Of a DNA stretch of 64,000 nucleotides, positions 1-64,000 are shown in pieces. The stretch is taken from positions 1-64,000 of the forward strand of contig NZ_FAOO01000012.1 in NCBI RefSeq assembly GCF_900070205.1. The letters are read 5' to 3'. The DNA is from Candidatus Thermokryptus mobilis. GTDB lineage: Bacteria > Bacteroidota > Ignavibacteria > Kryptoniales > Kryptoniaceae. The position numbers and the translations under genes are program-made. The notes below the pieces were generated by a model that worked only from the letters and a program-made list of their open reading frames with translations, had not been told where the DNA came from and ran no database searches. Positions within the stretch are counted from its first letter, which is position 1. Each line of letters starts with the position of its first letter.

Positions 1-393
1 CCATCCTGAGACGAGATCAAAACCCTCATTAAGTTTTTTTAAAAGATTAGGAATTTCACGTGGATCGTCTTGAAGGTCCGCATCCATAGTTATTATGACA
101 TCGCCTTTAGCGTGTTCAAATCCAACTGCAAGAGCAGCTGATTTACCATAATTTCTCCTGAAACTTATAAATTTGACATTTTTATCACCCTTTCTAATTT
201 TTTTGATAACATCAAGGGAGCCATCATCAGAGCCATCGTCAACAAAAATGATTTCATAATTGTATTTGTTCTCCCTAACTACATTAATTATTTGCTGATA
301 TAGTTCTGGAAGCGATTCAACTTCGTTATACAAAGGTATGACAATTGAGATAAGCGGGGTGTTTCTTTTTGTCGTTTTCCTTCGTTCAGACAT
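1..393 (-). CDS. Glycosyltransferase family 2 (DPM1/GtrB-like), 5' part, partial
   Basis: The reading frame starts with ATG at 393 and stays open to the window edge, giving 131 residues of the N-terminus. It has the GT-A signatures of family 2: SIVIPLYNE near residue 15, FVDDGSDDGS near residue 50, and MDADLQDDP near residue 110, where the DxD-like motif binds the metal and nucleotide sugar. The RRNYGKSAAL stretch is typical of dolichyl- or undecaprenyl-phosphate sugar transferases. The C-terminus, which would show any membrane anchor, is outside the window. It probably transfers a sugar to a polyprenyl phosphate carrier at the inner face of the inner membrane. It is divergent from sdhC across a 136-bp gap. 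The family call is firm; the substrate is unknown. Confidence 0.85.
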   Translation of the reverse strand, partial: MSERRKTTKRNTPLISIVIPLYNEVESLPELYQQIINVVRENKYNYEIIFVDDGSDDGSLDVIKKIRKGDKNVKFISFRRNYGKSAALAVGFEHAKGDVIITMDADLQDDPREIPNLLKKLNEGFDLVSGW

Positions 394-464
394 ATTAAAG
401 CTTATAGGCGTTAATTTTTCTACTTTTAAAGATAAGATGAAGGAAAATCTTTTCAAAATTTTAG

Positions 465-493
465 TTGATATTGTTTTTTTATTTTTTTAAATT
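465..493 (+). promoter_or_regulatory. Putative sigma-70 promoter of sdhCDAB
   Basis: TTGATA (465-470), 17 bases, TAAATT (488-493), ending 36 bases before the sdhC start. The same pair of hexamers with the same spacing lies upstream of ruvB. The region is very AT-rich, so a chance match is possible. Confidence 0.4.
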
Positions 494-529
494 TTTGATG
501 AAAACAAACAAAACTAATGGAGCACTTGC

Positions 530-955
530 ATGAAACCGATAAAAACAAAAGAAGGTTACTTCAAGCTTGTCGCCTCCTACAAAAAAGAATCAGGGGGATG
601 GGCGTGGATAATTCACAGAATTTCTGGAATCGCCCTTACTGCTTATCTTTACCTCCACATCTACGCTCTATCAACTTTAACCAAAGGCAAAGAAGCCTTT
701 GACGCCGAAATGGCTTTGTTTCAAAAACCATTATTCAAGTTTCTTGAGTGGATACTTTTTGCATTTGTTCTTGCACACACGCTCAACGGAATAAGAATTG
801 TCCTCGTTGACTTTGGAAAAGGCGCATTTTATCATAAGAAAGCTTTCGCCTATTTGATGGTTATAGGAATAATCGCTTTTCTTGTGATGGGTTATTTCAT
901 CTTCAGCCACGAAATACATCAAGCATTTGCCAGCAAAATTATTCCACTTGGTTAA
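530..955 (+). CDS. sdhC: Succinate dehydrogenase cytochrome b subunit
   Basis: A 141-residue membrane protein with three hydrophobic segments (about 28-50, 72-95 and 105-126). The SGGWAWIIHRISG stretch (21-33) is the quinone-site signature of SdhC, and His83 in AHTLNGIRI is the likely haem b ligand. It anchors the SdhAB dimer in the inner membrane and passes electrons to quinone. GGAG sits 9 bases before the ATG. It is the first gene of sdhCDAB; sdhD follows after 35 bases. An ATG at 517 in another frame is only a shadow. The operon order and the pairing with SdhD make the call secure. Confidence 0.93.
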   Translation: MKPIKTKEGYFKLVASYKKESGGWAWIIHRISGIALTAYLYLHIYALSTLTKGKEAFDAEMALFQKPLFKFLEWILFAFVLAHTLNGIRIVLVDFGKGAFYHKKAFAYLMVIGIIAFLVMGYFIFSHEIHQAFASKIIPLG

Positions 956-990
956 ATTCAAGAACCTAAAACAAAACATGGGTTTTCAAT

Positions 991-1344
991 ATGTCATTTA
1001 AATACTACGGTTCAAGAAAAAGCGGTTCAATTGGGTGGTTGCTCCAAAGGATAACAGGTATATTTCTGATATTTGCAATGGTTGGACATTATATCCTTAT
1101 GCATTATTCGCCAGAGACGGGACATTCATATGATCAGTCGGTTATGAGATTTTCAAACGCATATTGGAAGATGTTTTACCTGACATTTATAACCTTGGGC
1201 TTATGGCATGGTTTAAACGGGATATGGTCCATTTTAAGGGACTATAAAATGAAGCCCTGGGTTGCTATTACTCTTTATGGAATAATAGTTGTTTCTGGAA
1301 TTGCTTTTTGGGTTTTAGGTGTAAGCACAGCATTAAGTTTTTAA
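991..1344 (+). CDS. sdhD: Succinate dehydrogenase hydrophobic membrane anchor subunit
   Basis: A 117-residue protein with three membrane segments. It resembles SdhC: GWLLQRITG (15-23) matches the SdhC quinone-site segment, and WHGLNGIWS (72-80) repeats the H-x-LNGI motif, with His73 as the probable second haem ligand. It lies between sdhC and sdhA with gaps of about 35 bases, so the four genes should form one transcript. It completes the two-subunit anchor (cytochrome b556-like) of complex II. Histidines at 33 and 38 may line the quinone or haem site; that is inferred from family knowledge. Confidence 0.92.
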   Translation: MSFKYYGSRKSGSIGWLLQRITGIFLIFAMVGHYILMHYSPETGHSYDQSVMRFSNAYWKMFYLTFITLGLWHGLNGIWSILRDYKMKPWVAITLYGIIVVSGIAFWVLGVSTALSF

Positions 1345-1378
1345 GCACTTTAAAACAAAATTTCAAGAGGTGTAAAAA

Positions 1379-3136
1379 ATGATCCATCAATATGATGCAG
1401 TAATTGTTGGCGCTGGGGGCGCTGGACTTAGAGCAGCACTTGAAATCCCCGAAGGTTATTCCTGTGCAGTCCTAACAAAGGTTTATCCAACAAGGTCTCA
1501 CACCGGAACTGCCCAAGGTGGCGTATGTGCAGCACTTGGAAACGAAGAAGATGACTCCTGGGAATATCACTTCTTTGACACAGTTAAAGGTAGCGATTTC
1601 CTTGGAGACCAGGACGCAATTGAAATAATGTGTCAGGATGCCATCCGTGCTATAATTGAGCTTGAACATATGGGAATGCCTTTTTCAAGAAACGAAAAAG
1701 GACTTATCGCACAAAGACCTTTCGGCGGTCATACAAAACCTAAAGACCCAAATAATCCTTTCGGTGAAAGGGTTCCGGTAAAAAGGGCTTGTTTCTCGGC
1801 GGATAGAACAGGTCATGTTATGCTTCAGACACTTTATGAAAACTGTATTAAGCGTGGAGTTAAATTTTTCCCGGAATTTTTCGTCACCGATTTAATTGTT
1901 CAAGATAACATAGCCCGAGGCGTTGTAGCAATTGAAATCCCAACAGGTGAAATACATGTCTTTCACGCTAAAACTGTTATGTTTGCAACTGGCGGATATG
2001 GAAGGGTTTACAGGATAACTTCAAATGCTGTCGTTGGAACAGGCGATGGCTTCGCAATTTCCTATAGGAGAGGTATCCCGCTTGAAGATATGGAATTCGT
2101 TCAGTTTCATCCCACAGGTCTGTGGCGCCTTGGGATACTCGTCTCTGAAGCTGCAAGGGGTGAAGGTGGTGTGCTGAGGAATAAGCTTGGCGAAAGGTTT
2201 ATGGAAAGATACGCCCCGACAATCAAAGACCTTGCGCCAAGGGATGTGATATCAAGAGCAATGTATACTGAAATAAGAGAAGGTCGTGGAATAGAGGGTC
2301 CAGATGGAACGCATTATCTTCTACTTGACTTAACTCACCTTGGTCCTGAGATTATAAACAAAAAACTCCCCGAGATAACTGGCTTTGCAAGAATTTATCT
2401 TGGCGTTGATCCAACCAAAGAACCAATCCCTGTTCAACCGACAACGCACTATGCAATGGGTGGAATACCAACAAATATTGATGCTGAAGTTGTGATTGAC
2501 GATAAGGGAACAAAGGTTGAAGGATTTTATGCTGCTGGTGAGGTCGCTTGTGTTTCTGTGCATGGGGCTAACCGACTTGGCACAAACTCACTACTTGATA
2601 TAATTGTCTTCGGTCGTCGTGGTGGAAAGAAAATGGCTGAATATATCAAAGAACACGACTTCCCAACGCTACCAAAAGACGCGGATGAATGGACGAGAAA
2701 AACAATTGAAAGAATACTTAACAGCAATGGAAAAGAGCGTGTCTCAAGGATAAGAAAAGAACTTCAAGAGGTGATGATGGATAAGGTTTCGGTTTTCAGG
2801 ACCGGAGAGAGCATAAAAGAAGCGATAGACAAAATCAAGGAATTGAAAGAAAGATACAAGGAAGTTAAAATTGATGACAAGGGCAAAAGATTTAACACCG
2901 ATCTTATTGAAGCCATTGAGCTTGAAAATTTGCTTGACACAGCGGAAGCGATTGCCTATAGTGCTTTGAACAGAACAGAAAGCCGAGGCGCACACTACCG
3001 CGAGGACTATCCCAAGCGTGATGACCAAAACTGGCTGAAACACACACTCATTTATAAAAATGAAAATAAAGAACCAATCATAAAATATAAACCCGTGGTC
3101 ATAACAAAAATTCCACCAATGGAAAGAAAATATTAA
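1379..3136 (+). CDS. sdhA: Succinate dehydrogenase flavoprotein subunit
   Basis: 585 residues, normal for SdhA. The N-terminal Rossmann motif VGAGGAG (10-16) binds FAD, and His41 in TRSHTGTAQGG is the residue that carries covalent FAD in this family. HPTGL and RGEGG form the dicarboxylate site. VSVHGANRLGTNSLLD near 395 is the conserved capping segment. The protein oxidises succinate to fumarate on the cytoplasmic face and hands electrons to SdhB. A GAGG sequence precedes the ATG at 1379. sdhB follows after 20 bases. Fumarate reductase activity cannot be excluded from sequence, but the anchor genes and cluster [2Fe-2S] ligands fit SDH better. Confidence 0.95.
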   Translation: MIHQYDAVIVGAGGAGLRAALEIPEGYSCAVLTKVYPTRSHTGTAQGGVCAALGNEEDDSWEYHFFDTVKGSDFLGDQDAIEIMCQDAIRAIIELEHMGMPFSRNEKGLIAQRPFGGHTKPKDPNNPFGERVPVKRACFSADRTGHVMLQTLYENCIKRGVKFFPEFFVTDLIVQDNIARGVVAIEIPTGEIHVFHAKTVMFATGGYGRVYRITSNAVVGTGDGFAISYRRGIPLEDMEFVQFHPTGLWRLGILVSEAARGEGGVLRNKLGERFMERYAPTIKDLAPRDVISRAMYTEIREGRGIEGPDGTHYLLLDLTHLGPEIINKKLPEITGFARIYLGVDPTKEPIPVQPTTHYAMGGIPTNIDAEVVIDDKGTKVEGFYAAGEVACVSVHGANRLGTNSLLDIIVFGRRGGKKMAEYIKEHDFPTLPKDADEWTRKTIERILNSNGKERVSRIRKELQEVMMDKVSVFRTGESIKEAIDKIKELKERYKEVKIDDKGKRFNTDLIEAIELENLLDTAEAIAYSALNRTESRGAHYREDYPKRDDQNWLKHTLIYKNENKEPIIKYKPVVITKIPPMERKY

Positions 3137-3156
3137 AAAATCACAAGGGGATTAAA

Positions 3157-3882
3157 ATGAAAGTCACATTCAGAATTTTCAGATTCAACCCCGAAACAGA
3201 TAAAGAACCTTATTATAAGGACTATGAAGTTGAAGCCGACCCAAAGGATAGAGTCGTTGATGTTCTTCATTACATAAAAAATGAAATTGACGGAACTCTA
3301 ACTTTTAGACGCTCTTGCCTTCACGGGATATGCGGTTCGGATGGCATGAGAATTAACGGGAAGAATATGCTCGCATGTTCAATACTTCTTCAGGACCTTG
3401 GATATTCAGATAAAAATAAAATGTATAAAAAGCCTATTGTAATTGAGCCACTCCCTGGAATGCCTATAATCAAAGACCTTGTCACTGACTTCACTGACTT
3501 TTGGAAAAAGTATGAAGCTGTTAAACCATATTTAATCACAAAAACACCTCCACCAGAAAGAGAACGTCTTCAAAGCCCAGAAGATGCTGAACTTTTAATG
3601 GAAGCTTCAAAATGCATCCTTTGTGCCTGCTGTACGACAAGTTGCCCATCAACTTGGTCAAATGATAATTACCTCGGACCAGCTGCACTACTTAAAGCTT
3701 ACAGGTTCATATTTGACTCAAGAGATGATGCAGCGGATGAACGACTTGATATTATTGATTCACCAGATGGGATTTGGCGCTGTCATACGATTTTCCATTG
3801 CGTCCAAGCTTGCCCGAAAGAAATCAATATCACTTGGCATATTTCGCAATTGAAGAAAAAACTCGTTGAACGCGAAATTTAA
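3157..3882 (+). CDS. sdhB: Succinate dehydrogenase iron-sulfur subunit
   Basis: 241 residues. The N-terminal ferredoxin domain carries SCLHGICGSDG, giving [2Fe-2S] ligands Cys54, Cys59 and Cys74 with Asp at the fourth position, as in E. coli SdhB. The C-terminal domain holds CILCACCTTSCP and CHTIFHCVQACPK for the [4Fe-4S] and [3Fe-4S] clusters. It relays electrons from FAD in SdhA to the quinone site in SdhCD. It is the last gene of the operon and is followed at once by a strong hairpin terminator. Confidence 0.95.
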   Translation: MKVTFRIFRFNPETDKEPYYKDYEVEADPKDRVVDVLHYIKNEIDGTLTFRRSCLHGICGSDGMRINGKNMLACSILLQDLGYSDKNKMYKKPIVIEPLPGMPIIKDLVTDFTDFWKKYEAVKPYLITKTPPPERERLQSPEDAELLMEASKCILCACCTTSCPSTWSNDNYLGPAALLKAYRFIFDSRDDAADERLDIIDSPDGIWRCHTIFHCVQACPKEINITWHISQLKKKLVEREI

Positions 3883-3887
3883 AAACC

Positions 3888-3917
3888 AAAGGGCGGTCCT
3901 TAAACCGCCCTTTTTTA
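3888..3917. terminator. Bidirectional rho-independent terminator, sdhB / DUF971
   Basis: GGGCGGT (3891-3897) and ACCGCCC (3904-3910) form a stem, with A-run before and T-run after, so it can stop both sdhCDAB and the convergent DUF971 gene. Confidence 0.85.
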
Positions 3918-4199
3918 TTCCTCCTTTAACAAGCGAAGATAATCAAAACTGTATATCCCTGTGTTATGTCCATCCCCCCAAGTTATTTGTATCGCATAAT
4001 TTCCAACTAAATTTACCTCTTTTATATCATAAGCCGATACAGATAACTCAACATCCCTTCCGCTTTCTCTTTCTGCGGAACAAGTTGCACACGGGCACAT
4101 TTTTCGCAAAAAACTTAAACTGAAAATGTCCTCGTGTCCATCATTCCAACTAAATCTAAGCTTATCCCCAACTCTTTCAATCTTTATCGGATATAACAT
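3915..4199 (-). CDS. DUF971 / GBBH-like N-terminal domain protein
   Basis: A 94-residue protein matching the small stand-alone DUF971 family (gamma-butyrobetaine hydroxylase N-terminal-like). It shows the family features: SWNDGHEDIF (17-26), CPCATC (35-40), and ITWGDGHNTGIYSFDYLR near the C-terminus. Such proteins are often near Mrp/ApbC iron-sulfur carriers and may bind zinc or assist iron-sulfur handling, but the role is unproven. Here it sits alone, ending in the shared sdhB terminator, so it may serve cluster assembly for SDH; that link is only positional. Confidence 0.8.
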   Translation of the reverse strand: MLYPIKIERVGDKLRFSWNDGHEDIFSLSFLRKMCPCATCSAERESGRDVELSVSAYDIKEVNLVGNYAIQITWGDGHNTGIYSFDYLRLLKEE

Positions 4200-4275
4200 T
4201 TGTTAAAAATTTTTTTGTTTTTAAATTTACCTTGTAAAGTTAAAAACGCCAGAACAAAAAATTCAACTTATCCGT

Positions 4276-5499
4276 ATGGAAAAAGTAAGCGAAAATGTCA
4301 CAAAAACTCTGATCCCTGGGATTGGGAATGTTTATTTCAACTTACAAAAATACTCAACGACTATATCTGAGGAACATCAATTCATCTACTACTTTGATGC
4401 AGAGGGGAAATTCATGGGTGGTTTCTTCAACGGCATAAGCTATAGAAGAGGACTTGATAACAGGATGATGAAAAAATTTTTTGATGAAGATAAATTTAAA
4501 GTCAAGATTTTCGTTGATGAAAATGAAAAAAGAAAAATCATAAACGATGTGATTGAAAGGGTTGAAAGGATAAAAAGATATGTCAGTGAAAACGATGAGG
4601 TCGTTAAACGACTTGAAGATATTTTACGCTGGGATTACGATGCGCTCCAAAAAGACGCAATCAAATTTCTTTCAATTTACAAACCAATAAGCATCCTCCC
4701 ACCCGATCAATATCTCTCGCTCGTTCTCCAGCCAGCGGAAGGATGTTCCTGGAACAAGTGCACATTCTGCAGTTTCTACCAAGACAGAAGATTTAGGGTA
4801 AAATCACCCGATGAATTTAAAGAGCATATAAAAAAAGTAAAAGAATTTTTCGGTAGAGCCATCGGTTTGAGAAAATCAATTTTTCTTGGCGACGCAAATG
4901 CCTTGATAATACCACAAAAACGTTTGATTGAACTTTTAAAAATCATCCACGATGAATTCCCAATCTCAAAAAACATCTCAAACCTTGAATTTTCGTTTGA
5001 TGGTATTTACTCTTTCCTTGACATCTTTGGTGCTGAAAGGAAAAATCTTCAGGAATATATTGAGCTGAAAAATTTCCATGTCAAAAGAATTTACATAGGG
5101 CTTGAAACTGGCGACTCTGAACTTTTCAAATATCTTAATAAACCTGGCTCACCGGATGAATGCGTTGATGTCGTTGAGACAATTAAAAAAGCTGGGATAA
5201 ATGTTGGGATAATAGTCCTTGCCGGTGCCGGCGGTGACAAATTTTATGAAGCGCACATAAAGAATACTATTGAAACAATCCTAAAAATGCCATTTTCAAA
5301 CGGAGATATAATTTACCTTTCACCTCTTGTCCTTGACGAAGCAGATGAATATGTCAAACTGATGAATGAACTTGGGGCGAGAACATTAAATAAGTTTGAA
5401 ATAGCAGAGCAAATAAACCGCATCAAAGAAGGTCTTAAAAATTTAACACAACAAGGCGTCAAAGTTACAATTTACGATATCCAAGAGTTCCTCTACTAA
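4276..5499 (+). CDS. Radical SAM protein with CX4CX2C cluster motif
   Basis: 407 residues. The iron-sulfur motif is GCSWNKCTFC, with Cys157, Cys162 and Cys165. The spacing is CX4CX2C rather than the usual CX3CX2C; the codons at 4744-4770 leave no doubt. Later segments fit a radical SAM barrel: FLGDANAL near 207, LEFSFDGIY near 235, IYIGLETGD near 273 and VGIIVLAGAGG near 310. About 150 residues precede the motif and match nothing I recognise. No B12-binding, SPASM or peptide-modification signature is visible. The SLC13 transporter starts 20 bases downstream, so the two may be co-transcribed. The reaction and substrate are unknown. Confidence 0.78.
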   Translation: MEKVSENVTKTLIPGIGNVYFNLQKYSTTISEEHQFIYYFDAEGKFMGGFFNGISYRRGLDNRMMKKFFDEDKFKVKIFVDENEKRKIINDVIERVERIKRYVSENDEVVKRLEDILRWDYDALQKDAIKFLSIYKPISILPPDQYLSLVLQPAEGCSWNKCTFCSFYQDRRFRVKSPDEFKEHIKKVKEFFGRAIGLRKSIFLGDANALIIPQKRLIELLKIIHDEFPISKNISNLEFSFDGIYSFLDIFGAERKNLQEYIELKNFHVKRIYIGLETGDSELFKYLNKPGSPDECVDVVETIKKAGINVGIIVLAGAGGDKFYEAHIKNTIETILKMPFSNGDIIYLSPLVLDEADEYVKLMNELGARTLNKFEIAEQINRIKEGLKNLTQQGVKVTIYDIQEFLY

Positions 5500-5519
5500 T
5501 AAATAGAACTCACTAAAAG

Positions 5520-7061
5520 ATGGAATTTGAAAGGGTCAAAGGGAACATCGGCTTTTTTCTCGGTTTAGCTTTTTTCGTTTTAATTATCCTAATTCCGATA
5601 CCACAAGTGTTTATTGAACATGCAAAACTAAAAATTCAAGTATCAGAAGTAAACGCTGATGTATTAAAACTTGCTTATAGCATGAAAGTCGTCCTCGCCC
5701 TACTTATTTTGATGGTAACTTGGTGGATTAGTGAAGCTGTTCCAATCCCTGTGACATCTCTTTTGCCAGGCGTTATACTTCCTTTGTTTCATACTTACGG
5801 TTTTCATGATGGGGGATTCATTGAATTAAACGGGAGAAATGTTTTTATGAACTATGCTAACCCGATAATTTTTCTATTTCTTGCTGGATTTTTGATAGCT
5901 GGGGCAATGCAAAAGTGGGGACTTGACAGAAGAATAGCACTTTGGATTTTGACACGAGGTGAAATTTCACAAAGCCCCGGGAAAATTCTCTTCGGCTTGA
6001 TCGTTGCTTCAGCTTTTATCTCAATGTGGGTTTCAAACACAGCGACAACAGCTATGATGCTACCAATAGCGCTTGGGATTTTAAACAAACTAAATGTTGA
6101 TCAAACATCAAAATTTGCCAAGGCAATTATGCTCGGTGTCGCTTTCGCATCATCAATCGGGGGTGTTGGGACAATAATTGGAACACCACCAAATGGGATA
6201 GCTGTATCAATCTTATCAAAGGAAAAAATTGTGCATATAAACTTTCTCAAATGGATGAGTTTTGGAATCCCGTTCGTGATATTTGCGCTACCAATACTTT
6301 GGCTCGTGCTCAAACTTACATTTAGGTTTAGTTTCAAGTTCAATGAAGAAATAAAAGAACTGCTCATCTCTGAAAAAAATAATCTTGGCAAACTTTCAAA
6401 AGCAGAAAAATTAACGCTTTCCGTCTTCATTCTTACAGCTTTACTTTGGATAACTAACCCCTTTTGGAACTTGATTCCTCTAATTGGAGAAAAACTTGAA
6501 TGGTTTGATGAGTATCTGATAGCCGTTTTTGGCTGTATAATTTTATTCGCCCTGCCGATAAATTTTTCAGAAAGAAAATTTATCCTTGATTGGAAGGATT
6601 CAAAATATGTGGATTGGGGGACATTGCTTTTGTTTGGCGGAGGTATTGCTCTATCAGATGCCTTATTCAAAACGGGACTTGCAAGTGTCATAGCAAGTGA
6701 ATTTATTAAAACTTTCGGCAAACCATCACCATTTTCCCTTGTACTCGTGATTGTGATTTTTATGGATCTTCTCACAGAGGTGACATCAAACACAGCTGTA
6801 ACATCAATGATGGTTCCAGTTTTAATTTCAATTTGTTCGGGTCTTGGGATAGAGCCAACCGTTGTTGTCATTCCAGCAACGATTGCAGCATCAATGGCTT
6901 TTATGCTTCCCGTAGCAACACCACCAAACGCGCTGGTTTATGGTTCAAGATATGTGACATTAAAAGATATGATAAAAGCCGGCTTCATATTGGACATAGT
7001 TGCTTGGTTTTACATCACCATTTACTTCTATGTGTTAAATCTACTCGGCTTCAAAATCTAA
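5520..7061 (+). CDS. SLC13/DASS family sodium-coupled dicarboxylate or anion symporter
   Basis: 513 residues with about 11-12 membrane segments. It has the two inverted-repeat SNT motifs of the divalent-anion:sodium symporters, at 172-174 (SNTATTAMMLP) and 423-425 (SNTAVTSMMVP), together with GTIIGTPPNG near 218-227 and the matching ATPPNALVYG loop near the C-terminus. These hairpins form the Na+ and substrate sites. It most likely imports C4-dicarboxylates or related anions with Na+, which would feed the succinate dehydrogenase encoded upstream. It ends only 4 bases from the convergent dehydrogenase, with no hairpin between them. The exact substrate cannot be read from sequence. Confidence 0.87.
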   Translation: MEFERVKGNIGFFLGLAFFVLIILIPIPQVFIEHAKLKIQVSEVNADVLKLAYSMKVVLALLILMVTWWISEAVPIPVTSLLPGVILPLFHTYGFHDGGFIELNGRNVFMNYANPIIFLFLAGFLIAGAMQKWGLDRRIALWILTRGEISQSPGKILFGLIVASAFISMWVSNTATTAMMLPIALGILNKLNVDQTSKFAKAIMLGVAFASSIGGVGTIIGTPPNGIAVSILSKEKIVHINFLKWMSFGIPFVIFALPILWLVLKLTFRFSFKFNEEIKELLISEKNNLGKLSKAEKLTLSVFILTALLWITNPFWNLIPLIGEKLEWFDEYLIAVFGCIILFALPINFSERKFILDWKDSKYVDWGTLLLFGGGIALSDALFKTGLASVIASEFIKTFGKPSPFSLVLVIVIFMDLLTEVTSNTAVTSMMVPVLISICSGLGIEPTVVVIPATIAASMAFMLPVATPPNALVYGSRYVTLKDMIKAGFILDIVAWFYITIYFYVLNLLGFKI

Positions 7062-7065
7062 ACCT

Positions 7066-8061
7066 CTATTTTGACAAAACCTCTGGATTGACAATATTTG
7101 CTGGGATTTTCCCAGATAAAGCTTTCACTATATTTTCAGCAGCGACTATGGACATTTTCGTTCTCGCTTCAACAGTTGCGCTTCCTATGTGTGGCGTCAA
7201 AACTACATTTTCAAGCTCAATTAACTCTTTCGGAACGCTTGGCTCAAACTCAAAGACATCAAGCCCAGCCCCTGCTAACTTGCCTTTTTTAAGCGCCTTT
7301 ATCAAAGCTTTCTCATAAACAACCTCACCGCGAGATGTGTTGATAAGATATGCCCCTTTTTTCATTAAATTTATCTCCCTTTCACCAATCAAATGCCTTG
7401 TCTTAGGCGTCAAAGGAACATGGATCGTAACTATATCTGAATTTTTAAGTAATGTCTCAAGCCCAACTTTTTTTGCCCCAACTTCTTCTTCAAGTATTTC
7501 ATTTTTATGCGTGTTAAAGTAAAGGACTTTCATCTTAAATCCCTTTGCTCTCAATCCAACAGCGGTTCCAATTCTACCAGCGCCAATTATCCCGAGCGTT
7601 TTCCCAGCAAGTTCAGTTCCAAGCAATAACATTGGAGCCCATCCCTTAAAACGCCCACGACGAACAAACTTATCCGCTTCAACAATTCTCCTTGTAACAG
7701 CTAAAATCAACGCCCAAGTCAAATCAGCAGTTGCATCTGTAAGAACCCCAGGTGTATTCGTCACGATAATTCCACGCTTCGTCGCCTCATCAACATCAAT
7801 ATTATTGAAACCGACAGCATAATTTGATATTACTTTACATCTGTCCATGTTTGAGATTACCTCTGCGTCAATTCTATCACTCAAAAGACAAAGAACAGCA
7901 TCAACCCCACGAACCATCTTTACAAGTTCATTATGTGTTAAATTTCTATCCCTCGTATTCACAATCACATTTTTAAAGTTCTTCTTCAAAATATCAAGTC
8001 CTTGCTTTGGAATTTCACGGGTTACAAGTATTGTAAAGTCCTTTTTCATAGCCTTTCCCAT
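7066..8061 (-). CDS. D-2-hydroxyacid dehydrogenase, probable glyoxylate/hydroxypyruvate reductase
   Basis: 331 residues. The NAD(P) Rossmann motif GAGRIGTAVG lies at about 160-169. Catalytic residues of the family are in place: Arg244 in NTSRGE, an acidic residue in DVFEFEP near 271, and His291 in LTPHIGSAT. The N-terminus (ILVTREIP) closely resembles glyoxylate reductase GyaR of archaea and thermophiles. It should reduce glyoxylate or hydroxypyruvate in the cytosol. The second ATG at 8049 has a better-placed GGAAAGG and may be the true start. It is the last gene of the minus-strand run from ruvB, 9 bases after the macro-domain gene. Confidence 0.85.
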   Translation of the reverse strand: MGKAMKKDFTILVTREIPKQGLDILKKNFKNVIVNTRDRNLTHNELVKMVRGVDAVLCLLSDRIDAEVISNMDRCKVISNYAVGFNNIDVDEATKRGIIVTNTPGVLTDATADLTWALILAVTRRIVEADKFVRRGRFKGWAPMLLLGTELAGKTLGIIGAGRIGTAVGLRAKGFKMKVLYFNTHKNEILEEEVGAKKVGLETLLKNSDIVTIHVPLTPKTRHLIGEREINLMKKGAYLINTSRGEVVYEKALIKALKKGKLAGAGLDVFEFEPSVPKELIELENVVLTPHIGSATVEARTKMSIVAAENIVKALSGKIPANIVNPEVLSK

Positions 8062-8070
8062 CTTAATTTG

Positions 8071-8637
8071 TTAAGAAACCTTTTGAAAACGGGACTTAAA
8101 TTCCTCAACGAAAGCATTTAAAGTCGGTTCATCAAAAAGACAGAACCTTATTTCTTCAACACTTGTATCAGGATTTTCTTCAAGAAAGTGAACGACTGTA
8201 CCAATTAAAATTTTTGCGCATCTTTCCTTTGGGAAACCGAAAATACCAGCACTTATCGCCGGGAAAGAGATTGATTTCAATTTTCTTTCATCGGCGATTT
8301 TCAAACTTGAAACGACGGCGCTTTCAAGCTTTTCATCTTCCCCACTAGTGCCACCTCTCCAAATTGGTCCGACAGCGTGGATGACAAATTTTGCAGGCAA
8401 CTTCCCAGCCCCCGTTATAGCTGCGCTTCCAGTTGGAACATAACCAATTTTGTTGCTTTCCTCTTGAATTTCATATCCACCTTTTCTAACTATCGCACCT
8501 GCTACGCCACCGCCATGATGTAAGTGCTCATTCGCTGCATTAACTATAGCGTCAACAACTTCCTCCGTTATATCACCGTGAACTATGCGGATTATTTTAC
8601 CTTTAATGTTCGTTTCATATAAAACTTTGTTTGGCAT
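8071..8637 (-). CDS. Macro-domain protein, probable O-acetyl-ADP-ribose deacetylase
   Basis: 188 residues. HGDITEE (20-26) and AIVNAANEHLHHGGGVAGAI (30-49) form the ADP-ribose pocket of MacroD-type macro domains, and AVGPIWRGG and SFPAISAGIFGFP are the later conserved loops. Such enzymes remove ADP-ribose esters from proteins or hydrolyse O-acetyl-ADP-ribose. It starts 3 bases downstream of the 3-methyladenine glycosylase stop, within a tight minus-strand run. The GDIxxxxVDAIVNAAN and GGG elements make the family assignment firm; the natural target is unknown. Confidence 0.9.
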   Translation of the reverse strand: MPNKVLYETNIKGKIIRIVHGDITEEVVDAIVNAANEHLHHGGGVAGAIVRKGGYEIQEESNKIGYVPTGSAAITGAGKLPAKFVIHAVGPIWRGGTSGEDEKLESAVVSSLKIADERKLKSISFPAISAGIFGFPKERCAKILIGTVVHFLEENPDTSVEEIRFCLFDEPTLNAFVEEFKSRFQKVS

Positions 8638-8640
8638 TTT

Positions 8641-9267
8641 TCACCTCAACTTTATTTTTACCTTTGAGACAAAAGGATTATCCCTGATGAAAAATCTCCA
8701 CTTTCTGTCAAGCCCACTTTTTATCCCGATCCTTTCGCTTCTCCCGATTTCAAACTTCTCTTCCATCAAAGGACGAGAGATGAAAATTTCATCCCCAAGC
8801 AACGAAACGCCATTGAACCTTTTATCAATTTTAAACGCTTGACAAAATTTTGCTGGACCATTTGTTAGATTATATATGTCTTCAACACCACGAAATTTCT
8901 TCATTAACTCAACCCCACAAATTGGCTCAACAGCCCTTATCAAAACAGCAGATGGAAATCCTTCTCTTTCAGTCACAACATTAAAACAATAGTGCATCCC
9001 ATAAGTGAAATAGACATATGCGTGTCCGCCTTGAAGGTACATTATTTTGTTCCTTTGTGTTTGCCCTCCAAAAGCATGGCTTGCGGGGTCATCTTCTCCA
9101 ATATACGCCTCCGTCTCAACAATTTTTCCTGCAAGAATTCTATCCCCGAGTTTCCTTACTATGATCTTGCCGAGAAGCTCTCTTGCTATTTTCAATGTCG
9201 GTTGTAAATAGAACCCAATATCAAGCTTCCTCTCAATAAAATCTCGTATCAACTTCATAATGCTCAT
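8641..9267 (-). CDS. DNA-3-methyladenine glycosylase (AAG/MPG family)
   Basis: 208 residues, the usual size. VETEAYIGEDDPASHA contains the catalytic Glu and the conserved SHA; MYLQGGHAYVYFTYGMHYC and GPAKFCQAF are the other landmark segments of the human AAG fold. It removes alkylated and deaminated purines in base excision repair. Its ATG overlaps the stop codon of the aldehyde dehydrogenase gene (ATGA), so translation is probably coupled. A second ATG 9 bases in (MKLIRDF) is also possible. Confidence 0.92.
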   Translation of the reverse strand: MSIMKLIRDFIERKLDIGFYLQPTLKIARELLGKIIVRKLGDRILAGKIVETEAYIGEDDPASHAFGGQTQRNKIMYLQGGHAYVYFTYGMHYCFNVVTEREGFPSAVLIRAVEPICGVELMKKFRGVEDIYNLTNGPAKFCQAFKIDKRFNGVSLLGDEIFISRPLMEEKFEIGRSERIGIKSGLDRKWRFFIRDNPFVSKVKIKLR

Positions 9268-10874
9268 TTAGAAATTTGCGACTGGAATTCACGAATGATT
9301 CTTTCTATCTCCTCTTCACTTATCCCAGAGCCGTAAATTTTTTTCTCACTTTCAACGGTTTTCTCCTTTGCCCACATCGGCGGATTACCCGCCTTCAACT
9401 TTATCCTTTCCTCAATCTCTTCAATTATGTTTTTCACATCCCTTTTAATTTCGGGGGAGCTGGAAAATCTTTTTGCATATGAGATTTGAATTCTGTTACC
9501 CTCAATATCGTGAAGTGGCAAAAGCTCATAGGCAAGACGTTTTATCTGAATTAAATGTTTCGCCGTCACATTTTCAGAAATAATAGAATGACCCAAAGTT
9601 CCTGGACCAAGGGTCATTGACGGATCAAGCCCCGTCGTAAATCCAACGGCTCCAAGTGCAGCTACCGTGTTAACGAGAACTCTAAAAGCTGGTTTTTCAA
9701 GAGCAAACTTTACAATTATATCTGGGTCACTTGAATGTATAACCATCGTATGTCCGAGCCCTCCAAATTCAAGAAGTTCAATACATCTGTGGCAACCCTC
9801 CCGCCAACCGTCAACAGTGTAAAAGGCAAGTATTGGTGAAAGTTTTTCAACTGAAAGAGGATATTGTCTCCCAACACCTTCAAGTTCAGCAATCAACACA
9901 GTTGTTTGTTCAGGAACCGAAAAACCTGCCTTTTGCGCAATATATGCAGCTGGCTTACCGACAATCTCAGGGTTTATTCCACCTTGTGGTGTCAGTATTA
10001 TCTTTTCAAGCTTCGCCTTCTCATCTGGATCGCAAAAATAAGCCCCTTTTTTCCTAAACTCGTAAATAACTTGTTCCCTTATAGGCGAGTCACAAACAAC
10101 AGCATTTTCAGCCGAACAGAGCGTTCCATAGTCAAATGTCTTACCAAAGACAATATCGGCAACCGCTTTCTTTATATTCGCGGTCCTCTCAATAAACGCG
10201 GGAACATTACCCGAACCAACCCCATAAGCTGGCTTTCCAATGCTGTAAACCATCTTAACCATCTGCGTGCTCCCAGTGGCAAGTATCAATGAAACTTCAC
10301 GATGTTTTAGAAGTTCCATTGTCCCTTCAATTGCAACCTCAGTCATACACTGGAACAAATTTCTCGGTGCGCCAGCCCTTTCAGCTGCGCTTTGCATTAT
10401 CTGAATCGCCTCATAAGTGCACTTAACAGCTCTCGGGTGAGGACTTACAACAAGTGCATTTCTTGTCTTCGCAGAAATCAGGGCTTTAAACATTGCTGTT
10501 GAAGTCGGATTTGTCGTCGGAATTAAAGCTGCTATAACACCCATCGGCTCAGCAATTTCAACGACCCTTTTCTCCTTATCGTAATTTATGACGCCAACTG
10601 TTTTTAAATCCTTTATGGATTCGTATGTAAACTTCGTTGCAAACTCATTTTTCAATTTCTTGTCCTCCCATTTACCAATCCCGGTTTCTTCAACAGCAAG
10701 CTTCGCAAGTCGTTCCGATGCCTCATATCCAGCTTCAAACATTGCACGAACTATTTTATCAACCTGTTCCTGAGAATAGCTTTTGTATTCAAGAAATGCC
10801 TCTTTCGCTTTTGAAACAAGTTCTCGCGCTTGTTGAATTGAAATTAAATCCTTATGCGCTAAATCAATCGGCAT
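9264..10874 (-). CDS. CoA-acylating aldehyde dehydrogenase (EutE/AdhE-N-like)
   Basis: 536 residues. It matches the aldehyde half of AdhE and the EutE/PduP group: EPMGVIAALIPTTNPTST near 109-126 (nucleotide loop), GSGNVPAFI near 220, and catalytic Cys253 in DYGTLCSAEN. VNTVAALGAVG and DPSMTLGPGTLG occur in the C-terminal part. It should convert acetaldehyde or a short aldehyde, CoA and NAD+ to the acyl-CoA, or the reverse. There is no alcohol dehydrogenase domain fused, no microcompartment shell gene nearby, and no clear encapsulation peptide at the N-terminus. It sits between a PPC-domain gene and an alkylation-repair glycosylase. Sulfoacetaldehyde dehydrogenase is an alternative within the same family. 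Confidence 0.87.
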   Translation of the reverse strand: MPIDLAHKDLISIQQARELVSKAKEAFLEYKSYSQEQVDKIVRAMFEAGYEASERLAKLAVEETGIGKWEDKKLKNEFATKFTYESIKDLKTVGVINYDKEKRVVEIAEPMGVIAALIPTTNPTSTAMFKALISAKTRNALVVSPHPRAVKCTYEAIQIMQSAAERAGAPRNLFQCMTEVAIEGTMELLKHREVSLILATGSTQMVKMVYSIGKPAYGVGSGNVPAFIERTANIKKAVADIVFGKTFDYGTLCSAENAVVCDSPIREQVIYEFRKKGAYFCDPDEKAKLEKIILTPQGGINPEIVGKPAAYIAQKAGFSVPEQTTVLIAELEGVGRQYPLSVEKLSPILAFYTVDGWREGCHRCIELLEFGGLGHTMVIHSSDPDIIVKFALEKPAFRVLVNTVAALGAVGFTTGLDPSMTLGPGTLGHSIISENVTAKHLIQIKRLAYELLPLHDIEGNRIQISYAKRFSSSPEIKRDVKNIIEEIEERIKLKAGNPPMWAKEKTVESEKKIYGSGISEEEIERIIREFQSQISK

Positions 10875-10892
10875 ATCATTTCAGTTTTGTTT

Positions 10893-11354
10893 TCACTCCA
10901 TTAAAATTGTCTTCGGATGCCAAAGCGACAAACCAGAACTTTCATCAAAAACCCTTTCAAGGATTTCCCCCTCGTACTCCTCTATAAAAATCTCGCAAGC
11001 GAAAACGACCGTTCCTATCATCAAATGCCCGCCGAAACATTTACCCTCTTCATCCGCAAGTGTTATATGACAATGAACAAACGGCTGACCATTAAGTAAG
11101 CTCACATTGCCAGTGCAATTTAAAATTTCCATTGGTTTGTTAAGTTCATGATTGTAATATTTTTTCTCAGTTTGATTGTAATATGCAACCACTGCTTTCT
11201 TAACGGCACCTATAGCTGTAACTTTGCCAATTTTTATACCCTCCTCCCTGCAAATTTTGGTGATTGAATCAAGTAAATCAGCCCCCTCCGGAAGACGACC
11301 GATGTAAGTTCTGCGAATTGAGTATTGTTTCCTTGACATTAAAAATTTCTCCAT
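10893..11354 (-). CDS. PPC/DUF296 domain DNA-binding-like protein
   Basis: 153 residues. It has the fold markers of the plant-and-prokaryote conserved (PPC, DUF296) domain: RLPEGADLLDSI, ITAIGAV-type strand (VTAIGAVKKA), HCHITLADEEG and GGHLMIG. Bacterial members form trimers; some bind DNA or a small ligand, but most have no assigned role. The ATG at 11339 is probably the real start, because the GGAG within the first ATG codon region sits at the right distance for it. It lies between ruvB (2-base gap) and the aldehyde dehydrogenase. Confidence 0.82.
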   Translation of the reverse strand: MEKFLMSRKQYSIRRTYIGRLPEGADLLDSITKICREEGIKIGKVTAIGAVKKAVVAYYNQTEKKYYNHELNKPMEILNCTGNVSLLNGQPFVHCHITLADEEGKCFGGHLMIGTVVFACEIFIEEYEGEILERVFDESSGLSLWHPKTILME

Positions 11355-11356
11355 TT

Positions 11357-12403
11357 TTAGTTATCAAATAAGCCAGGTTGCTTTTCAGAGCGCGTTTTTA
11401 TAAAACCGAAATGCCTGTATGCAAGCTCCGTTGCAACCCTACCACGAGGAGTTCTCTTGATAAACCCTTCCTGAATTAAATATGGCTCATAAACCTCCTC
11501 AATTGTGCCCTCCTCTTCACCAACAGCAACAGCTATAGTTCCTATACCAACTGGACCACCGTTGTATTTTTCTATTATCGTTAAAAGAATTCTCTTATCC
11601 ATATCATCAAGTCCGTGCTCATCAACATCAAGTGCTTTAAGAGCATATTCAGCGACCTCCTTAGTTATCACGCCACCATATTCGGCAAGATTTTTATCAG
11701 CTTGAGCGAAATCCCTTGATCTTTTCAATAACCTGTTCGCTATCCTCGGTGTCCCCCTTGACCTTCGCGCTATTTCATAAGCGCCTTCTTCAGTTATCTG
11801 GATTTGCAAAATCTTTGCCGAACGCTTTATGATTTGACAAAGTTCATCGGGTGTATAATAATCAAGCCGAGCACTTATGCCAAACCTCGCCCTCAATGGA
11901 GCAGTTAAAAGCCCAGCCCTGGTAGTTGCACCCACAAGCGTAAACCTAGGCAAATTTAACTTAACACTTCTCGCATTAGGACCAGTATCTATCACTATAT
12001 CAATTTTAAAATCCTCCATCGCAGAATAAAGATATTCCTCAACTACCGGACTAAGGCGATGAATCTCGTCAATAAAAAGAACTTCCCTATCACTTAAACT
12101 TGTCAAAATCCCAGCAAGGTCACCAGGTTTCTCAATGACAGGACCTGAGGTCACTTTTATTCCAACCCCAAGTTCATTTGCAATTATATAAGCAAGTGTT
12201 GTCTTACCAAGCCCCGGAGGACCAGTCAAAAGCACATGGTCAAGGGGTTCCTCCCTCATTTTAGCAGCCTGTATGAAAACCTTCAAATTATTGACAATTT
12301 TTTCCTGCCCGACAAAGTCGTCAAATTTTAAAGGTCTTAATTGCTGATCAACCTCAACATCAATCTCAAGCTTTTCAGGGTTTGTATAACCTGCTCTTGG
12401 CAT
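11357..12403 (-). CDS. ruvB: Holliday junction branch migration ATPase RuvB
   Basis: 348 residues. The N-terminal RuvB signature ([11 protein letters not shown]) is followed by Walker [10 protein letters not shown] (61-69), Walker B with IDEIHRL (111-117), sensor 1 GATTRAG and the arginine finger region PLRARFG. The C-terminal winged helix ends with [15 protein letters not shown]. It drives branch migration with RuvA, which is not in this window. It is the first gene of the minus-strand run to 7066 and has a good sigma-70 promoter. Confidence 0.97.
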
Positions 12404-12430
12404 AAAGATAAGCTTGCCTTGTTTTTGCTT

Positions 12431-12459
12431 AATTTAAAAACAATCGGAGAGAATATCAA
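12431..12459 (-). promoter_or_regulatory. Sigma-70 promoter of the ruvB operon
   Basis: On the minus strand TTGATA (12459-12454), 17 bases, TAAATT (12436-12431), with the ruvB ATG about 28 bases further on. Confidence 0.55.
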
Positions 12460-12475
12460 CTTTATCCCCCGCTAA

Positions 12476-12506
12476 AAAATAAAAGGGGCGGTTTTTAAAC
12501 CGCCCC
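12476..12506 (-). terminator. Rho-independent terminator
   Basis: A perfect 10-bp stem, GGGGCGGTTT (12485-12494) with AAACCGCCCC (12497-12506), followed on the minus strand by a T-rich run. It lies just after the stop of the T9SS-domain fragment at 12514. Confidence 0.85.
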
Positions 12507-12513
12507 GTATAAA

Positions 12514-13578
12514 CTACTTCACAAACATAAGCTTCTTACTTTCAACAAATTTACCAGCCCTCAATGTGTAAATGTATGTCCCACTTGCAAGGTCCTTGGC
12601 ATCAAAAATAACTTTATATCTCCCCGCTTCAAGTTCTTCATCAACAAGTGTCGCAACTTCCTGCCCAAGGATAGTATAAATTTTTAAACTAACTTTCTGC
12701 CTCTCCGGAATTGAAAATTCAATCGTCGTGCTCGGGTTAAATGGATTCGGATAATTCTGCTTCAGCTCATAACCAACAGGAATTTCATCGCCAATCTTTT
12801 CAACCTTCAAAGGAATAACAGGAAGCGTCCCCTGATAAACCCATTTATCAACAGTCCAACCATAATATGATTGCGTGTAAAGATTTTTCTTCTCATCAAA
12901 CTTCACATCATAAGGCGAAGTGTAGCCAGATGCATTTCCTGGCGTTGTCCCATCCGTTCTGGTGCTATAACCCCCGGTCATAATGTAATTCCATTTAGCA
13001 ATATCAATAGTGTCAATCGGCTCGCCCGTCGTCCCGCTTACAACATAAATCCTTCCATAAGGATATCCCATTGATAAAGGCGAGGGTCTCCAAACAGCAC
13101 AAGCTATAAATAAAAGATTATTCTCGTCTAAATACTCTAAACCGATCGGCGTTCCTTTCCACATAGAAGAACCACCTGTATCAGCTTCACCGAGTTGGAA
13201 ATTAAACTTTGAGTCAACTTGATAACCGGTTTGAGGTGAGCCGACATATTTAACAACTTTCCTTTCTGTTGTGTCACTATAGGACACAAACAACCACGAA
13301 CCATCGCTATTTACTTCTATACCTTTGTAAACCCCATCCGGAAGGTCAATTTTTAAAATTGGCGTCGCGGTATGCGTTATCCAAGCATTTGGATCACTTT
13401 TGATTGACGGAAAGATTTTAATGTCATCATCTCGGCCATAACTACTATCGTTAATTACATAAACTCTCCCTTGAGAATCAAGATCAAGCGCAAAGATTAT
13501 ATTATCTCCCGTTTCAAGCCGATAGGGGGTTGGCAAAATTGTGTCGCCTGTGAATTTGAAAACAAGAATGTTGTGCAT
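12514..13578 (-). pseudogene. T9SS-sorted beta-propeller-like secreted protein, 5' end missing
   Basis: 354 residues from the first ATG. The C-terminal 80 residues are a complete type A T9SS sorting domain: NYPNPFNPSTTIEF, LKIYTILGQEVATLV, then a strand ending in KKLMFVK. The front part reads like a propeller (LDLDSQGRVYVIND, IEVNSDGSWLFVSY, YDVKFDEKKNLYTQ). There is no signal peptide, which a T9SS cargo must have. The frame remains open upstream only to a TGA at 13648-13650, and the extra residues are not a signal sequence either. The gene therefore looks cut at its 5' end, next to tRNA-Leu. A wrong join in the assembly is an alternative. Confidence 0.6.
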
Positions 13579-13723
13579 ATCATCATTTAAAGGAAAAAAA
13601 GAATTGTTATAATTGTGCGCATGACACCACCAAGTTTTATTTTTTATTCAAGCACAATTTAAATAAGCCCAATTTTAATGTCAAGAGAAAAGGTATGAAA
13701 AACCCATCCCCTATGAAAATTTG

Positions 13724-13805
<82 letters not shown>

Positions 13806-13818
13806 AAAAGTCATTTTA

Positions 13819-13847
13819 AATATAGCAAATCAAGATTTTAAAATCAA
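13819..13847 (-). promoter_or_regulatory. Sigma-70 promoter of tRNA-Leu
   Basis: Minus strand: TTGATT (13847-13842), 17 bases, TATATT (13824-13819), 13 bases before the tRNA 5' end. Position and spacing fit a tRNA promoter well. Confidence 0.65.
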
Positions 13848-13853
13848 GAATTA

Positions 13854-13883
13854 AAAAAGAAGGGAAGGGATTTCCCCTTCCCC
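13854..13883 (-). terminator. Rho-independent terminator of the TonB receptor remnant
   Basis: GGGAAGGG (13862-13869) pairs with CCCTTCCC (13875-13882); on the minus strand a T-rich run follows. It lies 9 bases after the stop codon at 13892. Confidence 0.8.
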
Positions 13884-13891
13884 TCAAAAAA

Positions 13892-14434
13892 TTATCTATA
13901 AAACACCCTTAAACCGAACTGCAAATATCTTGGCGCATATGAACTATTTGGCTGTCCAAAATTAGCTAAAGGATTTCCACTGGCATCATACATACGATTA
14001 AAGTAACCCGCTGCGTTAAACCAATTGAAAACATTAAAGGCATCAAAAATTAAAGCAATTCTATAATAGCCAAATTCAAATACCTTACTCAACCTTATAT
14101 CAACTATCTTATACCAATACCTGACTTTCCTCCAATCAAGCGTCCAAATACGCGTATCGCCTGGCCAATCATCTCCATAGAAATTATTATCATTCAAATC
14201 TCTGCCATCAATTACATTAAATGGTCTGGGCGAAGCCAAAGTTGCTATTCCACTGAATTGGAAACCAAATGGCAAATTAACAATCCAATTTAAAACAAAA
14301 CGATGTCTTTCATCTGCACTGCTCCTTTGCATCCTATAGCTTGATGCAAAAGGATATGCCGGTGGGGTCACGCCATCAAAATCTGAATAAGCCCAAGATA
14401 AAGTGTATGACAATTGCAAAGTATAACTTTGCGT
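13892..14434 (-). pseudogene. TonB-dependent receptor, C-terminal barrel remnant
   Basis: Only about the last 180 residues of a TonB-dependent outer membrane receptor are present. The sequence has barrel strands (LQLSYTLSWAYSDFDG, HRFVLNWIVNLPFGFQFSG, YRIALIFDAFNVFNW) and ends in an aromatic-rich strand, LQFGLRVFYR. Full receptors have about 900 residues with a plug and signal peptide, none of which is here. In frame, a TGA at 14435-14437 closes the frame upstream; the first possible start codon is a TTG at 14419. The fragment keeps its terminator. I read it as a decayed gene cut at the 5' end. Confidence 0.75.
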
Positions 14435-14454
14435 TCACCCCCACCACCCAAAAC

Positions 14455-14483
14455 TTGACTTTTTACACATCCTTTATTATATT
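14455..14483 (+). promoter_or_regulatory. Sigma-70 promoter of the apbE operon
   Basis: TTGACT (14455-14460), exactly 17 bases, TATATT (14478-14483). Transcription would start near 14490, about 25 bases before the apbE ATG, inside the palindrome described separately. Confidence 0.7.
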
Positions 14484-14486
14484 TTA

Positions 14487-14503
14487 TTTAGATTAAATCT
14501 AAA
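14487..14503. promoter_or_regulatory. Palindromic operator, DtxR/SirR-like
   Basis: TTTAGATT (14487-14494), one A, AATCTAAA (14496-14503): a perfect 8-bp dyad just downstream of the -10 box, so a bound protein would block initiation. The TTTAG...CTAAA outline resembles boxes of the DtxR/SirR/MntR family of iron or manganese repressors; that assignment is by resemblance only. Confidence 0.55.
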
Positions 14504-14514
14504 TTAATAAAACG

Positions 14515-15420
14515 ATGCTAAAACTTTTCGCAATTTTGCAACTTATATCGCTGATATTACCACCGCCACAAGGAAAAAGCTATTATCTAATGGGAACATA
14601 CTCATACATTGAGATGCCAAGCGCGGACCTTAACAAAAAAGCATACAAAATCCTGCACGACATTGAAACAAAACTTTCAGATTATATTGACTCGTCCGAG
14701 GTCTCAAGGATAAACGCAAATGCAGGAAAAAACTTCCTAAAGGTTTCAAGTATAACAATGGAAATGATAAAAAAAGCAATTGAAGTGTCAGAGAAAAGCT
14801 TTGGGTATTTTGACATAACAATCGGTGCCCTGACGATAAACGCTAAAAGGTTGAAAAAAATTGACGAATTTAGAGCAAAAGAACTTGTTAACTTCAAAGA
14901 TATATTAATAAAAGGAGATAGTGTGATGCTTAAAAGAGAGAACATGGCGATTGACCCTGGAGGCATAGGCAAAGGATTCGCAATTGAAATGTGTTACAAG
15001 AAACTTAACTCAAAGAAAGGTTTCATCTCAATTGGCGGTGATATGAAAATATGGGGACATAAAAGAACGATAGCTGTGAGAGACCCAAGAAATGGCACAT
15101 CATTGGTTCAAATGGTTAATTCAAAAGATGTTAGCATCTCCACATCGGGAAATTATTTGAGAAAGCACATTGAGACGCCAGAAGATGATGTGCTTCAAGT
15201 GACCGTTGCACATGAAGATGGAGGATTTGCTGATGCTTATTCAACCGCAATCTTTGCGATGCCAGAAAAAATGAGAAGAAAATTTATTGAAGATAACCCG
15301 GATGTTGGAGTCTTAATCGTCTACAAAGATGGCTCAATCTTTATTAACAAAAGGTTTATGGAATTTTTTGAAATCTTGCTCTTCAAAACAAATTCGGAAA
15401 AACAAAGGAGGAAAAATTAA
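14515..15420 (+). CDS. apbE: FAD:protein FMN transferase ApbE
   Basis: 301 residues with an N-terminal hydrophobic export signal (1-16). Family motifs are present: MGT at 26-28, AIDPGGIGKGFAI (145-157) for FAD binding, SISTSGNY (207-214), and ADAYSTA (239-245), which supplies the Mg2+ ligands. ApbE attaches FMN covalently to Thr of S/TGAT motifs in exported flavoproteins. The FMN-binding protein two genes downstream carries just such a motif, so it is the likely substrate. No Shine-Dalgarno sequence is evident at this start. It is slightly short for the family (usually 320-350). The porin gene begins 2 bases after the stop. Confidence 0.92.
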   Translation: MLKLFAILQLISLILPPPQGKSYYLMGTYSYIEMPSADLNKKAYKILHDIETKLSDYIDSSEVSRINANAGKNFLKVSSITMEMIKKAIEVSEKSFGYFDITIGALTINAKRLKKIDEFRAKELVNFKDILIKGDSVMLKRENMAIDPGGIGKGFAIEMCYKKLNSKKGFISIGGDMKIWGHKRTIAVRDPRNGTSLVQMVNSKDVSISTSGNYLRKHIETPEDDVLQVTVAHEDGGFADAYSTAIFAMPEKMRRKFIEDNPDVGVLIVYKDGSIFINKRFMEFFEILLFKTNSEKQRRKN

Positions 15421-15422
15421 CC

Positions 15423-16763
15423 ATGATTAAGAAATTAATGTTGATCGCATTAACACCACTTCTATTACTCTCACAAACGCAAGAGGAAAAGATAAAGCAA
15501 CTTGAGGAAAAAATTAAAAAACTTGAAATGCAGATATCACAATTTCAAATTCAATCCGAAGAAACACAAAGATTGCGCCAAGAAATTGAAGCAATTAAAG
15601 AAGAAATCAGACAATTGCGCCTTGAGGTGGCAATGCCAGAGATAGAATTGAAATCATACTTCGGACTTGGTCCAGCAGCTTCAAAAATTTATTACACTCC
15701 CAGAGGTCTTTCAATAGCTGGTTACGGTGAAATTACATATGAGAATTTCCTTGATAATTCAAAAACTGACAGAGGGGATGTCCTGCGCTTTATCCCCTAT
15801 ATCGGTTATAAGTTCTCGGATAAAATCCTTGTTAATTCAGAACTTGAAATTGAACACGCTGGAATTGGTAATGTCGCAAGTAGGAAACCAGAAGTTTATG
15901 TTGAATTTTTGTATGTTGATTTCATTTTGAGTTCAAAATTTAACCTCAGAACAGGTTTATTTCTCGTCCCTTCAAGTAGAATGAACGAATATCACGAACC
16001 GCCGGTTTTCTTCGGGACATTGAGACCTGATGTTGAAAGATTCATAATTCCAACCGTTTGGAGAGAAATTGGAATTATGGCTTATGGAGATATACTTAAC
16101 GGGCTGTCTTACAAGCTTGGAATTATGAACGGATTGAGAACTGATTTGATCACAACTTGGATCTCTGATGGAAGACAAAGAGGTGCTACTGTTAACTTTG
16201 ATAAATTTGCGGGTGTGTTGAGATTTGATTTATCAGGTATAAAGAATCTTAACATAGGCACTTCTTTCTATTATGGTGGAGGAAGCGATAAAGCTGGAGC
16301 TGAACAAAAAGGAAATGAAAGCGCACTGTTTAGATTGTGGCTACTTGAGGCTCAATATCAGATTGGAAATGCATCGGTCAAAGGTCTTTATGCACTTGGT
16401 AGCGCTTCTGGAAATTCATCTTACACCTCAAAAACACGCTCCAAACTCGTTTACGGTTTTTATGTTGAAGCGGGTTATAATATCATTCCATTGCTTTACC
16501 CTGAATCAATCGTCTCCCTTTCCCCATTTATCAGATATGAAAGATACGATTTAAATCGTGATGTCTTCACAGGTAATGCCGATCCATCTAAAAACAGAAG
16601 TGTTCTAACGCTTGGAATTGACTTCAAACCCCATCCTCAAGTTGTTTTGAAAATGGACTATCAAATTCGCAACACGATGTCAAATTTACAAGTCGGGAAA
16701 GGAACAGGATTAGATGAGTGGAAAATTGATCAGTTCAACTTGGGGCTCGGCTTCATATTTTAA
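15423..16763 (+). CDS. Outer membrane porin with N-terminal coiled coil (OprO/OprP-like)
   Basis: 446 residues: signal peptide (1-18), a Glu/Lys-rich coiled coil (about 20-72), then about 370 residues of alternating, aromatic-girdled strands ending in GLGFIF, a terminal Phe typical of outer membrane barrels. The coiled coil plus barrel plan matches the phosphate-selective porin O/P group and other Gram-negative trimeric porins. GGAGG lies before the ATG. It is flanked by apbE and an FMN-binding protein gene, so it probably serves the same process, perhaps as the route by which a substrate enters or electrons or a small acceptor pass the outer membrane. The substrate is not known. Confidence 0.75.
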   Translation: MIKKLMLIALTPLLLLSQTQEEKIKQLEEKIKKLEMQISQFQIQSEETQRLRQEIEAIKEEIRQLRLEVAMPEIELKSYFGLGPAASKIYYTPRGLSIAGYGEITYENFLDNSKTDRGDVLRFIPYIGYKFSDKILVNSELEIEHAGIGNVASRKPEVYVEFLYVDFILSSKFNLRTGLFLVPSSRMNEYHEPPVFFGTLRPDVERFIIPTVWREIGIMAYGDILNGLSYKLGIMNGLRTDLITTWISDGRQRGATVNFDKFAGVLRFDLSGIKNLNIGTSFYYGGGSDKAGAEQKGNESALFRLWLLEAQYQIGNASVKGLYALGSASGNSSYTSKTRSKLVYGFYVEAGYNIIPLLYPESIVSLSPFIRYERYDLNRDVFTGNADPSKNRSVLTLGIDFKPHPQVVLKMDYQIRNTMSNLQVGKGTGLDEWKIDQFNLGLGFIF

Positions 16764-16786
16764 TGTAAGCCATTTTGAGGTTAAAC

Positions 16787-16813
16787 CCGCCTGGGATTCC
16801 CCAGGCGGTTTTT
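16787..16813 (+). terminator. Terminator after the porin gene
   Basis: CCGCCTGGG (16787-16795) pairs with CCCAGGCGG (16800-16808), followed by TTTTT. It lies between the porin and the FMN-binding gene, so the downstream genes may be read through at a lower level. Confidence 0.85.
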
Positions 16814-16833
16814 AAAACAAAAAATTAAACACT

Positions 16834-17340
16834 ATGTCAACCCTTTTATTAACTTTTCTACTTTTTCAAATCGGGAAACCAGAAAAGATTTTAAATGAAA
16901 TTTACCCCAACTCCAAAATTGAGATAAAAAATATCGTCCTTTCTGAAACGCAAAAAAATAAGGTTAAAGAACTCTCCGGGGTTGAAATTGAAGGCAAGCT
17001 CGTAACATTTTACCTTGTCAAATTTAACGATCAAGTCAAATTTTACGGTTTCGTAGATGTGCATATCGTTAGGACTCTACCAGAGGTTGTGCTTTATGTT
17101 TTAAATGATAGAGGTGAAATTGAATTAATTCAAATTCTCTCTTTTAAAGAACCGCCCGAATACAAAGCAGATGATAACTGGTTGAAATATCTGAAAGGCA
17201 AAACACTTGGTAAAAATCTTTTGCGTTTGCGCCGAGATGTCCCAAACATGACCGGTGCAACACTTACAGCAAAAGCGATAACCGACAATGCAAGAAAAGT
17301 CATCGCACTTTGGAAAGTGATTTTTGGTGAAGTGAGATGA
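16834..17340 (+). CDS. Exported FMN-binding domain protein (flavinylation substrate)
   Basis: 168 residues with a short N-terminal hydrophobic segment (1-12). The C-terminal half is an FMN-binding domain like those of RnfG, NqrC and NosR; MTGATLTAKAI (139-149) is the flavinylation motif with Thr143 the predicted FMN acceptor. The N-terminal part (20-100) has strands typical of the domain. It should carry covalent FMN outside the cytoplasm. It overlaps the next gene by 4 bases (ATGA), so the 8-TM protein is very likely its membrane partner. No rnf or nqr genes are nearby, so it is not part of those complexes. Confidence 0.85.
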   Translation: MSTLLLTFLLFQIGKPEKILNEIYPNSKIEIKNIVLSETQKNKVKELSGVEIEGKLVTFYLVKFNDQVKFYGFVDVHIVRTLPEVVLYVLNDRGEIELIQILSFKEPPEYKADDNWLKYLKGKTLGKNLLRLRRDVPNMTGATLTAKAITDNARKVIALWKVIFGEVR

Positions 17341-18281
17341 GATTCTTTTGGACTGGAAACTTAAAAAATCCAAAGCCAATTGGTTTTGCTTTGGCTTTTT
17401 TCATCCTTTTCCTTATTCTATTCTGGATTGGAAATTTTGTTAACTTTTGGTTCAAGTTTGAATTTTCAGTTGAAAAGATCGGCAATTATCTTTTCGGTGA
17501 GCCAGATTTCCCATTGAAAATTTCACCAGCGCAAGTTCTGGAAGAAGCGCACATAAACTTATTCGTCATCGGAATTTTATTTTTATGTCTTTCAGCTTTG
17601 TTAATTTACTCACAACTAAAAGATAGAGCAAAAATATATCTTATCGCTTCCACCAGCGTCTCTGGAATTATTTACATTTTTATTGATCTTTTAATTTTAT
17701 CCCTTGGGCGGGAATTTTCATGGCTGAAAATTTTCGCGTTTTCGCTTTTCCAATTAGTAATATTAATTGCCTTAATAATCATTATAACCTTTCCAAAACT
17801 TGACAACAGAAATGGGAAAAAATTTATCGCCTATATCGTCTTCATCTTCGCAATCTTAAATTTAATCTTCGTTGTGATAAACCTTTTCGTCTATTCAGAG
17901 AAGATCGGTCTTTCAATTTCACAAACAGGTGATTATTATTTGGGTAATCCTCAAAAACTCATAAAGCAAAAATCAATTCAAGGCGCAATTTCAATCTCAC
18001 AGCTTCATTTCCTGCCGATGGCGATTTACATTTTAACATTAGCCCATTTCATTTATCTTGTTAACGAAAAATTTAACCTCAGCCTCACACTTCTTCTTTT
18101 TTCAATGTCTTTAATTGACAACATATCGGGAATTTTAATTTTATACTTCGGTAAGGTCTTTGCGGTTGTCAAATTTATTTCCTTTCTCTCCTTGGAATTC
18201 CTTCTCTTTGTGTCATCATTATTAATCATTTTAAAGATGATAAGTTCAAAGTTCAACTTCCCCAATCGCGGGCGTATCTGA
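17337..18281 (+). CDS. 8-TM membrane protein with internal duplication, partner of the FMN-binding protein
   Basis: 314 residues with eight membrane segments at about 14-38, 71-92, 100-123, 130-151, 161-186, 218-241, 247-271 and 278-300. The two halves resemble each other: the loop [12 protein letters not shown] (46-57) matches [19 protein letters not shown] (188-206), each followed by a His at the start of the next helix (His72, His224; also His237). TM3-4 and TM7-8 also align by eye. I do not recognise a named family. Coupled translation with the flavinylated protein suggests it moves electrons between quinone, haem or another donor and FMN; the histidines could be ligands. It overlaps the convergent nadE by 29 bases. 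Confidence 0.7.
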
Positions 18282-19092
18282 AATCAATATTTATTGTTCT
18301 ATATGAAATTTTCGCAATGATCGGCGGACGCCTTTTGAACTGATTTCGCTGAACCATAAGTTTCACCTTTTCAATTAACACCCTTTCAAATCCAAGTTCA
18401 ATTAATTCTTCATCCGCTTTTCTTTCATCAACCATGAAGTAAAGCAGTTTATCAACCTCTTTATAAGAAATACCAAGCTCGTCCTCATCCGTTTGTCCAA
18501 CCCAAAGGTCGGCGGTTGGTTTTTTCTCTATTATTTTTCTTGGAACCCCAAGCTCTTCAGCAAGTTGCCAAACCTGCGTTTTATACAAATCACCGAGAGG
18601 ATTTATAGCACTTGCCATATCGCCATAGAGAGTACCGTAACCAAGAAGAAGTTCAGTTTTGTTGCTTGTCCCAATCACGAGAGCTTTCTCACGAGCTGAA
18701 AGGTCATATAAAATTATCATTCTCATCCTCGCCATGACATTCCCGCGTCTGATGTTGTTCATATCTGGAAACCTTTCAAAATATGGCTCACACATTGGAG
18801 TTATATCAATTAATTCGCTCCTTATCCCAAGATTTGAAATGACAAGTTGTGCATCTTCAATGCTATCTCGCGAACTCGTCTTGTAAGGCATCATCACACC
18901 AAGGACATTTTCCTTACCGAGGGCTTCGGTTGCAAGATAAGCTGAAACAGCCGAATCAACCCCACCAGAAACACCTATCACTGCTCTGTTAAGACCAAAC
19001 CGTGTTGTTTCCTTTCTTATGAAATCAACGAGAATCTTGCGCACAAACTTTGTGTTAAGCTTTAAGTCTTTAGACCTTTCAAGTATTTCCAT
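18253..19092 (-). CDS. nadE: NH3-dependent NAD+ synthetase
   Basis: 279 residues from the ATG at 19092; a TTG at 19104 would add four residues and neither has a clear ribosome binding site. [10 protein letters not shown] is the ATP-pyrophosphatase P-loop, and [14 protein letters not shown] is the conserved loop that binds the nicotinate adenine dinucleotide. There is no glutaminase domain, so free ammonia is the nitrogen source. The enzyme makes NAD+ from deamido-NAD+. It follows the WbpB-WbpD-like fusion gene by about 15 bases. Confidence 0.94.
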
Positions 19093-19107
19093 AGTTTGAA
19101 CCAATGA

Positions 19108-20721
19108 TTAATTTTCAATTTTCGTTACCTTATTTCCTCTTTTTTGATAACTTCTTCCGCACCTTTTGCAGACCGCTTTACTTTTTTTGAAGTTTATTTT
19201 TTCTCCACATTCACAAACCCAACCTGTCAACTTTGCTGGGATGCCGGTGACGATTGCATAGTCTGGGACATCCCTTGTAACAACAGCACCTGCTCCAACC
19301 ATTGCCCAACGCCCTATCGTTATACCGCAAAGTATCGTCGCATTTGCCCCAATTGTAGCACCTTCACGAACAAGCGTCGGAATCCATTTGCCACCTTTGG
19401 GATATTTCGCCCTTGGGTTGATGTCGTTTGTAAACACAGCCGAGGGACCTACAAAAACATAATCCTCAAGCGTCACAAGATCGTAAACAGAGACATTATT
19501 TTGAATTTTTACCCCATTCCCTATCACAGCCCTTGACCCAATGAAACAGTTTTGTCCTATGACACAATTTCTCCCAATCTTTGCCCCACTCATAATATGC
19601 GTGAAATGCCAAATCTTTGTCCCTTCACCAATTTCACAAGGTTGATCAATCACAGCTGTTTCATGAGCAAAGTAATTTGATCCCATTTTCAATTTAACAC
19701 CGTTATTTCTTAATGATTCACTCGCAAGTTCAAGAACTTTCAATACATTTATTGACTCTAACCCATCCGTCAACGGTTTTTTTCTTAAATTAACACATTC
19801 AACGAAATGAAGACAAGCATTCCTCAGAGGTTCATCTTTAGGTATATCAATGACTTCTACATCGGCTTTTTTAGCAACTGGGAGAGAATTAATCCATTCA
19901 ACTTTGTGTGGATAAAGCACAAGTTTATTTTCCCTTTCTGTATCATCAAAGACAGCCATCTTCTTCGTCCCTATGACAACGAGTTTTTGCTCCTTGTATG
20001 GATGAATCCAACTGACAAAGATATGAGCCCTGATTCCATTTTTAAATTCAAGATGCGTAACAGTTACATCACACGGTATCTTTGAAATATCATTTAAACC
20101 GCTTGAATTTGCTTGAGTATCTTCTGTAAAGAAATAACTTCCGCCAAAAGAGGAAACTTTTTCCGGCACTTCACCCGCAATTGAAAGTATCAGGGAGACA
20201 TCGTGCGGGGCGAAACTCCAAAGCGTGTTTTCCTCACGCCTAAACTTTCCAAAATTTAACCTGTTTGAATAAATATATTTTATTTCGCCAAGTTCTCCAT
20301 TTTTTATTAGGTCTTTAAGCTTCTGCACAGCGGGATGATACTGAAGGACATGGTCAACCATTAAAATTAAATTTTTCCCCTCGGCTATTTTCACAAGTTC
20401 AACCGCTTCATCAACTTTCAGCACCAATGGCTTCTCCACAAAAACATCCTTGCCCGATAATAAAAATTTCTTTGCAAGTTCATAGTGCGTTTCAGACGGC
20501 GTTGCAACTGCAACAGCTTTTATCTCGTCATCTTTAAGAATTTCCTCAATTGAATTCGTATAAATTGCACTATACCTCTCTTTAAGTTCATCAAAATTTG
20601 TCTCATTTATATCGCAAACTACTTTTAAAACGCCAATCTCATAAAAATTTCTGACAAGATTTTTCCCCCAGCTTCCCGAACCAACAACAGCGATGAACTT
20701 TTTCATACCATTTTCAATCAT
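19108..20721 (-). CDS. Fused UDP-sugar acid 3-dehydrogenase (WbpB/WlbA-like) and LbH N-acetyltransferase (WbpD/WlbB-like)
   Basis: 537 residues in three parts. Residues 8-340 form a Gfo/Idh/MocA oxidoreductase, with Rossmann motif VVGSGSWGKN and the VEKPL loop (95-99) of the active site. Residues 350-495 form a left-handed beta helix of hexapeptide repeats (IGEGTKIWHF, IGRNCVIGQ, VFVGPSAVF, IGANATILCG), as in WbpD/WlbB. The last 35 residues carry a zinc-ribbon-like Cys503, Cys505, Cys518, Cys521 set. In Pseudomonas and Bordetella separate enzymes oxidise C3 of UDP-GlcNAcA and later acetylate the 3-amino sugar. The intervening aminotransferase (WbpE) is not in the window. The ATG overlaps the sppA stop. 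Confidence 0.85.
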   Translation of the reverse strand: MIENGMKKFIAVVGSGSWGKNLVRNFYEIGVLKVVCDINETNFDELKERYSAIYTNSIEEILKDDEIKAVAVATPSETHYELAKKFLLSGKDVFVEKPLVLKVDEAVELVKIAEGKNLILMVDHVLQYHPAVQKLKDLIKNGELGEIKYIYSNRLNFGKFRREENTLWSFAPHDVSLILSIAGEVPEKVSSFGGSYFFTEDTQANSSGLNDISKIPCDVTVTHLEFKNGIRAHIFVSWIHPYKEQKLVVIGTKKMAVFDDTERENKLVLYPHKVEWINSLPVAKKADVEVIDIPKDEPLRNACLHFVECVNLRKKPLTDGLESINVLKVLELASESLRNNGVKLKMGSNYFAHETAVIDQPCEIGEGTKIWHFTHIMSGAKIGRNCVIGQNCFIGSRAVIGNGVKIQNNVSVYDLVTLEDYVFVGPSAVFTNDINPRAKYPKGGKWIPTLVREGATIGANATILCGITIGRWAMVGAGAVVTRDVPDYAIVTGIPAKLTGWVCECGEKINFKKSKAVCKRCGRSYQKRGNKVTKIEN

Positions 20722-23083
20722 TTTTTATAAACAAGGAATTCATCACTCGTTCAACTATTCCAAGCTCAAAACCTAAGAGTGAAGGAACGGTATAAAACTT
20801 TACCTCATACTTTTTCAGTTTCAACTTTTCTCCAGCATATGCAATCGCTTGACTTAAACCACCGAATTCATCTACGAGCTTTAACTTGAGCGCTTGAGCT
20901 CCAGTGTAAACTTTCCCTTGAGCCAAATCTTCAACTTCATCAAGCGTCATATTTCTATTCTCCGCAACCTTTTGCTTAAATGAAATGTATGTATATTCAA
21001 GCATCTCTTCAACCTTTTTCTTCTCAATATCTGTCAGATGTCTTATGGGAGAAAACATATCTGAATGTTCCCCTTCTTTATATTGTTCAATCTTGATTTT
21101 GAGATTATCGTAAAGTTTTGAAATGACCGGTTTGGCAAAGACGACACCGATACTTCCAGTTAGTGTAGCTGGGCTTGCAAAAATTTTCTCCGAACCGCAC
21201 GAGACATAATATCCACCGCTTGCTGCAATGTTACCAAAGGAAACCACAACCGGCTTCTTCTTCCTTGCTTCTTTAAGCGCAGTATAAATTTCATTTGAAG
21301 CAAGCGCAGAACCACCCGGACTGTTAACTCTTAAAATTATCGCCTTAACGCTCTTATCCTTTACAGCCTGATGGATTTGCTTGACGATTGTTTCAGAACC
21401 AGTTATTCGCTCACTCAGAAAAGGAAACGGAATCGGCGGTTGACTTTCACCTGTTAGAATTGAACCATGGACACCTATAACAGCTATCTTCGGAACCTCA
21501 CCCCAGGATGTTTCCCAATCCCTTCTCGCTCCGACTTTTACAAGATTCACTTTTTCATCATCGCGTTTATTAGCAAGTTTATTCACCATTTTTTTCGCCT
21601 CATTGTAAAAACCTATCTCATCAACTATACCGAGCTCCTTTGCCCGCGATGGTGTCACAATGCTTGAAATTTCGCTGATCAAATCATCAGTGAATTCAAT
21701 TCCCCTTGCCTTTGAAATCTGTTCCATCATCTGCCTATGAATATCCTCAGCAAGGGATTTGATAAGTTGCGCTTGCTCAGTCGTAGCTGAATCGGTGTAA
21801 TAAGAGTGAAATGTTGACTTAAATTTTCCAGCAGTCATCGCATCCCACTCTATGCCGAACTTCTCAAAGAAACTTTTAAGCCGTTCAACATTTATAATCG
21901 CCCCATACCCGACTATCATACACTCAGGAGCGATGACGATTTTATCTACAACGCTTGCGAGGTAAAGTTCATTTACGCTTGCACTTTCACCACCGAGATA
22001 AGCAACAACTGGTTTCCCTGCTCTCTTGACTTTTTTAACCGCATCAACTATTTCCTGTGTAATCGCTTCAAGCTCATAGATTTTTATCTCCCCAGAAAAG
22101 GGATAAATTTTTAAAATCAACCCATTTATGTCTTTATCCTTTGCTGATCGTTCAATTTCAGAAACTATATCATGAACACTTCGCCTTGGCTTTGAAAAAA
22201 TTGACGGCTGTTCTTTGTAATCGGGAATCACACCTTTTATTTCCACCTCAGCGATTCTCTTAACAGGATAAAATGAAGTTGGAAGAAACTCACTTGAATA
22301 AAAAGTTGAAATGGTAAATTTGGAGTTTATTTTGTTGCCGTTTGAGAAAAATTTAACTCCAGCGTTTTGAAAATTAATCGTAACCCCGAAAAGCAAAACT
22401 TTTTCCCTTTTGAAAATTTTTGAGTTATCAAACAATGCACTGATCTTCAAGCCATCAATAATTTTAAATTCAGCACCATACTTGTAATTTGAGTTTTTTA
22501 ATTTACCTTTGTCATTTATATAAACATCCGCAGACAAGGTCAATCTATCATCACCTATCGGTCTAAGTCCTGCCCCAAATATGTATTTTCTTTCAAAAGG
22601 CGTTGCTCTGAAATATCTTCCTGTCAAGTTTTGAAGAACAAACGAAAATGCAACGAACTCAAATGGTCTTGAAAGAAATCCGATGTTAAATGATGTTTTA
22701 AAGGGTTCATCATTTACTTTAATGTAATCAATCCCAAATCCACCAGTGAAATTCCTTTTGCCAAAGCCGAGTGAAAAAGATAGAAGCGTCATTGAAGAAT
22801 CGCCAAATTTTTCCGACTTTAAGCCCAACCCCGCTCTGTTATTTTGAAAAAGAAATCCCAAGTCAAAATTTTTTGATAACGGCTTGTTAAAAGTTGAAAC
22901 ATAAAAATTGAAGTTTGTATGATGTTTAATACCTGTGATCGCTGGATTAAACCTTATGCCATCGGCGCCCTCAGTTGTTGCGCTAAACAAATATCTTTCA
23001 ATTATTGGAGGGTGAAGGGTCTGCGAGTGTAGGTTTAAAAACGCAAGAACTGAAATCAAAAAGGGGAAAATTTTAATTTTCAT
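20714..23083 (-). CDS. sppA: Signal peptide peptidase SppA (S49, 67K type) with N-terminal barrel-like domain
   Basis: 789 residues from the ATG at 23083. A signal peptide is followed by about 270 residues of alternating polar and aromatic strands that read like an outer membrane or PorV-type barrel, then two S49 domains (about 290-500 and 540-745). The catalytic Lys of the first domain is in TAGKFKS; the nucleophile Ser is in AASGGYYVS of the second, after NSPGGSA. SppA cuts leftover signal peptides and membrane proteins. E. coli SppA (618 residues) has only the two S49 domains, so the front part is an extra. Translation is coupled to the fusion gene downstream. Confidence 0.87.
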
Positions 23084-23180
23084 AAACACAAATCTTCTTT
23101 ATTTGACTTGGCAGTGTAAATATAACACTTTGATAAAATTTTTAAAAGAGGTAAATTTTCAAAAAAACTTCTGGAAGTTT

Positions 23181-23576
23181 ATGGAGGATAGAAAGTTAAA
23201 ATACGGAGAAGAGGCAATCTTAAATGCACAACTTGAAACCTGGGAAAATCCATATCCCGACAGGGACTACAAAATTGAAATAACATTTCCTGAGTTCACT
23301 TGCCTTTGCCCAAGGTCAGGGTATCCTGACTTCGCAACGATAAGGATAACCTATATCCCCGATAAATATATCGTGGAGCTTCGCTCCCTTAAGCTTTACC
23401 TTAACAAATACAGAAGCGAGTATATATCTCACGAAGCAGCTACGAATAAAATTTACGATGACCTTGAGAAACTTCTAAAACCGAGATTTCTTGAAGTTGT
23501 TGGGGATTGGAATCCGAGAGGCAATGTTAAGACGATAATCACCGTCTCATCAAAGGATAAAGAAACGGTAAAGTAA
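23181..23576 (+). CDS. queF: NADPH-dependent 7-cyano-7-deazaguanine (preQ0) reductase
   Basis: 131 residues from the ATG at 23181. The only upstream in-frame start is a TTG at 23103 whose extra 26 residues do not match the family. [19 protein letters not shown] carries the thioimide-forming Cys43 and the acid Asp50, seven residues apart as in the Bacillus enzyme; SLKLYL and PRGN follow. It reduces preQ0 to preQ1 in queuosine synthesis. This is the short unimodular type. The other que genes are not in the window, and I see no preQ1 riboswitch upstream. Confidence 0.93.
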
Positions 23577-23987
23577 TCAAACTGCTGTTAAGACAATTTT
23601 CCCATGTTTAACTCCTTTTATACTTAGGGCGAGGTCTGCTATTTTTTTCAGTTCGCTTGCTCGCCCTTTCATGACAACAACTTCAAGGCAATGGTCTCTG
23701 TCAATGTGAATATGCGTTGTTGAAATTATTTTATCAAAATGCTCGTGTTGAATATCGGTTAATTTCTCCTCAAGTTCTCTTTTGTTGTGGTCGTAAACGA
23801 ACGAGAAAATCCCAAAACAAACCTTATCTTTTTCAATTGCTTCTTCAACAAACTTTTCCCTGATCATATCCCTTATTGCTTCCGACCTATTGGTATAACC
23901 TCTTTGTTGTATCAAACGGTCAAATTTTTCAAGAAGTTCATTTTCCATTGATACGCCGAACCTAACGACATACTCCTTTTTCTTCAT
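23577..23987 (-). CDS. nikR: Nickel-responsive regulator NikR
   Basis: 136 residues. The N-terminal ribbon-helix-helix domain (RFGVSMENELLEKFDRLI, then NRSEAIRDMIR) binds DNA. The C-terminal ACT-like domain has the nickel site His81, His92, His94 and Cys100, with the same spacing as His76/87/89/Cys95 of E. coli NikR. It should repress nickel uptake genes when nickel is plentiful. None of its expected targets (nik transporter, hydrogenase, urease) is in this window. It overlaps suhB upstream by 4 bases. Confidence 0.93.
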   Translation of the reverse strand: MKKKEYVVRFGVSMENELLEKFDRLIQQRGYTNRSEAIRDMIREKFVEEAIEKDKVCFGIFSFVYDHNKRELEEKLTDIQHEHFDKIISTTHIHIDRDHCLEVVVMKGRASELKKIADLALSIKGVKHGKIVLTAV

Positions 23988-24769
23988 CTCGTCTTAAGCC
24001 CCTTTTTTATAACTTCCAGCATTTGTTCGTGTATCAAGCCATTGCTTGCGACGATCCCTTTCGTATAAATGTTGAAATCATTCCCATAAAAATCGGTGAT
24101 TTTCCCACCCGCTTCCTCAACTATGATTTTACCTGCAGCTGTATCCCAGGGGTTCAAATCAACTTCCCAAAAACCATCAAGCCGGCCGCAAGCCACATAA
24201 ACAAGGTCAAGCGCTGCTGAGCCAAGACGCCTTATCGCTTGCGCCTCCATCAAGAAATTAACAAAATGTTCTATACAATTGTCTGGATTTTCTTTGACAT
24301 TGTATGGGAAACCAGTTGCAAGCATACTTTTTATCAATTTGTTCGTCTTAGAAACCGAAATTCTTTTCCCATTTAAAAAAGCACCTTTCCCCTTCTCAGC
24401 ATAAAATAGCTCATCAAGGTTCGGGTCATAAACAACACCTAATATCACCTCACCTTTAAACTCAAGCGCAATTGAGACACAAAACACCGGAAATGAATGT
24501 GTGTAATTCGTAGTCCCATCAAGCGGGTCAATAATCCACCTGAAATCCGAACCCGGATTTGTCTCCCCGCTTTCTTCAGCAAGAATGCTATGATTTGGGA
24601 ATCTACTTTTCAAAAAATCAATTATTTTCCTTTCAGACCCCTTGTCAATTTCAGTGACAAGATTTATCTCTTCTTTTTTCTTCTCAATGTTTTTAACTTT
24701 TCCGAGATTTAATTTCAAAAATCTCCCCGCTTCTTTCGCTGATTCAATCGCAACCGACAAATAGTCCAT
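23984..24769 (-). CDS. suhB: Inositol monophosphatase family protein
   Basis: 261 residues from the ATG at 24769; a TTG at 24799 is less likely. The metal-binding motifs are complete: LAEESGE (first Glu pair), WIIDPLDGTTNY (88-99) and NPWDTAAGKIIVEEAGG near 207. The enzyme removes phosphate from inositol or related sugar phosphates with Mg2+, and SuhB homologues also help rRNA transcription. The gene belongs to a tightly packed run (dut, deacetylase, rsmI, suhB, nikR). Substrate is not readable from sequence. Confidence 0.9.
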   Translation of the reverse strand: MDYLSVAIESAKEAGRFLKLNLGKVKNIEKKKEEINLVTEIDKGSERKIIDFLKSRFPNHSILAEESGETNPGSDFRWIIDPLDGTTNYTHSFPVFCVSIALEFKGEVILGVVYDPNLDELFYAEKGKGAFLNGKRISVSKTNKLIKSMLATGFPYNVKENPDNCIEHFVNFLMEAQAIRRLGSAALDLVYVACGRLDGFWEVDLNPWDTAAGKIIVEEAGGKITDFYGNDFNIYTKGIVASNGLIHEQMLEVIKKGLKTR

Positions 24770-24788
24770 TTCTTTTAACTTTTTGTTT

Positions 24789-25502
24789 TCAAAATTCAAT
24801 TCTTTTACTTTCCTCTGCCCCCGCTATAACTATCACACACTCGCCTTTCTTTTTCTTCCCCACAAAATAATTCACTACCTCAATGACATTCCCTCTTACT
24901 ATTTCCTCATCAGGCATCGTCAAGTTAAAAGCAACGCATATTTTTCTATCAACGCCCAGAACCGCACCTATATCCTCAAGCACTGGGATTATCCTATAAG
25001 GCGTTTCAAATATTACAACGGTTCTCTGCTCTCCTTTTAATCTTCTCAGTTCTTCCCTTCTCCTTTGTCTTTTTTGTGAAAGCCAGCCATAATAAACAAA
25101 CTTTTCAATGTTAAATCCAGATACGATAAGAGCAAGAAGCAAGGCCGAAGCCCCGGGAACAGGGACAATTTTTATACCTTCCTTTATCGCTTGTTTTACA
25201 AGCAATGACCCGGGGTCGGAAAAAACCGGAGTCCCTGCGTCAGAGATCAATGCGACATTCTTCCCCGATTTTAAGTCGTTTATAATTTTTTCAACTTTCA
25301 AACTTTCATTGTGCTCATTTAAAGTGTCAATTTCCTTTGGCTCTATCTGATAAGTTGATAAAATTTTTCTCCCTTCTTTAAGTTCCTCGCAAACTATCAA
25401 GTCGGCTTCCTTCAAAACTTTAAGGGCTCTAAAAGTTATATCATCGGGATTTCCAATAGGTGTGGCAACAAGATAAAGAGTCCCAATCTTAGGTGCTTCC
25501 AT
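24789..25502 (-). CDS. rsmI: 16S rRNA (cytidine1402-2'-O)-methyltransferase
   Basis: 237 residues. LVATPIGNPDDITFRAL, the ISDAGTPVFSDPG SAM-site loop and VPGASALLLAL are the tetrapyrrole-methylase-fold signatures of RsmI. It adds the 2'-O-methyl at C1402 in the ribosomal decoding centre. The normal C-terminal extension of about 40 residues in E. coli RsmI is missing, as in many shorter homologues. The ATG shares one base with the stop of the polysaccharide deacetylase gene (TGATG). A GTG one codon earlier is possible. Confidence 0.94.
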   Translation of the reverse strand: MEAPKIGTLYLVATPIGNPDDITFRALKVLKEADLIVCEELKEGRKILSTYQIEPKEIDTLNEHNESLKVEKIINDLKSGKNVALISDAGTPVFSDPGSLLVKQAIKEGIKIVPVPGASALLLALIVSGFNIEKFVYYGWLSQKRQRRREELRRLKGEQRTVVIFETPYRIIPVLEDIGAVLGVDRKICVAFNLTMPDEEIVRGNVIEVVNYFVGKKKKGECVIVIAGAEESKRIEF

Positions 25503-26260
25503 CACTTGTGGAAAATTTTGTTTTTAGCATAATTTATCAAAACCGTGAATTCAGATAATGAATTTATCAAATTTAACTTGAGCTTTTCAAATTTCGCCTC
25601 CCCTATTTTTCTCTTCAAAGAAGCGGTGGAATCAATTGTATAAACTGCAAACCTATGATAAACCCCGTTAACTTTTCTCCCGTTTGTCAAAACGTAAACA
25701 CCTTCATATCCACATTCAAACGCTATGCGAACTATATTTTCATCATATCTACTGAAAGGTGGGGCAAATGACTTCACCACCGTGCCGAGATTTTTTTCAA
25801 TTTCATACTTTGACGAACCAACTTCAAACTTTACATCTTCATCATCAAGAAGCGTCAAAGCGCGATGATTCGCCGAATGGGAACCAATCTCCCAGCCATT
25901 GTCAAATAAAATTTTGATCTGATCCCAATTCAAATGCTTAAACTTTATACCAAAGCCAAAATCCCAATCGTTTGATTTCCCAACAAAGTTTGAAATAACG
26001 AAAACCGTTGCCCTAAAGCCATATCTTTTCAAAATCGGAAACGCATAGTGAAAAACATCCTCATATCCATCATCAAACGTGATGCATACAAATTTTTCAT
26101 CCGTCGCATTTAAACCCCTCGCCTCGGAAACAGTTATCCCTTTATAACCCTGCTTGCTTAAAAACTTTATCTGCCTTTCAAACTGACCAGGCGAAACCCT
26201 CGTTATCCCAAATTCAAATTTTGTATCAACTTTGTGATATGTTAAAATTGGAATTTTCAT
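25502..26260 (-). CDS. Polysaccharide deacetylase (NodB domain)
   Basis: 252 residues with no signal peptide or membrane segment. ILTYHKV begins the NodB domain; TFDDGYED (metal-site Asp) and GSHSANH (HxxxH) give the metal ligands; APPFSRYD is the third motif. Such proteins remove acetyl groups from N-acetylated glycans or lipid-linked sugars. The lack of a signal peptide suggests a cytoplasmic target, for instance a sugar intermediate of surface polysaccharide. It overlaps the dut stop codon by 4 bases (ATGA). Confidence 0.87.
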
Positions 26261-26706
26261 ATCCCGGTATGACCGAAACCACCAGAAGCTCTTTTTGTTG
26301 TGTTAAGTTCTTTAACCTCATCCCATTCAATTTGCACATATTTAGATATAACCATTTGAGCGATCCTGTCACCTCGCTTAACAACAAAGTCATCTTTCCC
26401 GAGATTTATTAGGATCAACTTAATTTCACCGCGATAATCTGAATCAATTGTGCCTGGTGAGTTTAGCAAAGTTATCCCGTAATTTAAAGCAAGCCCGCTT
26501 CTTGGTCTTATTTGCGCTTCATACCCTGGTGGAAGTTCTATAGCGATTCCCGTTGGGATTAGTTTTATCTCACCTGGCTTTAAAATAACATCTTCCGTTA
26601 CATCAGCGAAAAGGTCCATACCGGCTGAACCCTCAGTTGCATAAAATGGCAATGGGATATCAGAGTTATCTCTGAGTCGGGTTATTTTGACGGTGATTTT
26701 TTCCAT
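26257..26706 (-). CDS. dut: dUTP diphosphatase
   Basis: 149 residues from the ATG at 26706; the longer open frame to 26829 runs back through a terminator and is not coding. All five trimeric dUTPase motifs are present: [40 protein letters not shown] and the C-terminal P-loop-like [10 protein letters not shown]. It hydrolyses dUTP to dUMP, keeping uracil out of DNA and supplying thymidylate synthesis. Confidence 0.95.
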
Positions 26707-26724
26707 TTTGAATAGAAAAATTTT

Positions 26725-26752
26725 AAAGCGGGGGCGACTGTATGTCGCCCCT
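26725..26752 (-). terminator. Terminator of the membrane pyrophosphatase gene
   Basis: GGGGCGAC (26731-26738) pairs with GTCGCCCC (26744-26751), 7 bases after the stop at 26759; a T-rich run follows on the minus strand. Confidence 0.75.
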
Positions 26753-26758
26753 AAAAAA

Positions 26759-28753
26759 TCACTTAAATAAAGCGGAGAATAATTGTTCGTGGAATTTAGC
26801 AAGCACAACTCCAAAGACAAGGGAAACAATTGACATCAACTTTATAAGTATATTCATTGAAGGTCCACTTGTATCTTTGAACGGGTCACCAACGGTATCA
26901 CCGACCACAGCTGCTTTATGCGCATCCGAACCTTTTCCGCCAAAGTTTCCAGCCTCAATGTATTTCTTTGCATTATCCCAAGCCCCACCACCATTTGCCA
27001 TAAACAAAGCGATCATCACACCCGAGGCAATTGCTCCAGCTAAAAGTCCTCCAAGTGCTTCAGGACCAAGGACAACCCCAACAAGAATAGGAACAACTAT
27101 AGCAAGAATCCCTGGCAAAAGCATCTCCTTCAATGCGCCAGCGGTTGCTATATCAACACATTTTGCTGTGTCTGGTTCAGCTTTGCCTTCAAGAAGCCCT
27201 GGTATCTCCCTGAATTGTCTCCTTACTTCTTCAACTATCTTAAACGCACTTTTCCCAACAGCTTCCATTGTTAAAGCCGCAAATAAAAATGGCATTCCAG
27301 CACCAATTAAAAGTCCAATAACTGTGTTAGCATGCATCAAATCAATTTTGTTAAGTCTAATCGTTTGTGAATATGCTGTAAAAAGTGCAAGTGCTGTCAA
27401 TGCAGCAGAACCAATAGCAAAACCCTTCCCAATTGCAGCGGTCGTGTTTCCAAGCGCATCAAGTTTATCGGTTATTTTTCTTACTTCAGGTCCAAGGTGA
27501 GACATTTCAGCTATACCACCCGCATTATCTGCAATCGGTCCATACGCATCAACCGACATCGTAATTCCTATCGTCGCAAGCATACCAACAGCCGAAATAG
27601 CTATACCATAAATACCACCAGTTATGTAAGAAATGAAAATCGCAATAGCTATAGCAAGCACTGGATATGTCGTGCTTTTAAAACCAACCGCTATACCAGT
27701 GATTATATTTGTCGCTGCACCAGTCGTAGCAGATTGAGCAATTGATTTAATCGGTGAGCCCGATGTATAATACTCACTTAAAAGCCCAATGGCTATCCCT
27801 GCAAACACCCCGGAGACAATTGGCCAGAAATATTTCAAATCACCAACAAGATTTTTCACGACAAAATATGAAATAACGATAAGCAAACCTTCAGCTACAA
27901 ATGTTGAATAACGCAGAGCTTTTTGAGGATCAATGTTCTGAAAAACTCTTATTGAAAGTGTTGCAAGAAAAGAAGCTATTGTCCCAAACATTACAATGGC
28001 AAGGGGAAGTATCATAAAATTTTCTTTATTTGAAGGCATTGTTGTCCCAACTGCGATAGTTGCTATAACAGAACCGACATAAGATTCAAAAAGGTCAGCT
28101 CCCATTCCAGCAACATCACCGACATTATCTCCGACATTATCAGCTATAACTGCTGGATTTCTCGGGTCATCCTCAGGTATGCCAGCTTCAACTTTTCCGA
28201 CGAGGTCAGCCCCAACATCAGCACTTTTTGTGTAAATTCCACCTCCAACCCTTGCAAATAAAGCGATTGAACTTGCACCCATCCCAAAACCAGTTATCAC
28301 CGTTGGGTCATTTTTGAAAAGCAGATAAAAAATTCCAAGACCGATTAACCCTACACTTGCAACCGTCATTCCCATAACTGCTCCACCAGTAAAGGAAACG
28401 ACAAGAGCCTTATTTTGACCCTGCATAGCTGCTTGTGCTGTCCTTACATTTGCACGGGTTGCAGAGGTCATACCAATAAATCCAGCAACCATTGAGGACA
28501 ACGCTCCGCTTACAAACGCGATCGCAGTTTCAATTCTTATCACAGCCCACAAAATAACGAACATAACGACAATAAAAAATACCAAAGTTGAATATTCCCT
28601 TTTGAGGAATGCAGATGCCCCTCTTTGAATAAGACGAGCGATCATTTGCATTCGCTCATTACCCGCTGGTTGTTTCAGAACATAAGAAAACAAATAGAGC
28701 GCGTATAAAATACCAAGAACACCAACAATCGGAACCCAAATTTCAAGCGACAT
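26759..28753 (-). CDS. hppA: K+-stimulated membrane pyrophosphatase, probably Na+-pumping
   Basis: 664 residues from the ATG at 28753 (GGAGG upstream), with about 16 membrane segments. The substrate site [13 protein letters not shown] and [20 protein letters not shown] are intact, as is the C-terminal [15 protein letters not shown]. Ala439 and Gly442 in NTTAAIGKG are the K+-dependent pair (Lys and Thr in K+-independent enzymes). Glu223 in DLFESY is where Na+-pumping enzymes keep their gating Glu, while plant H+ pumps have it four residues later. It would use PPi hydrolysis to export Na+, or both Na+ and H+. Pump specificity needs an assay. Confidence 0.93.
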
Positions 28754-28808
28754 CAATTAAAACCTCCGCTTTGTTTTTGATTTGCGAATTAAATTGAAAT
28801 TTAAAATA

Positions 28809-28837
28809 AATTTAAAAATCGGTTTTTAAATTTTCAA
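28809..28837 (-). promoter_or_regulatory. Sigma-70 promoter of the pyrophosphatase gene
   Basis: Minus strand: TTGAAA (28837-28832), 17 bases, TAAATT (28814-28809). It leaves a leader of about 48 bases. Confidence 0.5.
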
Positions 28838-28873
28838 GATATGCCAATTGAAGGGCAACTTTAAGGAAGGCAA

Positions 28874-28907
28874 AAAGAAAAAGGGAGAGGATTGTTAATC
28901 CCCTCCC
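28874..28907 (-). terminator. Terminator of the T9SS cargo gene
   Basis: Arms 28883-28893 and 28897-28907 form an 11-bp stem with one mismatch; TTTTT and more T-rich sequence follow on the minus strand. It lies 10 bases after the stop at 28917. Confidence 0.8.
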
Positions 28908-28916
28908 AAAATCTTA

Positions 28917-31172
28917 TTACTTTACTAAAATCATCTTTTTCACATCAACGAACTTGCCCGCCTCAAGACGGTAGAAGTAAATACCACTTGGCAAACCGCT
29001 TGCATCAAATCTGACATTATACCGACCAGGTTCTTGCTCACCATTGACCAAAGTGGCAACTTCCTGACCAAGCAAATTATAAATGACTAATTTAACTTTT
29101 GCCCTAACAGGTAAATCGTATGATATTGTAGTTGCCGGGTTAAACGGATTCGGATAATTTTGATACAAAGCAAATGTTGAAGGAATCCCAACAGTCTCAT
29201 CACGAGTAACATTTGTAATAATGGCGGAACTAACAAATGCTCCAGTTGCTGGATTGAAGAAAAGAACTAATTCCTTTTTAATGAGCTTGTCCTGTTCAAA
29301 CTTCTCACCGCTATAATCAGCACCCCAATAAATCTGACTCGTGTCTATCCCAAATTCCGAAAACGGCACTTGACCGAGATAAAAAGTCAAGCTGGTCAAA
29401 TAATCAACCGAATCGCTTCTAAATGCACTCCCACCATTTGCTTCAGCTCGTAATAAAATTTCAGGGCTATCAAGATATGAACCAATATCAGTCAATGCCC
29501 TATTGATTTCAAAAGGCAAAATCCAAACTGAATCTACTGTTGTTGAACCAAAGAAATAATGAACTGAAAATTTACCCTTCGTTGGACTCTCATATCCGTA
29601 ACTTAAAAATGTTCCCTTACCATCAATCAATGTATCACCTAAAAAACTATAATCAACGAGAAATACATACATCAATTTAGAGTCGCTTGCATAACTGCGT
29701 GCCAATGAATCAACCACTCCAAATTTTTCCTTTGCTGTCACAGGGTGAAGTGAAAACTCAGATTTATAAACAACCTCGCCCGTCACAGGATTAATAAACA
29801 ATGTCAAACCTTCCGACCAATCAAGATTTGTATATCCAACCGTCCAGAATACTTCAGTTGTGTCAACCGGTCCTCCAAAAATTCTGCCCAATGAATAAAA
29901 TATATTCGTTGCGTTAGGATTCTTGCTTCTGAAAGATGAACCGCCATTTGCCTCAGCTATAGCGAAAACGGAGTCACTATCAATGAAGCTTGCTGGAACT
30001 TCAACAAAATAAGCAAGTGTGTCAGGATAAGAGGTTGAGCTGATACCAAATGGACTTACAATTATATCAATGCTTACCTTTTGACTTGGAGAATAAAATT
30101 GGTAACCTGCAAAATATACCTTCCCATCAAGCGTTGAATCAGGAAGCTCTGCGAAAGGTCCTTCGCCAGCAAAAACATATAAGAGTTTAGCATCACTTGC
30201 CACGCTTTGAGCAATTGCTTTCACTGTGTCAAGCTTTTCCCTGACGGTAAATGGTCTCAATCTCCCAGATACATTTAATCCCGTCAAGTTTCCACCCGAT
30301 ACATTGACCGGGTCAGGTTGCCCGTCACCATTTTGATCATAAAATAAGAGCAAATCATTTTCAAAAGTAAAAATACCATCTCTACTTGTATCAAACACAG
30401 CAAAAAGATAATATCTACCATCGCGAACATATTTTATTTGGAACGAGAAATCAGAGTTAATATTCGCAGCGTATTTTACATTGACATCTTCACCTGCAAA
30501 TGGATTAGCATCAAGCAAAGCAACAACCCCCCACTTTGGATCAACGCTTGTCACCTTCTCCGGTATAGATAAGCTTTGAGACAAACGGAATATGTTAAAC
30601 TCTGGAAGTTTGATGTTCAAATCCCTTCTAAAATTGTTCGCCCCCAAGATTTTTTCTAACGAAATCTTTGCCTCTTTAAAACTCAATTCAAATTTCCCCA
30701 AATTTACAGAGGTAACTCTTGGATTTGGAACCGTTACCGTTCCGCTCACAGTTCTTTGCCCAATTACTGGCGAAGTTGTAAAGTTAAGAACATAAGGGGT
30801 TGCAAGCAAGTCGCCATCCGTTGAATACGCGCCCAATAAGATCACACAATAATCAGTATTAGGGCGTAGCTTTACCCAACCACCGACCTCGTTGGGTGAT
30901 GGTCCCAAATATGGAGCGCCAAATTCAACTGAATCAATGGGATCAAAACTGAGAAAGTTAAACGGTCCAAGCGGTATATTAGCATCTCGTGGAAACGACT
31001 TTGTCAGATCAACATGTTTAGAAAAAACAAATTTTAAAAGTACTGAATCGGGCGCAGATTTAACCCCAAATTCTCCATCAGCAGGGGTTGAGCTAATGAC
31101 AATAAAAGGTTGTTGTGATAAAGAGATGGAAAAGAATAAAATTAACAATGAAAAAATAATTTTTTCGCGCAT
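28917..31172 (-). CDS. Secreted T9SS cargo protein with Big-like N-terminus and a duplicated central module
   Basis: 751 residues from the ATG at 31172 (GGGTGGT upstream). Signal peptide (1-20) is followed by an SbsA-like Ig domain (about 25-135, STPADGEFGV), a beta-rich region with a calcium-loop-like DQNGDGQPD near 280, then two related modules of about 170 residues (about 305-475 and 480-655). Each module has ASD.KL.YVF, EANGGS.FRS and a closing LF.NP.TG motif. The end is a full type A T9SS sorting domain (NYPNPFNPATTISY to KKMILVK). It is exported and anchored or released at the cell surface. Function unknown. It lies behind a CRP-like promoter. Confidence 0.85.
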   Translation of the reverse strand: MREKIIFSLLILFFSISLSQQPFIVISSTPADGEFGVKSAPDSVLLKFVFSKHVDLTKSFPRDANIPLGPFNFLSFDPIDSVEFGAPYLGPSPNEVGGWVKLRPNTDYCVILLGAYSTDGDLLATPYVLNFTTSPVIGQRTVSGTVTVPNPRVTSVNLGKFELSFKEAKISLEKILGANNFRRDLNIKLPEFNIFRLSQSLSIPEKVTSVDPKWGVVALLDANPFAGEDVNVKYAANINSDFSFQIKYVRDGRYYLFAVFDTSRDGIFTFENDLLLFYDQNGDGQPDPVNVSGGNLTGLNVSGRLRPFTVREKLDTVKAIAQSVASDAKLLYVFAGEGPFAELPDSTLDGKVYFAGYQFYSPSQKVSIDIIVSPFGISSTSYPDTLAYFVEVPASFIDSDSVFAIAEANGGSSFRSKNPNATNIFYSLGRIFGGPVDTTEVFWTVGYTNLDWSEGLTLFINPVTGEVVYKSEFSLHPVTAKEKFGVVDSLARSYASDSKLMYVFLVDYSFLGDTLIDGKGTFLSYGYESPTKGKFSVHYFFGSTTVDSVWILPFEINRALTDIGSYLDSPEILLRAEANGGSAFRSDSVDYLTSLTFYLGQVPFSEFGIDTSQIYWGADYSGEKFEQDKLIKKELVLFFNPATGAFVSSAIITNVTRDETVGIPSTFALYQNYPNPFNPATTISYDLPVRAKVKLVIYNLLGQEVATLVNGEQEPGRYNVRFDASGLPSGIYFYRLEAGKFVDVKKMILVK

Positions 31173-31204
31173 GGTGACCACCCTTTTAGTTTGAAATTCA
31201 ATTC

Positions 31205-31248
31205 AATATAAATAGAACCTTACAAAAAACAAAGTGATCTGTGTCACA
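31205..31248 (-). promoter_or_regulatory. CRP/FNR-type activator site with class II promoter layout
   Basis: Minus strand: TGTGACACAGATCACT (31248-31233), a near-perfect TGTGA-N6-TCACA dyad, directly abuts a poor -35 (TTTGTT, 31233-31228); after 17 bases comes a good -10, TATATT (31210-31205). The dyad is centred near -42, as in class II CRP-dependent promoters. Confidence 0.6.
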
Positions 31249-31249
31249 T

Positions 31250-32494
31250 TTAAACCCGAGAAAATTTAATTTCTCCCCCAACGAAGACAGCTTTGATATG
31301 GTTTTCACCGAAAAAGTATGGTATCATTTGATAATCGTCAACATCAAACACCAAAATATCAGCCCTTTTTCCTACTTCTATACTTCCCGTTATATTTGAA
31401 ATGCCAAGTGCTCCTGCCGAATTTAAAGTTGAAGCAACTATTGCCTCCTCAATTGTCATTCTCATTTGAGTGCAAGCGATTGTCAACATCAATTGCATAT
31501 TTAAACTTGGGCATGAGCCAGGGTTAAAATCTGTTGCGATGGCAACTGGAATCCCAGCGTCTATTAATTTTCTTGCAGGTGGGTAGCGATAATTTAAAAA
31601 GAAAGAAACCCCGGGAAGCAAAACTGCAATTGCGTTTGACCTTGATAAAAGTTCAATGTCGCCATCGCTTACATTTTCAAGGTGATCAATTGAAATTGCT
31701 CCAACTTTGAGGCCAACCTTTACACCGCCACAGTTTGAAAACTGTTCTGCATGTATCTTCGGCAAAAGTCCAAATTTTTTGCCAGTGTTAAGTATCGTCT
31801 CGGATTCCTCTGGTGTAAAATAGCCATCTTCACAGAAAACATCGCAAAATTTCGCAAGATTTTTTGAAGCGATAAACGGAATCACAGTATCAACTAAAAA
31901 ATTAACATATCCCTGTTTTTCATCTTTAAACTCCGGCGGGACCGCATGCGCCCCTAAAAAAGTCGGAACAGTCATCAAGGGATTTTCATTTATCTCATTA
32001 ATGACTTCAAGGATTTTGATTTCATCTTCAAGGTTTAAACCATATCCACTTTTTATTTCAATTGTCGTCGTCCCAAATGTAAGCGCCTTTTCAGCATAAT
32101 TTTTAGAAATTTCAAGAAGCTCCTCCTTCCTCGCTTTGCGCGTTTTTTCAACAGTTCTTATGATACCCCCACCCATTTCCGCGATCTGCTGATAGGTAAA
32201 TCCCTTTATCCTTAAATTGAATTCATCTTCCCTTGTCCCTGCAAAAACGAGATGTGTATGAGAGTCAACAAACCCAGGCATCAAAACTTTACCCGTCGCA
32301 TCATAAATTTCAACCTCATCATATAATCCAAAATTAAAATCAAGCGCTCGCCCAACCCATTGAATTCTCCCATCTTTTACAAGAACGCTCCCATTCTCAA
32401 TCAAGAAAATCTCACCCTGTTTCTTACCGCGCTTAACACTTTCACCAAAAGACGCAACGGTGACAACCTGCTTAGCGTTATGAATTAAAATCAT
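31250..32494 (-). CDS. hutI: Imidazolonepropionase
   Basis: 414 residues from the ATG at 32494, 2 bases after the stop of the 71-residue gene. DSHTHLVFAGTRE has the metal His-x-His and the substrate-binding region; EIKSGYGL, HAEQ and ATDFNPGSCPS follow as in other HutI proteins of the amidohydrolase superfamily. It opens the imidazolone ring in histidine degradation. The usual partners hutH, hutU and the formimidoylglutamate step are not in this window, so the pathway must be completed elsewhere or the enzyme serves another ring opening. Confidence 0.93.
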   Translation of the reverse strand: MILIHNAKQVVTVASFGESVKRGKKQGEIFLIENGSVLVKDGRIQWVGRALDFNFGLYDEVEIYDATGKVLMPGFVDSHTHLVFAGTREDEFNLRIKGFTYQQIAEMGGGIIRTVEKTRKARKEELLEISKNYAEKALTFGTTTIEIKSGYGLNLEDEIKILEVINEINENPLMTVPTFLGAHAVPPEFKDEKQGYVNFLVDTVIPFIASKNLAKFCDVFCEDGYFTPEESETILNTGKKFGLLPKIHAEQFSNCGGVKVGLKVGAISIDHLENVSDGDIELLSRSNAIAVLLPGVSFFLNYRYPPARKLIDAGIPVAIATDFNPGSCPSLNMQLMLTIACTQMRMTIEEAIVASTLNSAGALGISNITGSIEVGKRADILVFDVDDYQMIPYFFGENHIKAVFVGGEIKFSRV

Positions 32495-32496
32495 CT

Positions 32497-32712
32497 TCAA
32501 CCCTCTTTTTTCAAGCGCTCAATCTCCCTGTTAACTTCCTCAAGCTCATCTTCAAGCTGTCTCTTATAATCCTCAAGCATCTCAATATACTCTTCCTTCG
32601 TGATATACGGACGAAATCCCGAACAGAAAGCTTCAAATGGTGGAAATCCAAATCCAAACCAAAATCCCCCAAACCTTCGCCCGAATCCTCTATGATGCCT
32701 TCGCCACCACAT
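32497..32712 (-). CDS. Small aromatic/Gly-rich protein with C-terminal coiled coil
   Basis: 71 residues. The first half is rich in Trp, Phe, Gly, Arg and His (RRHHRGFGRRFGGFWFGFG) and the second half (38-70) is a charged coiled coil (EEYIEMLEDYKRQLEDELEE). The architecture resembles small DUF5320-like proteins that sit near NifB/MRP-type iron-sulfur genes, but the match is loose and I do not assign it. It lies between the epimerase gene (14-base gap) and hutI (2-base gap), so it is almost certainly translated. Function unknown. Confidence 0.65.
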   Translation of the reverse strand: MWWRRHHRGFGRRFGGFWFGFGFPPFEAFCSGFRPYITKEEYIEMLEDYKRQLEDELEEVNREIERLKKEG

Positions 32713-32726
32713 GGCAGATTAAAATT

Positions 32727-33647
32727 TTATTTCTTAAATAAATCTTTCAAAGCCGTCTCTATTTCCGCATATTTAAATTCAAATCCAGCTTCAAGTAATC
32801 TTGATGGCTTTACCCTTACACTTGAAGTCAAAGCGACATCTGTTAATTCTTTTCCAAACAAAATTTTCAAACCGAAAATCGGAACCGGAAAAAGAGCGGG
32901 TCTTCTTAAAACCTTTGCAAAAATTTTCGTGAATTCCTCGTTCGTCACTGGATTTGGAGAGACAACATTATAAACCCCTGAAATATTTTCATTTTCAATT
33001 GCGAACTTAACCGCACTGACAAGGTCATCAATATGAACCCACGAAAGCCACGCCTTGCCGTCACCGATTTTTCCTCCAAGACCAAGTTTAAACAAAGGGA
33101 TCAATCTTGCAAGAAATCCCCCGTCTCTGCCAAGAACAATCCCTATTCTTAAAATTGCAACCCTAACGCCATAATCTTTTGCCCTTTCCGCTTCAGATTC
33201 CCAATCAATGCACAATTGCGCAAGGAAATCATCGCCATAAGAAGAATTCTCATCTATTAAGCCATCACGCTTGCTCCCATAAATCCCTATAGCCGAAGCT
33301 GAAACAAAAAGTTTTCCTCTTGAGTCAACCTTTGAAAAGGCATCAACGATTTTACGCGTTGAAAATATGCGCGACTCCCTTAACCTCTTCTTAACATTTT
33401 CTGTCCATCTTTTAGAGATGTTTTCACCAATAAAATTCAAAACCGCATCCGACCGCTCAATTATCTCAATTGGAAAATCTTCCGTCTGAGGATTCCATTT
33501 AAAGACCTCAAATTTCTTAAATTCATCAGGGACTTTATCGGGATTTCTACTTGAGATCAAGACATTATACCCACTTCTTGAGAGTTCCTCCGCCAAATGT
33601 CGCCCAATGAACCCAGTCCCACCAGCTATTGAAATAGTTTTTTGCAT
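32727..33647 (-). CDS. TIGR01777-family epimerase (YfcH/SDR39U1-like)
   Basis: 306 residues. The extended-SDR start ISIAGGTGFIGRHLAEEL binds NAD(P); SASAIGIYGS near 116 holds the Tyr of the family in place of a plain YxxxK; the C-terminal DUF1731 part has RRPALFPVP and LTSSVRVKPSRLLEAGF. This family is widespread but no reaction is proven; a role in cell division or nucleotide-sugar work has been suggested for homologues. It follows glyS by 6 bases. Confidence 0.87.
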   Translation of the reverse strand: MQKTISIAGGTGFIGRHLAEELSRSGYNVLISSRNPDKVPDEFKKFEVFKWNPQTEDFPIEIIERSDAVLNFIGENISKRWTENVKKRLRESRIFSTRKIVDAFSKVDSRGKLFVSASAIGIYGSKRDGLIDENSSYGDDFLAQLCIDWESEAERAKDYGVRVAILRIGIVLGRDGGFLARLIPLFKLGLGGKIGDGKAWLSWVHIDDLVSAVKFAIENENISGVYNVVSPNPVTNEEFTKIFAKVLRRPALFPVPIFGLKILFGKELTDVALTSSVRVKPSRLLEAGFEFKYAEIETALKDLFKK

Positions 33648-33653
33648 GCTGAT

Positions 33654-34440
33654 TTAAAGTTTTATTTTTTCTTTAAGAAAATCAAGCGCTTCACTTTTAT
33701 GAATTCTCTCTTGTTTCATCGTATCCCTATCGCGAACGGTTACAGTCCCATCTTGCAGAGTTTGCGAATCAACCGTGAAACAAAACGGCGTCCCAATCTC
33801 ATCTTGTCTCCGATACCTCCTCCCTATTGAACCGCTATCATCATAGAAGACCTTAAAATGTGGTTTTAATGATTTATAAATTTCCCAAGCTATCTCGGGC
33901 ATATTATCCCTATTGACAAGCGGTAAAACAGCTGCCTTTATCGGCGCAAGGAAAGGATGTAACCGTAAAACAGTTCTTATCTCCTTGCCCGTGTCCTCTT
34001 CGTCATAAGCATTTATCAAAACCGCAAGCAATGTCCTATCACAACCAGCAGATGTCTCAATTATGTATGGAATATACTTTTGTTTTATCTCATCATCATA
34101 ATAACTTAAGTCCTTCCCCGAGTATTGCTGATGCCTTGATAGATCATAATCCGTTCTATTATGAATCCCTTCAAGCTCCTGCCATCCAAATGGAAATTCA
34201 AATTGAATATCATAAGCTGCAGATGCGTAATGCGCAAGTTCATCTGGACCATGTTTATGAAAACGTAGCTTCTCTGGCTTTATCCCTATCCTCAAATACC
34301 ATTTATACCTTTCTTCCTTCCATACCTCAAACCATTCCATATCAGTCCCTGGTCTGACGAAAAATTGCATCTCCATTTGTTCAAACTCACGCATCCTGAA
34401 AATAAAATTCCCCGGGGTTATCTCGTTTCTGAAAGCTTTT
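33654..34440 (-). CDS. glyS: Glycyl-tRNA synthetase, C-terminal part (after a frameshift)
   Basis: This frame continues the class II dimeric glycyl-tRNA synthetase from [16 protein letters not shown] onward (from about 34440; the first ATG is at 34394). It holds [11 protein letters not shown] (motif 2 region), [19 protein letters not shown], and the motif 3 segment [16 protein letters not shown], where most family members have Glu in place of Ala at the GxxR step, so IETSAGCDR is the ATP-site loop. The anticodon-binding domain ([14 protein letters not shown] to the end) is complete. Together with 34418-34996 it makes a normal-length enzyme of about 450 residues, but the two parts are in different frames. 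Confidence 0.85.
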
Positions 34441-34996
34441 CCAATTGTGCTATCCCGAAAGGTATCTTTCTCCTCATTGAGACATAAACATTTTCAAAAT
34501 TAACATAAATACCCTGAGCGGTTTCAGGTCTCAAATAAACTATGTGCGCCTCATCTTCAACAGGTCCCATAAATGTTTTGAACATAAGGTTAAATTTCCT
34601 CGGTTCTGTTAATTCACCACCGCATTCGGGACATTTCTTCAATTTCAAATTCTCCTCTGGAATTTGATCAGCTCTGAAGCGCAATTTACAGGATTTGCAA
34701 TCAACGAGAGGATCGGTAAAATTTTCAACATGACCGGACGCTTCCCAGACCTTTGGGTGCATAAGTATTGAAGCGTCAAGACCTTCAATATCATCCCTTT
34801 CATAAACCATAGCCTGCCACCACGCCTGCTTGATGTTATTCTTAAGTTCAACCCCAAGTGGACCATAATCCCAACAAGCATTTATACCACCGTAAATCTC
34901 ACTTGACTGGAATATGAAACCCCTTCTCTTACATAGTGATACAAGCTTATCCATAATTTGCGTTTGCTGAGATGTCTCAGCGTTCTTTTTCGCCAT
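34418..34996 (-). CDS. glyS: Glycyl-tRNA synthetase, N-terminal part (before a frameshift)
   Basis: 193 residues from the ATG at 34996 (a TTG at 35005 is less likely). It begins like all alpha2 Gly[23 protein letters not shown] and [13 protein letters not shown], then a zinc-type CKSC...CPECGG insertion and [11 protein letters not shown]. At IPFGIAQ the frame shifts: relatives continue IGKAFRNE, here the sequence reads LEKLSETR and stops. One base is missing in the A/T run near 34443-34446 (minus strand CAATTGG where CAAATTGG is expected). The gene is essential and no second GlyRS is in the window. Confidence 0.85.
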
Positions 34997-35030
34997 TGCC
35001 CGCAAAATTTGTTTTTCTGAATTTTTCTAA

Positions 35031-35058
35031 AATTTAACGCTTTGGTCAAAAATTTCAA
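35031..35058 (-). promoter_or_regulatory. Putative sigma-70 promoter of glyS
   Basis: Minus strand: TTGAAA (35058-35053), 16 bases, TAAATT (35036-35031), about 35 bases before the ATG. Confidence 0.35.
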
Positions 35059-35108
35059 AGTTTTATTGAAATGTTTTAAATTTACAAAAAAGAAGAAGGC
35101 AAAATGAG

Positions 35109-36440
35109 ATGGATTTGATAGAGCTTGCCAAGTCAATAATTTCAAAAGCAACCAAAAACGGCGCCGATGAATGTGATGTCTTTATTTCAATGGATGAGGA
35201 ATTCTCTGTAACAGTAAAAGACGAAGAAATAGAATCGTTAAAAAATGCTGTCACAAAGGGACTTGGTATAAGGGTGTTTAAAGATAGAAAAATTGGCTTC
35301 GCATATACAACTGACTTCTCACAATTCGCACTTGAAAAAATAATTGATGAAGCAATTTTACTCGCCAAAAACTCAACCCCTGAGCCAGAAAACACCCTGT
35401 CCGAAAATTATGCTCCAAAAAGCAGGGAAATAAAAATTTTTGACCCATCAATTTACTCAATAAACGTTGAACAGAGAATAAACATAGCTAAAGAAATTGA
35501 AAGAAAGGCAAAATCATACGATCGCAGGATAAAAGTTGAATCAACCGGATTTGGAAGTTTAATTCAAAGACGAACAATAGCAAACTCTAACGGATTTGTA
35601 GGTCAATATGAAGGAACAATTTTTGAAATTTACTGTGCAACGATTGCGACTGAAAATTCAGATAGTCAAACCGGTTTTTATAATTCAGTCGGGCGATTTA
35701 TTGATGATTTAGAGCTACCAGAAAATGTTGCTATAAAGTCAAGCGACAGAGCTATTAAACTCCTCAACCCGAGGAAAATTAAAACTGGGAAATATCCCGT
35801 TATATTTGATCCAACAACCGCTCCAGTGATAATTTCATATATTGCAACTGCAACTAACGGGAAAAATAGTTTTAGAAAAATGAGTTTTCTCTCGGATAAA
35901 ATTGGTGAAAAGGTCGCGGGGGAAAATATAACCATAATTGATGATGGATGCCTTGACGGAAAAATAGGGTCAAAACCATTTGATGACGAAGGTATTGAAA
36001 CTAAAGAAAAATTTATAATTGAAAATGGCGTTTTAAAGACATTTCTCCTTGATTCAATCACCGCCAAAAAATTCGGTCAAATACCAACAGGTAACGCTCA
36101 CAGAAGATATAACACGATACCTTCACCTTCACCTTTGAATTTTTACCTGAAGCCTAGCAATAAAGACCCCGAAGAAATAATAAAGCAAGTCAAAGAGGGA
36201 TTACTTGTGACTAAATTAATTGGATTTGGTGTTGACATCGTGTCGGGGAACATCTCAAAGGGAGCAAGCGGTCTTTGGATCAAAAACGGTGAAATCGCAT
36301 TCGCAGTTGATAAAATTACAATCGCTGATAATCTGTCAAACATGTTGACAAAAATTTCAATCATCGGTAATGATCTGATCTTTTACGGAAATATCGCTTC
36401 ACCAACTTTTCTAGTTGAAGAGATGACAATAGCAAGTTAA
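35109..36440 (+). CDS. pmbA: TldD/PmbA family protein, PmbA (TldE) type
   Basis: 443 residues. The N-terminal domain (ADECDVF, then VTKGLGIRVFKDRKIGFAYT) and the C-terminal barrel (PVIFDPTTAPVIISYI, FDDEGIETKEKFIIENGVLKTFLLD, SPSPLNFYL) fit the family. The HExxxH zinc motif of TldD is absent, which marks it as the PmbA/TldE partner. TldD and TldE form a heterodimeric protease that trims peptides such as microcins and protein tails. TldD is not in this window. The DUF1232 gene follows after 18 bases. Confidence 0.85.
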   Translation: MDLIELAKSIISKATKNGADECDVFISMDEEFSVTVKDEEIESLKNAVTKGLGIRVFKDRKIGFAYTTDFSQFALEKIIDEAILLAKNSTPEPENTLSENYAPKSREIKIFDPSIYSINVEQRINIAKEIERKAKSYDRRIKVESTGFGSLIQRRTIANSNGFVGQYEGTIFEIYCATIATENSDSQTGFYNSVGRFIDDLELPENVAIKSSDRAIKLLNPRKIKTGKYPVIFDPTTAPVIISYIATATNGKNSFRKMSFLSDKIGEKVAGENITIIDDGCLDGKIGSKPFDDEGIETKEKFIIENGVLKTFLLDSITAKKFGQIPTGNAHRRYNTIPSPSPLNFYLKPSNKDPEEIIKQVKEGLLVTKLIGFGVDIVSGNISKGASGLWIKNGEIAFAVDKITIADNLSNMLTKISIIGNDLIFYGNIASPTFLVEEMTIAS

Positions 36441-36458
36441 ATAAATTCTTTTACCACT

Positions 36459-36809
36459 ATGAGTGAAAATTTCAACGAAATAATCGGATCAGATGCATCA
36501 ATTCATATAAACGGAAAGATAAGCGAAAAAGAAATTGAATATGTTGAGAAAAATTTTTGGTCAAAGCTTGCAAGTGTTAAAGGAAAAGTTGGCTTCAAGC
36601 GTGATTTGATAGCCCTGTATAAATATATGAAAGACCCCCAAGTTCCACTCATAAAAAAAGCAATTGTTATATTTGCGTTAATCTATTTTATCCTTCCCCT
36701 TGATTCAATCCCTGACATTTCACCGATAGTTGGATTTCTTGATGACATTGGGATAGTTGCGATGGTAATTAAGTATTTGAGCAAAGAAATTGAGCCATAT
36801 TACGATTAA
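36459..36809 (+). CDS. DUF1232 (YkvA-like) membrane protein
   Basis: 116 residues. A charged N-terminal half (1-60) is followed by the DUF1232 signature: YKYMKDPQVPLIKKAIVI, then YFILPLDSIPDISPIVGFLDD (77-97), a short membrane hairpin around the conserved DxxPD. Family members are small inner membrane proteins of unknown role. It is 18 bases after pmbA and presumably co-transcribed with it. Confidence 0.82.
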   Translation: MSENFNEIIGSDASIHINGKISEKEIEYVEKNFWSKLASVKGKVGFKRDLIALYKYMKDPQVPLIKKAIVIFALIYFILPLDSIPDISPIVGFLDDIGIVAMVIKYLSKEIEPYYD

Positions 36810-36872
36810 AGTAATCTTTGTGTGATTCCGAAGGGTTAGGGTTGGGAGTGAGTTAATTTCTCCCTCCTCTTC

Positions 36873-37652
36873 TCACTTTGCGGGAGAAATATTGATTTCT
36901 TCAGCTACAGCCATCCCAAAGCCAAGATGATTTTTATGCCCAAATCCCCACTCATAACCAACCTCTATTAACCTTGGATCGGTTTTAATTACAAAAGGAG
37001 CAAGAAAACATTTTATATTTGTCCTTCCAAACTTTATAAGCTTTGAAAATTTCCCACCCTTTGATTTTATATACTCCTCATCAAACTTCATCTCAAAATC
37101 CATCGCTTCTATTTTCTCACCATAAAGGAAGTTAAACTTTGAGAGCAGGTCTTCCTTTATCCTCTCAAAATAGCTCGGTTCGTCTGGCGTCAAAAATAAT
37201 TGTCCCGGTGATTTCCCTCTGAGGACGGCTATAGGTGAGAGAAGGCGAAGTTTCATCTCGGAGTTAAATTTCGGTAATTCAATCTTAGTGATTGATTTAA
37301 CAACAAATTTAATATCGCCAACTTTAAGGTCTCCATCTCGTAAAAAAGCAACTGCCATGGCTTCAATGAAAGAGTCAATCGGAGAGGAAATAAAAAAATT
37401 GAAATCATCCGGATGATTTAACTTAATTTTGGCATCATCGGTTATTATAAAATTTTTGAAGCGAAGAAATGAGAATGTGTAAACCTTGAACTTATCCTTT
37501 AAAATCCCAAGTCGTCTCAAATTTTTATCTTGCGCAAAGATATCACTATGTTTTTTTATTTTTCCTCTTATTTCCGCATAGAGGAGATGATTGTAATTTA
37601 CAGGAACTGATACAGGGAAATGTTGAGCTGAAAGTGTAATTTTTAATCGCAT
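36873..37652 (-). CDS. cas6: CRISPR-associated endoribonuclease Cas6
   Basis: 259 residues. The protein has two ferredoxin-like halves and ends with the Cas6 glycine-rich loop, GYEWGFGHKNHLGFGMA (232-248). LTPDEPSYFERIKEDLLSKF (about 168-187) and the FGRTNIKCFLAPF strand are usual Cas6 features. His22 and His35 near the N-terminus are candidate catalytic residues. Cas6 cuts precursor CRISPR RNA within each repeat. No array and no other cas gene lies within the window, so it is isolated here. An 8-bp inverted repeat sits in its own leader. Confidence 0.85.
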   Translation of the reverse strand: MRLKITLSAQHFPVSVPVNYNHLLYAEIRGKIKKHSDIFAQDKNLRRLGILKDKFKVYTFSFLRFKNFIITDDAKIKLNHPDDFNFFISSPIDSFIEAMAVAFLRDGDLKVGDIKFVVKSITKIELPKFNSEMKLRLLSPIAVLRGKSPGQLFLTPDEPSYFERIKEDLLSKFNFLYGEKIEAMDFEMKFDEEYIKSKGGKFSKLIKFGRTNIKCFLAPFVIKTDPRLIEVGYEWGFGHKNHLGFGMAVAEEINISPAK

Positions 37653-37664
37653 AAAAAATCCCCC

Positions 37665-37692
37665 GCTTTGAATTTGACTGTTTTTTCAAAGC
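37665..37692 (-). other. Hairpin in the cas6 leader
   Basis: GCTTTGAA (37665-37672) and TTCAAAGC (37685-37692) form a perfect 8-bp inverted repeat with a 12-base loop, directly before the GGGGGA ribosome binding site of cas6 on the minus strand. Confidence 0.5.
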
Positions 37693-37789
37693 CCCTTTAT
37701 TTTCCCCGAACAAAGGCATGAGATTAAAACGAGTTTTTATTTTAGTTAAAAAATTTATCTACGTGACATTCCATCCCTCGCTCAAAAAT

Positions 37790-37817
37790 TAATTTTGGGG
37801 GCGGGGAAACCCCACCC
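37790..37817 (-). terminator. Terminator of the M14-like peptidase gene
   Basis: GGGCGGGG (37799-37806) and CCCCACCC (37810-37817) form an 8-bp stem with one G-T pair and an AAA loop; an A/T-rich run follows on the minus strand. The rest of the gap up to cas6 holds only the cas6 leader. Confidence 0.65.
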
Positions 37818-37849
37818 AGTTTTAAATATAAAACAAAGATAAAAATTTT

Positions 37850-40543
37850 TCAAAAGCTCGGTGAAAGTAGAATTGAATTTAAAAACAGGCGATTCAACCC
37901 CAACCAGAACAATCTGAAGTTCGGGTCATCCGCAAACATTATAACCTTTCCACGTCCGCTTGGCTCTTCAATCAGGTATGCTTTCCCAGGGAATTTTTTC
38001 TCCATATCTTCCCAAACAAAGCCACTTATGCGTACATCCTTATCAGCAAACACACCTGGATTTGCTCCATCTTTTGATTTTTCAAAAATCAAAGCAGAAT
38101 AAACGAGGACAGCGATTTCGTCATCGTAACCAAAAGAGAGATAATGAATTGTATCAAGTTTAACTCTAAAAATTGCTCCTGGCGTAAATTCAATCCTTTC
38201 TTTTGGCTTTTTCTCTTTTTCCTTCAAAGTATCCTTTTGAACTTGTGGTTTCTCCTCTTCGTATTCATCTTCATCCGATGAACCCTCACCGAGAAGTTTG
38301 GCACTTGTAAGTTCAACTCCTTTTAAGGTTGGGAAAACGGAAGCGTTTTTCAATGTCACAAGGACACCACCATTTGAAACCCATTCCTTTATTTTCCTCA
38401 CCCCACCTTCACCGAGTAAATTTTTCAATTGATTTGCATTTGCATCTGGTATGATCAAAACATTATATCTGTAAAGATCAACGCTTTGGAAGTAGTCCCA
38501 TCTTATCGGCGTGAAATTATATTCATACATTTGTTCAAGCAAAAACCAAATGGCGCCATACGAACTCTGACTAACGGGTTCTTCAGTTAAGACCGCGATT
38601 TTTGGTTTCTTTATTTCAATCACCCAATTTGAACCAAGGTCAATACCTTTTTCAGTGTAGGCAGAATTGATTGAATATAAATCAACATTCGCTTCTTTTG
38701 CGAGTTGCTTTATCTTTTGATGAAAATCCTGAATATGTTTATTTCTTTCAACGCGAACTATAACTGTTCCTCTGGGGAAGTAAGTTCCATCTTCAGAATA
38801 GAAAAATCTTGAAGCAACAGCAACTTTAAAATCATTTGATAAAAGTTTAGATAGAAGCTTTGCGGATGCGTCTGTATCATATTTGAAGGCGTAAGCATAT
38901 TTTGGAATATCATTTGGAATCTGAAAGCTGAAATTTGGTTTTTGATTAACCTTCTCAACTTTAACTTTCGCTTCATCCTCTGTCATATAACATTCAACAC
39001 CCCAAGCCAAAGGCAAAGCCCAAGCTGTGACATCATAAAACCCAAGCGGTAACCTTCGGACATTTTTCCCAAGCTTTTTGTTATATTCATAAGCAAACCT
39101 TGCTTGTTTTAGAAATTCTTCTTCCATTTGCGGGTCGGGCTCAAAAAGTGTTTTAATGAGTCGCTTCTGGGGTTGATACATCGGAATTATAAATGAGCCT
39201 TTTGGAAAGGTCATTTTTCTGGTGCTCTTATCAAAGTAACTCTTGGCTGATGAACTTGTAAAGCTTTCTTTAGCTTCATAAACCTCAATTTTATGCTTAA
39301 GGCACAACTCCACAAACCTTGCGGTTTTTTCTCTATCTTTATCTGGGACGATGACAAATTGTTTATACTGCTCTTTTTTCGCCTCCTCAAGCGCAGTTTG
39401 TCTAAACTTATAAAAATCAAAAAGTATATCTACCCTGTGATTTACAGACGCCTCAAGCGTTTTCATTGATGCTATGAAATGATGATGAATACCTTCTTTG
39501 AAAGTTATTATGGTTTCATCTTCCCTTTCATATTGAAATCCCTTTCTTCCTCCGGCATCCGTTTCAAATGTCATACCTATGGCGCCGTTAAGAGCCGGAT
39601 AAGAATCCCAATAACCTGGATAATGAAGGTCAAACACTTCACCTGTGTAATAGCTCCAACCGTAATCATCAAAGCCACGAGCGATGTTAAGCCCGATTAC
39701 CTTTGCCCATTTTTTTGTCGTCGGTGGAAGATTTTGATTCACAGGCGGAGCATAAGGGACGAAAAACATATTTTTCGTCTCACCGTGGTGATCAGCGAAG
39801 ACCTGCGGGTTCCAATAATGGAATTGCTCAACAACCTTTTGCGTTTCAATTTGTGAACAAGCAAAAGCATCACGGTTTAAATCGATCAAATAATGATTGT
39901 AATTTGTCTTCATACGCCAATCACCGCGATGCTCTGAAGCATAAGGGTCGGGATTACCATATTTACCGACGAAGGTCGCCTTGAACCAGGATACAGCTTT
40001 TTGATGGCTGTCGGGATTATGCGGAATGTTTATTATTACAACAGCATCTTTCAAAATTTTCTTCGTCACTTCGTCCTCACCAGCACAAAGCTGATATGCG
40101 ACTTGTATCCCAGCTTCAAAAGCTGCTGTTTCATCCCCATCGTTTGAATAATTTAACCAGACAATTAACGGTGTCGTCTCGGCTATTTTTTTAGCTTGTG
40201 TTTCATTTGTAACTCTTGGGTCGGTCAACCTCTCTATGTTTGCTCTTATCTCATCAAGTCGGGCAAGGTTTTCTGGCGAACTTATCACAAGAAGATACAT
40301 ATTTCTTCTTTCGTATGATTGTCCGTATCTGATAATTTTTATCCTATCCGATGATTTCGCAAGTGTGTCAATGTAACGCTCCATTTCATAATGCTCAGTG
40401 ATAAAATCGCCAATTTCATAGCCAAGTATTTGCTTAGGCGTTGGTATTTTGGGATTGTAAACTCCATCTTTCCAAAATTTAAAGTCATCCCCAAAGGACA
40501 AATTCAAAACAAAGAAAAGCAAAAAAGCGGCGAGTTTTTTCAT
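37850..40543 (-). CDS. M14-family zinc carboxypeptidase-like exported protein with Asp in place of the first zinc His
   Basis: 897 residues: signal peptide (1-18), an M14 domain (about 45-370) and a C-terminal GATase1-like domain (about 640-760: IIPDANANQLKNLLGEGG, EWVSNGGVLVTL). M14 enzymes bind zinc through HxxE and a later His. Relatives of this subgroup read YSVHGNE; here the segment is YSNDGDE, so the His is Asp135 while Glu138 stays. The later ligand region is FADHHGE (His252 or His253), and FETDAGG near 330 keeps a catalytic Glu. It may bind zinc through Asp, use another metal, or have lost activity. It is exported, probably to the periplasm or surface. Confidence 0.8.
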   Translation of the reverse strand: MKKLAAFLLFFVLNLSFGDDFKFWKDGVYNPKIPTPKQILGYEIGDFITEHYEMERYIDTLAKSSDRIKIIRYGQSYERRNMYLLVISSPENLARLDEIRANIERLTDPRVTNETQAKKIAETTPLIVWLNYSNDGDETAAFEAGIQVAYQLCAGEDEVTKKILKDAVVIINIPHNPDSHQKAVSWFKATFVGKYGNPDPYASEHRGDWRMKTNYNHYLIDLNRDAFACSQIETQKVVEQFHYWNPQVFADHHGETKNMFFVPYAPPVNQNLPPTTKKWAKVIGLNIARGFDDYGWSYYTGEVFDLHYPGYWDSYPALNGAIGMTFETDAGGRKGFQYEREDETIITFKEGIHHHFIASMKTLEASVNHRVDILFDFYKFRQTALEEAKKEQYKQFVIVPDKDREKTARFVELCLKHKIEVYEAKESFTSSSAKSYFDKSTRKMTFPKGSFIIPMYQPQKRLIKTLFEPDPQMEEEFLKQARFAYEYNKKLGKNVRRLPLGFYDVTAWALPLAWGVECYMTEDEAKVKVEKVNQKPNFSFQIPNDIPKYAYAFKYDTDASAKLLSKLLSNDFKVAVASRFFYSEDGTYFPRGTVIVRVERNKHIQDFHQKIKQLAKEANVDLYSINSAYTEKGIDLGSNWVIEIKKPKIAVLTEEPVSQSSYGAIWFLLEQMYEYNFTPIRWDYFQSVDLYRYNVLIIPDANANQLKNLLGEGGVRKIKEWVSNGGVLVTLKNASVFPTLKGVELTSAKLLGEGSSDEDEYEEEKPQVQKDTLKEKEKKPKERIEFTPGAIFRVKLDTIHYLSFGYDDEIAVLVYSALIFEKSKDGANPGVFADKDVRISGFVWEDMEKKFPGKAYLIEEPSGRGKVIMFADDPNFRLFWLGLNRLFLNSILLSPSF

Positions 40544-40604
40544 TGTTTTTTGGGATTTTTTATTTTTATGACGGAAGGAAATAACGGAAAGTTTTCAAGG
40601 ATAA

Positions 40605-40633
40605 AAAGAAGGCTCAGCCACACTGGCTGAGCC
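40605..40633 (-). terminator. Terminator of the PorV-like gene
   Basis: GGCTCAGCCA (40611-40620) pairs with TGGCTGAGCC (40624-40633), a perfect 10-bp stem, followed on the minus strand by TTCTTTTTAT. Confidence 0.85.
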
Positions 40634-40651
40634 GTTTTAAAGGCAAACAAT

Positions 40652-41683
40652 TTACAACACGACCCCAAGGGAAATCCTGTGGGCTTGTTTTAATCTATAA
40701 AGGTCTGAATACGAGTAATCAAACTTCAAGGCGATATTTGAACCAGGTATGTTAACCCTTACACCTGCGCCAGCGTTAAGAGTGAACTTCCCGTGCGTTT
40801 CATCAACTGCATATCTTTTCATCCCACCAACCCGGACAAAGAACATCTCTCTAAATGCAAACTCACCTCCAACAAGACCAAGCGCTCTGTAATCCCTTTC
40901 ATCTCTATAATCAGCGTTCACTGTAAATCTAAAGCTTTCACTTTCAATCAAGTTAAATGTTGCGCCCATCTGAAATGTCAATGGCAATGACCATTCCTCT
41001 GCCTTTAAATTAGCTATGACATCGGTTGGATTTGACCCAGCTGTTGGATATGGATCAACTTTAACTATAAGGTCTCTTCCCTCAAGTCGTAATTTCGTTC
41101 CAAAGTTTGTAAACGACATTCCGATTTTAAGACCACGAAATCCAGTGTCGTATAAAGTTCCTATGTCAAGGGCGAAAGCACTCGCTGTTGAATGTGAAAT
41201 TGTTTCAGTTATATACTTCACGCTCAAGCCAATTGAAAACTTATCGGTTAAACGTCTTGCATAGCCAACCGCAAAGCAAGCATCATATGCAGAAAATGTT
41301 TGACCACTCGCTCCCTCTGTATCAAGCCATGTCGTGATTGGCATATCTCCCATTGAAAGATAAGTTATACCAACACCAATAGCCCCAAAGTTTCCGAGTG
41401 GAACACCGACTCCGAGAAATGCGACATTCAAGTCAGCGATCCAATCAGTGTTTGCAAACATTACCTCAGTTCTTTTCATCTGGGAAAGACCAGCTGGATT
41501 CCAATACATTGCCGATGGGTCGTTTGCATTAGCTACAACAGCGCTTGCAAGTGCAGAACCGCGTGGGTCAACCGGAATTTTAAGGAATGCAGCAGCTGAA
41601 GTTCCAACATTATCAAATTGTGCAAAAACCATTCCCGGTAAGACAATCAAGATAAACAATGTGAAAATTATCTTAAACCTCAT
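40652..41683 (-). CDS. PorV/PorQ-family outer membrane protein
   Basis: 343 residues from the ATG at 41683, which has GGAGG 5 bases upstream; the longer frame to 41734 is not preferred. Signal peptide ends near FAQ. The N-terminal GTSAAAFLKIPVDPRGSALA and DPSAMYWNPAGL are the hallmark of PorV/PorQ and related FadL-like barrels of T9SS bacteria. The rest alternates in strands and ends with ISLGVVL. PorV carries T9SS cargo from the SprA channel to the attachment complex. It lies downstream of sprA in the same direction with two exported-protein genes between. Confidence 0.85.
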   Translation of the reverse strand: MRFKIIFTLFILIVLPGMVFAQFDNVGTSAAAFLKIPVDPRGSALASAVVANANDPSAMYWNPAGLSQMKRTEVMFANTDWIADLNVAFLGVGVPLGNFGAIGVGITYLSMGDMPITTWLDTEGASGQTFSAYDACFAVGYARRLTDKFSIGLSVKYITETISHSTASAFALDIGTLYDTGFRGLKIGMSFTNFGTKLRLEGRDLIVKVDPYPTAGSNPTDVIANLKAEEWSLPLTFQMGATFNLIESESFRFTVNADYRDERDYRALGLVGGEFAFREMFFVRVGGMKRYAVDETHGKFTLNAGAGVRVNIPGSNIALKFDYSYSDLYRLKQAHRISLGVVL

Positions 41684-41719
41684 TTTTCCTCCGAAATTTT
41701 TATTTTGAAAATCAAATTT

Positions 41720-41745
41720 CAAAAGCCCGGGCAAAACACCCGAGC
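41720..41745 (-). terminator. Terminator between the 992-residue protein and the PorV-like gene
   Basis: GCCCGGGC (41725-41732) and ACCCGAGC (41738-41745) form an 8-bp stem (two G-T pairs on the minus strand), followed by TTTTGAAATTT. Confidence 0.7.
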
Positions 41746-41752
41746 AAAACTT

Positions 41753-44731
41753 CTACTTTATAAGAGCAAACTTCCCAATAACCTCCCCTATCTTCCTTCC
41801 TGTCTCGTCAAATCCCTCAATGTGATAGATATAAACTCCAAACGCTACCTCTTGCTCGTTGTAAGATTGCAAGTTCCAGCGAGCTATTGAGCCACCCTCG
41901 TGATTTATAACCCTGACAAGGTCACCTGCGACATTGTAAATTCTTATTATCGCTTTCGGCGGTAAATGATGGAATTGAACTTCCTTTTGAACGCCATACT
42001 TTCCTACCTCGTAAGGTGAGCTCACAACATAAGGATTCGGAACAACCCTTATATTCTCAAGATCAGAAGCGGTCATACTCGTTGTCGTCTGTTTCACAGT
42101 GTTGAACTCATAAACATCATCCTTTGTCAAAATTTTATTCGTCACAATTCTAATTTTATCACCAGCTGGAACAGAAGCCGCTTCAGAATAGATTCTCACT
42201 CTATAAGGTATATCAGCAAGCGATGTGGCATTAAATTCACCAGGATTGCTCTCTGGATATGGTTTATTTATTATGAAAATTCTGTCATAATCATCCCAGT
42301 TAAATCCAGAGGCACCGCGATCACGAATTGCGGCATTGACTTTTGTATTCGTTGTTATGTTCCATATCTCAAATGGCGCAGTCATTGTCGTTCCGAGTGG
42401 ATTCAAAGCTGAACCAACTTTCGGATATGTTACAGGGTTATTTACAATTCTTATCTCATAGTCTGAAGAAAGTGCCTCCCTTGAAAGCGAATCAATGGTT
42501 GCACCAGCGTTAAAACCTTCAAAAGTTAAATCAATAGTCCAAGCATCGTAAATATGAACACTGTCACCATCAACAACAGCATCCCAGTTTACATCAGGCG
42601 GAAGGTCTTGAACTGGAATATAAAGACCATCAAAAATCAAAGCATTATCAATCGCTGGATCGTAGAAATACGGATAGTTCTTGATAGTATCCCTACTTAT
42701 CGTAACGACATAATTCCCATCTTGATCTTTCAAATCCATAAGCAAACTAAATGGGGTGCTTCCTTGCTTAAAGGTTAAGCTATACTTTTTACCAGTTGTG
42801 ACTCTCGGATCTAAAACCGTTATCGGAATTTTCACATCGCTATTCCCTCTGATGTGAGTAGCTTCTTTATCAGCGCTACCGACAGTTACACCTGAGGCGG
42901 GTTTGCCTGGAATCACTGCAACTGTATTCGTTCCCTCTTTCGGATAGCTTCTAATTGCATTTTCAAGTGGTGGTATGGGTCCATCATCGTGGTCATAAGC
43001 AACAACGGCATACCAGTATTCATACCCATTGTTGACATTTCTATCAATAAAGTAATGCCTTATACCCGCATCGCTTCCTAAATTAAAGTGCCTTCTCGTT
43101 TCTGATTCACCTTGGATTCCATTTTTCAAATCGTATATCGCAATAGGAATCCAACCCTGGAATTGACCAAATGCATCAATTATCGCTTCACCCCATGTTT
43201 GCCCTCTATCCGTGCTCTTATAAATTTTGTATCCCTCAAATGCGTTGTTACCCGTCAATCTATCATTTATATGATCAATCGTTCCATCTGGCTTGTAATA
43301 AATTCCTCTTTCAGAGCGATCATCCCAATAAAGTATAACCATTCTATCACCAGCAACAGCTCTGACGGATGGCTCTGGCGGTGCCTCAGCTGCGCGATAG
43401 CTATTGTTATAAAGCAACTGGCAAAGCATTGCCTTTTTAAACAGGTCACGCTTATTCCTTGCATGAATAGAAGCAAATGTGAAAGCAAGCTGACCTCCAG
43501 GCGGAAGTGTAAATGGTCCAGAACCGACGACATAAGTTATATCAGGTCCAAAAGAATTTGGTGTCTGTGTCCAATCATCTGGATGCGGATTAACATTATG
43601 TGGCGCCATAATCCCACCTGCAAGCTGATCATATTCAGCTGTTTCCGTCTGTGGAGCTTCGCTGTAAGGGAAAACTTGGAATGTCGTTATACCCATTGGC
43701 TCACCTGTTTGAGGATTTATCGGCGTCTCAAGAAATTTCAAACCAACCCATCCAACATTTGAAGCTATCAAACCTTCAACCTTATCATCCCCATCCCAAA
43801 GATATGTGAAGTTCCAAAGCAGTGAGTCCTCACTTGGTGAATATCCTTCAACATCTGTTCCAACTGGAATAAAAGCAGCAAAATCATCCGTCCATTCATA
43901 TGAACCTTGCTCAGGACAATCAGGGTCATCGTGAATCCCAACATAAACATCATATAATGTATCCGTTCCAATGTTTGTGACAATGAATCTAAAAATTATG
44001 AAGTCCTGATTGAGAAAGTCATCCCATTGAAGCCCCCAGATATCAAGACGCACATCCATTGGCTTTGGTTTGTTTCCAGCCTCAGGGTCATTATCAGTCA
44101 CGACGAAATAAGCTTCTCTCTTGGCAACGACTTCACCATCCAAGACGCCCGGGAAACCAGTTGAACCAACTCTTGGCTGATTATATGTTATCTTTCTTGC
44201 GTGTTCTGGTAAATCATTCAAAGATGGCCACCTCTGTGGCCAGGATTGTGGTTTATCACTAAATGCAATCCCTATGTTATTTTTCTCATCAACATAACCA
44301 GCATCAAACCCAGGCAAAGGTTGATATTCTTCTTCACTAAACCTTGCTGCACCTCTTGTTCCACTTGCGAAAAACTTAGTATAACTTCCATCTGGATTTT
44401 TCTTCTTCGCTCCAACTAAAGGAGCCATTGTCCACCTGTATGTTATGCCACTTCTTGCTGGAAACTCCCAGCAAAGTCCCCATCTATCATATCCAAGGGT
44501 TGCAGCATTTGAAATCCTCGCCCAAACATTTCCAACATCAAGGACCGACCTTTTCCTATCACCTGGACCAAGTTCCTTTGAAAGCGGTTTTAACCCACGC
44601 TGAGGAGCAATAACCGTGTTATAATACTTTTCCTTTGTCATCCAGTTCGGATCTTCTTTAACCTGTGCAATTACCCCATTAAATAGACCAACTAAAATTA
44701 AAGTGAGAATAAAAGCGATAACCTTTTTCAT
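41753..44731 (-). CDS. Large secreted protein with FlgD-like C-terminal domain, T9SS-associated
   Basis: 992 residues: signal peptide (1-22), a long beta-rich body with no catalytic motif I recognise (WDDFLNQDFIIFRFIVTN, YWYAVVAYDHDDGP resemble fibronectin-like segments), and a C-terminal Ig fold of the FlgD/T9SS sorting type (VVPNPYVVSSPYEV, IRIYNVAGDLVRVI, GVYIYHIEGFDETGR, ending KFALIK). The NPY start replaces the usual NYPNPFNP. It sits between the TonB receptor and the PorV-like gene, so the four exported proteins may be made together. It is probably surface-exposed. Function unknown. Confidence 0.75.
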   Translation of the reverse strand: MKKVIAFILTLILVGLFNGVIAQVKEDPNWMTKEKYYNTVIAPQRGLKPLSKELGPGDRKRSVLDVGNVWARISNAATLGYDRWGLCWEFPARSGITYRWTMAPLVGAKKKNPDGSYTKFFASGTRGAARFSEEEYQPLPGFDAGYVDEKNNIGIAFSDKPQSWPQRWPSLNDLPEHARKITYNQPRVGSTGFPGVLDGEVVAKREAYFVVTDNDPEAGNKPKPMDVRLDIWGLQWDDFLNQDFIIFRFIVTNIGTDTLYDVYVGIHDDPDCPEQGSYEWTDDFAAFIPVGTDVEGYSPSEDSLLWNFTYLWDGDDKVEGLIASNVGWVGLKFLETPINPQTGEPMGITTFQVFPYSEAPQTETAEYDQLAGGIMAPHNVNPHPDDWTQTPNSFGPDITYVVGSGPFTLPPGGQLAFTFASIHARNKRDLFKKAMLCQLLYNNSYRAAEAPPEPSVRAVAGDRMVILYWDDRSERGIYYKPDGTIDHINDRLTGNNAFEGYKIYKSTDRGQTWGEAIIDAFGQFQGWIPIAIYDLKNGIQGESETRRHFNLGSDAGIRHYFIDRNVNNGYEYWYAVVAYDHDDGPIPPLENAIRSYPKEGTNTVAVIPGKPASGVTVGSADKEATHIRGNSDVKIPITVLDPRVTTGKKYSLTFKQGSTPFSLLMDLKDQDGNYVVTISRDTIKNYPYFYDPAIDNALIFDGLYIPVQDLPPDVNWDAVVDGDSVHIYDAWTIDLTFEGFNAGATIDSLSREALSSDYEIRIVNNPVTYPKVGSALNPLGTTMTAPFEIWNITTNTKVNAAIRDRGASGFNWDDYDRIFIINKPYPESNPGEFNATSLADIPYRVRIYSEAASVPAGDKIRIVTNKILTKDDVYEFNTVKQTTTSMTASDLENIRVVPNPYVVSSPYEVGKYGVQKEVQFHHLPPKAIIRIYNVAGDLVRVINHEGGSIARWNLQSYNEQEVAFGVYIYHIEGFDETGRKIGEVIGKFALIK

Positions 44732-44763
44732 TTTTCTTCTCCAATTTTATTTGTGAAAAAAAT

Positions 44764-44795
44764 TCATAACACCCGCCATCTAAAAGATGGCGGGT
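44764..44795 (-). terminator. Terminator after the TonB receptor gene
   Basis: ACCCGCCATCT (44771-44781) pairs with AGATGGCGGGT (44785-44795), a perfect 11-bp stem, with a T-run following on the minus strand. Downstream genes are then read through or have their own promoter. Confidence 0.8.
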
Positions 44796-44819
44796 TACGA
44801 GTAAAAAACTTAAAAGAGA

Positions 44820-47666
44820 TTAAAAGTTAAGTTCTATCCCAACTTCAACATGTCGTGGAGCGCTATACCAGTGCGGTCTATGACGATTTTCAGGTGAAAC
44901 AGCGGGATTTGTGCTGTAATCGGGTCTACCTGAATCATCAAAAACATTCAAGACATTCTTCTTGTTCAACAAGTTCGTCACATCAGCCCAAAGCGTTGCA
45001 TTAACAAAACCAAGCTTGAATGTCTTATACGCTCTGACATCTATATTCCCAGTCCAAGGCATCCTTCCACTATTGATCTCTCCCGTAAGATATGTTCCAC
45101 GGGCATCGGTTGGAGTATATGGCAAACCGCTTCCAAAGTTACCGATGAAGTTCAATCCCCAAGTGTCATAAATAAGATTGAAGATAAATGAAAGCGTGTG
45201 CGGTTGGTCCCACGCAAGCGTCGTCGTCCTCTTTGGCGGTACATATCCAGTCACAGAAGCAGTGTATGCCTCCCAGAAGTGAGTCGCCCAATTATCTGCA
45301 TTACCCTCAGATCTTGAATAAGTATAGTTGATTTGAAAAGCATAATGATTGCTTAAACGTTTCCTTAGAGCGAATTCAATCCCCCTTGAATTCGCATAGT
45401 CAAGATTAACTATCTGCGTGTATGTATACGGGTCACGGAAAAATCTCTTCGTTGATATGTAATCATAGGTGTCTTTATAAAAAGCAGTTATACTCATCAC
45501 GATGTCCTCGCTTAAAACCACATCAGCACCAACTTCATAAGCGTGCGTCGTCTCCGGTTTCAAATTCGGATTCCCGATTCTCGGTTCATATCCTTGCGCA
45601 AGGTTTGGATAAGGATAATTTGGATTATTCTGGTTGAATCTTCTGTAAAGGAAGAACATATCGGGATATTGATAAAACTGACCGTATGCGAAGTGAATTT
45701 TCGCTCTATCAGATATCGGATGTGAAAAACCAATTCGTGGGCTTATATGCCACTTCGGTTTGACGTTCCCAACATTTGATATATCAGCGTTCGGATCCGT
45801 TGCTTTCAAATCAATTACCTTGTAAACATCCGGTGCCTTCGGATTAAGATAATCAAAACGAATACCAACATTTATGATAAGATCCGATATCTCAATTTTA
45901 TCCTGAATGTAAGCAGCTGCTTGAACAGGTCTAAACCTATAATAAGCGGTCTCATAATGTCTCGTTTCCTCTGGCTGTAAAGTATCAAGGTGATCCCAAT
46001 AGCTATTCACACCGTTTATCCACCAATCGTTCAAATCATATTGCTTATATTCAAATCCGAACTTAACAAAATTGTATCTATCAACCTGACTGGCAAAACT
46101 TGCTGAAAATGTATTTGTCAAAACAAAATACTGCTGAACATAATCATCCATTGAAATAGCCATTAAATCAACTTGCGTGTATCCAGCTTGTCTGAAGCGT
46201 TCAATAAGTTGCGGTGTTAGATATGTTCCTTTCTTTATCGTGTCGCCATTGATGACATAATCCCTGTAAAGTGGGAAACCGACTTTAAGTGCATCTTTAA
46301 GCCAAAGCGTGACCCTGTATGGACCACCAAATTCATAGTTTGAAGTTGAATCAAATAGATTGTTACCCCTAACAGCACTGAATATCCTTGAAAAGTCACC
46401 CTTCAACTCCTCCTCATAAACATAATACTTATACCTGGTGTTAAATTGGGAAAACTTAACTTCATAATATGTATTCCCGCTTAACGCATGCGTCAGATGA
46501 GCCGTGTAAAGCGTGCTCGTCCTGTAATTCGTTGCTTGAAATTCCGGAAGATTTGGATCGCGCATCTTCATCAAATACTGATATTTGAAATAATGGTCGT
46601 AACCTTTGTTCTTCCTGTCGGTTATAGCATAACCGAAGCGAAGTTTCAAGTTCTCAAAAAACTTAAATGTGAGCTTCGCATTCCCTCTCAATCTACTGTC
46701 AAAGAAACCGAGGTTTTCAAATGTGTTCTGAACAACTCTCCCACCTGGAGTTTTATAAGTTGGACCAGTGAATCTGTTAAGATATGTTCTTGTAAAGCTC
46801 CTATCCCCACTTATGAAAAACGTCGCGATATCATTTCCTGGTATCACCGGACCGCTCAAAGAAAACTCGCCTCTGAAAGTCCCCCAATCGTTATCCTTCC
46901 ATCCAAGCTTCCCAAATTGATCCGTTCCAACTCTCAATCCACCCGTAAACTTTGAACCACCCTCCTGCGTGACTATGTTAACAACTGCTGATTGCGCCTG
47001 TCCATACTCAGCATTAAATGTCCCAGATAAAATTGAAACCGAAGCTATCCCAAGCCGAGATACATCAAGAGCCGAACCGCCATAGAGCAGATCATCAACC
47101 CTTATACCGTCAACGACATAGCTTACTTCTGTTGTTCTACCACCCCTGACATGAATCCCATTGTCACCACCGCCAAGCCCACCGTTATTTGCCACAACAA
47201 CACCAGGAGCAAGCGTCATAACCTCCTGATATGAATTCACAGGGATCGACTGAATCTCTTGCGCAGTCACAGCCGTAACAGTTGATGTTGCATCCTTTTG
47301 TATAAGTTTTCTTTCAGCCGTTACGACAACCTCTTCAACTTGAATCGCTTCGCTTGAAAGCTCAAAATTAACCTCGGTTGTAAAATCAGGCAAAACCCTC
47401 ACTCCCCTAACTGTCATCGCACGATAACCAACAAATGATGCCCTTACATCATATGTCCCAACAGGAACATTTACAATGACATACTCGCCTTTCAAATCCG
47501 TCGCTGCCCCAAAAGCTGTCCCAACAAGCACAACATTTACACCCGGAAGTGGCTCTTTCGTTTCCTTATCAATAACCTTCCCCCTTATTTTACCCGTCTC
47601 ACCCGCAAAAACAAAGGCGAAAACAAACAAAACTAAAAAAACTGAAAAAAATAACCTTTTCACCAT
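44820..47666 (-). CDS. TonB-dependent outer membrane receptor with carboxypeptidase-like N-terminal domain
   Basis: 948 residues from the ATG at 47666, which has GGAGG 8 bases upstream. Signal peptide (1-21); a CarboxypepD_reg-like domain (about 24-105: GKVIDKETKEPLPGVNV, GEYVIVNVPVGTYDV); a plug (about 110-225: VVVTAERK, VRGGRTTEVSYVVDGIRV, YGQAQSAVVNIVT); and a barrel with a terminal Phe (VEVGIELNF). It should import or bind a large substrate at the cost of proton motive force through TonB. No SusD partner follows, so it is not a Sus-type pair. It stands directly behind sprA with its own consensus promoter. Confidence 0.9.
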   Translation of the reverse strand: MVKRLFFSVFLVLFVFAFVFAGETGKIRGKVIDKETKEPLPGVNVVLVGTAFGAATDLKGEYVIVNVPVGTYDVRASFVGYRAMTVRGVRVLPDFTTEVNFELSSEAIQVEEVVVTAERKLIQKDATSTVTAVTAQEIQSIPVNSYQEVMTLAPGVVVANNGGLGGGDNGIHVRGGRTTEVSYVVDGIRVDDLLYGGSALDVSRLGIASVSILSGTFNAEYGQAQSAVVNIVTQEGGSKFTGGLRVGTDQFGKLGWKDNDWGTFRGEFSLSGPVIPGNDIATFFISGDRSFTRTYLNRFTGPTYKTPGGRVVQNTFENLGFFDSRLRGNAKLTFKFFENLKLRFGYAITDRKNKGYDHYFKYQYLMKMRDPNLPEFQATNYRTSTLYTAHLTHALSGNTYYEVKFSQFNTRYKYYVYEEELKGDFSRIFSAVRGNNLFDSTSNYEFGGPYRVTLWLKDALKVGFPLYRDYVINGDTIKKGTYLTPQLIERFRQAGYTQVDLMAISMDDYVQQYFVLTNTFSASFASQVDRYNFVKFGFEYKQYDLNDWWINGVNSYWDHLDTLQPEETRHYETAYYRFRPVQAAAYIQDKIEISDLIINVGIRFDYLNPKAPDVYKVIDLKATDPNADISNVGNVKPKWHISPRIGFSHPISDRAKIHFAYGQFYQYPDMFFLYRRFNQNNPNYPYPNLAQGYEPRIGNPNLKPETTHAYEVGADVVLSEDIVMSITAFYKDTYDYISTKRFFRDPYTYTQIVNLDYANSRGIEFALRKRLSNHYAFQINYTYSRSEGNADNWATHFWEAYTASVTGYVPPKRTTTLAWDQPHTLSFIFNLIYDTWGLNFIGNFGSGLPYTPTDARGTYLTGEINSGRMPWTGNIDVRAYKTFKLGFVNATLWADVTNLLNKKNVLNVFDDSGRPDYSTNPAVSPENRHRPHWYSAPRHVEVGIELNF

Positions 47667-47722
47667 AACTTGCCTCCGCTTTATATTTGAGATATAAAAG
47701 AGCAAAACGCTGTTCATAGCAA

Positions 47723-47751
47723 AATATAAAAAAATTTTTTACAGTTGTCAA
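47723..47751 (-). promoter_or_regulatory. Consensus sigma-70 promoter of the TonB receptor gene
   Basis: Minus strand: TTGACA (47751-47746), exactly 17 bases, TATATT (47728-47723). The start site would be near 47716, giving a 50-base leader. Confidence 0.75.
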
Positions 47752-47756
47752 GACCC

Positions 47757-50700
47757 CTATGCCCCGATTGAAATGTGAAGGTCAATCCCAACCTCATTTA
47801 TCGTTGAACCAGGAACGAAAGTACTCCTTGAATCAGACCTTGACTTCGTCAAACGATAAAATAACGAGCCTGTGACCCTTGTGCTTAACATATATCTGAA
47901 CCTAAATTCCATCATCGTTCTTAAAATACCATCAAGAGGAATCGCTTCTGTTAAGTTCCTTGCTTGATATGTTTTCCTTGAATTCTTTGATGATGAATAC
48001 GTGAGCGTTATATCAACATCGTTTTTAAGCGATAGCCCAAAGATTGGCAAATTAAATCCACGCTTTGAATAACTAAAATTAAACGACATCTCACGCCTGA
48101 ATGTCTCAACTATTGCCTTCGCAGAAAAGTTAAGGTCATAATAAGTTGAAGTAATATACCTAAATCCACCTGTTAAATTACCATTCCAAAGTGGCTTAAA
48201 TGTTAAGTTCAAACCGACGAGTGGATTGAACTCATACCCAGCCCTTTCTGATTCAAATGTCATCGGCTGTCCAATGAAACTCCTCCACCTTTTCTCAAAG
48301 TTTGAAGTATATGAATGCTCAAGCGAAACCCTGGTGGCGAAAGATTTGAAAATTGAAAACCTCTCAAGCCCATCCCATCTAAATCTCCAATTTAAGCGGG
48401 GCAAAAATCCACCAAAAATTTTACTCAAAATCGGCAATGTCTCAAATCCCTCCTCAAACGCCTGCGCTAACTTTTCATCCTCGCTTCTCTTATCCGTCGG
48501 ATCAATTTTAAACTCAGCATATTTTGATGCAACCGAACCGATCCCGCCTTTGAAAATGCTGAAAACAAAAACTGGTGGAATCATCAAAAATGAACGTCCC
48601 AAAGATGCAGAACTTGTAAACGATGTGACCTTCGGAATCCCAGATGAATCCGTCACAACCCTTTGATTTCTCTGATAGCTCCAATTTATGTTCCAGCTCA
48701 AATCAAGATAAGCTCCTTGCCACAATGGTCTTGATGTCGTAATGGAAATCCTGTTTGTCTGGGAATACATATTATCAAGGTTTCCATTCGGAGCTCTTAA
48801 CCCAGGGCTTTGTTCAAAACCAAAAAACGGAAAACCTTTCTTCGGTGAAAACTTCAAACTACCGTTTGGATCAGACACAAAACCAAGCTGATACAAAAGC
48901 GAAGGTCCATATTCAACTTTATCACTAACAAAAGGAAACCAAGATAACAAATTACCCATCCCCGGTCTTTCAGAATAAAGACCGGTGTTCGTAGCAGTGT
49001 TAGTTTGAGTGAAATTAAGCTGAACATTGTCATAATCAAGAAAAGGCGTCTTGATCAAAATTCTTAATAAATCTTTCAACTTAAAAGTTGATCCCGATTT
49101 TTCAGTTGTGTCCTTTTGAACTTGGGCACCACGCCCCCTTCTCAAGGTCTTGCTCTCTTCACCAAACCAAGAATCAGCAAGCGACTTCAATCTAATTGAA
49201 AATCCAGCGTTCAAATTCGCCGAATAACCAGCCCCGCGACCAAGTGAACCCTGTTGAAAGTTGTTTTGCCATCTGTAAGCCGAAGAATAGCTTAAATTCA
49301 AATTTAAATACTTGTTAATTCCCAAAATCGGCGGTACTTTCGGATTTGTCCCAATGCTAATCTGCTGAGATAAACTTTGCGTCCTTCCAAAATTGATCAA
49401 ACCGTCCTTAAAGAAAATATCGCCCAAAATTTCCCGTGTCGTCCTCTGTCTTCCAAGCGAATCCGTCTCAAGATGAACAAGATTACTACCTATGTCAACT
49501 GAATATCTAAGAGATGGATTCAAAAGTCCGTTGTTTGAAAATCTCCAATCAAAAGAAAAACCACGCTGTGCATTGAACAACCTTGTTGTCGGTTCAAACA
49601 TTGCTTTCGTTCTGAATTTTCTATTCTCTTGACCCCTGTCAAACCTCATCATCCCAGATATATTAGACGGTGTCAATTGTATCTCCCAATCTTTATACGC
49701 CTCAAGTATCGGCACACCATCAAAAATTGATTTAAATGGTTTCAAACTGATCGGTCGTATCGCCGTTGAATAGCTCGTTTGAAAATTAAAAGCCCACCTT
49801 TTGCTAATCTCTGTGTTTATATCCCTTGACATCGCTCTATTGAAGTTAAAGCCAAGATTTATCTTGTTAATTAAATCTTTGACATACCATTTCTGTGAAT
49901 TGATTGTGAAATTAAAACTCGGCACCGCCCATGTCTCAGAAGCCATAACCTGTTGAATCACCGTAAGCAAACTATCCGCTTTCCTATTTGCCTCATCTAA
50001 ACTTCCACCACTATCAAGAACATTCTGTTTCAAACGATTTGCAGCCTCGGTTGCGAGTATATCCCTGCCGGGTATATACTTTGGAATCCCTATGTTCTCA
50101 CTGCGTTGATAAGAAAGGGGAATACGAACGGATGAAGCAATTACGGAAGGAAATACTTTCTCAAGGTTTAAGTTTGCAGAGAAAGCCCAATTTGTCGCAA
50201 GAACGCGAGCAGAAGAATTGACAAATTTATCAGTTAAACCTCTAAATTCGGGACTTTTCCTTGACAATCCAAAGTTAAGATTTAAAAGTTCTGGAACGCT
50301 CAATTGCGCAGATAAATTATAAGCCCAACCTATTGCATCATTTGCTTTTAAAAGGCGCAATTCATTAACCCAAACATCACCTGAAAGGAATTCCGGACCC
50401 TTACCTTTTGGATTAGTAACTCCAATTGCAATAAAAGTCACATTCGTAAGCGATGGATTACCTTTTAACCAATATGTCGCCCCAGGTGGACCATCAGGAA
50501 CAGGAACTCTCTTAACGGGTTGATTTACAGAATCCCTTGTCTGTTTCAGAGCTGTTAATTGATCAAAAACGATTTGAATGTTGTTCTTTATGTCCCAATC
50601 AGGCCAGATCGGCTGGCGATACTCATAATAATTTGATGTATCAGTCCCAATCCAAATAAAAATCTCACCCGCATAATCAGTTGTGTCGCGGAAGTAAAAG

Positions 50701-53700
50701 TTATTATCGCCGTGAACGAAAAGACGCATAACCTTGTAATTGAACAAATCAATCCTCTGTGGAAATCTCCTCATCGCAAGGCGAAGTGTATCATCTGGAA
50801 GACCCCTTATTATGAAAGCAAGAGATTGCTCGTTCCCCTCTATCTGTTGATCCGGTCTTGTCCTGTCCCTAGGTCTTTGCACACCAGGTGGCGGTGTGTA
50901 ATTTGGATTGTCCTCAACGCTTACAACTGTAACTTTAAATTTATCGTCATTCTTGACAAGCTCTTCCCAATAATTCCCAACGAGATTGAAATCAGCAATC
51001 CTTATCATACCCTCACGCTCAAACCCAGTAAACCAAACACGAACAAACTCTATTAAAGTAAAGCTCGGATTCCCAACAACTCTCGTATATGCCGAAAGAG
51101 GGATTTTAAGCTGATACCACCCATTTGAGCCACCACCAGCGATGAACGGGTTATTCAAAGTGTCAAGCGGAATCTCGTATTCAAAATAATTATCTACAAG
51201 GTCAAGTATGTGATTGTTGTTTAAATCCTCCTGATCAATGTCCGGGTAGAGGTCTTTGTTTCCTTCCGTCCCGTTCCTTTTCAAGAGATTTCCAAACTCA
51301 AAGTTGTCCTGACTCGGATCGTCCCCAAGATATGGATATCTTAACCTTTCCTCTTCATCACTCATCCCATCAAGCCCAACATCTTCACCTGGATCAAGAC
51401 GATAGTTTCCATTTCTATCTTCTGTGTCAAGTCGTCTGTTCGGAATAACATCTTCCGAAATCTGACCAAGGTTTATAAGCATCTTCGCATTTGGACCTGG
51501 ATTTCCAACGATTTTAAACCATATTTCAATGTAAGTTATATTTTCCGTTGTCAAGTCAGTTGAAAAATACGGAAGAATCCTCATCATTCCAGCCCAATTT
51601 TGAGCTGGGAAGTTTTTTATGGAATCCCATTTTGTTGTGTAATTGTATTGACCGCGTCTGTCGGGGAAAAACTGAATGTCAAGCGGAGTTATAAACTGCT
51701 GCTCTTGTGCTACCCTTTTTTGTGGCCAAACCTCCTGAATTTGAACCGATTGAGGTATGTTAAACCAAGCAAGATAACCCTTTCTTTGAACCTTAACAGT
51801 ATCTGAAATTGTTCCAGGTTTTATCTCACCAAGCAAGGGCATATGAGCCGGAGCACTCGCAAAATGCCAATGTGTTGAAATCAAGCTCAAAGGAACAATC
51901 CTTTTTGATCCTTCAAAATCATCTATATAAACTATGCTTTCAGCACCATCACCTGCAATCGTGCTCTTTCTAGTGTTCGGGTCAGAAAACATAAAAGCTG
52001 ACTCGCCGCGAAGTGAAAATGAAGCATCCTGCTTTCTCTGATAACCGGGAAGGATGTCAAAAAACTCCGAAATTTTACTTGAGTTAAACCTTGTTGAAAA
52101 ATCAAAACCAAGCATTGTATTGCTTATCGGCTCTTCACCAAGGCGAACTTTATCGCTCAAACTTTGCTGGGCGTAATTCATAAGCGTAAACCCAAACCTC
52201 GTGTTCTCGGCAAGGTCAATATCACCGCGAGCACCGAGAATCGTCTTTGAAGCAAACGAAAATAAATCATTCGTCTCATACCTTATCTTAAGATTTGACC
52301 CCGGAAGCAAAGCATCACGGTTCAAAATTGTTAACTGCCCAAGTATATAATCAACCCTGTAATCAACACCCTCAACCAAACGCCTATCGTTAAGATAAAC
52401 CTGAACGCTACCCTCAGCAACATTAAAACCAAGATTATACGTGGCTTGGACATCGCTTGTCAATTTAGCCGAGATAAAAAACTTTGACGACTTAGCTGTG
52501 TTATTTCTCGCTGCGACTTGATTCGTATCATAAATGTCATCATAAGCAATTGAGCTTATGAAATCATCATCTTTGTCTGGTAAAAGCTTTTTTAGCGTCT
52601 CCTTGCTGAAAGGTTTAAGAAACGGGAAAATTAACTCACCTCTTGATGGATTGATCGTCAATTCAGAAAAATCAAATTTATTATCAGGTCCAGGCGAACC
52701 ATCCTCATGAAATTTATCAAAACCGAAAATTTGCAAAAGATTTTTGCCGTCAATCTCCTCCCTGGGCTCTTGGTCAGGGCTAGCTTGATATAAAACTTTT
52801 AAATCAAAGCCCTCCTTCTTTATATTTCTTGCTCCACCGAGCGGATAAATACTTTTTATCAAAAGGTCCCATGCCTTTTTAAAAGATGGTTGTAAAGACC
52901 TCGGTCTAACAAGCTTCAAAACAAGCGTAGCAGATGTATCAGCAAGTGAATTTATAAAATCCCCATAAACCGTATCATCCGAAGCTACCTGTGTTGGACC
53001 TTCAACACGATAAGCAACAGCTATAGCTTGATTATCTTGTAAGTTTATGTTAAGCGATATAACACCTATATCAGGATTGATCGTGTAATCCTTGCCTCTC
53101 TCAAGCTTTCTAAAAAGTCCAACCTCAATCCTTCCTGGATCGCTCTGCAAAACATTGCTCCTTAAACTATCATAATAAGCCCTGGTATCGGCTGGAGGTA
53201 AGTTTATATCAGCAACGATAAAACGCGTAAGCCCCGGCTCCGGTCTCTCAAGCTGGGAAACCCAAACCTCTATATCCTTAACTTGCAAACCCGGAGCTAT
53301 CCTCAAAGGTGGGCTGTTTTGATAATACGGCTCATATGTCGGAATGTATTTCTCGTCAATAAAGTAATGACTTTGAGAATATTGATACATAAAAACCTTT
53401 ATCTCCTGCGACTGAGCCCCGCCAGTTAAAACACGCTCCTGGGATTCCCCTTTCTTCTGACTTGCTATCGTTGTCAATTTCAAGGGTCCAACTTGAAAGC
53501 TTGCTTTTATCCCGAATAAAGCCTGACTGCTCCCTATAAGTGAAGATGGTGTTTGAAGAGAAACATTACCCGCCTCAACACTTTGCACTATCTCATCATC
53601 ATATCCTTTGTATTTAATTTTTAGTTGATTTTCAAAATCAAACTGTCTTTGCGTGTTCCAATCAGCGGTTATGTTAAGTTTATCCCCTATTGTCCCACCG

Positions 53701-54329
53701 ACATTTATTTGAACCTGCTGTGAAAAGTCCGGCTCATTTCTAACATTTCCAAGTCGTGAAATTATAAGCTGTTCTGTTTTCTCATTCCGCCAAGCCCCAG
53801 TTATATCAACAGCGCCAGAAATACGAAGATTTATCACAGGTGGTCCAAATATGCTTAAAATCGGATTTGCTGGGACAGGAATTTGAATGTTCGTTATATT
53901 GCTAAAAAGCTGCTCAATGTCATCTCTTCGTTCCCGACCCTCATATCTATGTGCAAGCTCAACCCAAGAAATTTTCCTCTTCTCTTCAAGTCGGATCTGA
54001 ATATATCTCTCAATAGGAACAACAAGTTCAATTGGACGTTCAATTCCAGCAATTTTTTCCTTTATACGAACGAACCTCCCTGTTGAGTCAATCTGCACCT
54101 CCCTTTTCAATAAACCTGACGGGACAAAAAGAAGTGGATGTTGTTTTGATTGCCTTACTTCAACATATGGCTTGCTCAAAAAAGAATTTAAAAATTTAAC
54201 CTGGGCTGAGGAATCAACCACAACTGTATCTGCTTTGGATACCCCGATTGTGTTAACCGATGAAAAGAGATTTTCAATAAATAGAGATAAAAAAAGCATC
54301 AAAATAACATAAACTCCGCATCTCATCAT
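47757..54329 (-). CDS. sprA: Cell surface protein SprA/Sov, T9SS outer membrane translocon
   Basis: 2190 residues from the ATG at 54329, close to Flavobacterium SprA (about 2400). A signal peptide leads into repeated segments typical of the family: PVINLRISGAVDITGAW, IGDKLNITADWNTQRQFDFENQLKIKY, VEAGNVSLQTPSSLIGSSQALFG, VFYKLERGKDY-type (GLFRKLERGKDYTI) and GESAFMFSDPN. The C-terminal third is dense in barrel strands. SprA forms the 36-strand channel through which T9SS cargo passes the outer membrane. gldK/L/M/N (porK-N) are not in the window. It starts the minus-strand surface-protein block that runs to the PorV-like gene. Confidence 0.95.
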   Translation of the reverse strand: MMRCGVYVILMLFLSLFIENLFSSVNTIGVSKADTVVVDSSAQVKFLNSFLSKPYVEVRQSKQHPLLFVPSGLLKREVQIDSTGRFVRIKEKIAGIERPIELVVPIERYIQIRLEEKRKISWVELAHRYEGRERRDDIEQLFSNITNIQIPVPANPILSIFGPPVINLRISGAVDITGAWRNEKTEQLIISRLGNVRNEPDFSQQVQINVGGTIGDKLNITADWNTQRQFDFENQLKIKYKGYDDEIVQSVEAGNVSLQTPSSLIGSSQALFGIKASFQVGPLKLTTIASQKKGESQERVLTGGAQSQEIKVFMYQYSQSHYFIDEKYIPTYEPYYQNSPPLRIAPGLQVKDIEVWVSQLERPEPGLTRFIVADINLPPADTRAYYDSLRSNVLQSDPGRIEVGLFRKLERGKDYTINPDIGVISLNINLQDNQAIAVAYRVEGPTQVASDDTVYGDFINSLADTSATLVLKLVRPRSLQPSFKKAWDLLIKSIYPLGGARNIKKEGFDLKVLYQASPDQEPREEIDGKNLLQIFGFDKFHEDGSPGPDNKFDFSELTINPSRGELIFPFLKPFSKETLKKLLPDKDDDFISSIAYDDIYDTNQVAARNNTAKSSKFFISAKLTSDVQATYNLGFNVAEGSVQVYLNDRRLVEGVDYRVDYILGQLTILNRDALLPGSNLKIRYETNDLFSFASKTILGARGDIDLAENTRFGFTLMNYAQQSLSDKVRLGEEPISNTMLGFDFSTRFNSSKISEFFDILPGYQRKQDASFSLRGESAFMFSDPNTRKSTIAGDGAESIVYIDDFEGSKRIVPLSLISTHWHFASAPAHMPLLGEIKPGTISDTVKVQRKGYLAWFNIPQSVQIQEVWPQKRVAQEQQFITPLDIQFFPDRRGQYNYTTKWDSIKNFPAQNWAGMMRILPYFSTDLTTENITYIEIWFKIVGNPGPNAKMLINLGQISEDVIPNRRLDTEDRNGNYRLDPGEDVGLDGMSDEEERLRYPYLGDDPSQDNFEFGNLLKRNGTEGNKDLYPDIDQEDLNNNHILDLVDNYFEYEIPLDTLNNPFIAGGGSNGWYQLKIPLSAYTRVVGNPSFTLIEFVRVWFTGFEREGMIRIADFNLVGNYWEELVKNDDKFKVTVVSVEDNPNYTPPPGVQRPRDRTRPDQQIEGNEQSLAFIIRGLPDDTLRLAMRRFPQRIDLFNYKVMRLFVHGDNNFYFRDTTDYAGEIFIWIGTDTSNYYEYRQPIWPDWDIKNNIQIVFDQLTALKQTRDSVNQPVKRVPVPDGPPGATYWLKGNPSLTNVTFIAIGVTNPKGKGPEFLSGDVWVNELRLLKANDAIGWAYNLSAQLSVPELLNLNFGLSRKSPEFRGLTDKFVNSSARVLATNWAFSANLNLEKVFPSVIASSVRIPLSYQRSENIGIPKYIPGRDILATEAANRLKQNVLDSGGSLDEANRKADSLLTVIQQVMASETWAVPSFNFTINSQKWYVKDLINKINLGFNFNRAMSRDINTEISKRWAFNFQTSYSTAIRPISLKPFKSIFDGVPILEAYKDWEIQLTPSNISGMMRFDRGQENRKFRTKAMFEPTTRLFNAQRGFSFDWRFSNNGLLNPSLRYSVDIGSNLVHLETDSLGRQRTTREILGDIFFKDGLINFGRTQSLSQQISIGTNPKVPPILGINKYLNLNLSYSSAYRWQNNFQQGSLGRGAGYSANLNAGFSIRLKSLADSWFGEESKTLRRGRGAQVQKDTTEKSGSTFKLKDLLRILIKTPFLDYDNVQLNFTQTNTATNTGLYSERPGMGNLLSWFPFVSDKVEYGPSLLYQLGFVSDPNGSLKFSPKKGFPFFGFEQSPGLRAPNGNLDNMYSQTNRISITTSRPLWQGAYLDLSWNINWSYQRNQRVVTDSSGIPKVTSFTSSASLGRSFLMIPPVFVFSIFKGGIGSVASKYAEFKIDPTDKRSEDEKLAQAFEEGFETLPILSKIFGGFLPRLNWRFRWDGLERFSIFKSFATRVSLEHSYTSNFEKRWRSFIGQPMTFESERAGYEFNPLVGLNLTFKPLWNGNLTGGFRYITSTYYDLNFSAKAIVETFRREMSFNFSYSKRGFNLPIFGLSLKNDVDITLTYSSSKNSRKTYQARNLTEAIPLDGILRTMMEFRFRYMLSTRVTGSLFYRLTKSRSDSRSTFVPGSTINEVGIDLHISIGA

Positions 54330-54400
54330 CAAACAGACAAATTTTTGGTTTAACAGCGTAGCCCTTTAAGCTATAAGCAAAACTCCAACTTTTTTATGTC

Positions 54401-54429
54401 TAATTAAAGATAAAATTTTCAACTTTCAA
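54401..54429 (-). promoter_or_regulatory. Putative sigma-70 promoter of sprA
   Basis: Minus strand: TTGAAA (54429-54424), 17 bases, TAATTA (54406-54401), with a leader of about 65 bases. Confidence 0.4.
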
Positions 54430-54464
54430 ATTCAAATGTCAAATCGCAACAAGATGCCATATCT

Positions 54465-54493
54465 TTGCTTAATTTTATATCATTTGCTAATTT
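54465..54493 (+). promoter_or_regulatory. Putative sigma-70 promoter of the M24 peptidase operon
   Basis: TTGCTT (54465-54470), 17 bases, TAATTT (54488-54493), 22 bases before the ATG at 54516. Confidence 0.4.
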
Positions 54494-54515
54494 AAATCAA
54501 AAAACGGAGGAGAAC

Positions 54516-55841
54516 ATGCCTGTCATATTTGCCTTAATTTTTTTGCTTCTTCTTAATCTAAGCTCCTGTGTTAGGGAGACGCCAACACCTGCCCCGAGAA
54601 AGATAAAAAGAATGTCCGCTGAAAAATTTTTTGAAATCAAAAAAACTAAACTTGATAAGTTTGCCCTCCAAGCGATGAGGGAAGAAAAAATTGACATGTG
54701 GATCATCCTTACAAGAGAATACGCTGTTGACCCCCTTGCGAAGGACTTCTCAGCCGATAAGGCGGTTGCAAAAACAGCCATAATTTTTATAAATGAAGAT
54801 ACCGCATTGAAAAAAATTGCAATCTGCGCAAGCTATGACACTGACCCACTCCAAAAATCCGGCATCTACGATACAATAATCTCATACAAAAAAGAAGGTC
54901 TTGCTCAACACTTAAAAAATATAGTTGAGGGGAAAAAACCAAAGAAGATAGCCATAAATATCTCCCAAGATTCTCCCCTTGCTGACGGATTGACAGCGAG
55001 CATGCTTGATTACTTGAAAAACACACTCGGTGAAAAATATGCTTCAAAATTCGTATCATCCGAAAACATAGTCATCGCATACAGAAGCCGTCTTCTCCCA
55101 GAAGAGATTGAAATTATAAAAGAAGCTGTAAAGATAACGGAAGAGATAATCGCAAAGGCGCTTTCACCTGAAGTTATAAAACCTGGGAAAACGACTGAAA
55201 AAGATGTCGCAAATTATATAAAAAAATTGATGCGCGACTACGGCGTGGGACCCTCCTGGGAAGCTGAAAGTTGCCCGAGTGTTAACGCTGGCATCACACG
55301 AGGACACTCCGAACCAACCGACTATATCATCCAGAGAGGAGACCTCATAACGATTGACTTCGGAATAAACTTGAGCGGTTATTGCAGCGACATTCAAAGA
55401 ACTGCCTATGTCCTACGCAAGGACGAAACTCAACCCCCAGATTTTATCAAAAAGATGTGGGAAACAAATGTCAAAGCAATAGAAGCTGGGTTTGAAAAAA
55501 TTAAACCAGGCGCTACTGGTTTTGAAGTTGACAGCGCCTCAAGAAGTATAATCATCTCAGCTGGATACGAAGAATATCCACACGCAGCAGGTCATGTGAT
55601 CGGATATTCAACTCATGAGATTGGTCCAATTCTTGGTCCAAATTGGAAAGATAGATATGGAAAGAAAGTCTTTTACCGACTTCTCCCAAATCAGGTCTTC
55701 GCACTTGAACCATCGGTTTATCTGTATAGCAAAGAAAAAAATGGATATTTAAGAATTGGCATTGAAGAAGATGTCCTTGTAACTGAAACTGGCGCGGAAT
55801 TCTTAAGCACGCCCCAAAAAGAGCTAATCCTGATAAAATGA
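54516..55841 (+). CDS. M24-family metallopeptidase (Xaa-Pro aminopeptidase-like) lipoprotein
   Basis: 441 residues from the ATG at 54516, which has GGAGG 5 bases upstream; the frame also opens from a TTG at 54465. The N-terminus is a lipoprotein signal (LLLLNLSSC, Cys near 19). An N-terminal creatinase-like domain (about 45-190) is followed by the pita-bread domain with dinuclear metal ligands: Asp in TIDFGI, Asp in GYCSDIQR, His in HAAGHVIGY, Glu in ALEPSVYL and Glu in IEEDVLVTE. It would remove N-terminal residues before proline outside the cytoplasm. The next gene overlaps by 4 bases. Confidence 0.88.
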   Translation: MPVIFALIFLLLLNLSSCVRETPTPAPRKIKRMSAEKFFEIKKTKLDKFALQAMREEKIDMWIILTREYAVDPLAKDFSADKAVAKTAIIFINEDTALKKIAICASYDTDPLQKSGIYDTIISYKKEGLAQHLKNIVEGKKPKKIAINISQDSPLADGLTASMLDYLKNTLGEKYASKFVSSENIVIAYRSRLLPEEIEIIKEAVKITEEIIAKALSPEVIKPGKTTEKDVANYIKKLMRDYGVGPSWEAESCPSVNAGITRGHSEPTDYIIQRGDLITIDFGINLSGYCSDIQRTAYVLRKDETQPPDFIKKMWETNVKAIEAGFEKIKPGATGFEVDSASRSIIISAGYEEYPHAAGHVIGYSTHEIGPILGPNWKDRYGKKVFYRLLPNQVFALEPSVYLYSKEKNGYLRIGIEEDVLVTETGAEFLSTPQKELILIK

Positions 55842-56581
55842 TTCAAACTCAACCCTACACCGTCTTAGCTGAAATTTACGACTGCATCATGAAAGATGTC
55901 CCATATAAAAAATGGGCGAAATACATACTCAAACTTATAAAAAATTTCCACCCGAAAACAAAAGATATACTTGAACTCGCCTGCGGAACCGGAACGATGC
56001 TATCTCTTCTATTAAAATTCGGTTTCAAAGTTGATGGGCTTGATATCTCAGAAAAAATGATACAGAAGGCAAGAGAAAAGATTAAAAGCGAAAATGTCAA
56101 CTTCTTCATCGCAGATATGGCAGAGTTCAAACCAGATAAAAAATACGACTTGGTGATATGCCTTTACGACAGCATCAACTACCTCACGGAAGAGGAAAAG
56201 CTCCTTCGCTTGCTTTCAAATGTATGGGAGTCGCTTCAAAATGGGGGGATCTTCATCTTTGATATATCAACTGAATACAACTCAATACAAAACGCAATAG
56301 CGATGAACACCAAAGGCAAGTGTGATGATTATAAATTCGTCAGAAGAAGTTATTTTTTGAGGGACAAAAAACTTCATATAAACGAATTTGAAATTGAAAG
56401 AGATGGTGAAAAATTTTTTGAGAGACATATTCAAAGAATTTATAAGATTTCAGAAATAGAAAACGCAGTGGAAAAGACGGGGCTTTTTAAAGTCCTTGCC
56501 CGATATAGCAACTTCACTTTTTCGGAAGGAAGTGAATGGTCAGAAAGAATTCACTTCATCTTAAAGAAAATAGAACTTTAA
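55838..56581 (+). CDS. Class I SAM-dependent methyltransferase
   Basis: 247 residues. ILELACGTGTMLSLLL (about 43-58) is motif I, VDGLDISEKMI the acidic loop binding SAM ribose, and YDLVICLYDSINYL motif IV. The rest resembles methyltransferase-25 type proteins. It starts inside the stop codon of the M24 peptidase gene and ends 1 base before ftsE, so the three are one transcript. The target is unknown. Confidence 0.87.
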   Translation: MIQTQPYTVLAEIYDCIMKDVPYKKWAKYILKLIKNFHPKTKDILELACGTGTMLSLLLKFGFKVDGLDISEKMIQKAREKIKSENVNFFIADMAEFKPDKKYDLVICLYDSINYLTEEEKLLRLLSNVWESLQNGGIFIFDISTEYNSIQNAIAMNTKGKCDDYKFVRRSYFLRDKKLHINEFEIERDGEKFFERHIQRIYKISEIENAVEKTGLFKVLARYSNFTFSEGSEWSERIHFILKKIEL

Positions 56582-56582
56582 A

Positions 56583-57242
56583 ATGGTTGAGTTTCAAAAT
56601 GTATCCGTGTGGTTTGGCGATAATCTCGTCTTCAAAAATTTGAACTTTACAGTTAACGACGGGGAATTTGTCTTTATAGCAGGTCCAACCGGCTCTGGGA
56701 AAAGCACTCTTTTGAGGTTAATTTACATGGACATTTTCCCAAACCGTGGAAAGGTGATCGTTGGTAAATTTGACTCGTCAAAGATAAAAAGAAAACACAT
56801 ACCGTATCTGAGAAGACGGCTTGGGATTGTGTTCCAAGATTTCAAATTACTTGATGATAGAAATGTTTTTGAAAATGTCGCCCTTGCTTTGCATGTTACC
56901 GGGGCAAAGAAAAAGGAAGTAAATAAAAAAGTTTTGACAGCTCTTGCGGAAGTTGGATTAAGCCACAAAAAGAACAACATGCCAGAAGAACTCTCAGGCG
57001 GTGAACAACAAAGGGTTGCAATAGCAAGAGCCATCGTCAATGAACCCTTCCTAATCCTCGCAGATGAACCAACGGGAAACCTTGATCCTGATACATCAAT
57101 TGAAATAATTGAGCTTCTAAAAAAAATTAACCTTCGCGGGACATCAATAATCATGGCAACACACAACTATTCCCTCATTGAAAGGGTTAAAGATGCAAAA
57201 GTTTATCAAATTTCAAACTTCAATCTTACCCAAATAAAATAA
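56583..57242 (+). CDS. ftsE: Cell division ATP-binding protein FtsE
   Basis: 219 residues. ABC signature elements are in order: Walker [10 protein letters not shown] (about 34-42), Q-loop VFQDFKLL, signature LSGGEQQR, Walker [12 protein letters not shown] and the switch [14 protein letters not shown] at the start and [16 protein letters not shown] match FtsE better than LolD or MacB. FtsE with FtsX links division to peptidoglycan hydrolase control. ftsX would usually follow at once but is absent here; the next gene is on the other strand. Confidence 0.85.
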
Positions 57243-57245
57243 AAC

Positions 57246-57266
57246 TGGGGGCAATGAATGCCCCCA
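57246..57266 (-). terminator. Terminator of the histidine kinase gene
   Basis: TGGGGGCA (57246-57253) pairs with TGCCCCCA (57259-57266); T-rich sequence follows on the minus strand. It may also slow transcription from ftsE. Confidence 0.7.
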
Positions 57267-57303
57267 ATGTCCCCGAGCGCCATTTTTGTTCATCCCCTAT
57301 TTT

Positions 57304-58605
57304 TCACTCAACAGGAATTGAAATTATAAATTCAGTCCCCATCCCAACCTCACTTATCAACTCTATCTTCCCATTGTGATTTTCAATTATCTTCTTGCAG
57401 ATCATCAATCCATAACCGTGTCCCTCTGGTTTAGTAGTCAAATTTATACTGAAAAGTTTCTCTCTAACCTCTGCGGGTATCCCAGGTCCATTATCAGCAA
57501 CCCTTATTTGAACCTGATTGAATTCCCTGTCAAAATATGTCCTTGTTATAATGGTTGCATCACTGCGAGCATCAGCTGCGTTCTTGTAAAGGTTTATCAA
57601 AAGTTGCTGAAGCTGGAATGGATCAACATTAACAAAAGGTAATTCAGGGTCAAGCTCTTCAACGAATTTGACATTTGAATACCTTGAAAGTGGTTGAATG
57701 AATTGTATCGTTTCAACAATGACAGAATTTATGTCCGTCAACTTCTTGTTCGGCTTCATCTCTGCACTATCCAAAAGACCACGAATGAAATACTTCATCT
57801 TGTTTATCCCAGAAAGAAGGGAATTGACAGAGTTATTAAGCTTCTCATCAATTGAAAATTTCGCTAACTCCCTTGATATGAGCTTTGCATTAATTGAAAT
57901 TATCGTTAAGTAATTTGAAAGCTCGTGTGCGATCTCCGAAGCAAGCGCTCCCCTTGTTGCCATCCTTTCGGCTTTTATCATCGCTTCGTTTGCCGACTGC
58001 AAATCAGCGTATGCTTTTGACAGCTTTTCATATAGTTTCGCATTTCGTATGGCAATGGCAGCGTGACCAGCTAAAATCTCAAAAAGCTGTAATATCTCAT
58101 TTTTATTTATCTGTGAGACCCTACTGCTATCAACATAAACGACACCTATGATTTCAGAGTCAATGCTCAACGGAACACAAATGATCGTCTTTAAATTTAA
58201 AGCAACGATGCTTTCTTTTTTGCTAAATTCACTGTAATTAAGAACATCTTCAATTACAATCGGCTCACCACTTAAATAAACATCATTGACGATCGTTTTA
58301 CTATAGGAAATCTCATTTTCATCAATCGTCTCACCCTTCGAATTTCTTGCAAGCGCGCATCTTAAACTTTCTCCCCCATTGACAAGAAAAAGACAACCCT
58401 TATCTGCCTTTGAAAGCGATATCAAATTGTCAAGGACAATTTTTAACACCTCCTCAAGTATTAAAGATGAGTTAATCGCCTTGACAACGTTAAATATTAT
58501 CTCAAGATTTCTATGTTTTTCCCCCTCAAGCTCTTCAATTTTCTTTTTGACATCGCTGATTTTCCGCCTTACCTCTTCAAATATGTCAGCACCATCAAAT
58601 GGCAT
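57304..58605 (-). CDS. GAF-domain sensor histidine kinase
   Basis: 433 residues, no membrane segment. A short coiled coil (8-32), a GAF domain (about 45-190: KADKGCLFLV, IGVVYVDS), a linker coiled coil, then the kinase: H-box ASEIAHELSNYL with His227, N-box LINLYKNAADA, G1 DNGPGIP and G2 GHGYGLMIC. It should sense a cytoplasmic signal and phosphorylate itself. No ordinary response regulator lies near; the sigma-54 activator upstream in the same block has no phosphoacceptor Asp. The gene is last in the block after the TPR gene. Confidence 0.88.
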   Translation of the reverse strand: MPFDGADIFEEVRRKISDVKKKIEELEGEKHRNLEIIFNVVKAINSSLILEEVLKIVLDNLISLSKADKGCLFLVNGGESLRCALARNSKGETIDENEISYSKTIVNDVYLSGEPIVIEDVLNYSEFSKKESIVALNLKTIICVPLSIDSEIIGVVYVDSSRVSQINKNEILQLFEILAGHAAIAIRNAKLYEKLSKAYADLQSANEAMIKAERMATRGALASEIAHELSNYLTIISINAKLISRELAKFSIDEKLNNSVNSLLSGINKMKYFIRGLLDSAEMKPNKKLTDINSVIVETIQFIQPLSRYSNVKFVEELDPELPFVNVDPFQLQQLLINLYKNAADARSDATIITRTYFDREFNQVQIRVADNGPGIPAEVREKLFSINLTTKPEGHGYGLMICKKIIENHNGKIELISEVGMGTEFIISIPVE

Positions 58606-58625
58606 TTGATTAAACGATTTTTGTT

Positions 58626-58661
58626 TTTAAAATGCCCCGACGGTCAAGAAACCGCCAGGGC
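58626..58661 (-). terminator. Weak terminator after the TPR gene
   Basis: Arms 58634-58644 and 58651-58661 pair along 11 bp with two G-T pairs on the minus strand, but the T-run is short, so read-through to the kinase gene is likely. Confidence 0.55.
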
Positions 58662-58669
58662 TGATTAAT

Positions 58670-59914
58670 TTACTTCAACTGCTCAAGCTCTGCCTGTATC
58701 CGAGCTATGTAAGATTTAACTTTGATCTTCTTAAAGTACTTAAGCGAAGACGACAACGACTCGCGCGCCTTGTCAATTTGAGATTGTTTCTTATATAGCT
58801 GACTTAACTCATAATATGTCTCACCGAGGTTAAGCCAGTTCTTGAACTCAAGATTTAAATCAATCGCGGTCATGAAGTAGCTCTCAGCAAGATGCAAGTT
58901 TCCATGTTCAAGTTGAACGATTCCCAAAATCCTGTACGCATCGGCGATACTTTGCCTGTCGCCAATTTTATAAAATGTATCAAGAGCCATCGTTGCGTAA
59001 GCCGTAGCAAGAGGTAAATCTTTTATCCTAACATATGCATCTGCTTTGCCAAGATACGCCAAAGCTAACATATAGCTATCTTCAACCCTTTGGGCTATCT
59101 CAATACTTCTCTCAAACTCTTTTATCGCAGCGTCATACTCACCTTTGTGAATTAACGTCACTCCAATATTATGATACGTCTGCGCAAGGCGTAGGGCGTC
59201 CCCTCTTTTCTCAAGCCGTGGTAATGCCTGACGAAAATGGGAAATTGCCTTATCCCAATTACCCCGCATACTTTCAATTATACCAAGGTTGATATGTAAA
59301 CCGGCGATCAATTCCTCGTTCTTGCTTTTTTCTGCTTTCTTTAGTGCCTGGTTAAAATAAGTCAACCCGTAATCATAGCGTCCACTTTCAAAGAAGGCAA
59401 TCCCAAGCCCGTTTTCACAAATTGAAACACCGTCAAGGTTACGAAGCTTCTTATAAATTTTTAACCCTTGCCTTAATGATGAAATCGCATCGTTTATCTC
59501 ATTCTGTTTCGTCTTAACCTCTCCAAGCTTAACATATGCTTTGGCTCTAACTTCATCAAATTCACGACCCTTGCTGGACCTCTTTATAACAAGCAGAAAA
59601 CAACTCTCCGCTTTATCAAACTCCCCATAAGTCATACATATATCACCAATATCAAAGCACATCTGAATGAACTTAAACTGCTCAAGCATTGCTCCAGACA
59701 AACTAAGCAATGTGTCAAACTTAATCTCATCAATAATTGACTCTTGCACCTCAGAGCTAACTTCAAACTTTCCTTTCGCTTCCTTTAAATCAAGAGCGAG
59801 ATTTTCTTCTCGCTCTTTTACTATCTCGGTAAATTTTTTAAGGAAGTCGTCCCCGCAGTATCTGCGGGCGACGGCTATAACTTTATCGTAAAAATTTGAT
59901 TTAACGCGCTTCAT
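58670..59914 (-). CDS. Tetratricopeptide repeat protein
   Basis: 414 residues, no signal peptide. From about residue 90 to 395 it is a run of eight or so 34-40 residue TPR units (for example GDICMTYGEFDKAESCF, NLGIIESMRGNWDKAISHF, NIGVTLIHKGEYDAAIKEF, LGIVQLEHGNLHLAESYF). The first 85 residues are helical and charged. It is probably a cytoplasmic scaffold or sensor. It sits between the lipoprotein and the kinase genes, and a second TPR protein of similar style flanks the sigma-54 activator. A short hairpin covers its ribosome binding site. Confidence 0.85.
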   Translation of the reverse strand: MKRVKSNFYDKVIAVARRYCGDDFLKKFTEIVKEREENLALDLKEAKGKFEVSSEVQESIIDEIKFDTLLSLSGAMLEQFKFIQMCFDIGDICMTYGEFDKAESCFLLVIKRSSKGREFDEVRAKAYVKLGEVKTKQNEINDAISSLRQGLKIYKKLRNLDGVSICENGLGIAFFESGRYDYGLTYFNQALKKAEKSKNEELIAGLHINLGIIESMRGNWDKAISHFRQALPRLEKRGDALRLAQTYHNIGVTLIHKGEYDAAIKEFERSIEIAQRVEDSYMLALAYLGKADAYVRIKDLPLATAYATMALDTFYKIGDRQSIADAYRILGIVQLEHGNLHLAESYFMTAIDLNLEFKNWLNLGETYYELSQLYKKQSQIDKARESLSSSLKYFKKIKVKSYIARIQAELEQLK

Positions 59915-59922
59915 ATTTTTTA

Positions 59923-59939
59923 CCTCCTTGTTATCAAGG
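59923..59939 (-). promoter_or_regulatory. Small hairpin at the ribosome binding site of the TPR gene
   Basis: CCTTG (59939-59935) and CAAGG (59930-59926) on the minus strand flank ATAA; the second arm overlaps the GGAGG ribosome binding site. It could dampen translation; the stem is short. Confidence 0.3.
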
Positions 59940-59953
59940 TTTTTCCCTCAACT

Positions 59954-60511
59954 TTACCAAGACCAAGCATACCTTGAGAAATGATTCGTCTGGAAGCTCA
60001 ATGTCTGCTTCTTCGTATCAACTGTCACAGGACTATCAACATATTCCCAAGCCCCGGTTTCAGGGTTATACCAAACCGGTTTCAAATCATATGGCGACAA
60101 ATCACCGAGATCAACCTCAGCATATGAAAGCGTAATCGTAACACTTGTATTAAATGTCATACTTGGATTGAACTCAACAACGGCATATTCCCTGTCAAGA
60201 ACCTCAACCGTAACATAAGTTGGTTCACTAACTGCACCAGCTGGTATGTAAACAGAGTTATTATATGTCTTCTTCCCTCCGACCACAGCATCCTTATTTG
60301 GGAAAACCCATTTCCCAGCAAAACCCTTCTTCGCCAAGAGCTCTTGCTTAAACGCATCGTTCCACTTCAAAAGCTTCATCTGTTCCCCTTTGTTAAGAAT
60401 GCCTGGCTTCCCGCTTGAAAGCCCAACCGGGTTATCGGCACAACTTGTTAAGAAAAATGCCAAGCTAACAACAATAATGATGACGCCAAGAGTTGAAACG
60501 AGACGCTTCAT
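59954..60511 (-). CDS. Predicted lipoprotein with ZU5-like beta domain
   Basis: 185 residues from the ATG at 60511, with GGAGG 7 bases upstream (the ATG at 60523 overlaps that site and is rejected). The lipobox FLTSCADNP places the lipid Cys near residue 24. The mature part has a beta-rich region with IPAGAVSEPTYVTVEVLD and PSMTFNTSVTITLSY, which resembles ZU5-type or FlgD-like sandwich domains, ending in SFQTNHFSRYAWSW. It is probably in the periplasm or outer membrane. The only gene with an export signal in the signalling block. Function unknown. Confidence 0.75.
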   Translation of the reverse strand: MKRLVSTLGVIIIVVSLAFFLTSCADNPVGLSSGKPGILNKGEQMKLLKWNDAFKQELLAKKGFAGKWVFPNKDAVVGGKKTYNNSVYIPAGAVSEPTYVTVEVLDREYAVVEFNPSMTFNTSVTITLSYAEVDLGDLSPYDLKPVWYNPETGAWEYVDSPVTVDTKKQTLSFQTNHFSRYAWSW

Positions 60512-60877
60512 GGCTACCTCCATTTTTTTAGTTTGACATTTTGGTTTTTAGTGAGAAGTAAAACTTAACCACAAGTCAAAGCAACAATCTTACTTTCAAC
60601 AAAATAGACATCTTCTTCAGTTCAATCATATATAACCACACCAAATCTAACTTGATAAGACAAGAGCCTCTTTCAAGTTAAAAATGGCGAACAGCAAAAA
60701 ACTTAAATTGATCATATAAAATTCTAATCACGAATCAATTCAACCTCCACTTTAAAACGCTATTTTAAAGAACGAGATGTGATATGCTTATCCATTACTT
60801 AATCATTTTACACCAACTCAAAAGCCAAGTTAAATTTTTTGTATTATAAAGAGCGAAAAACTTTCTATTTAGTGAAA

Positions 60878-60894
60878 TTCAAATACTGTGCCAA
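60878..60894 (-). promoter_or_regulatory. Sigma-54-like promoter element
   Basis: Minus strand TTGGCACAGTATTTGAA. The -24 part TTGGCAC is perfect; the -12 part is TTGA instead of TTGC. It lies 367 bases before the lipoprotein start. Confidence 0.4.
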
Positions 60895-60995
60895 AATTTT
60901 CCCTCTGGGAGATTTCACAAAAACAACTATAAATCAATTAAAATTTGAGGCCATTTACCCCGCGATATTTGAAAATTCGGTTAAATTGTAATGGC

Positions 60996-61027
60996 TTGTT
61001 GCAACGATTTGTTACACCAGCAACAAA
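60996..61027. promoter_or_regulatory. Candidate activator binding dyads
   Basis: GTTGCAAC (60998-61005) is a perfect palindrome, and TTTGTT (61008-61013) with AACAAA (61022-61027) forms a second dyad next to it. They lie about 110-145 bases upstream of the sigma-54-like element, the usual place for an enhancer. Confidence 0.4.
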
Positions 61028-61032
61028 TTATA

Positions 61033-62436
61033 TCAACGAATTATTCTATACTTCTGGATCAATCTATCAAGTCGCGGACGGGATATCCCAAGTATTCTTG
61101 AGGCTCGCGACTTGTTCCAATCTACCTTCTCAAGCACCGATCTTATCAGTTCTTTCTCAACATTGCTTAAGCTTGCCGACTCAAGAGGTGTGGAAATGTA
61201 AATATTTGAACTATCCCCCTCAACGAGATGAAACCCTCTTGTTTTCTCCGGCTTTTCAAACAAAAATTTAAAATCATCAAGCGTCAAATACTCATTCCCC
61301 GTCAAAATTACTGCTTTCTCAATTGCGTATCTTAATTGACGAACATTCCCAGGCCAGTGATATTTTTTCAAAAACAACCTCGCTTCCGGTGAAATTCCCT
61401 TCACCTTTGGTAGATTTTTACGATAAAGCAAATTGAACTCATTTATAAAATGTTCAGCTAGAACAAATATATCATCACCTCGCTCACGAAGAGGTGGGAG
61501 GTGGATCGGGAAAAGCATCAACCGATAATATAAATCCCTTCTAAATTTATTTTCCCTTACAAGATGTTCAAGGTTTTGATTCGTAGCTGTTATTATCCTT
61601 CCTTCAAACTTTATCGTCTCAACGCCACCGATACGACGAAATGTCTTTTCCTCTATCACCTTCAAAATTTTCCCTTGCAAATTTAAATCAAGATCACCAA
61701 TTTCATCAAGGAAAATCGTTCCACCATTTGCTATTTCAAACAAACCGATCTTTCTTTCCTTAGCATCAGTGAAAGCTCCTTTCTCATGCCCGAAAAGTTC
61801 TGATTCAAGCAAAGTCGTTGGGATTGAAGCACAATTTATCTCAACGAAAGGCCTTATCTCTGAATAAGTGTTTTGATGTATTATCCTTGCAAGCAGTGTC
61901 TTTCCAGTTCCCGTTTCCCCCGTGATTAGAATCGTTAAATCTTTGTGTTCAATTGCCTTTTTGACAAGTTCAATTATTTCCCGCACCTTATCAGAACTCC
62001 CAATGAATTTCCCGAAATCAAATTGTTCCCTCCTGATGCTAAGGAACTTCTCTGCTTCAATTTCCTTTTTCCATTCCTCCGCCTTACCCTTCACAAAATC
62101 AGAAAAGGCAACACTTTCCTCTGGCATCGTGAAATAAGAAATAACCCCCGACTTCAAAAGTTTAACAGTCAAATTATACGACTTCATATAATCAACACAA
62201 GCGAGATTTTTACTCCCAAACATATCTATCGCCGTTTCAAGCAAAATCTCATCCCCTCGGTTTGCAATCACACAAACGACAAGTTCCGGACTCTGCCCAG
62301 ATAAACGCTTAAGCGAATTGTAAGACGTAACCAAATTGACAATAAAATAACCCTCCTCAACTGGTATAAATTTCTTCACATCTTCAAGCGCAGAACGACT
62401 TGTGCTGACAAGCGATATTTTAAATCTCTCATCCAT
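61033..62436 (-). CDS. Sigma-54-dependent transcriptional activator with a pseudo-receiver domain
   Basis: 467 residues. Residues 1-120 have the strand and helix pattern of a receiver but no phosphoacceptor Asp or acidic pair. The AAA+ domain (about 143-370) has Walker A GETGTGKT (173-180), GAFTDA (220-225) in place of GAFTGA, Walker B GGTIFLDEIGD and RERGDD. The C-terminal Fis-type helix-turn-helix (NKSRASRILGISRPRL) binds DNA. It should drive sigma-54 transcription in response to something other than phosphorylation. It begins 2 bases after the TPR gene stop, and the TPR protein may be its partner. Confidence 0.9.
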   Translation of the reverse strand: MDERFKISLVSTSRSALEDVKKFIPVEEGYFIVNLVTSYNSLKRLSGQSPELVVCVIANRGDEILLETAIDMFGSKNLACVDYMKSYNLTVKLLKSGVISYFTMPEESVAFSDFVKGKAEEWKKEIEAEKFLSIRREQFDFGKFIGSSDKVREIIELVKKAIEHKDLTILITGETGTGKTLLARIIHQNTYSEIRPFVEINCASIPTTLLESELFGHEKGAFTDAKERKIGLFEIANGGTIFLDEIGDLDLNLQGKILKVIEEKTFRRIGGVETIKFEGRIITATNQNLEHLVRENKFRRDLYYRLMLFPIHLPPLRERGDDIFVLAEHFINEFNLLYRKNLPKVKGISPEARLFLKKYHWPGNVRQLRYAIEKAVILTGNEYLTLDDFKFLFEKPEKTRGFHLVEGDSSNIYISTPLESASLSNVEKELIRSVLEKVDWNKSRASRILGISRPRLDRLIQKYRIIR

Positions 62437-62438
62437 TT

Positions 62439-64000
62439 TTAAACGGTCAAACTTCTTAATACCTTATAGAATTTTTCATTCTCGGCATCGTTGATATACG
62501 ATTCAATGAAATTCACATCTTTGATCCTCTCAATCAGAACGTTAAAACTCTCCAGCGCTTTTTCAAGGTAGTTCAAATACTTAATTTCAACTCCCCTGCT
62601 TTCGTAATAACGCGCCATTTCAAGATAAACCTTCCAAGCGAACTCACTGAATTCATCTCCAAGCTCATACAAAGCTTTGTTCAAACTTCTAAAAGAAGCT
62701 GACTTGTCATCTAAAGCAAGCGAAACCAAAAAGAACACTAAAGCTTTTGTATAACGGTCATCAACAAACTCAACGAAATTTTCAACGGAATCCAAAACTT
62801 TTCCCAAGTTATTTATTTTTCCTGATACATAATTTAATTTGAGAAGAGAAATTAAAATTCTCAATTTAAATTCAAAATCTTCTTTATCTGTCTCATCTTC
62901 TAACAGCTTAAAAAGAATTTCCTCGGCTAATTTGAAATCACCCTCTTTCATTAAAACCAATGCATTAAAGTAATCTCTAATGTTAGATTGGAATCTCTCA
63001 CAATTTTCATCAATCCACTTAAAAACTTCCCTAGCTCGCTTTGCATCCCCCACATAAAGAAACATAAGGAAGAGCAAGCGCTTTATCTCACAAATGCCAC
63101 CTCTATCCCCCGTTTTCTCATAAAGCTTTTCTGCTTGAATCAAGTTATCATACGCCTCACTAAGTTTATACTCCTCTATCAACACTTCGCCCATGTTCCC
63201 GAGGACATTCGCCATCCCTGGGATATCCCCAATCGTCCTGTAAATCGCCATCGCCTTTTGATAATTCTCAATCGCCGATTGATAATTTCTGCGCTTGAAG
63301 TGACTTATACCGATATTGTTGTAAATGTGAGCAGTTTGTGTTAAGTTTCCAACTGTTTCAGAAATCTCTATAGCCCTTTTCCAAAAATTTATCGCTTCAT
63401 CATACTTTCCAATTATACTATAAAAGTTCGCCAAGTTATTGTATCCAGCGATAATTTTTAATTTATCTCCTTTCTTGTTCCTACTCTCAACACTTATCTC
63501 AAAACAACTCTTTGCTTTATCAAGATTTCCCCTCATTTGATAAATTATCCCGAGCCCAGCGTAAAAATCGCCGATCAATTTCGTTTTTGAAACAAATTTT
63601 AAAATTTTATCATAGTCATAAGCATTCAAAATTGAAAAAGCGACTTCAACATCACCACTTATTGCTAAAATTTGTGACATTTTCATCGCAACCCTCATCC
63701 TATCATAAACGCTATCTGAAATTTTCATCCCTTGTCTTAAAATCAAAAACGCCGATTCAGTGTCACCAAGATGAAAATATGCATCTGACTTCAATTCAAA
63801 CACATCAACCCCATTAACATCTTCAAGGAGAGAAAGAACCGCTTTGAAATTCCCAATTTTAATGTTAAGTTCCGCAAGCTTTAATTTAAACGATGGTTTT
63901 AAATAATCAGGTAATAAATCAAAAAAAAGTTCACAAAGACCTATCGCCTTCTTAAAGTCACCCCTTGAAACAAGGTTTTCAATTCCAATTTCTGCAAACC
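62439..64000 (-). CDS. Tetratricopeptide repeat protein, 5' end outside the window
   Basis: At least 520 residues. The frame stays open past the GTG at 63801-63803 to the window edge, and the upstream part is also TPR-like (FDLLPDYLKPSFKLKLAEL), so the start lies outside. TPR units run through most of it (GLGIIYQMRGNLDKAKSCF, NLANFYSIIGKYDEAINFW, NIGISHFKRRNYQSAIENY, NMGEVLIEEYKLSEAYDNL), followed by about 220 helical residues. It ends 2 bases before the sigma-54 activator start, so the two are translated together. It may bind and control the activator. An enzymatic domain at the missing N-terminus cannot be excluded. Confidence 0.83.
   Translation of the reverse strand, partial: FAEIGIENLVSRGDFKKAIGLCELFFDLLPDYLKPSFKLKLAELNIKIGNFKAVLSLLEDVNGVDVFELKSDAYFHLGDTESAFLILRQGMKISDSVYDRMRVAMKMSQILAISGDVEVAFSILNAYDYDKILKFVSKTKLIGDFYAGLGIIYQMRGNLDKAKSCFEISVESRNKKGDKLKIIAGYNNLANFYSIIGKYDEAINFWKRAIEISETVGNLTQTAHIYNNIGISHFKRRNYQSAIENYQKAMAIYRTIGDIPGMANVLGNMGEVLIEEYKLSEAYDNLIQAEKLYEKTGDRGGICEIKRLLFLMFLYVGDAKRAREVFKWIDENCERFQSNIRDYFNALVLMKEGDFKLAEEILFKLLEDETDKEDFEFKLRILISLLKLNYVSGKINNLGKVLDSVENFVEFVDDRYTKALVFFLVSLALDDKSASFRSLNKALYELGDEFSEFAWKVYLEMARYYESRGVEIKYLNYLEKALESFNVLIERIKDVNFIESYINDAENEKFYKVLRSLTV

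Follow-up and report, generated by a model that had tools for sequence, protein, structure and literature searches.

What is the purpose of an operon that joins an FMN-attaching enzyme to an exported flavin-binding protein and a membrane protein of unfamiliar type, and to what acceptor would its electrons go? This question is raised by a locus of Candidatus Thermokryptus mobilis lying in a stretch of 64,000 nucleotides from contig NZ_FAOO01000012.1, which is referred to here as the window. The sequence-only reading of this DNA had described four genes on one strand as a single operon and had left the acceptor unnamed. The open reading frames bore out the layout: the ApbE, porin, FMN_bind and 8-TM genes are all on the plus strand, between positions 14,515 and 18,281, and form one operon as judged from the ORF list of this Kryptonia genome.

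The first gene (14,515–15,420, plus strand) encodes an ApbE-type FAD:protein FMN transferase of 301 amino acids, which matched Pfam PF02424 with an E-value of 2.3e-43 and, in the PDB, solved FMN transferases with a best E-value of 2.8e-18. It is followed by a gene for a porin-like outer membrane barrel of 446 amino acids with an N-terminal coiled-coil-like stretch (15,423–16,763, plus strand). As for the porin and coiled coil described earlier, the barrel was weakly matched by OMP_b-brl (PF13505; E-value 6.4e-6, 26.9 bits, below the Pfam cut-off of 28.7), and the coil is suggested by coil-type Pfam matches, all of which are likewise below cut-off. The relative of this porin in locus L061 matched Porin_O_P above cut-off, and that in L018 did not. 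The third gene (16,834–17,340, plus strand) encodes an exported FMN_bind protein of 168 amino acids (PF04205; E-value 3.2e-6, 28.1 bits, cut-off 22), and its stop codon overlaps the start of the fourth gene in the sequence ATGA at 17,337–17,340. The fourth gene (17,337–18,281, plus strand) encodes an 8-TM protein of 314 amino acids, a tandem fusion of two 4-TM copies according to profile comparison, a tree and hydropathy. The identities given earlier to ApbE and to the FMN_bind protein were confirmed by Pfam matches above cut-off for both. Single-sequence PDB searches with the FMN_bind protein or the porin gave no meaningful match.

The TGAT flavinylation motif that had been noticed in the FMN_bind protein is present at 17,251–17,262 (plus strand), and FMN is predicted to be carried on its last threonine, residue 143. 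Across the 66 FMN_bind proteins found in the comparison of loci described below, GA[ST] was kept in every one and GAT in 65; [ST]GA[ST] was found in 56, and in the other ten GAT is preceded by Val, Ala or Ile. The structure model of the FMN_bind protein was partial, with a mean pLDDT of 66 and values below 50 for residues 104–143, which include the flavinylation motif. When this partial model was used in a structure search, RnfG and NqrC chains were the leading matches, with E-values from 0.003 upwards, and no structural match was obtained at an E-value of 0.001 or better. The FMN_bind domain and the motif are also what the operon has in common with NqrC and RnfG.

In six of the seven Kryptonia genomes, ApbE and FMN_bind were each matched just once, and both matches lie in the operon, so no FMN_bind subunit of the Nqr, Rnf, NosR or PceC type was found elsewhere in these six genomes; in this respect the sequence-only reading, which had seen no sign of the Nqr, Rnf or NosR systems, was supported. 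In addition, no Nqr or Rnf subunit was recognised in the ORF list of positions 12,000–21,000, and a second FMN_bind match was absent genome-wide. The operon differs from Nqr and Rnf in this single FMN_bind match per Kryptonia genome that carries it, and in a membrane partner that resembles none of their subunits by Pfam or NCBIfam match. With ApbE, a substrate protein and the motif present together, the operon can be classed from its sequence as a putative ApbE-type flavinylated extracytosolic electron-transfer cluster.

Gene clusters for flavinylation and their link to iron are already known (PMC8238504, PMC11334425). The MsrQ-like, PepSY-like and NapH-like clusters likewise combine ApbE with a flavinylated extracytosolic protein and a membrane electron-transfer protein (Meheust et al., 2021, PMC8238504); the same article ties several such clusters to iron uptake, and cites the PepSY-like type as Fur-repressed in two species. 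The Kryptonia operon differs from all three in that its membrane protein has no Pfam match above cut-off. The published clusters are described without a porin or FeoB, and neither word occurs in the main text of PMC8238504 or in that of PMC11334425. MsrQ-like systems have Ferric_reduct (PF01794), whereas this family was matched in none of the seven Kryptonia genomes, two of which are incomplete; it was matched in four of 14 control genomes. DUF4405 and FezC are membrane proteins with conserved histidines in the membrane, DUF4405 being linked to ApbE and FezC to iron (Huang et al., 2024, PMC11334425), and FezC was modelled there as a homodimer, as we propose for the 4-TM unit. They have six TM segments and four central histidines, whereas the 4-TM family has 4 or 2 × 4 TM segments with an HxH motif, and heme binding was shown for DUF4405 and FezC (PMC11334425), whereas for the 4-TM and 8-TM proteins a heme is something that we infer.

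The membrane partner itself was searched against several collections. A hydropathy scan found the eight TM segments that had been counted earlier, and the suspected duplication was recovered by profile comparison of the N-half with the C-half (E-value 1.6e-10); each half also matched single 4-TM proteins of two relatives, with E-values of 2.9e-12 and 6.4e-15. The 8-TM protein has a counterpart of 93% identity in a Candidatus Thermokryptus record and one of 53% in a Candidatus Kryptonia record. No Pfam or NCBIfam family was matched above cut-off by the 8-TM and 4-TM proteins, the 4-TM family had no match in these databases to the NapH-, MsrQ-, PepSY-, DsbD- or Nqr/Rnf-like, DUF4405 or FezC membrane proteins, and DUF4405 was not among the Pfam matches listed at E-values up to 1 for either form. 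Judged by Pfam and NCBIfam, the protein does not qualify as the membrane partner of a described flavinylation class. A 4-TM profile gave nothing meaningful against PDB sequences, and no relative turned up when plasmids were searched with one 4-TM protein. The 4-TM family is apparently a membrane component newly described here, and it would add a candidate to the short list of membrane components that feed protein-bound flavins.

Two copies of the unit were found in six Kryptonia proteins only, among 74 domains from 68 proteins. In a tree of these domains, for which the program warned of long branches for the halves, the Kryptonia N-halves were grouped with support of 100/98 and the C-halves with 100/99, the two groups were sisters (96/88), and the fused halves adjoined nine single-unit proteins of family f3.

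HxH was kept in all 62 single-unit 4-TM proteins, near the outer end of TM2 as predicted from hydropathy and a weak charge bias. In the fused Kryptonia proteins this pair is divided. His72 (17,550–17,552, plus strand), the counterpart of the first histidine, belongs to the N-half, and His224 (18,006–18,008, plus strand), the counterpart of the second, to the C-half, both being kept in six of six proteins; the second position of the N-half is Asn or Ser and the first position of the C-half is Tyr or Gln, again in all six. The same pairing of the halves was obtained in separate profile alignments. A third histidine, His237 (18,045–18,047, plus strand), stands 13 residues further on and is kept in every one of the six Kryptonia C-halves; its counterpart was seen in nine of the 62 single units, namely those of the f3 clade, the nearest single-unit relatives.

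Since the fused halves each keep a different histidine, the site appears to be shared between two units. The simplest reading of these alignments is that a working site pairs the first His of one unit with the second His of another, that the single units would be dimers, and that the Kryptonia fusion would retain one of the dimer's two composite sites. In this way the fused protein provides a direct prediction of which histidines make one site. A structure model of the 8-TM protein built from three sequences (those of the window, L002 and L003) had a mean pLDDT of 47, which was too poor for a heme site to be seen. Somewhat short of even odds, in our estimation, is the broader proposal that the 4-TM proteins with HxH could be a new small class of membrane electron-transfer proteins, widespread in the phylum Bacteroidota, whose homodimers with composite sites would, as part of a Fur-controlled ferric reductase, reduce a periplasmic protein that carries the flavin, the Kryptonia fusion having frozen the dimer with one site left.

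It could also be argued that the 4-TM and 8-TM proteins have no redox role at all and are a mere anchor or part of a transporter, with the electrons of FMN coming from elsewhere. This would agree with the lack of a family or PDB sequence match and with a cofactor that is only putative, but it fits poorly with the invariant HxH, which is predicted to lie near the outer end of TM2 and is divided between the fused halves, or with the Kryptonia genomes, in which no other FMN_bind-containing protein and no Ferric_reduct protein was found. We consider it unlikely and propose that the 8-TM protein is a membrane electron-transfer module.

The sequence-only reading was to fall if, among other things, relatives of the four genes did not occur together in other genomes, but they were indeed clustered across the phylum. 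The 8-TM protein was found in six of the seven genomes of the genus; in the remaining one, G396 (78% complete), neither the 8-TM protein nor FMN_bind nor ApbE had a match. A ten-row profile detected the 4-TM family in 40 of 294 genomes of the class, and a 30-row profile, run on 395 genomes sampled across the phylum, detected it in 41 of them, or 33 of 171 genera. Every match of both profile searches, apart from those of G062 and G561, was taken into the comparison, which comprised 68 loci from 67 genomes; G561, G343 and G423, whose frames contain stops, and G062, a 34-residue fragment at a contig end, were dropped ahead of any counting. Using profiles built for this comparison, we found that in 66 of the 68 loci the 4-TM gene has FMN_bind as a neighbour on its own strand and that the porin is present in 63, ApbE in 34, FeoB in eight and Fur in six, although the loci include many close relatives and these counts are therefore not independent. 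Both loci without FMN_bind (L059 and L080) end at a contig edge. The 4-TM gene precedes FMN_bind in L020 and L162, and the porin is on the opposite strand in L060 and L066. As for the 34 loci without ApbE, 28 genomes were tested and ApbE was found elsewhere in all 28.

In L061 and L072 the genes stand in the row Fur-FeoA-FeoB-porin-FMN_bind-4TM, with ApbE next in L061, and the row FeoA-FeoB-porin-FMN_bind-4TM-ApbE is found in five f3 loci, in one of which it is interrupted by an extra gene; some of the gene families in these FeoB-carrying rows were confirmed by Pfam. Among the matches listed in a literature search, judged by title and start of abstract, the gene trio was not described, and the supplementary cluster tables of PMC8238504 may include some of the loci. 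The earlier interpretation was partly upheld. Its core, an operon for electron transfer through a flavin whose membrane partner is of an unfamiliar type, is supported by the clustering and by the single ApbE and FMN_bind of each Kryptonia genome with the operon; flavinylation, the direction of electron flow and the role of the porin are predictions.

Two further features of the f3 operons were also noticed. An extra exported-looking protein of 283 residues without a Pfam match is encoded between the porin and FMN_bind in L019 (6147–6998). Downstream of ApbE, L018 (6090–6743) and L057 (9133–9774) encode a CbiX-type protein (with a Pfam match in L018), which has a signal-like N-terminus and would thus place a chelatase-like protein outside the cytoplasm, next to an iron system.

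Upstream of the operon, a promoter-like sequence was read directly on the plus strand (14,455–14,483), consisting of TTGACT (14,455–14,460), 17 bases and TATATT (14,478–14,483); by eye, a similar one precedes the other five Kryptonia operons. Between it and the first start codon, at 14,486–14,504, lies a perfect dyad of the Fur operator type, ATTTAGATTAAATCTAAAT. The operator was found as a perfect site before six of six Kryptonia operons, one species having the core TTTAGACTGAGTCTAAA, in which both sides are changed and the dyad is kept. In the genome of the window (97.5% complete) this operon has the sole perfect operator, and the sole site with one mismatch lies 18 bases before fur-feoA-feoB, the products of which matched FUR (E-value 1.3e-32), FeoA (9.6e-14) and FeoB_N (2.6e-54) in Pfam and feoB above cut-off in NCBIfam. 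A one-mismatch site is located 12 to 18 bases before fur in all six Kryptonia genomes with an orthologue (at least 75% identity); no fur orthologue was found in G400 (71% complete). Three further one-mismatch sites were seen in three Kryptonia genomes. Two of these lie between lipB and a thioredoxin-like gene. They come from two Kryptonia species (L110 of G397 and L112 of G395), where the site has a gene that is lipB-like by reading on one side and a thioredoxin-domain gene on the other, and they may mark a third target of the operator's regulator.

With up to two mismatches allowed, the seven genomes contained 60 sites as against 87 for the reversed control, the operator being commoner in two of them, so that it is the position alone that counts. 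Similarly, with up to three mismatches the window holds two sites where 1.88 were expected. Outside the genus, operon starts were scored with a weight matrix trained on 12 Kryptonia sites alone. Of 55 starts, 32 reached at least 16 bits and 43 at least 12 bits (the other 12 scoring lower), as against 11 and 53, respectively, of 2135 control windows. This comparison favours the operator, since the controls, for which every remaining 300-base window of these loci was used, are mostly coding DNA. Seven of the 62 loci outside the genus were omitted from the 55 starts, L053, L054, L056, L059 and L080 because of contig ends and L020 and L162 because the 4-TM gene comes first; no operator was seen in L020 and L162. 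The FeoB operons of the f3 clade in L018, L019, L055 and L057 had no recognisable operator at their first gene, that is, at the FeoA start.

The operator and the Fur box of Riemerella anatipestifer, ATTTAGAATTATTCTAAAT, have identical seven-base arms (PMC5609570). This species belongs to the Bacteroidota, and its purified Fur bound promoters with predicted boxes in vitro; its feoA and feoB are outside the box list of that article and were lower in the fur mutant (PMC5609570). A DtxR-type box was considered and rejected, given the site ahead of fur-feoAB and the Fur box known from this Bacteroidota species. We also set aside an iron-responsive ApbE gene of Riemerella as possible support; it has locus tags neighbouring those of a TonB receptor and a gene named as nitric oxide synthase (PMC5609570). 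From the operator at its promoter, the operon can be assigned to a putative Fur regulon and is probably iron-controlled, and the Fur-type operators together with the FeoB linkage point to iron as the acceptor.

A second, distant FUR-family gene (21–26% identity) was found in six of the seven Kryptonia genomes; Fur is for this reason a candidate regulator at the operator, where either of the two FUR-family proteins may bind. When the regulator was compared with NCBIfam, ferric uptake regulator models scored best and PerR models also matched, all below cut-off. Fur boxes resemble PerR boxes. The PerR matches, the second gene, the likeness of the boxes and the 60 of 68 loci without FeoB would suit a periplasmic redox defence under PerR-like FUR-family control, with electrons passing to peroxide, oxidised methionine or another stress product. 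However, the best scores of the regulator are those of ferric uptake regulator models, and the operator also serves fur-feoAB; a defence of this kind seems to us quite improbable.

We estimate at roughly 60% the probability that the operon is a Fur-controlled assimilatory flavin-based ferric reductase supplying FeoB. Under iron shortage Fur would leave the operator and the operon would be made, and ApbE would attach FMN to the exported FMN_bind protein at Thr143. Electrons would be drawn from the membrane by the 8-TM protein, most likely from menaquinol, a heme perhaps being held between its two units by His72 and His224, and would be passed at the outer face to FMN. Once reduced, FMN would in turn reduce Fe(III) or a ferric chelate admitted by the porin, and FeoAB, which is under the same operator, would import the Fe(II). 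Feo (FeoA and FeoB) shares either the operator or the locus with the operon and would thus take up its product. We know of no reductase in Feo itself, and to our knowledge the step from ferric to ferrous iron ahead of FeoB is largely open in Bacteroidota; the gene trio, the regulator and the operator would form a testable set for this reduction. Counting against iron are the 60 of 68 loci without FeoB and the 62 of 68 without Fur at the locus.

The same parts could instead serve respiration. The operon would then be a dissimilatory flavin conduit to external Fe(III) or some other acceptor for energy, merely tuned by the Fur operator. Flavinylated proteins do act in respiratory chains and in extracellular electron transfer (PMC8238504), and Kryptonia have been reported from high-temperature springs (PMC4737851). 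Nevertheless, the operator held in common with fur-feoAB and the adjacency of FeoB in other families fit uptake better, and no terminal oxidoreductase gene was recognised in the operon from the ORF list or Pfam. Moreover, porins are not known to pass electrons through the outer membrane. We regard respiratory use as rather unlikely and uptake by ferric reduction ahead of FeoB as the better account of the locus.

Several features flank the operon in the window. The 3' end of the 8-TM gene overlaps that of a convergent gene, NAD synthetase-like by reading, by 29 bases (18,253–18,281), which may explain why the end FPNRGRI is kept in five of the six aligned 8-TM proteins. On the other side, a short ORF at 13,892–14,419 has a partial match to an outer membrane barrel (PF25183, profile positions 623–725 of 838) and has the look of a gene remnant or a truncated gene. 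Additionally, the protein encoded at 12,514–13,578 carries a secretion-system C-terminal sorting domain (PF18962), and its gene lies beside that of a tRNA-Leu (gag) at 13,723–13,805.

Follow-up and report, generated by a model that had tools for sequence, protein, structure and literature searches.

The operators of Fur-family repressors are 7-1-7 inverted repeats, and the consensus sequences of Fur and PerR differ in the half-site's second base, which is G for Fur and T for PerR (the PerR box being TTATAATnATTATAA). In Bacillus subtilis, the choice between the PerR and the Fur box is set by a residue of the recognition helix, Asn in PerR and Arg in Fur, and the Fur consensus varies with this recognition residue (PMC8638851). 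Within the Bacteroidota, PgFur of Porphyromonas fails to bind the E. coli Fur box (PMC6613475); a literature text search found no published Fur motif for this phylum, which does not prove absence. Flavinylation gene clusters have already been linked to iron assimilation, with some of them repressed by Fur (PMC8238504). Here we describe a palindrome within a 64,000-nucleotide stretch of the Candidatus Thermokryptus mobilis genome (the window), situated directly before an operon with a predicted role in flavin-dependent electron transfer, and compare it with these systems.

The palindrome at the apbE promoter

Upstream of apbE, a -35 hexamer TTGACT (14455-14460, forward strand) and a -10 hexamer TATATT (14478-14483, forward strand) are separated by a spacer of 17 bases; CTTGACTTTT is found in all six genus orthologues, and TTATATT is likewise conserved in the genus. 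Three bases past TATATT and 5' of the ATG at 14515 lies TTTAGATTAAATCTAAA (14487-14503). Promoter and palindrome are located as the original prediction had stated, and the perfect repeat is in fact 19 bp, one base longer on each side. This candidate Fur operator reads ATTTAGATT-A-AATCTAAAT at 14486-14504, with a 7-1-7 core TTAGATT-A-AATCTAA at 14488-14502. Since the -10 hexamer ends at 14483, the predicted transcription start falls within the left arm of the palindrome. On the reverse strand, a short open reading frame (13892-14419) matches only positions 623-725 of 838, the C-terminal part, of the outer-membrane barrel family PF25183. Its 5' end stops just short of the apbE promoter, and it looks like a truncated receptor gene.

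By count alone, the palindrome is unremarkable in the window: odd palindromes number two at an arm length of 9 bases or more (0.4 expected) and five at 8 or more (1.7 expected). As such palindromes are not rare in this AT-rich window, the case for an operator was built on conservation and on the location of other copies. The family comparison set consisted of seven genomes, including Candidatus Thermokryptus sp. RSWP10; part of the genomes used throughout the analysis are metagenome-assembled. Orthologues of apbE occur in six of the seven genus genomes, and the site is kept in all six that have the gene. It is identical in five of them, and the G006 site reads TTTAGACTGAGTCTAAA, a symmetric change that preserves the palindrome. 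Across the six genomes the 19 bp show 97% identity, compared with 62% for the 30 bases downstream. The operon of apbE, OMP (an outer-membrane protein), FMN_bind and membrane protein genes is intact in all six, with a variable upstream neighbourhood.

The 17-mer occurs three times in the 2.42 Mb genome when up to two mismatches are allowed, a number not above that of the reversed-pattern control (3 vs 5). The sole other copy with one mismatch, at C3:135385-135401, lies 18 bp upstream of the ATG of a Fur-family gene (C3, 134911-135366), which is followed by a FeoA-like reading frame and then by FeoB, forming a fur-feoA-feoB operon. A genome scan proposed along with the original prediction has thus turned up another occurrence near metal genes. 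The fur site is kept in 6/6 genomes, as TTTAGATTAAATTTAAA or close to it. The copy with two mismatches (C3:178290) sits 5' of an unremarkable coiled-coil gene; in the assembly, a long stretch of N breaks the reading frame by this third, weak match (L007:4330-5303, G000 C3). A broader pattern, matched across the genus with one mismatch, gave no excess over its reversed-pattern control, so that a large regulon is not supported and our claim is confined to the apbE and fur sites.

The box beyond the genus and the Fur-family proteins

We sampled 29 fur homologues from the phylum and derived expectations from dinucleotide-keeping shuffles. The box TTAGAnTnAnTCTAA was present within one mismatch before eight of the 29 fur genes (0.08 expected from the shuffles, maximum 2) and within two mismatches before 13 (0.9 expected), although part of the phylum counts, here and below, is non-independent, as shuffling preserves dinucleotides and ignores relatedness (L126 and L128, for example, are close relatives). 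The E. coli-type box TGATAATnATTATCA, an E. coli/B. subtilis consensus that characterises the classical box but not all Fur operators, matched 0/29 of these fur promoters, even within two mismatches. The palindrome is therefore not of the classical type, and we propose it as a lineage variant of the Fur operator.

Five distant genomes of the class yielded one or two matches each to the 17-mer at one mismatch; four of these six matches are at fur-feo and one lies ~30 bp before a TonB receptor. Searching 11 distant genomes for the exact 19-mer gave five matches, compared with zero for the controls. Three lie at fur-feo genes or at the flavin module, one precedes napD-napA-like genes, and the remaining one has no obvious iron gene downstream. 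In G421, an exact 19-bp box (L153:1501-1519) stands directly before napD-like and periplasmic nitrate-reductase-like genes, where Fur control of an iron-rich nitrate-reductase-like enzyme is possible.

The genome encodes two Fur-family proteins (PF01475; 113 and 88 bits), of which that on C3 is nearest to Fur structures and that on C8 is nearest to PerR. The C8 gene is grouped with genes for rubrerythrin, an Fe-S protein and a Dps-like ferritin, and the promoter of this operon carries a box, TAGTAATnrTTATCA, that is unlike the apbE box and is kept with small changes in 6/6 genus genomes. Judged by gene content and box, the rubrerythrin/ferritin/PerR-like operon represents a second, distinct Fur-family circuit. 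Its box (L008:1257-1271, G000 C8; also L062-L066) comes after a TTGACA/TATATT promoter. The recognition helix has Asn in the C3 Fur (ATVYNTL) and Arg in the C8 protein (GTVYRNL), and on sequence TTAGATT would fit the Asn-type C3 Fur and the TGATAAT-like box the Arg-type C8 protein. PgFur also appears to carry Asn at the same place of the recognition helix as the C3 Fur.

The flavin operon and its link to FeoB

The operon behind the palindrome comprises four genes on the forward strand. The product of apbE (14515-15420) is an exported FAD:protein FMN transferase (Pfam PF02424, E = 2.3e-43). Next comes OMP (15423-16763), annotated as an outer-membrane beta-barrel protein with an N-terminal coiled coil on the basis of a weak OMP_b-brl match and the conserved operon; a distant homologue matches Porin_O_P. 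A strong GC-rich hairpin followed by a T run (16787-16808, forward strand) separates OMP from the FMN_bind gene and is a possible attenuator or internal or partial terminator. The small exported FMN_bind protein (16834-17340; PF04205, E = 3.2e-6) contains a candidate flavinylation motif, TGATLT, that is invariant in the alignment, and this protein is likely the substrate of ApbE. The operon thus encodes both the transferase and a target with a candidate flavinylation motif.

The fourth gene (17337-18281) encodes a polytopic membrane protein in which alignment shows two tandem 4-helix repeats. The 4-helix unit is a tandem duplication here and a single-unit gene in family f4. His72, His224 and His237 are invariant, with H224 and H237 spaced 13 apart, and neither Pfam nor NCBIfam gave a match to the protein. 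It is a candidate haem-b transmembrane electron carrier, a reading that draws on the three His residues and on a low-confidence structure model (pLDDT 62). The model of OMP is also weak (pLDDT 50). A fold search of the PDB with these weak models of the membrane protein and OMP found no match, nor did a PDB sequence search with OMP.

Homologues of OMP are present in 56/396 genomes of the phylum, often adjoining FMN_bind, four-helix and ApbE genes. At 27 such module loci, all from outside the genus and f4, the scan covered the 260 bases that precede the OMP match. Sixteen loci had the box within one mismatch (0.13 expected, maximum 2), and the other 11 had no box within one mismatch in this interval. 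In three f4 genomes the gene order is FeoB, OMP, FMN_bind, four-helix protein and ApbE, with an additional barrel gene in the module of one, and the f4 genomes have no TTAGA box near the module. Aligned over its full length, their FeoB is 51-53% identical to that of the window genome, compared with 31-42% (in part from fragments) for the remaining FeoBs of the class, and on this measure it belongs to the same subtype as the window genome's. The module is therefore linked to the iron transporter in two ways, through the operator that it has in common with feoB in the genus and through adjacency to FeoB in the three f4 genomes.

Taking these observations together, the palindrome is very probably the operator of the C3 Fur of this genome, and the flavin operon probably encodes an iron reductase that partners FeoB. 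Fur-type regulation of the flavin operon is strongly supported by sequence comparison, and the identity of the operator, its partner site, their conservation and the linkage of the module to FeoB are likewise well supported. The f4 modules without a TTAGA box nearby, and the 11 phylum loci lacking one within one mismatch before OMP, weigh against this reading. For the functional half of this reading (Fur binding, repression and its direction, the covalent flavin, the haem and the iron acceptor), we would express moderate confidence. When iron is ample, Fur-Fe(II) dimers would occupy TTAGATT-n-AATCTAA over the start site, blocking RNA polymerase both at fur-feoA-feoB, in autoregulation, and at the apbE-OMP-FMN_bind-membrane protein operon; when iron is scarce, both operons would be switched on. 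ApbE would then attach FMN to the exported FMN_bind protein. Quinol would probably feed the inner-membrane protein, itself probably a haem-b protein, and the FMN_bind protein would pass its electrons to Fe(III) in the envelope. The outer-membrane barrel may admit iron or an iron carrier, and the Fe(II) produced would enter via FeoB. Ferric iron respiration has been proposed for Kryptonia (PMC4737851), and would be a different use for such a module.

Competing readings and comparison with described systems

Several other readings of the palindrome were weighed. The original prediction had taken it for a DtxR/SirR-type metal box, for which its TTTAG/CTAAA outline is the only argument. The DtxR C-terminal domain, PF02742, is absent from the genome in a search that was positive in 11/14 control genomes; of the weak PF01325 matches that were scanned, the genome's own falls short of the cut-off and is a Crp-type protein, and one in a relative is an Lrp/AsnC-type protein. 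Because this genome, at 97.5% completeness, lacks the DtxR family, a DtxR/SirR/MntR box is refuted here and retains next to no probability; the regulators found are the two Fur-family proteins, with the box preceding fur-feoA-feoB. Nothing found points to the predicted link with manganese. The other part of the prediction, a repressor-type operator over the start site that would act as an iron-scarcity switch, stands, and agrees well with a box common to the apbE operon and fur-feoA-feoB. It is equally hard to credit a leader RNA hairpin or a chance palindrome. The unexceptional number of palindromes in the window would allow for either, and G-U pairs at the fur site would be tolerable in RNA, but the hairpin is unstable at 60 °C, as it is in a transcript beginning at about 14490, and the habitat of these hot-spring Kryptonia is at about 70 °C (PMC4737851). 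As it is conserved in the genus and has a second copy directly before fur, the palindrome is more than chance, and the conservation and partner sites exclude that explanation.

The chief rivals are the PerR-like paralogue as regulator and iron sparing as function. The C8 paralogue could also bind the apbE palindrome and, were it the protein that reads this site, the operon would be tied to peroxide and not to iron. The 7-1-7 inverted-repeat layout is common to Fur and PerR boxes, and the PerR box TTATAATnATTATAA is roughly as close to the palindrome as the Fur box. However, the paralogue's rubrerythrin/Dps-like ferritin operon has a box of its own in 6/6 genomes and the TTAGA box tracks fur-feo genes across the class, so that we consider this quite improbable. 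Iron sparing would keep the Fur operator and give the operon another role, in which flavin carriers replace haem or Fe-S carriers during shortage and the electron acceptor is respiratory or other, and not Fe(III) for uptake. This is the general proposal of Meheust et al. for flavinylated systems (PMC8238504) and is equally compatible with Fur control. The f4 module nevertheless directly adjoins FeoB, which there shares its subtype with the co-regulated one, and the membrane protein of the operon itself looks haem-binding, making iron sparing an unlikely, though not negligible, alternative.

Extending the preferred reading, Fur control of a FeoB-partnered iron reductase, to the phylum, we lean towards the view that the Bacteroidota-type Fur (ATVYN/S helix) has its own operator, TTAGAnTnAnTCTAA, and controls a phylum-wide, unnamed flavin-based iron reductase that works with FeoB. 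Its proposed components are the outer-membrane barrel, the FMN_bind protein, the 4-helix membrane protein and ApbE. This would provide a concrete predicted Fur recognition sequence for a large phylum, and could explain why Porphyromonas Fur fails on the E. coli Fur box (PMC6613475). An unannotated flavin operon would become a candidate iron-uptake reductase partnering FeoB, and a single palindrome in raw sequence would have led to an iron circuit of two operons, conserved in a lineage from hot springs.

The arrangement resembles Fur operators with fur/feo autoregulation in having the same 7-1-7 repeat over the start site and a second site before fur-feoA-feoB. It differs from them in its box and recognition residue: the classical Fur box, TGATAATnATTATCA, goes with Arg in the recognition helix, whereas here TTAGAnTnAnTCTAA goes with Asn. 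In this it is like B. subtilis PerR and the PerR box, which likewise combine T, instead of G, in the half-site's second position with Asn in the recognition helix. Unlike B. subtilis PerR, the context here is ferrous iron uptake, and a separate PerR-like paralogue (rubrerythrin, ferritin) has another box.

The DUF4405/FezC cytochromes associated with flavinylation (PMC10979944) resemble the 4-helix protein here in being small, multi-helix and membrane-bound, in their paired His and in their proximity to flavinylated proteins and iron transport; the 4-helix protein differs in having no Pfam match. The flavinylation-associated clusters for assimilatory iron reductases (PepSY-like, MsrQ-like, P19) combine ApbE, FMN_bind and a membrane electron carrier with iron genes (Meheust et al. 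2021, PMC8238504). The module described here additionally includes FeoB, an outer-membrane barrel and an unnamed 4-helix protein, and the words 'FeoB' and 'porin' are absent from the main text of that study. As Fur-repressed flavinylated iron clusters are known, the present case is a variant of them and not a new kind.
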